From an uncultured Gammaproteobacteria bacterium (GTDB lineage Bacteria > Pseudomonadota > Gammaproteobacteria > PS1 > Pseudothioglobaceae): a stretch of 34,786 nt of DNA. Positions 1-34,786 of the stretch are shown one piece after another. The notes beneath the pieces were generated by a model. The model was given only the letters and a program-made list of their open reading frames with translations. It was not told where the DNA came from and did not search any database. The position numbers and the translations under genes were made by a program. Position 1 is the first letter of the stretch. Every line of letters starts with the position of its first letter. The stretch spans positions 1-34,786 of the forward strand of contig CAJXOB010000011.1 in assembly GCA_913057955.1 (NCBI GenBank), given 5' to 3'.

Positions 1-129
1 CCAGGTGACAATGTTAAGATGACAATTGAGTTACTTGCTCCGATTGCAATGGAAGAAGGATTAAGATTTGCAATTAGAGAAGGTGGACGCACAGTAGGTG
101 CTGGAGTCGTCTCGAAAATTACGAGTTGA
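1..129 (+). CDS. tuf: Elongation factor Tu, C-terminal end (partial)
   Basis: Only the last 42 codons are in the window; the 5' part lies upstream. The frame reads [20 protein letters not shown] and ends [14 protein letters not shown]. This matches domain 3 of bacterial EF-Tu, including the near-invariant [18 protein letters not shown] block. EF-Tu is the GTPase that carries aminoacyl-tRNA to the ribosome. Its position directly before rpsJ, with a terminator between, is that of tufA at the end of the str operon in gammaproteobacteria. The upstream partners rpsL, rpsG and fusA are not visible here, so whether this is tufA or tufB is inferred from context only. Confidence 0.97.
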
Positions 130-133
130 TTAG

Positions 134-164
134 TTGAATAATGGCCGTCGATATCTTGTATAAT
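134..164 (+). promoter_or_regulatory. Candidate promoter of the S10 operon, overlapping the tuf terminator
   Basis: A perfect TATAAT lies at 159-164, inside the loop and descending arm of the tuf terminator. TTGAAT at 134-139 could be its -35, but the spacer is 19 nt, which is long. Initiation would fall near 171, giving a leader of about 38 nt before rpsJ. It is the best -10 element in the 79-nt gap, yet a long-spaced hexamer pair in AT-rich DNA can arise by chance. Confidence 0.35.
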
Positions 165-176
165 CGACGGTTTTTT
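145..176 (+). terminator. Rho-independent terminator after tuf
   Basis: A perfect 8-bp stem, CCGTCGAT (145-152) with ATCGACGG (163-170), encloses a 10-nt loop and is followed at once by six T (171-176). This is a textbook intrinsic terminator, 16 nt after the tuf stop. It should separate the str-type transcript from the ribosomal-protein operon that follows. Confidence 0.85.
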
Positions 177-208
177 CGTATCACAAGTTAGATAAGGTAA
201 ATAGGCAA

Positions 209-520
209 ATGAGCAATCAAAATATTAGAATTAAATTAAAGGCATTTGATCATCGATTAATCGATAAATCAGCCGTAGAGATTGTAGAAACAGCTAAACG
301 AACTGGTGCTAGTGTAAGGGGTCCAATCCCTTTACCTACTAAGACAGAACGTTTTACTGTGTTGTCTTCTCCGCATGTTAACAAAGATGCTAGAGATCAG
401 TACCAACTTAAAACTTATGTTAGGTTGATGGACGTAATTAGTCCAACAGACAAAACCGTAGACGCATTGATGAAATTAGATCTTGCTGCTGGTGTTGATG
501 TGAAAATCCAACTTAACTAA
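209..520 (+). CDS. rpsJ: 30S ribosomal protein S10 (NusE)
   Basis: The product has 103 residues, the same length as E. coli S10. It binds the 3' domain of 16S rRNA in the 30S head. In E. coli it also acts as NusE, pairing with NusB in antitermination. The conserved loop with [20 protein letters not shown] (about residues 33-52) and the following [12 protein letters not shown] are clear family marks. The ATG at 209 is preceded by an AAGG-containing purine stretch at 194-197. It is the first gene of the S10 part of the super-operon, right after the tuf terminator, and rplC follows after 22 nt. Confidence 0.98.
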
Positions 521-542
521 TAGAATAGAAAGGATTAATAAA

Positions 543-1364
543 ATGGCAATTGCATTAGTAGGAACAAAATTAGGAATGACACGTTTGATGGCTGATGATG
601 GTTCAGCATCTTCTGTTAGTGTCATTAAGATAGAGCCTAACCGAGTAGTGCAGAGTAAATCTGTTGATACAGATGGTTATAATGCAGTTCAAGTTACGAC
701 TGGAAAAAAGACTAATAAGAAAGGTGACGCAAAGATTCGTCGTGTTTCTAGTTCTTTAAAAGGTCATTATGCAAAAGCATCTCAAGAAATTGGCCTTGGA
801 CTATGGGAAATGAGAGTTAGTGAGAATGAAGTTTCTGACATGCCTAACCTTGATGTATCTTATTTTGGAGCTGGGCATTATGTAAATGTTACTGGTCGAT
901 CTAAAGGTAAAGGATTTCAAGGTGGTGTAAAGCGCCATAACTTTAGTATGCAAGATGCAACTCATGGAAACTCAGTTTCTCACCGTGCAATTGGTTCTAC
1001 AGGACAATGTCAGGATCCAGGACGTGTATTCAAAGGCAAAAAAATGGCCGGTCAAATGGGTAATTCTCAAGTGACAGAAGAATGTCTGGAAATCCTAAGA
1101 GTTGATAATGAGCGTAATTTGTTATTAGTTAAAGGTGCAATTCCAGGTTCTAAGAATGGCTTTGTGAGAGTATTTCTGTCAGATAAAAAGAACAAAATTA
1201 ATTCTGAAATAAGTAAACAGTTATCTGAACAACAAGTTTCTCCAGTTGAAGAAGTTGCAGAAACATTTGTTGAGGCATCAGTTGAAGCAGTAGTTGAAGC
1301 TCCTATAGTTGAAGATGTTGCAACAGATATTGAACAAAATCAAGATAAAGAAACTGAAGCTTAA
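543..1364 (+). CDS. rplC: 50S ribosomal protein L3 with acidic C-terminal extension
   Basis: L3 is a primary 23S rRNA-binding protein that nucleates 50S assembly; its long loop reaches the peptidyl-transferase centre. Residues 1-218 align along the E. coli protein (about 209 residues), including [20 protein letters not shown] and [13 protein letters not shown]. The glutamine in GSTGQ corresponds to the one methylated by PrmB in E. coli. The remaining 55 residues (219-273) are extra. They are rich in Glu, Val and Ala, with 15 acidic and 2 basic residues, in a VEE/VEA pattern that suggests a disordered or helical tail. The frame stays open and in register, so this is not an assembly artefact that I can see. 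The rplD start lies 26 nt downstream. Confidence 0.97.
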
Positions 1365-1390
1365 TAAATAGTTTATTTAAAGGTCTAACG

Positions 1391-2005
1391 ATGAAAGTAA
1401 AAGTATTAAATTTAAAAACGAACAAATCTACTTCTCAAGAAGTTTCAGATGATATTTTTGGTCGGAACTATAATGAGTCATTAGTTCACCAAATAACAAC
1501 TGCCTATATGGCAGGTGGAAGAAGTGGTACTAAAGCTCAAAAAAATCGTGCTGCTGTTAGCGGTGGTGGAAAGAAGCCTTGGAAGCAGAAAGGTACTGGT
1601 CGCGCTAGAGCGGGTACTTCACGTGGTCCTATTTGGAGAAGTGGTGGTGTAACTTTTGCCGCTCAGCCTCGTAACTATTCACAAAAAGTTAATAAGAAAA
1701 TGTACAAAGGTGCAATTAGTGTTATATTTTCAGAATTGCTTCGTAATGATCGCCTAAAGATAGTTTCAGATCTTGAAATTACTGAACCAAAAACAAAAAA
1801 TATCACTTCACTAATGAAATCCTTAAACCTTAAGGATGCTTTGTTGATGACAGATGAGCTAGATGAGAACTTATACTTATCTTCACGTAATTTGTATCAT
1901 GTCGGTGTTTGTGATACGCAAAGTATAGACCCAGTAAGTTTGATTGGTTATGACAATGTAGTTATGACAAAAGCTGCGTTAAAAAAAGTTGAGGCAATGT
2001 TATGA
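1391..2005 (+). CDS. rplD: 50S ribosomal protein L4
   Basis: The product has 204 residues (E. coli 201). L4 binds domain I of 23S rRNA, and its extended loop lines the narrowest part of the exit tunnel. That loop is visible at about residues 43-90 as [20 protein letters not shown] followed by [10 protein letters not shown]. In E. coli, L4 also represses its own operon by binding the long S10 leader. Here the gap before rpsJ is too short for a leader of that size, so this control is probably absent or different. The stop overlaps the rplW start by 4 nt (ATGA), which suggests translational coupling. Confidence 0.98.
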
Positions 2006-2292
2006 ATAAAGAAAAAATATTAAGCGTCCTACTAGGACCCATTGTTTCTGAAAAATCTACTTTAGCATCGGCCAATAACCAGTACGTCTTCAAGGTTAGA
2101 CCTGATAGTAATAAGAGAGAAGTGAAAGCTGCAGTTGAAGAATTATTTGGAGTTACTGTTGAAGGTGTTACTACATCGAATGTAAAAGGTAAGAGAAAGA
2201 TTTACAAAGGTAAAGCTGGACAGCGAGTTAATTGGAAAAAAGCGGTCGTTAAAGTGTCTGAAGGTCAGATGATTGACGCAACTGCCTCATAG
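2002..2292 (+). CDS. rplW: 50S ribosomal protein L23
   Basis: The product has 96 residues (E. coli 100). L23 sits at the tunnel exit and is the docking site for trigger factor and the signal recognition particle. The docking motif Val-Ser-Glu is present at residues 15-17 (GPIVSEKS). The C-terminal part with the basic extended loop ([20 protein letters not shown]) is typical of the family. Its ATG overlaps the rplD stop by 4 nt. rplB begins 10 nt after its stop. Confidence 0.97.
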
Positions 2293-2302
2293 AGAATTTA
2301 TT

Positions 2303-3127
2303 ATGGCATTAGTTATAAAAAGAAAACCAACCTCACCAGGTAGAAGACATGTTGTCAGTGTAGTTGATAAAGATTTGCACAAAGGAAAACCTTTTGCAGC
2401 TTTAACAGAGAGCAAGAATAGAATAAATGGTCGCAATAACCGTGGAAAAATCACTGTTAGGCATAGAGGTGGAGGCCATAAACAGAGATATCGTATTATT
2501 GACTTTAAACGTAATAAGGATGATATAGCTGCAACAGTTGAAAGAATTGAATACGATCCAAATAGAAGCGCAAACATTGCTTTAGTTCTATATGCAGATG
2601 GTGAAAGACGATACATAATTGCACCAAAGGGCGTTAATGCTGGTGACAAAGTTATTTCTGGAAACTCAGTTGCAATTCAAACAGGTAATACCCTGCCTTT
2701 GAGTAATATTCCACTTGGTAGCGTAATACATTGTGTTGAGCTTAAGCCACAAAAAGGAGCGCAAATTGCAAGAAGCGCTGGCACTTCAGTGCAACTAGTA
2801 GCTAAAGAAGGTAACTACGTTACCCTTAGACTTCGTTCTGGTGAGGTGAGAAAAGTACTAGCTGAATGTCGCGCGACTCTTGGTCAGGTTTCAAAGTCAG
2901 AACATAGTTTAAGAAAATTAGGAAAGGCTGGAGCGACACGCTGGAGAGGAGTTAGACCAACAGTACGTGGAGTAGTAATGAATCCAGTTGATCACCCACA
3001 TGGTGGTGGTGAAGGAAAAACTAGTGGTGGTAGACATCCAGTTTCTCCTTGGGGTACTCCTACTAAAGGATACAAAACACGTAGCAATAAACGTACTGAT
3101 AAGCTTATCGTACGTCGCAGAAATTAA
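2303..3127 (+). CDS. rplB: 50S ribosomal protein L2
   Basis: The product has 274 residues (E. coli 273). L2 binds domain IV of 23S rRNA and is needed for subunit joining and peptidyl-transferase activity. The signature [20 protein letters not shown] is present, with the conserved histidines at about residues 231 and 233. The frame is open upstream to 2273, but that longer start would overlap rplW and add ten residues with no counterpart in the family. The ATG at 2303 gives [15 protein letters not shown], which matches the usual N-terminus. Confidence 0.97.
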
Positions 3128-3136
3128 AGGGAAATT

Positions 3137-3406
3137 ATGGCAAGATCACTTAGAAAAGGTCCATTTGTAGATGAGCATTTAATCAAAAAAGTATTAAAGG
3201 CTCAAGATAACAACGATAGAAAACCAATTAAGACTTGGTCTCGTCGTTCAGTTATTGTTCCTGAAATGATTGGGTTAACAATAGCTATACATAATGGTCG
3301 TAATCATGTTCCAGTTTCAATAAATGAGAATATGATTGGTCATAAATTAGGCGAGTTTGCCGTAACAAGAACATTCAAGAGTCACTCCGGTGACCGTAAA
3401 TCGTAA
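3137..3406 (+). CDS. rpsS: 30S ribosomal protein S19
   Basis: The product has 89 residues (E. coli 92). S19 forms a complex with S13 in the 30S head and contacts the A-site tRNA region and the bridge to the 50S subunit. The N-terminus [19 protein letters not shown] and the C-terminal [19 protein letters not shown] are diagnostic. The start is preceded by AAAGGGAAATT, a good ribosome-binding site. It lies 9 nt after rplB and 15 nt before rplV. Confidence 0.98.
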
Positions 3407-3421
3407 GCATAAGGTGACATC

Positions 3422-3754
3422 ATGATAGAAGTTAAAGCAATTCATAAATACGCAAAAATCTCACCTTTTAAAGTTAGATTAATTGCGGATCAAATTAGAA
3501 ATAAGCCAGTTGAAGAGGCTTTGAGCATTTTGACATTTAGCAATAAAAAAGCTGCGGTACTTGTAAAAAAAGTTCTAAGTTCTGCGATTTCTAATGCCGA
3601 GCATAATGATGGATTAGATGTAGATGAATTAAAGGTAAGTAGTATTTTCGTTAACGAAGGTTCTACAATGAAACGTATTCGCCCTAGAGCAAAAGGTAGA
3701 GCGAATCGTATTCTTAAACGATCAAGCCACATTAGTGTTGGCGTAAGCGAGTAA
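3422..3754 (+). CDS. rplV: 50S ribosomal protein L22
   Basis: The product has 110 residues, the same as E. coli. L22 binds all six domains of 23S rRNA. Its long beta-hairpin (about residues 80-100, [19 protein letters not shown]) reaches into the exit tunnel near L4 and is the site where macrolide-resistance changes arise in other bacteria. The hairpin is intact here. The ATG at 3422 follows AAGGTGA. rpsC begins only 6 nt after the stop. Confidence 0.98.
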
Positions 3755-3760
3755 AAAATT

Positions 3761-4453
3761 ATGGGTCAAAAAGTAAATCCAGTAGGCATAAGATTAGGAA
3801 TTGTTAAAGATTGGCATTCAAAGTGGTATGCCAGCAGTAAAAACTATTCTGAGTATTTGTTGTCTGATATTGCAGTAAGAGACTTCTTGTTTAAAGAATT
3901 AGCAACAGCCTCAGTAAGTCGTATTAGCATTGAAAGGTTATCAAATACAGCTAAAGTTATTATTCATACGGCTCGACCTGGGATAGTCATTGGTAAAAAA
4001 GGTGCTGATATTGAAAAATTAAAGAACCTAGTTTCTAAAATGATGAGTATTCCTGTTCATATAAGTATTGAAGAAGTTAAGCAGCCTGAATTAGATGCTC
4101 GCTTAGTTGCTGAAAATATAGCACAACAGCTTGAGAAGCGTGTGATGTACAGACGCGCAGTAAAACGTGTTTTAGGTAATGCCACAAGATTGGGTGCACT
4201 TGGAATTAAAATAATGGTCAGTGGCCGATTAAATGGTGCTGAGATAGCTCGCTCTGAGTGGTACCGTGAAGGTCGTGTTCCATTACATACATTTAGAGCT
4301 GACGTTGACTATAGTAGTTACAGAGCGAATACACAGTATGGCGTTATTGGTATTAAAGTGTGGATTTTTAAAGGCGAAATACTAGATCATAATAAAGGCA
4401 CTATTGAAGAAGTTTCAAAACGTGGTGCTGGAAAACAAACAGTAAAGAAGTAA
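3761..4453 (+). CDS. rpsC: 30S ribosomal protein S3
   Basis: The product has 230 residues (E. coli 233). S3 lines the mRNA entry channel with S4 and S5 and contributes to mRNA helicase activity. The type II KH domain is visible, with its GKKG loop at about residues 78-81 inside [17 protein letters not shown]. The C-terminal domain carries [20 protein letters not shown], a strong family block. The N-terminus [14 protein letters not shown] is standard. It is separated from rplV by 6 nt and from rplP by 12 nt. Confidence 0.98.
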
Positions 4454-4465
4454 AGGAATTAAGAA

Positions 4466-4876
4466 ATGTTGCAACCTAAACGTACAAAATTTAGAAAAAT
4501 GATGAAAAGCCGTAATCGCGGTTTAGCAGCTGGTCACAATGTAAGCTTTGGTGATATTGGACTCCAGGCAACTGGCAGGTGTCGAATGACTGCTAGGCAA
4601 ATTGAAGCAGCTCGTCGCGCAATGACAAGACATGTTAAGCGCCAAGGAAAAATTTGGATTCGCGTTTTTCCTGATAAGCCTATTACTAAGAAGCCTCTAG
4701 AGGTGCGTATGGGTAAAGGTAAGGGAAGTGTTGAATATTGGGTTGCGCAAGTTAAACCTGGTCAAATGCTATTTGAAATGCAAGGTGTCGATGAAGTAGT
4801 CGCTAGAGAGGCTTTTGAGCTTGCAGCTGCAAAGCTACCAGTTAAAACAACAGTAATTAAACGGACAATAATGTAA
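4466..4876 (+). CDS. rplP: 50S ribosomal protein L16
   Basis: The product has 136 residues, as in E. coli. L16 sits by the A and P sites of the 50S subunit and helps position tRNA; it is a late assembly protein. The N-terminal [11 protein letters not shown] and the block [14 protein letters not shown] are characteristic. Arg81 in [11 protein letters not shown] corresponds to the arginine hydroxylated by the oxygenase YcfD/RoxA in E. coli; whether that enzyme exists here cannot be seen. The last base of the stop codon is the first base of the rpmC ATG. Confidence 0.98.
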
Positions 4877-5064
4877 TGGATGTTAAAGAATTAAGAGATC
4901 AAGATGAGTCTCAATTAAATGAACAGCTTATAACATTGCTTAAAGAGCATTTTGAATTGCGTATGCAACAGAGCACTTCTCAATTAAAAGATTTATCAAA
5001 GCTTAGTAAAACAAAAAAAGCAATTGCCCAAATTAAAACAATAATTAATGAGAAGAAGTCATGA
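4876..5064 (+). CDS. rpmC: 50S ribosomal protein L29
   Basis: The product has 62 residues (E. coli 63). L29 is a small two-helix protein next to L23 at the tunnel exit and takes part in trigger factor and SRP docking. The sequence begins [18 protein letters not shown] and keeps the helical [11 protein letters not shown] block typical of the family. It overlaps rplP by 1 nt and rpsQ by 4 nt, so the three genes are likely translationally coupled. Confidence 0.96.
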
Positions 5065-5330
5065 GTGAAACTAATTCAGTAGAAAGAATACTTACAGGAA
5101 CAGTTGTTAGTAATAGTCGTGATAAAACAATTGCTGTTTTAGTAGAGCGCAAAGTGCGTCATCCAATTTATAAAAAGTATATTAAGCGCAGCACAAAAGT
5201 TCATGCACATGATGAGAAGAATGAGTGTGGTCTTGGAGATGTTGTAAGAGTTTCTGAATCAAAGCCTTTCTCGAAAACAAAGAACTGGGCGTTGGTAGAA
5301 GTTGTTGAAAAATCTGTAAACATTGATTAA
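5061..5330 (+). CDS. rpsQ: 30S ribosomal protein S17
   Basis: The product has 89 residues (E. coli 84). S17 is an OB-fold protein that binds the 5' domain of 16S rRNA early in assembly. The motifs [18 protein letters not shown] and [20 protein letters not shown] are diagnostic. The ATG overlaps the rpmC stop by 4 nt. In E. coli the S10 operon ends with this gene and the spc promoter follows. Here only 25 nt separate it from rplN and I see no good promoter in them. Confidence 0.97.
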
Positions 5331-5355
5331 CTAGTAGCATCTTAGAGAGAAGAAT

Positions 5356-5724
5356 ATGATTCAAATGCAAACAAGATTACATATAGCTGACAATAGTGGT
5401 GGTGTTAAAGCTATGTGTATTAAAGTCTTAGGTGGTTCAAAGCGTCGTTATGCTAATATTGGCGATGTTATTAAGGTTAGTATAAAAGAGGCATCTCCGC
5501 GCGGTAAAGTTAAAAAAGGTGATGTGTATGACGCGGTTGTAGTTAGAACTGCTCATGGCGTTCGTCGAAGTGATGGATCACGAATTCGCTTTGATAATAA
5601 TGCTGTTGTGCTTTTAACACCAAAATTAGAGCCAATTGGTACACGTATTTTTGGACCTGTGACTCGTGAATTAAGAAATGCGCAGTTTATGAAGATTGTT
5701 TCACTTGCACCAGAGGTTCTTTGA
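5356..5724 (+). CDS. rplN: 50S ribosomal protein L14
   Basis: The product has 122 residues (E. coli 123). L14 lies at the subunit interface, forms bridges to 16S rRNA and is the target of the silencing factor RsfS. The signature [20 protein letters not shown] and the basic loop [11 protein letters not shown] are present. The ATG at 5356 is preceded by GAGAGAAG. It is the first gene of the spc-type block. Its stop overlaps the preferred rplX start by one base (TGATG). Confidence 0.98.
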
Positions 5725-6035
5725 TGATGAAAATTAAACAAAACGATGAAGTTATAGTAATCGCAGGAAAAGACAAAGGCTCAATTGGAACGGTAACTAA
5801 GGTTCTTGGAGTAAAGGTTATTGTAGAAGGTTTAAATATTGCTAAAAAACATGTTCGTGCCAATCCTCAGGAAGGTATTCAGGGTGGTATCGAAGAAAAG
5901 GAAATGCCATTAAGTATTTCAAATGTTGCAATTTACAATCCAACTTCAAAAAAAGCAGATCGCATTGGAGTTAGGGCTGATGATAAAGGTGTAAAAGAAA
6001 GGTTTTATAAATCGAGCGGTGAATCCGTACTTTGA
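5724..6035 (+). CDS. rplX: 50S ribosomal protein L24
   Basis: L24 starts 50S assembly by binding domain I of 23S rRNA. The KOW motif is clear near the N-terminus ([20 protein letters not shown]), followed by [13 protein letters not shown] chose the ATG at 5724, which gives 103 residues and shares one base with the rplN stop. The ATG at 5727 is equally possible, and a TTG at 5721 also opens the frame. E. coli L24 has 104 residues, so all three fit in length. Confidence 0.95.
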
Positions 6036-6058
6036 TATAACAAATAAATAGGTGACAA

Positions 6059-6610
6059 GTGTCTAGACTACAAGAACAATATAAAAATGAAATCCTTCCT
6101 AAATTAAAGGAAGAATTAGGCGTTTCTAATACAATGTCAGTTCCTAAGATTGAAAAAATAACAATCAATATGGGTCTGGGAAGTGCATTAGGCGATAAAA
6201 AAATATTAGAAAGTGCACTCGAAGAGTTGGGTTTAATTTCTTCGCAAAAACCGATGACTTGTCTTGCAAGAAAATCAGTTGCAAGTTTTAAACTTAGAGA
6301 AGGTAACGCTATAGGTTGTAAAGTTACCCTTAGAAAAGAAAGAATGTATGAATTTCTAGATCGTTTAGTAAATGTTGCAATACCTCGTATTAGAGATTTT
6401 CGTGGACTTAATGAGAAATCGTTTGATGGCCGTGGAAACTACAATATGGGAATTACTGAGCAGATAGTGTTTCCTGAAATAGAATTTGATAAAGTAACAA
6501 AAGTGCGTGGTATGGATATTGCAATCACTACTAATGCAAAAAATGATGAAGATGCTAAGAAACTATTGGCGATGTTTAATTTTCCATTCAAAGGAGAAAA
6601 TAATGGCTAA
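6059..6610 (+). CDS. rplE: 50S ribosomal protein L5
   Basis: The product has 183 residues (E. coli 179). L5 binds 5S rRNA in the central protuberance and contacts the P-site tRNA. Family blocks include [31 protein letters not shown] and [17 protein letters not shown]. The start is GTG at 6059, preceded by AGGTGA at 6050-6055, a clear ribosome-binding site. No upstream ATG gives a better N-terminus. The gene overlaps rpsN by 8 nt. Confidence 0.97.
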
Positions 6611-6908
6611 AAAGTCTATGATTAACAGAGATGTTAAGCGATCAAAGTTGGTCGAAAAGTTTAAGGAAAAACGTCTTGAGCTAAAAAAAACTATTAAGAG
6701 TATTCATACTTCTGATGAGGATCGCTTTCAGGCGGTGATTAAATTGCAATCACTCCCAAGAGATGCTTCACCTGTGCGTCAACGTAATCGTTGCGGTTTA
6801 TCAGGTCGTCCTCACGGTTTTTATCGTAAATTTGGCTTGGCCAAATCTCAACTCAGAGAGCGCACCATGAATGGTGAAGTTCCTGGATTATCTAAAGCAA
6901 GCTGGTAG
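6603..6908 (+). CDS. rpsN: 30S ribosomal protein S14 (zinc-free type)
   Basis: The product has 101 residues, as in E. coli. S14 sits in the 30S head near S3, S10 and S19. The C-terminal block [20 protein letters not shown] is diagnostic. Only one cysteine is present, so this is the zinc-independent form. The frame is open further upstream, but [13 protein letters not shown] at 6603 is the family N-terminus. It is preceded by AAAGGAG in the rplE coding end. The 8-nt overlap with rplE suggests coupling. Confidence 0.97.
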
Positions 6909-6917
6909 GAGTTTAAT

Positions 6918-7316
6918 ATGAGTATGTCTGACCCAATAGCTGATATGTTGACTAGAATTAGGAATGCACAAGCAGTTAATAAAGATCAAGTAAGTATCCC
7001 AGCTTCAAGTTTGAAGTCTGCAATTGCTAGCGTTATGCAAGATGAAGGTTATATCACTTCTTTTTCTATTGAAGGCGATAAGGCTTCGAATAAAACGTTA
7101 GTAATAAAATTAAAATATTTTGATAGCCAGCCAGTTATTGAAACGTTAAACAGAATTTCTAAGCCCAGCTTAAGGCACTATGCAAGCAAAGATGATATGC
7201 CAAGAATAATGAATGGACTTGGGATCGTTATTGTTTCAACGCCAAAAGGTGTAATGACAGGCCAAGCTGCCAAAGCTCAAAATATTGGCGGCGAAGTTTT
7301 GTGTAGTGTTTCATAA
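6918..7316 (+). CDS. rpsH: 30S ribosomal protein S8
   Basis: The product has 132 residues (E. coli 130). S8 binds the central domain of 16S rRNA. In E. coli it also represses the spc operon through a target near the start of the L5 gene. The N-terminus [18 protein letters not shown] and the C-terminal [20 protein letters not shown] are characteristic. A second ATG at 6924 is possible, but MSM matches E. coli. An AGGAGTTT ribosome-binding site lies just before 6918. I could not identify an S8 mRNA target with confidence. Confidence 0.97.
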
Positions 7317-7331
7317 TATTGGAGATTAATA

Positions 7332-7877
7332 ATGTCTAGAATTGCAAAAGCACCAATCACAATCCCTGAAGGCGTAAATATTACACAAGCTGAAGGCGTT
7401 ATATCGGTTAAAGGAAAGCTAGGTGAAATGTCAATGCATGTCAATTCATCAGTTCTTGTTTCTAATAACGATAATGTATTAACTTTCGAACCAAATGAAG
7501 TTAGCAAGAAAGAACAAAAAGGTGCGTGGGCTCAAGCAGGAACTGTAAGAGCCAATACAGCAAATTTAATTAAAGGTGTAACAGAAGGCTGGGAGAAAAA
7601 ACTCACTTTAATAGGAGTTGGTTATCGTGCTAAAGCGCAAGGTAAAGTTTTGAATTTAACTTTAGGTTTTTCTCATCCAGTTAACTACAGCTTGCCTGAA
7701 GGTATTTCAGTTGAAACTCCTACACAGACAGAAGTTATTGTTAAAGGTATTGATAAGCAGAAAGTCGGTCAAGCCGCGGCAGAAATTAGAGCATTCCGTC
7801 CACCCGAGCCATATAAAGGCAAAGGCGTTCGTTATACAGATGAGCAGGTTGTTCGTAAAGCTGCTAAGAAAAAATAA
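7332..7877 (+). CDS. rplF: 50S ribosomal protein L6
   Basis: The product has 181 residues (E. coli 177). L6 has two similar domains and lies by the sarcin-ricin loop, where translation factors bind. The N-terminus [17 protein letters not shown] and the C-terminal block [18 protein letters not shown] are family signatures. The start follows TTGGAGATTAAT, a good ribosome-binding site. rplR follows after 17 nt. Confidence 0.98.
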
Positions 7878-7894
7878 TAGATAAAGGTAGTTAA

Positions 7895-8242
7895 ATGAAA
7901 TTGTCAAAAAAAGATGCTCGTTTAAGAAGGGCAACAAAATTTAGAGCTAAACATGCTGAAAGGGATGTTGAGCGGTTATGTGTATTCAAATCTTCTCAGC
8001 ATATTTATGCTCAGATTATTAGTGGTTGTGGCACTAAGACGCTTGCTTCTGCATCAAGTATCTCTTTAAAAATGAAGAACGGTGGAAACGTAGAAGCTGC
8101 TTCAAAGGTTGGAGATTTGATAGCGAAGGCTGCTAAAAAAGCTAAAGTTTCTAAGGTCGCATTTGATCGTTCTGGATTTAAGTATCACGGACGAGTGAAA
8201 GCCCTTGCTGAAGCGGCAAGAGAAGGCGGATTAGATTTTTAA
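7895..8242 (+). CDS. rplR: 50S ribosomal protein L18
   Basis: The product has 115 residues (E. coli 117). L18 binds 5S rRNA together with L5. The basic N-terminus ([16 protein letters not shown]) contacts RNA, and the C-terminal [20 protein letters not shown] is diagnostic. It is preceded by AAAGGTAG. It lies between rplF and rpsE, as in the E. coli spc operon. Confidence 0.97.
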
Positions 8243-8266
8243 TTAAGTAAACTTAAGGTTTAAAGA

Positions 8267-8785
8267 ATGGCTGATAATAAAAGAAATAATTATAAAGAAG
8301 AAAGTGAATTCATCGAAAAGCTAGTTAATATTCGACGCGTAGTTAAAGTTGTTAAGGGTGGTCGAATTTTTGGTTTTTCTGCTCTAGTAGTAGTTGGTGA
8401 TGGAAACGGAAAAGTTGGATATGGAACTGGTAAGGCTCGTGAAGTTCCTCTGGCTATTCAAAAAGCAATGGATAAAGCCAAAAGAGCAATGAAGCCAGTC
8501 CCATTAGTAAATGGAACTTTGCACTATCCTATTACATCATCTGTTGGTGCTGCTAAAGTATATATGCAGCCCGCATCTGAAGGAACAGGCGTTATTGCTG
8601 GTGGACCGATGCGAAGTGTTTTAGAAGCAGTTGGTGTTCATAATATTTTGGCAAAGTGCAATGGTACTCGTAATCCAATTAGTGTCGTTAGAGCTACTGT
8701 TGAAGGTTTAACTCAAATGTCATCACCACAGATAGTTGCTGCAAAGCGCGGTAAAACAGTTGAACAAATTACTGGAGAAGTCTGA
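8267..8785 (+). CDS. rpsE: 30S ribosomal protein S5
   Basis: The product has 172 residues (E. coli 167). S5 helps form the mRNA entry channel and affects accuracy. The N-terminal double-stranded RNA-binding-like domain includes [20 protein letters not shown], and the second domain includes [19 protein letters not shown]. The last base of its TGA stop is the first base of the rpmD ATG, so the two are probably coupled. Confidence 0.98.
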
Positions 8786-9090
8786 TGGCTGAGGAAAAAG
8801 TAAAACTAAAAGCAGCCCCTAAGAAAGCAGCTCCAAAAGTTACTGATACTAAGGTTGTAGCTACTAAAGCAGTTGAAACAAAAAAAACACCTGCTAAAAA
8901 AGCTGCATCTACAAAACCAACAGTAAGTGTGACATTAGTAAAAAGTTTTCATGGTCGTCTTCCTAAGCATCGTGCTACGGTAACTGGTTTAGGATTAAAA
9001 AGAATTAACCACACAGTTGTTCTCGAAGACACGCCAGAAGTAAGAGGCATGATTAATAAAGTGTCTTACTTATTAAAAGTAGAGGGTTAA
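8785..9090 (+). CDS. rpmD: 50S ribosomal protein L30 with Lys/Ala-rich N-terminal extension
   Basis: Residues 46-101 match bacterial L30 (E. coli 59 residues), with [18 protein letters not shown] and [20 protein letters not shown]. In front lie about 45 extra residues, rich in Lys and Ala (13 Lys, 10 Ala, 4 acidic), resembling histone-H1-like tails. There is no internal ATG before the core. The ATG at 8785 is coupled to the rpsE stop (TGATG), which supports the long start. A GTG or TTG start nearer the core cannot be fully excluded. The tail composition resembles the C-tail of L17 in the same cluster. Confidence 0.93.
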
Positions 9091-9093
9091 AAA

Positions 9094-9528
9094 ATGAATT
9101 TAAATACTTTGAAGCCTGCATTAGGTGAAAAAACTAGCAGAAAGCGAGTCGGAAGAGGAATAGGCTCTGGAATGGGTAAAACTGCGGGCCGTGGCCATAA
9201 AGGCCAAAAATCTCGTTCTGGTGGATTCTCAAAGGTTGGTTTTGAAGGTGGTCAGATGCCACTTCAAAGAAGACTACCTAAAGTTGGCTTTTCATCAAGG
9301 GTCTCTATAGTAACTTCTCAGGTAACCCTATCTCAGTTAGATAAATTAACTGAAACTGATATTAATATTGATGTTCTTAAGAAACATAATCTAGTTACTA
9401 AAAATATATTAAGAGTCAAGGTTATGCTATCGGGTGAAATCAATCGCGCTATAAATTTAGTTGGAATTAAGCCAACTAAAGGTGCTAAAGCTGCTATTGA
9501 AGCTGCGAAAGGAACCATAAGCGAGTAA
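9094..9528 (+). CDS. rplO: 50S ribosomal protein L15
   Basis: The product has 144 residues, as in E. coli. L15 is a late-assembly protein with a long extended N-terminal arm inside the 50S. That arm is visible as the glycine- and basic-rich stretch [20 protein letters not shown] followed by KGQKSRSGG (about residues 16-45). The start lies 3 nt after the rpmD stop. secY follows after 4 nt, as in the spc operon of E. coli. Confidence 0.98.
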
Positions 9529-9532
9529 TGAA

Positions 9533-10813
9533 ATGAGTGAAGATCTATTAAAACGCATCCTATACCTAGTTGGTGCTTTAATCGTTTTCAGACTTGGAAC
9601 GCATATTGTGATTCCTTTTATATCTCAGACTGCGCTTGCCTCACTTGTTGAAGATAACAGAACTGGTATTTTAGGAATGATGAATATGTTCTCTGGTGGA
9701 GCCTTAGAGCGCTTATCAATTTTTACGCTTGGAATTATGCCTTACATTTCGTCATCAATTATCATGAACCTCATGACATCAGTTGTTCCTAAATTTGAGC
9801 AACTCAAAAAAGAAGGCGATCGAGGTAGAAGAACGATAACTCAGTACACTAGAATGGGTACGGTTTTTTTAGCGGTATTTCAATCTTATGGCGTATCGAT
9901 TGCGCTCCAGTCTCAATCAGGTGGAGGCGTAGCGTTAGTTACAAGTCCTGGTCTAACGTTTAGTTTTGTAACAGTGGTTACGTTAACTACTGGCACACTT
10001 TTCTTGATGTGGCTTGGTGAACAAATTAGTGAAAAAGGAATTGGTAACGGAATCTCGATGATCATTTTTGCGGGTATTGTTGCAGGTTTGCCATCTTCAT
10101 TTGGAAACACACTCAGCATGGTAGGTACCGGTGAATTAAGTGTATTTATTGTAGTATTAATGTTGGCAATGGTTGTTTTAGTAATGGCATTTGTTGTCTT
10201 CATGGAGCGAGGGCAAAGAAGAATCGCAGTAAATTATGCTAAGAGACAACAGGGACGAAAAATGGTAGGTGGACAAACTTCATATCTACCTCTTAAGATC
10301 AATATGGCAGGTGTTATTCCACCAATTTTTGCCTCTAGTATTATTCTATTTCCTGCAACTTTAGGTGGTTGGTTCTCTCAGTCTGAGGGGATGGGTTGGT
10401 TAGCAGATATTACTTCAAGTATCTCTCCAGGACAACCCCTCTATATAATTTTTTATGGCGCAGCTATTATCTTTTTTACATTTTTTTATACCGCATTAAC
10501 TTTTAATGCTAAAGATACTGCAGATAATTTACGTAAATCAGGCGGCTTCATTCCAGGTATTAGACCTGGCCAACATTCGGCAGATTATATTGACGCCGTA
10601 ACATCAAGACTAACAGCAGTAGGTGCTATTTACATTACAGCAGTATGCCTACTTCCAGAGTTTTTAATTTTATATTGGAACGTACCGTTCTACTTTGGCG
10701 GCACCAGTCTTTTGATTATTGTTGTTGTAGTAATGGATTTTATAGCACAAGCGCAATCTCATATGATGTCCAATCAGTATGAAGGTTTAATGCGTAAAGC
10801 AAATTTAAAGTAA
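9533..10813 (+). CDS. secY: Preprotein translocase subunit SecY
   Basis: The product has 426 residues (E. coli 443). It is the ten-helix channel of the Sec translocon in the inner membrane, working with SecE, SecG and SecA or the ribosome. Visible marks include [13 protein letters not shown] in helix 1, [20 protein letters not shown] at the plug/helix 2 region, and [20 protein letters not shown]. The cytoplasmic loop [20 protein letters not shown] and the C5 loop [18 protein letters not shown], which carries the SecA-contact arginine, are also there. The N-terminus is about 17 residues shorter than in E. coli. An ATG at 9528 hits a stop at once, so 9533 is the start. Confidence 0.98.
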
Positions 10814-10822
10814 GGGTAAGTT

Positions 10823-10936
10823 ATGAAAGTAAGAGCATCAGTTAAAAGAATTTGTAAAGATTGCAAAATTATTAAGAGGCATGGAGTAATTCGTGTCATA
10901 TGTAAAGAGCCACGTCATAAGCAGAGACAAGGTTGA
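10823..10936 (+). CDS. rpmJ: 50S ribosomal protein L36 (zinc form)
   Basis: This short gene encodes 37 residues starting [20 protein letters not shown]. It has the four zinc ligands of the canonical C+ type: Cys11, Cys14, Cys27 and His32. L36 binds 23S rRNA domain VI late in assembly. It follows secY after 9 nt, the usual place at the end of the spc operon. The start is preceded by TAAGGGTAAG, a good ribosome-binding site. The alpha-type promoter begins 6 nt after its stop. Confidence 0.97.
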
Positions 10937-10941
10937 AGACA

Positions 10942-10970
10942 TTGACAGACGTTGATTTACAAAGTAAAAT
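10942..10970 (+). promoter_or_regulatory. Sigma70 promoter of the alpha-type operon (rpsM onwards)
   Basis: A perfect -35 TTGACA (10942-10947) and a -10 TAAAAT (10965-10970) are separated by exactly 17 nt. Transcription should begin near 10977, leaving a leader of about 73 nt before rpsM. It is the best promoter in the window. It lies in the only large gap of the ribosomal cluster, where E. coli has the spc/alpha boundary. Confidence 0.8.
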
Positions 10971-10993
10971 TGCACGATTTTTCAACTATAAAA

Positions 10994-11019
10994 TTTTGAA
11001 TGGCATTATCCATTCAAAA
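10994..11019 (+). promoter_or_regulatory. Leader hairpin before rpsM (candidate S4 autoregulatory element)
   Basis: TTTTGAATGG (10994-11003) and CCATTCAAAA (11010-11019) form a perfect 10-bp stem with a CATTAT loop, in the leader downstream of the rpsM promoter. In E. coli, S4 represses the alpha operon through a pseudoknot in the leader at rpsM. This hairpin could be part of a similar element, but I did not establish a pseudoknot. A run of six T at 11026-11031 lies 6 nt beyond the stem, so a weak attenuator or a terminator for the upstream spc transcript is also possible. Confidence 0.5.
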
Positions 11020-11049
11020 ATATAATTTTTTGAGGCATAGGTAGATTAT

Positions 11050-11403
11050 ATGGCACGTATTGCAGGCATAAATATTCCAACTAATAAACATATTGTAATT
11101 GGTTTACAATCAATTTTTGGTATTGGAGAAACTAGATCAAAACTAATTTGTAAGACACTGAAGTTAGAACCAAGCACGAAAGTGTCTGCGCTAACTGAAG
11201 ATCAGCTAGAGTCAATTCGTGGAGCTATCTCTCAATTTGAAGTTGAAGGTGACTTGCGACGTGATGTTGCAATGAACATTAAGCGTCTAAGAGATTTAGG
11301 TTGCTATCGTGGTATCCGTCACAGAAAGGGTTTGCCATTACGTGGTCAAAGAACTAAAACAAACGCTAGAACTCGTAAGGGTCCGCGTCGTTTAATTAAA
11401 TAA
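11050..11403 (+). CDS. rpsM: 30S ribosomal protein S13
   Basis: The product has 117 residues (E. coli 118). S13 sits in the 30S head, contacts S19 and makes bridges to the 50S; its basic C-tail reaches the P-site tRNA. Motifs include [39 protein letters not shown] and the tail [11 protein letters not shown]. It is the first gene of the alpha-type block, behind its own promoter and leader hairpin. In E. coli S4 represses translation at this start. Confidence 0.98.
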
Positions 11404-11420
11404 TTAAGGCATAAGTTACT

Positions 11421-11807
11421 ATGGCAAAAGATCAAACAGTTAAAAAGAAATCTAAAAAAGTCGTCTCTGACGGTATTGCACATATTCATGCAACTTTCAA
11501 TAATACTATTGTGATGATTACAGATCGGCATGGAAACACTTTATGCTGGGCAACTTCAGGTGGTGCAGGCTTTAGAGGCTCAAGAAAATCGACACCTTTT
11601 GCTGCTCAAGTTGCGGCTGGTAACTGTGGTGAAAAAGCACAAGCTTTTGGAATGAAAAATGTAGAAGTTCGAGTTAAAGGCCCTGGCCCTGGACGTGATT
11701 CTGCAATACGGGGCTTGAATGCGCAAGGATTAAAAATTCAATCAATAACAGATGTGACGCCTATACCTCATAATGGTTGTCGTCCTTCTAAGAAACGTAG
11801 AGTATAA
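11421..11807 (+). CDS. rpsK: 30S ribosomal protein S11
   Basis: The product has 128 residues (E. coli 129). S11 lies on the 30S platform near the mRNA exit and the Shine-Dalgarno helix. Blocks such as [38 protein letters not shown] and [13 protein letters not shown] are diagnostic, as is the C-terminal [15 protein letters not shown]. It lies 17 nt after rpsM and 9 nt before rpsD. Confidence 0.98.
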
Positions 11808-11816
11808 GGATAAATT

Positions 11817-12443
11817 ATGGCAAGATATACAGGTCCTACATGTAAATTAGCACGCCGTGAAGGTGTTGACTTAGAGCTTAAGAGTGGAATTAGATCTATA
11901 GATTCTAAATGTAAATTAACTCAACTTCCTGGTGTACATGGAGCTAATGCCCGTCGACAAAAGGGTAGTGAATATGGTTTGCAGCTTCGTGAAAAGCAAA
12001 AAGTTAGACGTATCTATGGTGTATTAGAAAAGCAGTTTAGTCTTTATTATAAAAAAGCTAGCGCAAAAAAAGGACCAACTGGAGAAAATTTACTGTCTCT
12101 TCTTGAGTGTCGCCTTGATAACGTTGTCTATAGAATGGGTTTTGCATCAACGCGTGCGGAAGCTAGACAGTTAGTGTCACATAAATCAATTGTAGTAAAT
12201 GGAAAATTGGTTAATATACCTTCTTTTCAAGTGAGTGCAAATGATGAAATCTCTGTAAGAGAAAAAGCTAAAAAACAAAGCCGAATTCAGCTAGCGCTTG
12301 AAATTTCTGGCCAGAGCGGATTATCAGAGTGGTTGGACGTTGATAATAAAGCATTGAAAGGTGTGTTTAAAAATGTACCTGCTCGCGATGAATTATCTTC
12401 AGATATTTCAGAGCAATTAATCGTTGAATTGTATTCTAAATAG
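11817..12443 (+). CDS. rpsD: 30S ribosomal protein S4
   Basis: The product has 208 residues (E. coli 206). S4 binds the 5' domain of 16S rRNA first in assembly and helps form the mRNA entry channel. In E. coli it is the repressor of its own alpha operon. The S4-type RNA-binding domain is visible at about residues 97-160 ([34 protein letters not shown]). It follows rpsK closely and precedes rpoA by 9 nt, the E. coli order. Confidence 0.98.
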
Positions 12444-12452
12444 GAATTAAAT

Positions 12453-13433
12453 ATGCAAGGAAGTGCAAGAGATTTTCTAAAACCAAAACTAGTTGATTCA
12501 GTTGAGTTATCTAAAAATGAATACCGTGTAGTTCTAGAGCCTTTTGAAAGAGGGTTTGGACATACATTAGGGAATTCAATTAGAAGAACATTATTATCTT
12601 CTATGGTTGGGTCTGCTATTACAGAAGTCGCAATTGATGGAGTAATGCATGAATTTTCAACGATTGAAGGCGTTCAAGAAGACGTTCTAGATATACTCCT
12701 AAATCTTAAAGAAGCCTCTATTGGTTTAAATTCAAGTGAAAGCGCAACAGTTATTATTGAAAAACAAGGGCCATGTGAACTAACAGTTGCAGATATTGAA
12801 GCAAATGGTACCGACGTTTCTGTATTTAATCCTGAGAAAGTAATTGCCACAGTAAATGAAGGCGGGAAAATTAGAATGACTGTCGTTATCGGCACTGGTG
12901 TTGGTTATGATGTTGCTGTTGCTAGAACAGTTGATTCCGAGACTATTGGAAGTATTCAGTTAGATGCGAGCTTTTCGCCAATCAAGAGGGTTAGTTTTAC
13001 AGTTGAGTCTGCAAGGGTTGAGCAAAAAGTGAACCTAGATAGATTGAATATTATTATTGAAACGAATGGGTCAGTTAATGCTGAAGATGCTGTGAAGAGA
13101 GCTGCAACTATTCTTCAAGACCAATTATCATCATTTGTTGAATTGGAGCCAGTAATAGAGGAGGAGCCACAACCAACATCAGATGATTTTCCTCCAATGT
13201 ACTTATCGGCTGTTGATGAGCTTGAACTTACAGTTCGTTCTGCAAACTGCTTGAAGGCTGAACAGATCTACTATATTGGTGATTTAATTCAAAAATCAGA
13301 GCAAGACTTACTTAGAACTCCAAATTTAGGACGCAAGTCACTTAATGAAATTAAAGAAGTTTTAACTGAGAAAAATTTAGAACTTGGTACAGAAATTGAA
13401 AACTGGCCGCCAGTTGACCTAATGAGTGAATAA
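12453..13433 (+). CDS. rpoA: RNA polymerase subunit alpha
   Basis: The product has 326 residues (E. coli 329). The N-terminal domain (about 1-232) dimerises and starts polymerase assembly; [20 protein letters not shown] is its signature. The C-terminal domain (about 246-315) binds UP-element DNA and activators. Its DNA-contact residues are kept in VRSANCLK: Arg262, Asn265, Cys266 and Lys268, matching E. coli 265, 268, 269 and 271. The linker is Glu/Pro-rich. Co-transcription with rpsD and rplQ ties polymerase supply to ribosome supply. Confidence 0.98.
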
Positions 13434-13442
13434 GGATAAATA

Positions 13443-13979
13443 ATGAGACACAGAAAGTCAGGTAGACAATTAAATAGAAATTCATCGCATAGAAAGGCCA
13501 TGTTTAAGAATATGGCAAATTCATTAATATTGCATGAAACAATTAAAACTACACTTCCTAAAGCAAAAGAGTTGAGGCGTGTTATTGAGCCTCTTATTAC
13601 TAGAGCTAAAGCAGATAGTGTTGCTAATCGTCGTCATATTTTCTCTAAACTTAGAGATGATGCTATGGTTGCTAAGTTGTTTACGCAATTGGGACCTTTT
13701 TATCAAGACCGCCCAGGTGGATATATACGAATTTTAAAAGCAGGTTTTCGTACAGGTGATAAAGCTCCAATGGCGTTAGTTCAATTAGTTGACTTTGAAG
13801 GCCAAGAAGAGGTTATTATTGAAGCACCTAAGAAAGAAACTAAAGCTGCTGCACCTAAGAAAGAAACTAAAGCTGCTGCACCTAAGAAAGAAACTAAAGC
13901 TGCTGCACCTAAGAAAGAAACTAAAGCTGCTGCACCTAAGAAAGAAACTAAAGCTAAAGCGACAAAAAAAGAATCATAA
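13443..13979 (+). CDS. rplQ: 50S ribosomal protein L17 with repeat-built C-terminal tail
   Basis: Residues 1-127 are a full bacterial L17 (E. coli 127 residues), beginning [20 protein letters not shown], with [15 protein letters not shown] and [16 protein letters not shown]17 binds 23S rRNA domains III/VI near the tunnel exit side. Residues 128-178 are an added tail: APKKETKAA four times, a fifth copy cut to eight residues, then KATKKES. It has 18 Lys and 6 Glu in 51 residues. The tail is encoded by identical DNA repeats, described separately. The gene lies 9 nt after rpoA, and rpsU follows after 12 nt. Confidence 0.97.
13824..13955 (+). repeat. Tandem 27-nt repeat inside rplQ (4 full copies plus 24 nt)
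   Basis: Units at 13824-13850, 13851-13877, 13878-13904 and 13905-13931 are identical at every base. A fifth copy matches for 24 nt (13932-13955) and then diverges. Each unit is 9 codons for APKKETKAA, so copy-number changes keep the frame. Perfect identity including third codon positions points to recent expansion by slippage or unequal recombination rather than old selection on protein only. Confidence 0.98.
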
Positions 13980-13991
13980 AGGAATTATCAT

Positions 13992-14207
13992 ATGCCAGCA
14001 ATTAAAGTAAGAGAGAACGAACCATTTGATATTGCACTTCGTCGTTTCAGACGTCTTTGTGATAGAGCAGGTGTTATTACAGATGTTAGAAAAAAAGAGT
14101 ATTTTGAGAAGCCTACTTGGGTTAATAAGCGTAAAAAAGCTGCTGCAGTTAAAAGAACCCATAAAGAAATGTCTAAAAATCGAATTCACCGTAAACGTAT
14201 GTACTAA
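13992..14207 (+). CDS. rpsU: 30S ribosomal protein S21
   Basis: The product has 71 residues, as in E. coli. S21 is a small basic protein that joins the 30S platform late and aids initiation on natural mRNAs. The sequence [20 protein letters not shown] and the basic tail [17 protein letters not shown] are diagnostic. An AAAGGAATT ribosome-binding site precedes the ATG. In E. coli rpsU heads the dnaG-rpoD operon; here it follows rplQ by 12 nt and appears to be part of the alpha transcript. Confidence 0.97.
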
Positions 14208-14238
14208 GCGCTGTATTTAGTGCGAAAGTAAATCAAAT

Positions 14239-14685
14239 ATGTCAAAGCTAAAACAACTCATTACTAACGACATGAAGTTAGCAATGAAGGCTAAAGACAA
14301 ACAAGCCCTCAAAGCAATTCGTATGATTCTTGGGGCAATCAAACAAAGAGAAATAGATGAGCGCATTGAATTGACTGACGGTCAAGCTTTGTCTGTAATT
14401 CAAAAAATGGTCAAGCAGCGCAAAGACTCAATATCACAATTTTCAGATGCTGGAAGAATTGACTTAGTTGATATAGAAGAAGCAGAGCTTTTAATTATTA
14501 ATAATTACATGCCAAAGCAACTAAGTAAAGAAGAGGTTGAGTCTGAAGTTAATAAAGCTATCTCCGAAACAGGGGCGGCTTCAATGAAAGATATGGGTAA
14601 GCTAATGGGCGTCCTAAAAAGTAAGCTTGATGGAAAGGCTGATATGGGAGTCGTTTCTCAGCTGATCAAATCCAAACTCTCTTAG
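14239..14685 (+). CDS. yqeY: GatB/YqeY domain-containing protein
   Basis: The product has 148 residues, the usual length of stand-alone YqeY proteins. The family is related to the C-terminal tRNA-binding domain of the amidotransferase subunit GatB, but its own role is not settled. Visible blocks are LKAIRMILGAIKQREID near the N-terminus, then YMPKQLSKEEVE and MKDMGKLMGVLKSKLDGKAD, all typical. Genes of this family often sit between rpsU and dnaG. Here it follows rpsU by 31 nt but dnaG is not present. The gene ends 7 nt from the end of the convergent Lrp-type gene. Confidence 0.93.
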   Translation: MSKLKQLITNDMKLAMKAKDKQALKAIRMILGAIKQREIDERIELTDGQALSVIQKMVKQRKDSISQFSDAGRIDLVDIEEAELLIINNYMPKQLSKEEVESEVNKAISETGAASMKDMGKLMGVLKSKLDGKADMGVVSQLIKSKLS

Positions 14686-14692
14686 TTAAAGA

Positions 14693-15148
14693 TTAGTTGA
14701 GCGCACTGCTCACTATTTCCTCCATAACTACAAAAGTTGAACTGTGTTGAACATTGGGTAGTGATGAAATCTTCTCACCCAAGACTTTACGGTAACTCTC
14801 CATATTTTCAGTTCTAACTTTAAGCAAATAATCAAAATTAGATGCAATCATATGACATTGCTCTACCTCTGGTATTTCTTTAATCGCTCTATTGAATGCA
14901 TTTAGAGCATTTGTCTTAGTATCATCCATCTTAATTTGAACAAATGCAATATGATTGTTTTTAATCAACTCATGATCAATGATTGCCGTGTAGCCCTTAA
15001 TATATCCGGCCGCCTCTAATTTTTTAATGCGCTTTAAACAGGGCGTTTTAGATAATCCAATTTTATTTGATAATTCAGTAATGGTCATCCGACCATCGCC
15101 CTGAAGAAGCTTAAGGATCTTATGATCGAAGTTATCTATACTAGCCAT
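14693..15148 (-). CDS. Lrp/AsnC-family regulator, probably of putA
   Basis: The product has 151 residues. An N-terminal helix-turn-helix (about 5-55, FDHKILKLLQGDGRMTITEL then SNKIGLSKTPCLKRIKKLE) is followed by the RAM ligand-binding domain, with FDYLLKVRTENMESYRKVLG at about 105-124. It is transcribed divergently from putA across a 147-nt gap. The LSKTPC recognition helix and this location recall PutR, the proline-responsive Lrp-type activator of putA in alphaproteobacteria, so control of putA is a reasonable inference. A TATAAT on the minus strand at 15184-15179 may be its -10. I see no clear ribosome-binding site before the ATG. Confidence 0.92.
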   Translation of the reverse strand: MASIDNFDHKILKLLQGDGRMTITELSNKIGLSKTPCLKRIKKLEAAGYIKGYTAIIDHELIKNNHIAFVQIKMDDTKTNALNAFNRAIKEIPEVEQCHMIASNFDYLLKVRTENMESYRKVLGEKISSLPNVQHSSTFVVMEEIVSSALN

Positions 15149-15232
15149 AATAACTAAATAATAAAAAATAATAGATTTATTATAATCTTTTATTAATAAT
15201 ATAAGTCTTTAAATACTGTTATTAGATATCAT

Positions 15233-15249
15233 ATAGTTATTATAACTAT
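15233..15249. promoter_or_regulatory. 17-bp palindrome between the Lrp-type gene and putA
   Basis: ATAGTTATTATAACTAT is a perfect inverted repeat: two 8-nt arms around one central T. It lies in the divergent gap, 47 nt before the putA ATG. A TAAAAT at 15261-15266 could be a -10 for putA, which would place the dyad over the -35 region, a usual place for an activator or repressor. Lrp-family sites are typically about 15 bp and AT-rich, so this is a plausible operator. Confidence 0.5.
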
Positions 15250-15295
15250 TAAATCTAAATTAAAATAATATCCAAAGTATTGTTATTTAAAATAA

Positions 15296-18200
15296 ATGCA
15301 GAACCAATTCAATTCAAAAATATTTGAAATAGATTACTCCCCTTCTCGAAAAAATATGAGAAATGCTAGAGTTATGGATGAAGGAGAGATACTAAATTAC
15401 CTTAAATTATTTGAAAAAACTAGTTTAAATCAAAGAAAAGATTTGCAGCAGAAGACTGCTAGTCTTATTAAAGATTTAAGAGTTTCAAATCAACCTGACT
15501 TGTTGTCATTGTTTATCTCTGAATATAATTTGACAAGCGATGAGGGGCTATCATTAATGACCTTGGTTGAGGCGTTCCTAAGAGTTCCAGATAATAAAAC
15601 AAGGGATAAGTTGTTTATTGATAAGGTTGCCAGAAAAGGTTGGACTAAGCATATAGGTGGTAGTAAATCATCAATGGTTAATATTGCAACAATTGCACTT
15701 ACTATCGCAGACAAGATGATTGCGCATGGAAGCAATAATGAAATTAAAAATAGAATAAAAAAAGCATTAGAAATTTTATCTAGGCCTGGCGTTCGATTTA
15801 GTGCAAATAATGTGATTCAATTTTTTGCTAAGCAGTTTGTCTTTGCTGAAAATATTCAAAATGCAATCAAATCAAGCAAGGCTCAAAAAGGGCTGTATTC
15901 ATTTGACATGCTTGGTGAGGCCGCCTGGACTATGGAAGATGCGGATAAGTATTTTTTATCCTACAAGAATGCATTAATAGAAATTGGAGAGCATAGGCAA
16001 TCAGAAAATGTATTTGAAGCTGACGGAATATCCGTAAAACTATCCGCGCTTCACCCGAAGTATGATTTTATGCATAGAGACAGAGTTCTTTCTGAATTAT
16101 TGCCTCGAATAATTGAGCTGGTTCATATCGCTCAAAAATATAATATTGGAATTAATATTGACGCCGAAGAGGCAGAGCGCCTAGATCTATCATTGGACGT
16201 TATCGATCAAATTATGAGCTCCATTGCAAATACATCATGGAAGGGATTTGGTGTTGTAGTTCAAGCCTATCAAAAACGCTCACCATATGTAATTGATTGG
16301 TTGGATCAGAGCTGTAAAAAACATCATCTAAAGATTATGGTAAGGTTAGTTAAGGGTGCTTATTGGGATAGTGAAATTAAAAAAGCCCAAGTCATGGGAG
16401 AAGTTGATTATCCAGTTTTTACAAAAAAAATAAATACGGACTACTCATTTCTAGTGTGTGCTCAAAAGCTACTCTTGTTAAGGGGTTATATTTATCCTCA
16501 ATTTGCAAGCCATAATGCACATTCATTAGTCAGCGTCTGTGAAATTGCTGGAGACAATATGGGGTTTGAAGTACAAAGGCTGCATGGTATGGGCGAGTCT
16601 CTTCATAATCACATTAAAAGTAAATATGGTGTCTCTTCAAGGGTCTATGCTCCAATTGGAAGTCACAAAGAGTTACTAGCTTATCTAATGAGGAGATTAT
16701 TAGAAAATGGGGCAAATAGCTCCTTTATTAATCATTTATTTGATGAAAGTATTAAACCAGAAAGTTTAGCGATTGATGTTTTTTCTGAAGTCGAAGAAGA
16801 CACGAATAAATCTCATTCAAAAATACCACTTCCTAAAGATATATATAAAAGTATTCGTCAAAACTCAGCCAGCATTATGCTTACTGAGCAAAATGAGGTT
16901 GACTTATTATTTCAAAGCCAGGAGTTTTGGTTGAAAAACAAATGGCAAGCAAAATCAATGATCTATGGGCTAACCTTGGAAGATGCCTATGAGGAGGAAG
17001 TAAAAAATCCATCTGATACTTCTGATACAGTTGGGAGTGTGCTTTACGCTGATCACTCTCAGCTAGAGCATTGCTTAGTATCCGCACAAAATGTATTTAA
17101 TTCAAATTCCCAAAACCAAGAAAGGATGCTTGAGAGTTTAGATAGGGCAGCTGAACTCTATGAGGAAAATCAATTTGAATTGATGGCGCTTGCAATGCGA
17201 GAGGCTGGAAAGACTTATCAAGATGCCATTGATGAAGTTAGGGAGGCGGTTGATTTTTTACGTTATTATTCAAACTTAGCACGAAAAGTAATGCCTAACA
17301 AAAGAAAGGCCATGGGGGTTTTTGTTTGTATTAGCCCGTGGAACTTTCCTTTAGCAATTTTTACGGGTCAAATTGCTGCGGCACTAGCTTCTGGAAACGT
17401 TGTAATTGCGAAACCAGCTGAAAGTACCTCTTTAATAGCCTATAGAGCAAGTGAGTTATTAATAGAGGCTGGAATTCCTTTGGGTACATTTCAGTTGTGC
17501 TTAGGAAGGGGCTCGGATGTTGGCTCTTATCTGTCTAGTAGTTCAATAATTTCTGGTGTAGCCTTTACAGGCTCAACAACTGTAGCAAAACAAATTAAAC
17601 GCAACCTAGTTAAAAATGGAAATCCAGAGGCAAGAGTTATTGCTGAAACTGGGGGTTTAAATGCAATGGTAGTAGATTCAACAGCCTTATGCGAGCAGGT
17701 AACGAGAGACGTTATTGATGGAGCGTTTAAAAGTGCAGGACAGCGTTGCTCGGCGCTTAGAGTTCTTATGATTCAGGAAGAATGTTTTGATGAAACTCTG
17801 AAAATGATTAAGGGCGCAATGATGGAGCTCAATATTGGCAATCCTAAACACTTGTCTACCGATTGTGGCCCAGTTATAAATGATGATGCAAGACTAAAGC
17901 TTCAAGGCTATATTGATCAATCAAGAAAAAGAAGCCAAATAATTGGGGAAATTCAATGCAATCTTAATGCTGGTTATTATGTCTCTCCAACTATTATCCA
18001 TCTCAAATCTATTGATGAAATTAATGAAGAATTTTTTGGCCCAATTCTTCATGTTATTTCATATAAGAGTAGTGAATTAGAGGATATGATTGATCGTTTA
18101 AATAACAAAGGCTTTGGATTGACGTTTGGTATTCATTCCAGAATTGACAAGCAAGTAGAGGAAATTACATCTAGGGTCAATGCTGGAAATATTTATGTGA

Positions 18201-18928
18201 ATCGTAATCAAATTGGCGCTATTGTTGGATCTCAGCCTTTTGGCGGTGAAGGCTTGTCGGGAACTGGCCCCAAGGCAGGTGGCCCAAGCTCACTGCATGG
18301 ATACAGCCAGAGTATAGCTTCAACTAAGGCAACCGATCATGAGCTTAAACTCTATGGTAATATAGAAGTTAATGATTTGATTTTGCCAAGTAACCTAATA
18401 ACTACAGGTTTGATATCTAAAATGCAAAAAAAGTTTTCATTTATTGAAAGTGATTTTTTTGATTTTTTATATGAAGAAATATCTAAATATTCAGCCAAGA
18501 TTTCCTTACCTGGACCTACTGGAGAATCAAATAATATTAGATATAAACCCAAGGGGGCTGCGCTATGCCTTGGTCCAACAGAGGTCGACACACTTAAACA
18601 AACTTTGTTGTCTCTTGTATTAGGTAACAGTGTTATCAGTCTTATTCAAGAAGACGAATACAACTCTTTAATTGCATTAGGGTTTAGTAAGGAAAATATA
18701 TTCAGGCTAACTAATGGACCGAGCCTTAACTTAATGAGAAGTGGGTCGTATAAAGTAGTGCTTTATTTTGGCAGCTTAATATCAGTTGAAAGGTTAATTT
18801 TTGACTTTCGTTCAGAGATTGTTCCAATTATGAGCTCGCTTTATGAGACTTGGCAATTAGTTAATGAGCGGGTTATCACTGAAGACACTACTGCATCTGG
18901 TGGCAATGCCAATCTCTTAGCGCTTTAA
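15296..18928 (+). CDS. putA: Bifunctional proline dehydrogenase / pyrroline-5-carboxylate dehydrogenase
   Basis: This enzyme oxidises proline to glutamate in two steps, passing electrons to FAD/quinone and NAD+. The product has 1210 residues. The proline dehydrogenase barrel spans about 180-470, with FEVQRLHGMGESLH near residue 423. The aldehyde dehydrogenase domain spans about 560-1020, with PWNFPLAIFTGQIAAAL, Glu784 in AETGG and the catalytic Cys818 in SAGQRCSALRVL. A C-terminal domain ends with TASGGNANLLAL, as in E. coli PutA, so the 3' end is complete. The E. coli ribbon-helix-helix repressor domain is missing, so regulation must come from elsewhere, probably the divergent Lrp-type gene. 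The ATG at 15296 has no evident ribosome-binding site; an ATG at residue 21 is an alternative. Confidence 0.97.
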   Translation: MQNQFNSKIFEIDYSPSRKNMRNARVMDEGEILNYLKLFEKTSLNQRKDLQQKTASLIKDLRVSNQPDLLSLFISEYNLTSDEGLSLMTLVEAFLRVPDNKTRDKLFIDKVARKGWTKHIGGSKSSMVNIATIALTIADKMIAHGSNNEIKNRIKKALEILSRPGVRFSANNVIQFFAKQFVFAENIQNAIKSSKAQKGLYSFDMLGEAAWTMEDADKYFLSYKNALIEIGEHRQSENVFEADGISVKLSALHPKYDFMHRDRVLSELLPRIIELVHIAQKYNIGINIDAEEAERLDLSLDVIDQIMSSIANTSWKGFGVVVQAYQKRSPYVIDWLDQSCKKHHLKIMVRLVKGAYWDSEIKKAQVMGEVDYPVFTKKINTDYSFLVCAQKLLLLRGYIYPQFASHNAHSLVSVCEIAGDNMGFEVQRLHGMGESLHNHIKSKYGVSSRVYAPIGSHKELLAYLMRRLLENGANSSFINHLFDESIKPESLAIDVFSEVEEDTNKSHSKIPLPKDIYKSIRQNSASIMLTEQNEVDLLFQSQEFWLKNKWQAKSMIYGLTLEDAYEEEVKNPSDTSDTVGSVLYADHSQLEHCLVSAQNVFNSNSQNQERMLESLDRAAELYEENQFELMALAMREAGKTYQDAIDEVREAVDFLRYYSNLARKVMPNKRKAMGVFVCISPWNFPLAIFTGQIAAALASGNVVIAKPAESTSLIAYRASELLIEAGIPLGTFQLCLGRGSDVGSYLSSSSIISGVAFTGSTTVAKQIKRNLVKNGNPEARVIAETGGLNAMVVDSTALCEQVTRDVIDGAFKSAGQRCSALRVLMIQEECFDETLKMIKGAMMELNIGNPKHLSTDCGPVINDDARLKLQGYIDQSRKRSQIIGEIQCNLNAGYYVSPTIIHLKSIDEINEEFFGPILHVISYKSSELEDMIDRLNNKGFGLTFGIHSRIDKQVEEITSRVNAGNIYVNRNQIGAIVGSQPFGGEGLSGTGPKAGGPSSLHGYSQSIASTKATDHELKLYGNIEVNDLILPSNLITTGLISKMQKKFSFIESDFFDFLYEEISKYSAKISLPGPTGESNNIRYKPKGAALCLGPTEVDTLKQTLLSLVLGNSVISLIQEDEYNSLIALGFSKENIFRLTNGPSLNLMRSGSYKVVLYFGSLISVERLIFDFRSEIVPIMSSLYETWQLVNERVITEDTTASGGNANLLAL

Positions 18929-19920
18929 TCTTTATTTCTGGCTTTAAATGATGTTGGTGTTAATTTAGTTTGGCCAATGAACCATCTTACAAATGAAGAG
19001 GGATCTGAGTAGCCAAGCTGATATGAAACTACTTTAACTGAAAGGCCGCTTTGAAGCATATTTTTGGTTTTTTTTAGCTTGAAGTTGTTTAGTACTTTTC
19101 GGAATGTTGTATTTTCTTTTGATAGCTGGTAACGAAATTTATTAGTACTGATGCCAAGTTGGTCTGATATTACTTGAATATTGATATTGCTATAGTGATT
19201 TTCATAATTGCTCATTAGAACTTCTATATTTGTAATAAGGTTTTTCTTGCCATCTTTTTTATCCATTTTTTCTTGTGCAATTGCCTTTAAGTAATCAACG
19301 AGTTGCGTGTTTGAAATAGCATTCTTTTTTAAATAATTTTTTTTACTAATAACAATTGAAGTTTCTGAGCTTTGAGAATTTATTGGGCAATTAAAAACTG
19401 ACTCCTCTTTGATGGCGCTTCCAACAGTAAGTATTTTTGTATTAATGCATCTAATTGGAAATCTTTTAGATCTAATAAAAGCAGCAAGTATTGAAAGACA
19501 TAGATTCTCATAAATAGATCCATGTTTAATATTTGGATTTGCAATAAATATTACTTTAACTTCGGTTGATTCTTCTCTTATGGCAAAATTAATACCCTCT
19601 AATTCAATATTTACATAAGCTTGAAGTAATTTAAAGCCCTCTTTTAAGTGTCGTGAATAAACAAACATCAAGCCAAATGCTTCAGCATAGTTTGGTCTTA
19701 TTTGAGCTAATCGAGCATAATTAATTGTGATTAATTCATCATTAAAAACTGATTCAGCTTCTATAAAAAATTTTAAAAAAACATCAACTGGAAGCGTTAA
19801 ATTTTGATTTAACAACATACTTCCTGATAAGCCAATTCTATGACAAATATCATTTACCTTGTCTGGATAAATTTGATGTAATCTCTTGATTGATCTCCAA
19901 ACTGCGCTATTTGTATTCAT
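18925..19920 (-). CDS. AraC-family transcriptional regulator
   Basis: The product has 331 residues. The C-terminal AraC/XylS DNA-binding domain (about 243-328) has two helix-turn-helix units. The first is around ISDQLGISTNKFRYQLSKEN and the second around VVSYQLGYSDPSSFVRWFIG, ending with TPTSFKARN. The N-terminal part (about 20-200) resembles the Arabinose_bd-type sensor domain found in OruR-like regulators (PF12625 by recollection). The gene is divergent from fadE across 189 nt and probably controls that operon in response to a fatty-acid-derived or related ligand; this is inferred from position only. It converges on putA with a 4-nt overlap of the coding ends. Confidence 0.92.
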   Translation of the reverse strand: MNTNSAVWRSIKRLHQIYPDKVNDICHRIGLSGSMLLNQNLTLPVDVFLKFFIEAESVFNDELITINYARLAQIRPNYAEAFGLMFVYSRHLKEGFKLLQAYVNIELEGINFAIREESTEVKVIFIANPNIKHGSIYENLCLSILAAFIRSKRFPIRCINTKILTVGSAIKEESVFNCPINSQSSETSIVISKKNYLKKNAISNTQLVDYLKAIAQEKMDKKDGKKNLITNIEVLMSNYENHYSNINIQVISDQLGISTNKFRYQLSKENTTFRKVLNNFKLKKTKNMLQSGLSVKVVSYQLGYSDPSSFVRWFIGQTKLTPTSFKARNKD

Positions 19921-20035
19921 ATTATTTCAACATCAATCTAAGATATAAAGTGTCGTCCATAGAAAAGATAGCTTTAACTAACTATTATAAAATGTTAATA
20001 TTTTATTATATTATGATAACTAAAATCTATTTTTT

Positions 20036-20072
20036 ATAACTATACTAGTTATTCAATTAGTAAATTTATAAT
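20036..20072 (+). promoter_or_regulatory. Dyad and -10 element upstream of fadE
   Basis: ATAACTA-TAC-TAGTTAT (20036-20052) is a perfect 7-bp dyad around three bases. A perfect TATAAT follows at 20067-20072; initiation near 20079 would give a leader of about 31 nt with AAGGA at 20096-20100. No good -35 hexamer is visible and the dyad covers its expected position, which suits an activator-dependent promoter such as those served by AraC-type proteins. The half-sites resemble those of the palindrome upstream of putA. Confidence 0.45.
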
Positions 20073-20109
20073 TCATTTACTACAACGCTTTAAATAAGGA
20101 TTAATTGTT

Positions 20110-22566
20110 ATGCTAGAAACTATATTCCAATATTCGCTACTATCTTTTTTCCTTTCTATTGTATTAATTTTAGTAGCTTTAGTGAAGTTTCAAATCAAAC
20201 CTTGGCAATTATGGCTAATGGCTATTGGATTGACGTATCCAGGTGCCGTAATTGCCGATCATTTTGGCGCTCAGCTTATACTTCTTGCACTTCTAGCTAT
20301 TGGAGTACTCATTGTCCCAAGTGTTAGATTATTATTGTTTACTAAGCCTCTTTACAAGGCAATGCGTAAATCTCTTCCTCCGATTGGTTTAACGGAAAGT
20401 ATTGCACTTGAGGCGGGAAGTGTTTGGTGGGATGCTGAGTTATTTCAAGGAAATCCTGATTGGAAAAAACTATCAGACCTTGAGGCTACTGAACTGACTG
20501 CTGAGGAGAAAAGTTTTGTTGATAATGAAGTTGAAACTCTTTGCTCTATGGTCGATTCATATGAAATTGTTTCTAGTGAAGATTTGCCTAAAGAGGTTTG
20601 GCAATTTATTTTTGATAAAGGTTTTTTGGGCTTGATTATTCCAAAAGAATTTAATGGCCTTGGTTTTTCTCATTTTGCACATGCCATAATTGTCGGAAAA
20701 CTTTCATCGGCTTCTCAATTTTTGGGAATTTCAGTTATGGTCCCAAATTCATTAGGGCCAGGCGAGCTATTATTAAAGTATGGAACAGAAGAGCAAAAAC
20801 AACATTACTTGCCTCGACTCGCAAAAGGAAAAGAGGTGCCATGCTTTGGGCTAACTTCTACAGTCGCTGGATCTGATGCAGGCTCTTTGGAAGATAATGG
20901 AATAGTCTGTTACGGCGAGCACGAAGGTAAAAAAGTTTTGGGCTTAAAATTAAATTGGGAAAAACGGTATATCACTCTTGCGCCGATTGCTACAGTTATT
21001 GGTTTGGCTTTTAAAGCATATGATCCTGATAATTTATTGCCAGCTGACCACCCTCTTTATAAGAAAAATGATTTAGGAATTACGTGTGCGCTTATTCCAC
21101 GAAAAACTGAGGGTTTAAGTATAGGAACACGTCATCGCCCTATTGGCGAGCCATTTCAAAATGGTCCAATTTATGGTAAAGATGTTTTTATACCAATGGA
21201 CTGGGTTATTGGCGGTGACAAAATGATTGGCCATGGCTGGAGAATGCTTATGGAGTGCCTAAGTGTTGGCAGAGGAATTTCGTTGCCTGTAACTGGAGCT
21301 TCTGCCACTCAGGCTATGCTTTTAACTACTAGCACCTATGCACAAACCCGAGAACAGTTTGGAATTCCAATTGCAAAAATGGAGGGAATCCAAGAAAAAC
21401 TTTCGAATCTCGCTACAAATGCATTTCGAGCAACTGCAAACATTAATCTTTCTACTTGGGCGCTTGATGCTGGACACCGTCCATCAATTATTTCAGCAAT
21501 AGTGAAATATAGAAACACACAGTTATTACAAAACTCTTCGATAGATGCTATGGACGTTCATGGCGGCAGAGGGGTAATGCAAGGTAAAAGAAATTATGTT
21601 TCAAATGTCTACTCTGGGGCGCCAGTTGCAATTACAGTTGAAGGCGCAAACATTCTAACTAGAAGTTTAATGATTTTTGGACAGGGCCTGATTAGGTGCC
21701 ACAAAACTTTGTTAGATGAATTAACAGCGCTTCATGATGACGGGAAGGATGCAATAAAGAATTTTGATAAAGCACTAGTAACTCATGTTGGAAGCTTTAT
21801 TAATAACATCGCAAGAGCAATTGTTTATTCCTGGACTAGAGGCAGATTAGCAAAACCTTACGGTGATAAAACCACAAAGCTATACTACAGAAGCCTATCA
21901 GTGTTATCGGCAAAGTTTGCCGTTTTAACCGATATTGCTTCTTTGTTACTGGGAGGCTCTTTAAAAAGAAAAGAGATGGTGTCCGGTCGATTTGCTGATG
22001 CAATTTCTGCAATGTATGAAATCAGTTCATGCATAAAGCTTTATGAGGAAAAGTTCCAGAATGATAATAATGTTGAAAGCATTCTTAAATTATCAGTTCT
22101 CACATTAGCTCAAGAGGCTGATGTTGCGATGCGAGAAAATATAGAAAGTATGCCAATTAATAAGGTTATTAAATCGATACTAAGGTTTCTATTTTTTCCT
22201 TTTTCAGTTACTAACGATAAAATTAATGATAAATTAATCATTGCTACTTCAAATTCTATTACTGATATTGACTGGTTGATAGATAACTTATCTACATGCA
22301 TTTGTTCAAACTTAAAAGAAAAACCTGGTCACCCTTTTTATATTTTGTTTCAAGGCTATGAAGCTGGACTTAAGCTAAAAGTGCTTAGAGACAAAGCAAA
22401 AAAAGCAGGTTACAAGTATAAGCCGAGCATAACCTTAGAGTTTTGGCTTCAAGGTCTTGTTGACAATAAAACTTTAACAACTAGAGATAAAGACGATTGG
22501 ATAAGTTGGAACAACACTCTTCTCGAAGCATTGAAAGTTGATGATTTTGAAAATTTAGAGAATTAA
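20110..22566 (+). CDS. fadE: Acyl-CoA dehydrogenase, FadE type (membrane-anchored)
   Basis: FadE catalyses the first step of beta-oxidation, converting acyl-CoA to trans-2-enoyl-CoA with FAD. The product has 818 residues (E. coli 814) and aligns along its whole length. Hydrophobic segments at about 9-24, 34-49 and 54-77 should anchor it in the inner membrane. Then come AGSVWWDAELFQGNPDWKKL, VPNSLGPGELLLKYGTEEQK, ALIPRK, GWRMLMECLSVGRGISLP and ITVEGANILTRSLMIFGQG, all FadE blocks. The start is set by AAGGA 9 nt upstream. It heads a tight operon; the FadN-type gene follows after 15 nt. It is divergent from the AraC-type gene. Confidence 0.97.
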   Translation: MLETIFQYSLLSFFLSIVLILVALVKFQIKPWQLWLMAIGLTYPGAVIADHFGAQLILLALLAIGVLIVPSVRLLLFTKPLYKAMRKSLPPIGLTESIALEAGSVWWDAELFQGNPDWKKLSDLEATELTAEEKSFVDNEVETLCSMVDSYEIVSSEDLPKEVWQFIFDKGFLGLIIPKEFNGLGFSHFAHAIIVGKLSSASQFLGISVMVPNSLGPGELLLKYGTEEQKQHYLPRLAKGKEVPCFGLTSTVAGSDAGSLEDNGIVCYGEHEGKKVLGLKLNWEKRYITLAPIATVIGLAFKAYDPDNLLPADHPLYKKNDLGITCALIPRKTEGLSIGTRHRPIGEPFQNGPIYGKDVFIPMDWVIGGDKMIGHGWRMLMECLSVGRGISLPVTGASATQAMLLTTSTYAQTREQFGIPIAKMEGIQEKLSNLATNAFRATANINLSTWALDAGHRPSIISAIVKYRNTQLLQNSSIDAMDVHGGRGVMQGKRNYVSNVYSGAPVAITVEGANILTRSLMIFGQGLIRCHKTLLDELTALHDDGKDAIKNFDKALVTHVGSFINNIARAIVYSWTRGRLAKPYGDKTTKLYYRSLSVLSAKFAVLTDIASLLLGGSLKRKEMVSGRFADAISAMYEISSCIKLYEEKFQNDNNVESILKLSVLTLAQEADVAMRENIESMPINKVIKSILRFLFFPFSVTNDKINDKLIIATSNSITDIDWLIDNLSTCICSNLKEKPGHPFYILFQGYEAGLKLKVLRDKAKKAGYKYKPSITLEFWLQGLVDNKTLTTRDKDDWISWNNTLLEALKVDDFENLEN

Positions 22567-22581
22567 ATATATAGGAAAACT

Positions 22582-25020
22582 ATGAAACAATATTTTGATA
22601 AAGCTTTTAGCAAGATTGCAGTACTTGGTTCGGGAACAATGGGCGGTCAAATAGCAGCGCACTTTGCTAATTTAGGGTTTGATGTGGTAATGTTTGATAC
22701 AAGTGAAGAGGCGCTAAAGAAATCTCTCACTATGTTGAAAAAATTAAAGCCTACGCCGTTTGCAAGTCCGTCAATAGCTAGTTTAATTAAGACTTCAACG
22801 TATGAAAACCTGGGCGCATTATTGCAGTGTGATTTCATAATTGAGTCTATTGTTGAAAATATTGATATCAAAAAACAACTTTTTTTGAAAATCGCTCCTT
22901 TTGTAAATGATCGCGCAGTCTTGGTGACAAATACCTCGGGGCTGTCAATTCAAAAAATTGCTGAGCATTCTCCAGAAAGTTTGAGAAGTAGAATTTTTGG
23001 TGTTCACTTCTTCAATCCTCCTAGATATTTGCCTCTTGTTGAATTAATACGCACTTCATTTAGTGATGAAAAGTTGCTGACTATAGCCGAAGGATTTATT
23101 ACCTCTGCATTAGGAAAAGAGGTTGTGTATGCGAAAGATAGCCCAGCTTTTATTGCTAATAGAATAGGTGTTTTTTCTTTATTGGCTGTATTAAGGCATG
23201 CTGAAAATTTCTCTCTCTCAGCCGATACGGTTGATGCGTTAACTGGAAAGAGGATTGGAAGGCCTGCTAGTGCAACATTCAGAACGCTAGATGTTGTTGG
23301 TCTTGATGTGATGTCGAACGTTGTTAAGAATGTTTATGAAAATGCTAAGGATGATCCCTGGATTGAGCTGTTCAAACTTCCTGACTGGATAGATCATTTA
23401 ATTGAAAAAGGGTCACTCGGAAGCAAGACTAAAAAAGGCATATATGAGAAAGTAGGAAAGAATATCAATGTCTATGATCCAGCTACTGGAGAATATAGAC
23501 TCTCAGATAAAGCCATTAGTTCAAAGGTTAAGAAAATACTCAAAGATAATGGAAGTATTGAGAATTCATTATTGGAGCTTTCAAAATCTGACGATCCTCA
23601 AGCGCAATTTTTATGGTCGGTTCATCGTGATGTTTTTCATTATGCTGCCTTTCACCTTGAGCATGTTGCTGAAACAGTAAGATGTGTTGACCTTGCGCTA
23701 AGGTCAGGATTTGCATGGCAGAAAGGTATTTTTGAGCAGGTTCAACTTACAGGCTGGAGCAAGGTTAGAGAGGCCTTTAACATTGATATTAGTAGTGGCA
23801 AAACCCTTTCCCAAGAGCCTCTTCCAAGCTGGGTTATGGACAAAGATTTTGTTTATTCAGATGATGGGGCTTTTGATCCGAATAAAAATCAATATATTCC
23901 AAGATCCACTCACCCAGTCTATGAAAGACAACTTCATAAGCGTCTTCTTGAGGGAGAAAAACAATACCAGCAAGATATTTTGCTTGAGGGTGAGGCAACT
24001 AAGTTGCTTGATATCGGTGATGGTATTGCCAGTGTTTCTTTTAAAACAAAAATGAATGTTTTAAGTTCAAACGTTTTAACTGAGCTTCCGAAGTGTCTTG
24101 ACTATCTTGAAGAAAATGGCTTTCATGCTTTAATTTTTAAGCAAGAGCAGGAGCATTTTTGTGCTGGAGCAAATCTATATGAAATAATTTCAGCTATAAA
24201 GTTAGGCTTACTAAACAAAGATCCAGGAGTTGCCTCTAAAGCTAAAAAGAAGGCATTTGAGGTTATGAATCCAGGGCTTCCAAAGCTTGGTAAGCTTTAC
24301 TCCATTAAAAAAACAGTGGCTATGTTGCAAGAGCTGTTGATGCGTTTAAAGCATGGAAAAATATTAACAATTGCAGCGGTTGATGGGTTGGCACTTGGAG
24401 GAGGCTGTGAGCTTTTATTGCATTGTAATAAAGTTGTCGCTTCAATGAACTCATACATCGGTCTTGTTGAGGTAGGTATTGGCGCTTTGCCAGCTGGTTG
24501 TGGTAGTAAAGAAATGGCGGTAAGAGCATTTCTCAATAAAGAAGCGGATGATATATTTCCTTTGCTTTCTAAACATTTTGAGCAAATTGCTATGGCCAAA
24601 GTTTCGGCAAGTGCATTAGAGGCAAGAGAAATGGGTTATTTAAAGAGTGATGATGTAATTATTGCTAATCCAAATGAGTTGCTTTATGTTGCAAAACAGC
24701 AGGCACTGTCATTACTAGAATCTGGGTTTAAATCTCCTTTAGATGCAACATTTAAAGTTGTTGGAAAGGCTGGGTATGCAAATATTATGGCTCAAATTGC
24801 CAATCTTTATGAGGGCCATTTTATGTCAGAGCATGATAAGTACTGCGTAACTTCTTTGGCAAAAGTCATGACTGGCTCTGAAGTAGAAGAAAATACAACA
24901 GTGAACTCACAAATGTTATTAGACCTTGAGAGAAAGTACTTTGTAGAGCTTTTAGGTACTCAGAAAACGCAAGATAGAATTGAGTTTATGCTCAGAAATA
25001 GTAAACCACTTCGAAATTAA
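22582..25020 (+). CDS. fadN: 3-hydroxyacyl-CoA dehydrogenase / enoyl-CoA hydratase, FadN type
   Basis: This multifunctional enzyme runs the middle steps of beta-oxidation. The product has 812 residues. The NAD-dependent hydroxyacyl-CoA dehydrogenase comes first: GSGTMG at 16-21 is the nucleotide loop, and the catalytic pair is His142 in HFFNPP and Glu154 in PLVEL. The enoyl-CoA hydratase domain is C-terminal (about 500-790), with HFCAGANL and both catalytic acids, Glu610 in GGGCEL and Glu630 in GLVEVGIGALP. E. coli FadB and FadJ have the opposite domain order; Bacillus subtilis FadN has this one. It sits between fadE and fadA, the same partners as in the B. subtilis fadN-fadA-fadE operon. Confidence 0.95.
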   Translation: MKQYFDKAFSKIAVLGSGTMGGQIAAHFANLGFDVVMFDTSEEALKKSLTMLKKLKPTPFASPSIASLIKTSTYENLGALLQCDFIIESIVENIDIKKQLFLKIAPFVNDRAVLVTNTSGLSIQKIAEHSPESLRSRIFGVHFFNPPRYLPLVELIRTSFSDEKLLTIAEGFITSALGKEVVYAKDSPAFIANRIGVFSLLAVLRHAENFSLSADTVDALTGKRIGRPASATFRTLDVVGLDVMSNVVKNVYENAKDDPWIELFKLPDWIDHLIEKGSLGSKTKKGIYEKVGKNINVYDPATGEYRLSDKAISSKVKKILKDNGSIENSLLELSKSDDPQAQFLWSVHRDVFHYAAFHLEHVAETVRCVDLALRSGFAWQKGIFEQVQLTGWSKVREAFNIDISSGKTLSQEPLPSWVMDKDFVYSDDGAFDPNKNQYIPRSTHPVYERQLHKRLLEGEKQYQQDILLEGEATKLLDIGDGIASVSFKTKMNVLSSNVLTELPKCLDYLEENGFHALIFKQEQEHFCAGANLYEIISAIKLGLLNKDPGVASKAKKKAFEVMNPGLPKLGKLYSIKKTVAMLQELLMRLKHGKILTIAAVDGLALGGGCELLLHCNKVVASMNSYIGLVEVGIGALPAGCGSKEMAVRAFLNKEADDIFPLLSKHFEQIAMAKVSASALEAREMGYLKSDDVIIANPNELLYVAKQQALSLLESGFKSPLDATFKVVGKAGYANIMAQIANLYEGHFMSEHDKYCVTSLAKVMTGSEVEENTTVNSQMLLDLERKYFVELLGTQKTQDRIEFMLRNSKPLRN

Positions 25021-25032
25021 CTGGAGATCATT

Positions 25033-26226
25033 ATGAGAAAAGCTTATATTATTGATGCAAAGAGGACTCCTGTTGGCAAAGTAAGGGGTTTATTGTCTAA
25101 AACTAGGGCGGATGATTTATTGATTCATGCAATACAAAGTGTTTTGAAAGCGTCCGATGCTAGCGAAGCAATTAATAAAAATATTGATGACATTATTGTC
25201 GGCTGTGCAATGCCAGAGGGCCCTCAGGGTCTTAATATCGCTCGTATTGCAACTTTACTTGCCGGTTTGCCAGATTCAACTCCTGCCTACACTTTAAATA
25301 GGTTTTGTTCTTCAGGGCTTCAGTCAGTATCCAATGCTGCTGACTTAGTAAAATCGGGATCAGCTGACTTGGTCATAGCCGCTGGAGTAGAGAGTATGAG
25401 TAGCGTCCCCATGACTGGCTTCAAGCCATCTATGAATCCTAAAATTTTATCAGATGAAAATATTTCTATTGCATATGGGATGGGCTTAACAGCAGAAAAG
25501 GTAGCTCAGAAATATAATATTTCAAGAGAGGCGCAAGATGAATTTGCATTTGCGAGCCATCAAAAAGCAATTCTTGCGAACAATAATGGTTCATTTTCAA
25601 ATGAAATATCTCCGATCACTACAACTGAAAATGGCTACTCAATTAACTCTAATGAATATACAACTCGTTCTAATATTGTCTCTAAAGATGAAGGGCCAAG
25701 GGAAGATACAAGTCTTGAAGTTTTGGCAAAACTAAGAACTGTATTTGCACTGGATGGTTCAGTTACTGCAGGAAACAGTTCACAAATGTCTGATGCTGCG
25801 GCCGCAGTTCTTGTTGCAAGTGAAGAGGCAGTTGAGAAATATAATTTAACACCAAAAGCTGAGTTCATGGGCTTTTCAGTTGCAGGTGTTCCTGCAGAAA
25901 TTATGGGAATTGGCCCAGTTAAGGCAATCCCTAAAGTTTTAAAATCAACAGGTTTAAGTCTTGATGATATTGGTTGGATTGAGCTTAATGAAGCCTTTGC
26001 TGCACAGTCTTTAGCTGTAATTAAAGAGCTGGACCTTGATCCTGAAAAAGTCAACCCACTTGGGGGTGCAATTGCTCTGGGGCATCCATTAGGCGCCACA
26101 GGGGCCATAAGGATTGCTACTTTAGTGTCTGCTATGCAACGAGAAAATATTGATTATGGCATGGTCACAATGTGTATTGGAACTGGAATGGGCGCAGCTG
26201 GAATACTTAAAAATATAAGAAATTAA
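25033..26226 (+). CDS. fadA: Acetyl-CoA C-acyltransferase (3-ketoacyl-CoA thiolase)
   Basis: The thiolase cleaves 3-ketoacyl-CoA with CoA, the last step of each beta-oxidation round. The product has 397 residues, normal for the family. The acyl-accepting Cys92 lies in NRFCSSGLQS, the catalytic His351 in GGAIALGHPLGATGA, and the second Cys381 in MCIGTGMGAAG. NEAFAAQ is also present. All key residues are intact. It follows the FadN-type gene after 12 nt, and the next gene starts with no gap after its stop. Choice between a beta-oxidation thiolase and an acetyl-CoA acetyltransferase rests on the operon. Confidence 0.95.
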   Translation: MRKAYIIDAKRTPVGKVRGLLSKTRADDLLIHAIQSVLKASDASEAINKNIDDIIVGCAMPEGPQGLNIARIATLLAGLPDSTPAYTLNRFCSSGLQSVSNAADLVKSGSADLVIAAGVESMSSVPMTGFKPSMNPKILSDENISIAYGMGLTAEKVAQKYNISREAQDEFAFASHQKAILANNNGSFSNEISPITTTENGYSINSNEYTTRSNIVSKDEGPREDTSLEVLAKLRTVFALDGSVTAGNSSQMSDAAAAVLVASEEAVEKYNLTPKAEFMGFSVAGVPAEIMGIGPVKAIPKVLKSTGLSLDDIGWIELNEAFAAQSLAVIKELDLDPEKVNPLGGAIALGHPLGATGAIRIATLVSAMQRENIDYGMVTMCIGTGMGAAGILKNIRN

Positions 26227-27207
26227 ATGAAAAAACAAAATTTTATCAATAAGTTAAGGCTGCCAATTATTCAGTCACCAATGTTCATCGTTTCTAATGC
26301 GAGACTTGTTATTGCATCATCAAAGGCGGGAATTGTTGGATCATTTCCATCAGCTAATTGTCGAACTCTAGAAGCGCTTGATCAAGCTTTTTCTGAAATA
26401 ACCGAAGCTTTAGGCTCAGGTAAAGAAGCCTTTCCTTGGGCGGTTAACCTTATTGTAAGTAAAATGTATGCTCGGAGTAATAATGACCTAGATTTAATTC
26501 TTAAACACCAGCCACCAATCGTAATTACTTCACTTGGTAATCCCAAAGAGGTTGTTGAAAAAGTTCATAAATATGGTGGGCTAGTTTTTTCAGATGTTAT
26601 TAATTTATACCACTCAAAGAAAGCAATTGATGCTGGAGTTGACGGTTTAATATTGGTTTGTAATGGTGCAGGCGGGCATACTGGTGAATTATCACCATTT
26701 GCTTTTGTATCTGAAGTGAGAGAGATTTTTGATGGAACAATTATTGTGGGCGGAAGTATTAGCTCAGGTGATTCAGTTTTGGCAATCCAAGCTATGGGCG
26801 CTGACATGGCTTATATGGGAACTCGCTTTATTGCAACAAAAGAAAGCGACGCCACTGATGAGTATAAAGAGATGATACTTAACGCCTCAGCAAGCGACAT
26901 TATTAAGTCTAATAAAATTACTGGCGTTAATGGAAACTGGCTCGAGCAATCACTAAAAAATGCTGGAATTTCATCTAAAGATGGTGGCTTTAAGCGAACA
27001 TTGGGTGATTTAAAGAAAATGATAATGCCTCTAATCAAACAAAAACTTAAAGTAGATTTTGATATAAGCAAGGTGACCGCTAAAAGGTGGCGTGATATTT
27101 TTTCAGCAGGTCAAGGCGTTGGCTCTATTTCCAATGTTCCAAGTGTTGAGGATTTAGTGTTAGAATTAGAAAAGCAGTATGCTAATTCAAAAAGTCGAAT
27201 TTTATAA
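26227..27207 (+). CDS. Nitronate monooxygenase-family flavoprotein
   Basis: The product has 326 residues and the TIM-barrel pattern of the 2-nitropropane dioxygenase/nitronate monooxygenase family, which binds FMN. LPIIQSPMFIVSNARL near the N-terminus and NGAGGHTG with His151 (the catalytic position in characterised members) are visible. So are IIVGGSISSGDSVLAIQAMG and ADMAYMGTRFIAT in the phosphate-binding part. The ATG directly follows the fadA stop, so translation is probably coupled. Relatives include FabK-type enoyl reductases, and members often sit in fatty-acid operons. The true substrate here is unknown; it may act on an unsaturated or toxic acyl intermediate, or remove nitronates. 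Confidence 0.9.
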   Translation: MKKQNFINKLRLPIIQSPMFIVSNARLVIASSKAGIVGSFPSANCRTLEALDQAFSEITEALGSGKEAFPWAVNLIVSKMYARSNNDLDLILKHQPPIVITSLGNPKEVVEKVHKYGGLVFSDVINLYHSKKAIDAGVDGLILVCNGAGGHTGELSPFAFVSEVREIFDGTIIVGGSISSGDSVLAIQAMGADMAYMGTRFIATKESDATDEYKEMILNASASDIIKSNKITGVNGNWLEQSLKNAGISSKDGGFKRTLGDLKKMIMPLIKQKLKVDFDISKVTAKRWRDIFSAGQGVGSISNVPSVEDLVLELEKQYANSKSRIL

Positions 27208-27220
27208 GGATAAGTAATAA

Positions 27221-27790
27221 ATGCTATCGAAGCCATCAAAGCGAGATTTAAAGCACAATAGAACCATTGAAGGCAAAGGTTATCTGAGAGATGATGGGCT
27301 TTGGGACATTGAGGTCTTCCTTGTAGATAGCAAAACGTATTCATTTGAAAATATGCACAGAGGCTACATTAGCGCTGGAGAGCCTCTCCATGATATGGCT
27401 GTCCGATTAACTCTTGATGACGACAGGAAAATTATCGATATAGAAGCAGTAATTAATGCATCTCCATACAATGTTTGCCCGCAAGCAGTACAAAATTGCC
27501 AAAATTTAAAAGGCGAATATTTAATTGCTGGTTTTAACAGAAAGGTTATAAAAACAATGGGCGGTGAAAAAGGATGTAGGCATATTACTGACTTATTGGC
27601 TTATGCCGGAACGATTGCTTATCAAACTCTTTGGAAAGAGAAAACTGGTGATGAAACTAATACTATTTCTTTAGAGGAAGCCAAATCAATAGAAAAGAAA
27701 TTTACAAACTCTTGTTTTGCATTTAAGAAGGATGGAGAGGTTTATAATCAATACAAAGAAATACTGATAAATAGGCTTGAGAAAAGTTAA
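27221..27790 (+). CDS. DUF2889 domain-containing protein
   Basis: The product has 189 residues and fits the DUF2889 family as I remember it: GYLRDDGLWDIEVFLVDSKT, then GEPLHDMAVRLTLDDD, then GGEKGCRHITDLL and a final AYQTLW. No function is known to me. His57, Cys86, Cys93, Cys119 and His121 lie in these conserved parts and could form a metal site, which is inference. There is no signal peptide or membrane segment. It lies 13 nt after the flavoprotein gene and 22 nt before fadD in a co-directional operon, so a role in fatty-acid or acyl-CoA metabolism is likely. Confidence 0.88.
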   Translation: MLSKPSKRDLKHNRTIEGKGYLRDDGLWDIEVFLVDSKTYSFENMHRGYISAGEPLHDMAVRLTLDDDRKIIDIEAVINASPYNVCPQAVQNCQNLKGEYLIAGFNRKVIKTMGGEKGCRHITDLLAYAGTIAYQTLWKEKTGDETNTISLEEAKSIEKKFTNSCFAFKKDGEVYNQYKEILINRLEKS

Positions 27791-27812
27791 TTAACAAACA
27801 TAAGGGGAGAGC

Positions 27813-29462
27813 ATGGAAACAGTAATACCAAAAACACTCGAAGAGACAGAGTTTTTTAAAAAACACGGTAATTTAGTTGAGTTTTTTGACAGCTGCTGTC
27901 AAGAGCACAACGGAAAAATGGCTTTTGAAAGTTTTGGTGTTGAAATGTCATACGAAGGTCTTTCAGAGAAGGTAAATGCCTTTGCTTCGTGGTTAACTAA
28001 TAATTTCCAGGCAGGAGATAGGATAGCTGTGATGATGCCAAATATGCTTGCCTACCCCGTAATTGTATATGGCGCATTGAAAGCCGGCATCGTTGTTGTT
28101 AATATTAATCCTCTCTATACGCAAAGAGAATTAGAGCATGTTCTTAAAGATAGTGAAACTAAAGTATTGGTAGTTTGGGAGGGTGTCGCTAATGTAGTAG
28201 AGAAGTCTAATCTTGCGAATGTAGAAACAGTTATGATTACAACTGTTGGTGACCTTCTTGGATTTAAAGGGAAAATTATTAACTTCGTGGCTAGAAAAGT
28301 TAAAAAATTAGTACCCAAATTTAACATTGATAGCGCAGTAATGTTTGATAAAGTATTAAGTGATAATTCAGGAGCAACCCCAGTTAAAGTTGACGTTTCT
28401 ATTGATAGTACAGCATTTCTTCAATACACTGGAGGCACAACAGGAGTTTCAAAGGGCGCAGTATTGTCTCATCGAAATATCCTTGCAAACATTATCCAAG
28501 CGTTTTTCACAATAAACCCAAAAATGTATGATGAATCGAGAAATGATCAGAGAATTGCAATCTGCCCACTACCTCTTTATCATATTTTTGCTTTAACAGT
28601 GCACAACTTCATGCTGTTTCATATTGGCGGTAAAAGTGTACTTATTACGAACCCAAGAGACCTTAAAACTTTTGTTTCAATTATGAAAAAACACAAGTTC
28701 CATATGATCTCAGGCGTAAACACTCTTTATGAGGCGTTATTAAATTATGATGGCTTTAAGGAGTTAGATTTTAGCAACTTGCTGATGTCATTAAGTGGTG
28801 GAATGGCTGCTTTAGATACGACTGCTAAAAGGTGGTATGAAACTACTCAATCGGTTATTTGGCAGGCTTATGGCTTAACTGAGACTTCTCCATTGGTGAG
28901 CGTCCCTGATTATAAGCAAACTGAATTTACTGGCTCTGTAGGTTTGCCCGCTGCGTTTACTGAAATTGAAATTCGTGATGAGGATAGCAATGTTTTAACA
29001 GAGACTGATGCTGTTGGAGAGCTTTGCGTTCGTGGTCCTCAAGTTATGAGTGGCTATTGGAATTCGGAAGTTACTGGCCTTGATAAAAATAACTGGTTTA
29101 TGACGGGCGATATTGCTCGAATAGATAAAACTGGTAATATTTTCATTGTTGATCGTAAAAAAGATATGATCATCGTTTCGGGTTTCAATGTATATCCAAA
29201 TGAGGTGGAGGCTGTTGTTAATGAGCACCCAGCCGTACTTGAGTGTGGATGTGTTGGAATTAAGGGTGAGGCTTCTCAAGAGCTTGTCAAAGTGTTTATA
29301 GTTCTTCATGAGGGAAAATCTCTTTCTGAAGAAGAGATTATTAGCTTTTGCCGTGAAAAATTAACAGCTTATAAGGTGCCTAAGCATGTTGAGTTTATTA
29401 AGGAAATCCCCAAAACAAATGTTGGTAAAGTACTTAGAAGAGAGCTGAAAACTGAGTCTTAA
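27813..29462 (+). CDS. fadD: Long-chain fatty acid-CoA ligase
   Basis: FadD activates fatty acids to acyl-CoA with ATP, feeding the beta-oxidation enzymes encoded upstream. The product has 549 residues (E. coli FadD 561). The AMP-binding P-loop is YTGGTTGVSKGAVLSHRN at about 205-222. YGLTETSPLV follows, then the fatty-acyl signature NWFMTGDIARIDKTGNIFIV with DRKKDMIIVSG, and the C-terminal catalytic lysine in TNVGKVLRREL. AAGGGGAGAGC before the ATG is a strong ribosome-binding site. Its stop shares one base with the next start. Confidence 0.95.
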   Translation: METVIPKTLEETEFFKKHGNLVEFFDSCCQEHNGKMAFESFGVEMSYEGLSEKVNAFASWLTNNFQAGDRIAVMMPNMLAYPVIVYGALKAGIVVVNINPLYTQRELEHVLKDSETKVLVVWEGVANVVEKSNLANVETVMITTVGDLLGFKGKIINFVARKVKKLVPKFNIDSAVMFDKVLSDNSGATPVKVDVSIDSTAFLQYTGGTTGVSKGAVLSHRNILANIIQAFFTINPKMYDESRNDQRIAICPLPLYHIFALTVHNFMLFHIGGKSVLITNPRDLKTFVSIMKKHKFHMISGVNTLYEALLNYDGFKELDFSNLLMSLSGGMAALDTTAKRWYETTQSVIWQAYGLTETSPLVSVPDYKQTEFTGSVGLPAAFTEIEIRDEDSNVLTETDAVGELCVRGPQVMSGYWNSEVTGLDKNNWFMTGDIARIDKTGNIFIVDRKKDMIIVSGFNVYPNEVEAVVNEHPAVLECGCVGIKGEASQELVKVFIVLHEGKSLSEEEIISFCREKLTAYKVPKHVEFIKEIPKTNVGKVLRRELKTES

Positions 29463-31414
29463 TGAGTGCGTTACTTTGGAAGCCAACTTTAAGCGAAATA
29501 GAAAATTCCCAGGCCTGGGAGTTTATCCAGGAAGCTAATAAAAAGTTCAATATAAGTTTGGAAAATTTTCATGACTTGTATAAATGGTCATGCAAATATC
29601 CTAAGTCTTTTTGGGAGTTATTTTGGGGATATTCTAAAATTATTGCGGAGAAAGACTCTAAAGAGGTTTTAAAAAATGGCGATGATTTTTTAGGGTCAGA
29701 ATGGTTTTCAGATTCTAAATTAAATTTCGCAAAAAATCTATTATCCAAAAGAGATCAAACACCTGCTATTGTTTTTTGGGGAGAGGATAAATATAAAAGC
29801 TCTTTAACGCACTCTGAATTATACAATCAGGTTGCAAGGCTTTCTCATTGGCTTAAGAAAAGTGGCGTTAGAAAAGGCGACCGTGTTGCTGGCTTGCTTC
29901 CTAACATGTCCGAAGCGGTGGTCTCAATGTTGGCAACATCTAGTATTGGTGCAATTTGGACATCTTGTTCTCCTGATTTTGGGGTCCAAGGAGTCCTAGA
30001 TCGATTTGGCCAAGTTAAGCCTAAAGTATTTATTTGTGTAGATGCGTATCTTTATAACGGAAAGGTTTTTAATTGCCTTGAAAAGAATGCAGAAATAATT
30101 TTCAAGTTGCCATCTATTGAGAACACTTTGTTGGTTCGTTATATTGACGAACGATCTTCTTTTGGTGACCTTAATTCTTTTTCAGCCTTCGATGAAGTTG
30201 TTGAACAGGAAGTAACTCCTGAATTAATTTTTGAATCTGTTGCGTTTAATGACCCACTCTATATTTTATTTTCATCTGGAACTACTGGCGTTCCAAAGTG
30301 TATTGTTCATGGAGTTGGCGGGACTCTAATTCAACACAAAAAAGAGCACACTCTCCACTGTGATATTAAAGAGGGGGAAAGAATCTTTTATTTTTCTACC
30401 TGTGGTTGGATGATGTGGAACTGGCTCGTTAGCTCTTTAGCTTCTGGCGCAACGTTAATGCTCTATGATGGCTCGCCGATTCTTAAACATAACGATAGTA
30501 TTTTGTTTGACTATGTAGATCAAGAGCAAATTAATGTGATGGGTGTATCTGCAAAGTTTTTGGATACTTGCCGGAAAACAAACCTCAATCCCAATACATC
30601 TCATAATTTAAAAGATTTAAGAATGATGCTTTCAACAGGGTCAGTATTAAGTGCGGATTGTTTTGATTATGTATATGAGTGTGTAAAGGAAAAAATATGT
30701 TTATCCTCCATTTCAGGTGGCACTGATATTGTTTCTTGTTTTGTATTGGGCTCTACAATACTTCCAGTGTATCAAGGCGAGTTACAAACTCGAGGACTTG
30801 GCCTTTCTGTTGAAGTTTGGAATGAGCTAGGTGAGTCAGTTGTTGGTGAAAAGGGAGAGCTGGTATGTACTAATACTTTTCCTTCAAAACCGGTAATGTT
30901 TTGGAACGATAAAAATATGGATAAATACAAAAATTCATATTTTGAACGCTACTCTAATGTTTGGTGCCATGGCGATTATGTGAGGCTCATGGAAACGAAT
31001 GGAATGATTTTTTATGGGAGGTCAGATACGACCCTTAACCGAGGCGGAGTGAGAATTGGAACAGCTGAAATATATCGACAAGTTGAAACACTAATTGAAG
31101 TTTTAGAGTCGGTAGTTGTAGAGCAAGCCTTTGATGATGACTCACGAATCATTTTATTTGTAAAGTTGAATGAAGGCTTGAAATTGAGTGATGAGCTAAA
31201 ACATAAAATAGTCCGTCAAATTAGAAGCAACACTTCACCTAGACATGTTCCAGACATAATAATTCAAGTCTCCGATATTCCTAGAACCAAGAGCGGAAAA
31301 ATTGTTGAGTTGGCAGTTCAGAAGGCAATTCATAACTTGCCAATTGATAATAAAACAGCTCTAGAAAATCCCGAAGTCCTTAAAGAGTACTATGATCTTA
31401 AAGAGCTACAATGA
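29462..31414 (+). CDS. Acetoacetate-CoA ligase
   Basis: The product has 650 residues, the length of acetoacetyl-CoA synthetases, which activate acetoacetate with ATP and CoA. The N-terminal SALLWKPTLSEIENSQAWEF and the ACS_N-like WELFWGYSKI are typical. The P-loop is FSSGTTGVPKCIVHGVGGTL, followed by STCGWMMWNWLVS, GRSDTTLNRGGVRIGTAEIY and the catalytic lysine in PRTKSGKIVE. It distinguishes itself from acetyl-CoA synthetase by the LWKP start and HGVGGTLIQHKKEH. It is the last gene of the fad operon, coupled to fadD by a 1-nt overlap, and would send acetoacetyl-CoA to the thiolase. Confidence 0.93.
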   Translation: MSALLWKPTLSEIENSQAWEFIQEANKKFNISLENFHDLYKWSCKYPKSFWELFWGYSKIIAEKDSKEVLKNGDDFLGSEWFSDSKLNFAKNLLSKRDQTPAIVFWGEDKYKSSLTHSELYNQVARLSHWLKKSGVRKGDRVAGLLPNMSEAVVSMLATSSIGAIWTSCSPDFGVQGVLDRFGQVKPKVFICVDAYLYNGKVFNCLEKNAEIIFKLPSIENTLLVRYIDERSSFGDLNSFSAFDEVVEQEVTPELIFESVAFNDPLYILFSSGTTGVPKCIVHGVGGTLIQHKKEHTLHCDIKEGERIFYFSTCGWMMWNWLVSSLASGATLMLYDGSPILKHNDSILFDYVDQEQINVMGVSAKFLDTCRKTNLNPNTSHNLKDLRMMLSTGSVLSADCFDYVYECVKEKICLSSISGGTDIVSCFVLGSTILPVYQGELQTRGLGLSVEVWNELGESVVGEKGELVCTNTFPSKPVMFWNDKNMDKYKNSYFERYSNVWCHGDYVRLMETNGMIFYGRSDTTLNRGGVRIGTAEIYRQVETLIEVLESVVVEQAFDDDSRIILFVKLNEGLKLSDELKHKIVRQIRSNTSPRHVPDIIIQVSDIPRTKSGKIVELAVQKAIHNLPIDNKTALENPEVLKEYYDLKELQ

Positions 31415-31442
31415 TGTCATATTTTGATGTGATGCCAAGGGT

Positions 31443-31448
31443 TATAAT
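31443..31448 (+). promoter_or_regulatory. Candidate -10 element for tdk
   Basis: A perfect TATAAT lies in the 65-nt gap between the acetoacetate-CoA ligase gene and tdk, 31 nt before the tdk start. No convincing -35 hexamer at 16-18 nt upstream is visible (TTGATG at 31424 is only 13 nt away). It may mark a separate promoter for tdk. Confidence 0.35.
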
Positions 31449-31479
31449 ATTGAATTGTTTATCACTATGGAGTTGAATT

Positions 31480-32067
31480 TTGGCTAAGCTTTACTTTTAC
31501 TATTCTTCTATGAATGCGGGTAAGTCAACTTCACTTCTGCAGTCTGCATACAACTATAAAGAAAGAGGAATGCGACCTTTTGTATTGTCCGCAGCAATTG
31601 ATGACCGTTACAGTGTTGGCAAAGTAACATCACGAATTGGCCTAGAGACAGAAGCGCATCTATTTCGTAAAGAGGATGATTTATATAAAATACTCTTTGG
31701 GCAAAATGATAAAGATAGGATTAACTGTGTACTTATTGATGAAAGTCAATTTTTATCTCGGGAGCAAGTCATGCAACTTACACAGGTCGTTGATAATTTA
31801 GATATCCCTGTTCTTTGTTACGGTATTCGGACTGACTTTAGAGGCGAGCTTTTCCCGGGAAGTAAGCATTTATTGGCTTGGGCAGACAATCTTATTGAAT
31901 TAAAAACTATTTGCCATTGTGGGAGTAAAGCAACAATGGTCGTGCGCATGGATAGTGAGGGGAAGGTCATTAGTGATGGAGACCAAGTTGTTATTGGAGG
32001 TAACGACCAATATCAGTCAATGTGCCGCCGACATTTCTCAGAGCATATCTGGGCCAAATCAAATTAA
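31480..32067 (+). CDS. tdk: Thymidine kinase (type II)
   Basis: Tdk phosphorylates thymidine to dTMP in the pyrimidine salvage route. The product has 195 residues (E. coli 205). The P-loop is MNAGKSTSL at 11-19. The catalytic Glu88 lies in LIDESQFL, and the zinc ligands are Cys145, Cys147, Cys182 and His185. The start is TTG at 31480: GGAG at 31469-31472 is a well-placed ribosome-binding site. An upstream ATG at 31467 reaches a stop within seven codons. [16 protein letters not shown] is the family N-terminus. Confidence 0.96.
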
Positions 32068-32102
32068 ATCTTTTTACAGATTCATAATCATTAGGTAGTG
32101 TA

Positions 32103-32888
32103 ATGGGTGAAACATTAATTCTTTTGTTGGTTTTAGGTGCATCATCTGGTTTTGTAGCGGGCCTTTTAGGCGTAGGGGGTGGATTAATAATTGTCCCAAT
32201 ATTGATGTATCTTTTAGCGCCAACTGTTGATAAATCAATTTTAATGCATACTTCAATTGGCACGGCTTTAGCGGTAATTGTGTTTACTTCAATCTCAAGT
32301 GTTTATGCGCATCACAAGCACAAGGCAATACTTTGGAAAAACTTTATTAAACTAACCCCCACGATCCTTTTAGGTTCATTTAGTGGCGCTTTAGTTGCAA
32401 AGTATCTAAGCTTTGATTTTTTGAGAATATTTTTTGCTTGTTTTGAGATTGGTGTTGCGCTTATTATGTGGTTTCAAATAAGTGCATCTGGACATGTTGA
32501 TAACTTATCTCGATGGACATGGAGTTGTGCTGGCTATATTATTGGTTTAGTGTCTGCAATAGTAGGCATTGGAGGTGGGACAATGACAACGCCATTTTTA
32601 ACTTATAACAATGTAGATATAAAGAACGCAATTGCTACCTCTGCGGCTGTTGGAATGCCTATAGCAATAGCAGGCTCTATTGGATTTGTGTTAGCTGGAA
32701 TGGATAACGAATTGGTAGTAAGCGGCCTTGGCTTTGTTGATTTTAAATCACTCATAACCATTGCTGCAATGAGTATTATATTTGCGCCATTAGGCGCAAA
32801 GGTGACGCATATAGTTGATAGTAAAAAACTCAAAAAAGGGTTCTCAATTTTTTTGTTTTTTTTAGCCGCAATGGTTCTTTTGTTTTAA
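32103..32888 (+). CDS. TauE/SafE-family membrane transporter
   Basis: The product has 261 residues with about eight hydrophobic segments. It shows the two related halves of the family, each with a glycine-rich motif: GLLGVGGGLIIVPILMYLL in the first and AIVGIGGGTMTTPFLTY in the second. Members export sulfite, sulfoacetate or other organic sulfur anions, but most are uncharacterised, so the substrate is unknown. It lies 35 nt after tdk in the same direction and may share its transcript. A weak terminator candidate follows its stop. Confidence 0.9.
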   Translation: MGETLILLLVLGASSGFVAGLLGVGGGLIIVPILMYLLAPTVDKSILMHTSIGTALAVIVFTSISSVYAHHKHKAILWKNFIKLTPTILLGSFSGALVAKYLSFDFLRIFFACFEIGVALIMWFQISASGHVDNLSRWTWSCAGYIIGLVSAIVGIGGGTMTTPFLTYNNVDIKNAIATSAAVGMPIAIAGSIGFVLAGMDNELVVSGLGFVDFKSLITIAAMSIIFAPLGAKVTHIVDSKKLKKGFSIFLFFLAAMVLLF

Positions 32889-32899
32889 CTCATTCGAAC

Positions 32900-32918
32900 A
32901 GTAAATATTTTACTTTTT
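32900..32918 (+). terminator. Weak terminator candidate between the convergent TauE and msrB genes
   Basis: AGTAAA (32900-32905) and TTTACT (32909-32914) form a 6-bp stem with a TAT loop, followed by four more T. The position, 12 nt after the transporter stop, is right for a terminator. The stem holds a single G-C pair and would be weak, and it overlaps the last codons of msrB on the other strand. Confidence 0.35.
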
Positions 32919-33311
32919 CTCTGAAAAATTTAAAGCAACTGAATTAATGCAATAACGTTTTCCTGTGGGCTGAGGTCCATCAGGAAAAACATGCCCCAAG
33001 TGGGCATCACAAGACGCACATCTAACTTCGACTCTAACATAGCCCAAAGAGTCATCTTCTAGTTGACGAACACAGCTACTTTTTGCAAGTTCATAAAAGC
33101 TTGGCCAGCCACTTCCTGAATCAAATTTAGTGCTCGATTCAAATAATACGGCGTCACAGCATATACAGAGGTAGTCACCTGTTTCATTGTGATTATAATA
33201 CTCACCAGAGAAAGGCGGCTCGGTGCCACATTCTTGAGTAATATGGTATGCTTCGGGTGATATATTCTTCTTTTTATCCATTCGTGTATTATAAGAGAAA
33301 TTAACAGTCAT
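32910..33311 (-). CDS. msrB: Peptide-methionine (R)-S-oxide reductase
   Basis: MsrB repairs oxidised methionine (R-sulfoxide) in proteins. The product has 133 residues with the longer start. The structural zinc site has two CxxC pairs, Cys49/Cys52 and Cys98/Cys101. The catalytic Cys121 is in RYCINSVAL, and GTEPPFSG, SGSGWPSFYE and HLGHVFPDGPQPTGKRYCIN are family blocks. E. coli has SGCGWPSF; the cysteine is Ser here, so the usual resolving cysteine is absent. An ATG at residue 11 (33281) fits the family N-terminus better in length. A minus-strand TATAAT at 33293-33288 lies just before it, so the start is uncertain. The gene is divergent from cca. Confidence 0.95.
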   Translation of the reverse strand: MTVNFSYNTRMDKKKNISPEAYHITQECGTEPPFSGEYYNHNETGDYLCICCDAVLFESSTKFDSGSGWPSFYELAKSSCVRQLEDDSLGYVRVEVRCASCDAHLGHVFPDGPQPTGKRYCINSVALNFSEKK

Positions 33312-33335
33312 CTTTAATATCTGCAGTTAATAATT

Positions 33336-34415
33336 ATGGAAATATTTTTAGTAGGCGGCGCTATTCGGGACCAAATTTTAGGTGTGGCCACGGAAACAAC
33401 AGAAAAAGATTATGTCGTTGTTGGCTCTTCTCCTGAGGAAATTTTGTCACTAGGCTATCGTCAGGTTGGAAAAGAGTTTCCCGTATTCCTTCACCCAAAA
33501 ACTCATGATGAGTATGCACTTGCCAGAATTGAACGCAAAGTTGGTTCGGGTTATACCGGCTTTGAATTTGATACATCTACAACTGTAACGCTTGAGCAGG
33601 ATCTTTCAAGAAGGGATTTAACGATTAATGCAATTGCCCAAAAAAAAGATGGTAATGGAAGTTACGTTGATCCTTATGGCGGAATAGAAGATATAAAAAA
33701 GAAAAAACTCCGACACGTATCTGAGGCTTTTTCAGAAGATCCAGTTCGCATATTACGGACTGCAAGGTTTGCATCTCGCTTCTCTAATCTAGGTTTTACG
33801 ATTGATGATAAAACGTTACAGCTAATAAAAAAAATGGTTGCCTCTGGTGAGGTTGATGCACTTACACCCGAGCGCGTTTTTAAAGAAATCTCTCTTTCAA
33901 TGCAGACAGAATCGCCATCTATATTTTTTGAAGTATTAATTGAATCTGGCGCCTATGAAAGGCTATTTCCAATGTTAGAGGTTAGTAATGATAATAATTT
34001 CAAATTACTTGATCAATCAATTGAGCTGCCCGAAGTAACTTTTTCTCTTTGGCTATATAATCAAAAACTTCAAAATATTGAGGCACTTTGCGATCATCTT
34101 AGGTGTCCAAGGGATTTCCAACAAATTGCTGAACTCGTTTCAGAATGGCATCATCTTGCTATGAATTTTTTATCATTTAGTCCTCATGCGATCTTAAATT
34201 TCTACTTAAAAAATGACGGATTGAGGCGCCATAGAAGGTTTCAACTAATCCTGACGGCTTTTGATTGCTTGGGCATAAATATAAAGCCAATAATAAAATT
34301 ACTGGAACTTCTTAAGTCAATTCAGATTTCAAAACTTGCTAATATCAATATTGCAGAGGAGATAGTTCAAGAAAGACTATCAATTATTACCAGGTTTCTC
34401 GATTCTACAAAGTAG
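33336..34415 (+). CDS. cca: CCA-adding tRNA nucleotidyltransferase lacking a working HD domain
   Basis: Cca adds or repairs the 3' CCA of tRNAs. The product has 359 residues against 412 in E. coli. The catalytic head is intact: LVGGAIRDQILG, metal-binding Glu23/Asp25 in TEKDYVVVG, GKEFPVFLHPKTHDEYALAR, RRDLTINAIAQ and EDPVRILRTARFASRF. After FPMLE the sequence departs: the E. coli segment with CHDLGK and the HHGHGPAG loop is missing. The later EFHDL is EWHHL (270-274), so the HD phosphohydrolase residues are gone. Nucleotidyl transfer should remain. Its 3' end overlaps the convergent nuclease gene by 36 nt. Confidence 0.95.
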   Translation: MEIFLVGGAIRDQILGVATETTEKDYVVVGSSPEEILSLGYRQVGKEFPVFLHPKTHDEYALARIERKVGSGYTGFEFDTSTTVTLEQDLSRRDLTINAIAQKKDGNGSYVDPYGGIEDIKKKKLRHVSEAFSEDPVRILRTARFASRFSNLGFTIDDKTLQLIKKMVASGEVDALTPERVFKEISLSMQTESPSIFFEVLIESGAYERLFPMLEVSNDNNFKLLDQSIELPEVTFSLWLYNQKLQNIEALCDHLRCPRDFQQIAELVSEWHHLAMNFLSFSPHAILNFYLKNDGLRRHRRFQLILTAFDCLGINIKPIIKLLELLKSIQISKLANINIAEEIVQERLSIITRFLDSTK

Positions 34416-34786
34416 GTCATAATCACAGTAATCGCATGCATGTTTTGTTGGTAAAACACTTGCAACCCCTGCTTGAAAATCTTGGCTAGCCATAGTTAAG
34501 CTTGACGTCCATTCAGTGACTTGATTATCCCAATCTGGCATTTTATTACTTGCTTGTTTACTTAAAGGTAGTTCTAATTTATTTTTAGTTATTGCTTTAA
34601 ACTCACAATTATTAGAGTTAATAATTGCAAATGCAACACCTTCAACTGAATTTGTTATCGCGTAAATTGGGAGTTGAGCTTGCTCTAAAGGATCTCCAGT
34701 AAGATGGCTCGCTTTAACATTTTTTCCAGTTTTATAATCAATTATAATTTTTGAGCCAGAAGCCATACGGTCCATGCGGTCAATAC
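34380..34786 (-). CDS. PD-(D/E)XK nuclease-family protein, C-terminal part (partial)
   Basis: The reading frame enters from beyond the window end, so only about 135 C-terminal residues are seen. IDRMDRMASGSKIIIDYKTG holds the RecB-family nuclease motif: the acidic residue of motif II before it and Asp-Tyr-Lys in IIDYKTG. EQAQLPIYAI is the following QxxxY motif. Near the end, ACDYCDYDLLCRIE gives three closely spaced cysteines, as in the iron-sulfur cluster of AddB-type nucleases; a fourth would lie upstream. It is probably a gammaproteobacterial AddB-like or 'probable DNA repair protein' nuclease. The ATG at 34775 is internal, since DR precedes it in the same motif. Confidence 0.85.
   Translation of the reverse strand, partial: IDRMDRMASGSKIIIDYKTGKNVKASHLTGDPLEQAQLPIYAITNSVEGVAFAIINSNNCEFKAITKNKLELPLSKQASNKMPDWDNQVTEWTSSLTMASQDFQAGVASVLPTKHACDYCDYDLLCRIEKPGNN

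Follow-up and report, generated by a model that had tools for sequence, protein, structure and literature searches.

The locus studied here raises the question of what two extra genes, one encoding a nitronate monooxygenase (NMO)-family protein and the other a DUF2889 protein, are doing in the middle of a fatty acid β-oxidation operon that is, apart from them, ordinary. The window, i.e. the whole 34,786-nucleotide stretch of DNA that was analyzed, belongs to a marine bacterium's 1.57 Mb genome (97.5% complete), the closest named relatives of which, among the best 80 of 522 DUF2889 relatives, are SUP05-cluster and Pseudothioglobus genomes. A single co-directional run on the forward strand (20110-31414) encodes, in order, a bacterial-type acyl-CoA dehydrogenase, FadE (20110-22566; 818 residues; NF009586 901 bits, cut-off 608; PF09317 176.9 bits), a FadB-type 3-hydroxyacyl-CoA dehydrogenase/enoyl-CoA hydratase (22582-25020; 812 residues; PF02737, PF00725, and PF00378), a 3-ketoacyl-CoA thiolase (25033-26226; 397 residues), the NMO-family FMN protein, which is FabK-like (26227-27207; 326 residues), the DUF2889 protein (27221-27790; 189 residues), a long-chain acyl-CoA ligase, FadD (27813-29462; 549 residues; PF00501 286.6 bits, with long-chain-fatty-acid--CoA ligases as the best NCBIfam matches), and an acetoacetyl-CoA ligase (29462-31414; 650 residues; TIGR01217 848.2 bits, cut-off 520.9), the gene for which overlaps fadD by 1 nt. 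The intergenic gaps along the run are 15, 12, 0, 13, 22, and -1 nt, i.e. the NMO gene begins directly after the thiolase stop; the coordinates, order, and spacings given in an earlier, sequence-only reading of this DNA were right, as was its placement of the NMO and DUF2889 genes within a β-oxidation operon. With FadE, FadB-type, thiolase, and FadD proteins all encoded in the one run, the operon is, as judged by family matches, a complete β-oxidation unit, covering activation, dehydrogenation, hydration/oxidation, and thiolysis. The thiolase gene had been named fadA; its product is a 3-ketoacyl-CoA thiolase, but of the PRK09052 type (NF006553 611.7 bits, cut-off 567) and not a FadA equivalogue (TIGR02445 325 bits vs a cut-off of 591). 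The FadB-type protein scores under the FadB equivalogue cut-offs in the NCBIfam search. An AraC-family regulator gene (18925-19920, reverse strand; PF12833 52 bits, cut-off 33.6) is divergent from fadE; its cluster has 9 members and lies beside fadE in 9 of 101 neighborhood records.

Compared with bacterial fad operons having ETF/ETF-QO, the window likewise brings together FadE, FadB, thiolase, FadD, and acetoacetyl-CoA ligase. By contrast, it adds the NMO and DUF2889 genes, where other Thioglobaceae have a patatin-like gene. The order NMO-DUF2889-fadD is found in 17 of 19 loci (L001 and L083-L100; L082, from another genus, is left out of this count), with L099 and L100 having no NMO gene. Other Thioglobaceae genera have fadE-fadB-thiolase-fadD arrangements without DUF2889, in which a patatin-like gene of ~1 kb fills the slot between thiolase and fadD, as Pfam-checked for L309 and L311, and as seen only from a gap of matching size for L310, L318, and L320. 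In L309 the patatin-like phospholipase gene occupies positions 1573-2652 (reverse strand), and in L311 (11061-13676, forward strand) the phospholipase is fused to FadD in a single 871-residue frame. A setting unlike that in the rest of the family occurs on an 18,881-base Thioglobaceae contig (L007/L314), where no fad gene and no NMO gene were found around a DUF2889 gene, the product of which is 84-85% identical.

The DUF2889 protein of the window matches PF11136 over its full length (123.6 bits, cut-off 25, with 124.6 bits in the genome search; match at 27254-27625, forward strand) and has every invariant residue of the family. PF11136 is its sole Pfam match at E values up to 1, and it falls in no NCBIfam family. 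The sequence-only reading had proposed that conserved His and Cys residues at positions 57, 86, 93, 119, and 121 (His, Cys, Cys, Cys, and His, respectively) could hold a metal. Across 113 sequences made nonredundant at 80%, H57, C86, C119, and H121 are identical throughout, as are H12, R14, D36, P82, and G98, so that four of the five positions are borne out; C93 is variable, being mostly Phe or Tyr in relatives, and two further candidates had been missed, i.e. H12 and C165, the latter kept in 111 of the 111 sequences having a residue at that position. The same pattern is seen in a smaller alignment (50 sequences). Very dense polar conservation is present on the first hairpin too (H12, R14, R23, D25, W28, D29, E31, D36, K38, R62, and Q135). 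Given the strict conservation, together with the IscU-like predicted fold described below, a His/Cys metal site, as proposed, is plausible.

AlphaFold models of the window protein (model 1; mean pLDDT 90.4) and of a DUF2889 protein from a different species (model 2; 90.8) are concordant. Both comprise a hairpin at 12-22/28-38, a second hairpin at 55-65/70-80, a helix of which C86 (codon 27476-27478) is the first residue, and a long helix (residues 120-142) just after C119, the start of which is marked by the C119-R120-H121 codons (27575-27583). VIA-align comparisons with model 1 are led by IscU/ISCU chains (Z 8.0-8.6; the crystal and cryo-EM ones have an rmsd of 2.5-2.9 Å over 92-97 residues), level with which are LplA (8.4), resorufin ligase (8.2), aldehyde oxidase (8.2), and nicotinate dehydrogenase (8.1); with model 2, ISCU crystal chains (Z 7.2-7.5) tie with aldehyde oxidase, CO dehydrogenase, LplA, and RnfG domains. 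Foldseek places ISCU2 at ranks 1-5 for model 2 (probability 0.57-0.92, E 0.065-0.11) and ISCU/IscU entries at E 0.17-0.23 for model 1, with no match at E 0.001 or better for either; its top entries for model 1, RNase R/exosome chains with TM ~0.2, were treated as noise. The DUF2889 profile, searched against PDB sequences, gave nothing under E 0.26.

Profile comparison points weakly in the same direction. IscU/SufU ranks first of 66 families in hhalign (P 0.015 vs 0.033 for the best of 65 controls), at a probability of only 3-8%, the P value being 0.0044 with the 50-sequence and 0.015 with the 113-sequence alignment; the end match obtained from hhalign in its global mode was meaningless and was discarded. 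The weak alignment from 50 sequences puts G53-x-P55-x-H57 on the G-x-P-x-Cys37 of IscU, i.e. H57 (codon 27389-27391) on Cys37, and does not put C86 on Cys63. In IscU, Cys63 begins the helix after a hairpin, and C86 may be taken to correspond to it because both residues have this position. C119 falls one residue past the position of Cys138 in ISCU2 when the VIA ranges are read gap-free.

Of the solved folds, IscU/SufU (NifU_N, PF01592) are among those nearest to both models, and the DUF2889 models share with them a β hairpin followed by helices and finally by a long one, conserved His/Cys residues lying at matching loops. By contrast, DUF2889 has a His for the first Cys, a C-x-H before the last helix where IscU has H-C, no counterpart of Asp39, an extra, invariant-rich N-terminal hairpin, and an invariant C-terminal C165. 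The LPPVK motif, which is the chaperone site of IscU, is absent from DUF2889, in contrast to the host's own IscU; the latter is a separate, normal IscU encoded elsewhere in the genome (G000:C56). The IscU ligand positions, as given in the parts of PMC4243993 and PMC11021402 available, are Cys37, Asp39, Cys63, His105, and Cys106. This pattern (three Cys, an Asp, and a His) is not found in DUF2889, which has H57, C86, C119, H121, and C165 instead, and PF01592 does not match the protein in Pfam at E values up to 1; for these two reasons it is not classed with IscU, the working of which it may nevertheless resemble. The available text of a De-DUFing study (PMC4520260) ties DUF2889 to a SCOP superfamily, and the idea of an IscU-like fold for the family may already be in print in its supplement. 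That no function has been described for DUF2889, as had been supposed, agrees with that study, with the accessible text of PMC7253759, and with the literature searched.

DUF2889 is patchily distributed, being present in 26 of 275 class genomes and 44 of 397 phylum genomes (both even draws, not all genomes) and in none of 14 well-known control genomes, and its sites vary with lineage. Since only the best 80 of 522 DUF2889 relatives were kept in the relative search, near relatives are over-represented in that set. Counts of neighbors come from six-frame searches of genomes that are not independent of their neighbors, employing acyl-CoA HMMs seeded with clusters in which some of the test loci themselves figure, and 40 control regions hand-placed at round coordinates in DUF2889-holding genomes; on this basis, an acyl-CoA gene lies within 1.5 kb of DUF2889 in 16 of 67 sampled loci vs 3 of 40 control regions (one-sided Fisher 0.026), the contrast being weaker within 5 kb (18/67 vs 6/40). 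Beyond this genus, too, both DUF2889 and the NMO subfamily (12 of 22 loci, again vs 3/40) are thus linked by neighborhood to the catabolism of acyl-CoA. The sequence-only reading would have been refuted by variable His/Cys positions or by the absence of fad neighbors in other genomes; four of its five positions stand up to this, the neighborhood only in part, with the aroKB-corC and recA-recX-sucCD sites of DUF2889 falling outside it.

DUF2889 and the NMO gene also follow the ETF/ETF-QO branch of electron transfer. A gene for ETF or ETF-QO occurs no more than 6 kb from DUF2889 in 9 of 147 loci (L018, L043, L128, L129, L131, L151, L207, L213, and L214, of which L128/L129 and L213/L214 are pairs, each from one genus), and none of the 40 control regions has one. 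The orders include ACAD-FadD-DUF2889-ECH-EtfB-EtfA-FadB-thiolase (L213 and L214) and FadB-DUF2889-ACAD-ETFQO-EtfB-EtfA (L151). In the class sample, ETF-QO (PF05187) is present in 20 of 26 DUF2889 genomes vs 83 of 249 others (Fisher 2e-5, uncorrected for relatedness), so that 6 of the 26 lack ETF-QO, and 83 genomes have ETF-QO without DUF2889. Among 83 Thioglobaceae genomes, DUF2889 and ETF-QO are each found in 25, neither occurring outside the same two of the 11 genera; in the 49 that are near-complete the same 11 genomes hold both, with FadE in 17 of these 49 and in 38 of the 83 overall. Ten Thioglobaceae genomes yielded DUF2889 without ETF-QO or the reverse (five of each kind), and every one of them is less than 90% complete. 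The co-occurrence within this family may reflect only one or two gains. Two other candidate partners were rejected. FadE is in 23 of 25 DUF2889 genomes of the family, but also in 15 of 58 without DUF2889. PhaC, from the gene for which DUF2889 is divergent in L016, L026, and L044, is in 14 of 26 DUF2889 genomes vs 54 of 249 others, and was set aside as a general partner because the window's own genome has none.

Other neighbors were observed in particular lineages. A histone-deacetylase-family gene closely follows DUF2889 in four gammaproteobacterial loci (L031, L033, L037, and L039; Pfam-checked in L031), in three of which an acyl-CoA ligase gene precedes it. In L153 (8709-9665, forward strand) a SnoaL-like domain is joined to a divergent DUF2889-like protein, which covers profile positions 39-120 and the gene for which begins 33 nt after that of an OYE/FAD-type flavoprotein. 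The divergent relatives in both L152 and L153 adjoin a flavoprotein with a C-x2-C-x2-C-x11-C motif, the spacing of which we take to be that of the TMADH/FadH cysteine motif; it fits an Fe-S flavoprotein theme. In alphaproteobacterial-type loci (L056 and similar; Pfam-checked in L056), bolA adjoins DUF2889 on the opposite strand, its cluster occurring in 19 of 101 records; according to the available text of PMC5014550, mitochondrial BolA proteins act in the assembly of Fe-S clusters.

The reading that we prefer, at a probability of about one in three, is that DUF2889 has an IscU-type fold and serves acyl-CoA dehydrogenase/ETF oxidation as a metal or Fe-S accessory. The protein would most likely be a soluble metalloprotein of small size, folded like IscU/SufU, in which the invariant H57, C86, C119, and H121, perhaps with C165 and H12, would form a metal or Fe-S site at the sheet end that in IscU bears Cys37, Cys63, His105, and Cys106. 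Judging from the neighborhoods and co-occurrence, it may supply or repair a metal or Fe-S cofactor, or pass sulfur, for the branch leading from acyl-CoA dehydrogenase via ETF to ETF-QO. ETF-QO holds a 4Fe-4S cluster, and a bolder form of the proposal, which we consider distinctly improbable, is that DUF2889 is an unrecognized IscU-fold scaffold with a mixed His/Cys site, working outside ISC, that delivers or repairs this cluster and those of related Fe-S flavoproteins. Were this so, a pathway-dedicated Fe-S carrier would be encoded within fad and etf operons; no IscU-fold domain of unknown function in β-oxidation was found in the literature searched, so far as its text was available.

It may instead be that DUF2889 is itself a Zn or Fe enzyme that acts on some small metabolite, whether a CoA thioester or another, in which case the IscU-like shape would be no more than a common α/β arrangement of the kind found in the C-terminal domain of lipoate ligase. 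The non-IscU folds that tie in Z are consistent with this, and the invariant polar residues packed on the first hairpin look like an active site; because so many of these are charged, a catalytic role, though doubtful, is nearly as likely as an accessory one. Neighbors from CoA metabolism also favor it, including sucC-sucD and HMG-CoA-lyase-type genes (L128, L131, L146, and L148), one of which is beside DUF2889 in L146, the only one of the four that was Pfam-checked. By contrast, no known enzyme family was matched in Pfam or NCBIfam, no sequence relative was found in the PDB, and sister genera run ordinary β-oxidation without DUF2889.

A general housekeeping role, e.g. in broad Fe-S, zinc, or protein-quality functions, with the place in the fad operon incidental, would account for the 51 of 67 sampled loci that have no acyl-CoA gene within 1.5 kb, and for the fixed, nonlipid sites of the gene. 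The latter are aroK-aroB-corC-CBS-DUF2889, beyond which lie bolA, a DnaJ-like gene, and cobS-cobT (the aroB cluster is in 24 of 101 records), recA-recX-DUF2889-sucC-sucD (9 loci), and ribH-nusB-DUF2889-thiL-type (L142, with the same clusters in L130). This role is unlikely in view of the enrichment near acyl-CoA and ETF genes and of the patchy presence (26/275 and 44/397), which argues against any essential function.

The joint role suggested in the sequence-only reading, in which the NMO and DUF2889 proteins clear a fatty acid by-product or process an unusual acyl-CoA, is the least probable, having no specific support as a detoxification and being disfavored, despite the adjacency of the pair in 17 of 19 genus-search loci and its recurrence in another order (ACAD-FadD-DUF2889-NMO-ECH; NMO 46% identical) in Marinobacterium lacunae (L042), by the non-fatty-acid sites of DUF2889, by the DUF2889-free fad operons, by the presence of the NMO gene near DUF2889 in only 12 of 147 loci, all of them except L042 on SUP05-type contigs (the top of the relative search), by the occurrence of the NMO subfamily in only 6 of 26 DUF2889 genomes and of DUF2889 in only 6 of 20 NMO genomes, and by four genomes (G001, G019, G687, and G701) having thiolase-DUF2889-fadD without NMO in the same operon, because of which the two are regarded as separable.

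The NMO protein is, on our preferred reading of the operon, a second, separable accessory, probably an FMN oxidoreductase of the FabK or NADH:quinone reductase type that would be tied to the ETF branch. It belongs to PF03060 (100.7 bits, cut-off 28), a family of FMN TIM-barrel proteins, and is not a FabK equivalogue (TIGR03151 105.2 bits vs a cut-off of 453.1). Its best PDB sequence matches are FabK (1.6e-21) and PA1024 (2gjl; 4.1e-8), the latter an NADH:quinone reductase; among its likenesses to these two members of the family are GGHTG and GTRFIATKES stretches in its sequence. By contrast with FabK, it sits among catabolic, not biosynthetic, genes. The subfamily, delimited at E <1e-70, a threshold set after a gap from 1e-71 to 1e-38 was seen, has members in 20 of the 275 class genomes; ETF-QO is present in 20 of these 20 vs 83 of the 255 others and in 2 of the 13 genomes having a weaker NMO match only. 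In the 12 of 22 NMO loci mentioned above, an acyl-CoA or ETF gene is no more than 1.5 kb away, the count leaving out L042, which was brought in by DUF2889. Members of the subfamily (window 26227-27207 and L333-L352) often adjoin acyl-CoA dehydrogenase, enoyl-CoA hydratase, or etfAB genes. No described NMO-ETF-acyl-CoA gene cluster was found in the literature searched, within the text available.

DUF2889 is a strictly conserved family for which no assigned function was found in the literature searched, so far as the sources were available, and its role becomes testable through a fold predicted to resemble that of IscU, a few candidate site residues, and the association with ETF/ETF-QO; it is the set of residues and the ETF association that merit follow-up. 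That the NMO subfamily is strictly nested in ETF-QO genomes provides a second handle on unexplained flavoproteins in fatty acid operons. If DUF2889 is a dedicated Fe-S accessory, β-oxidation would have its own cofactor supply line.
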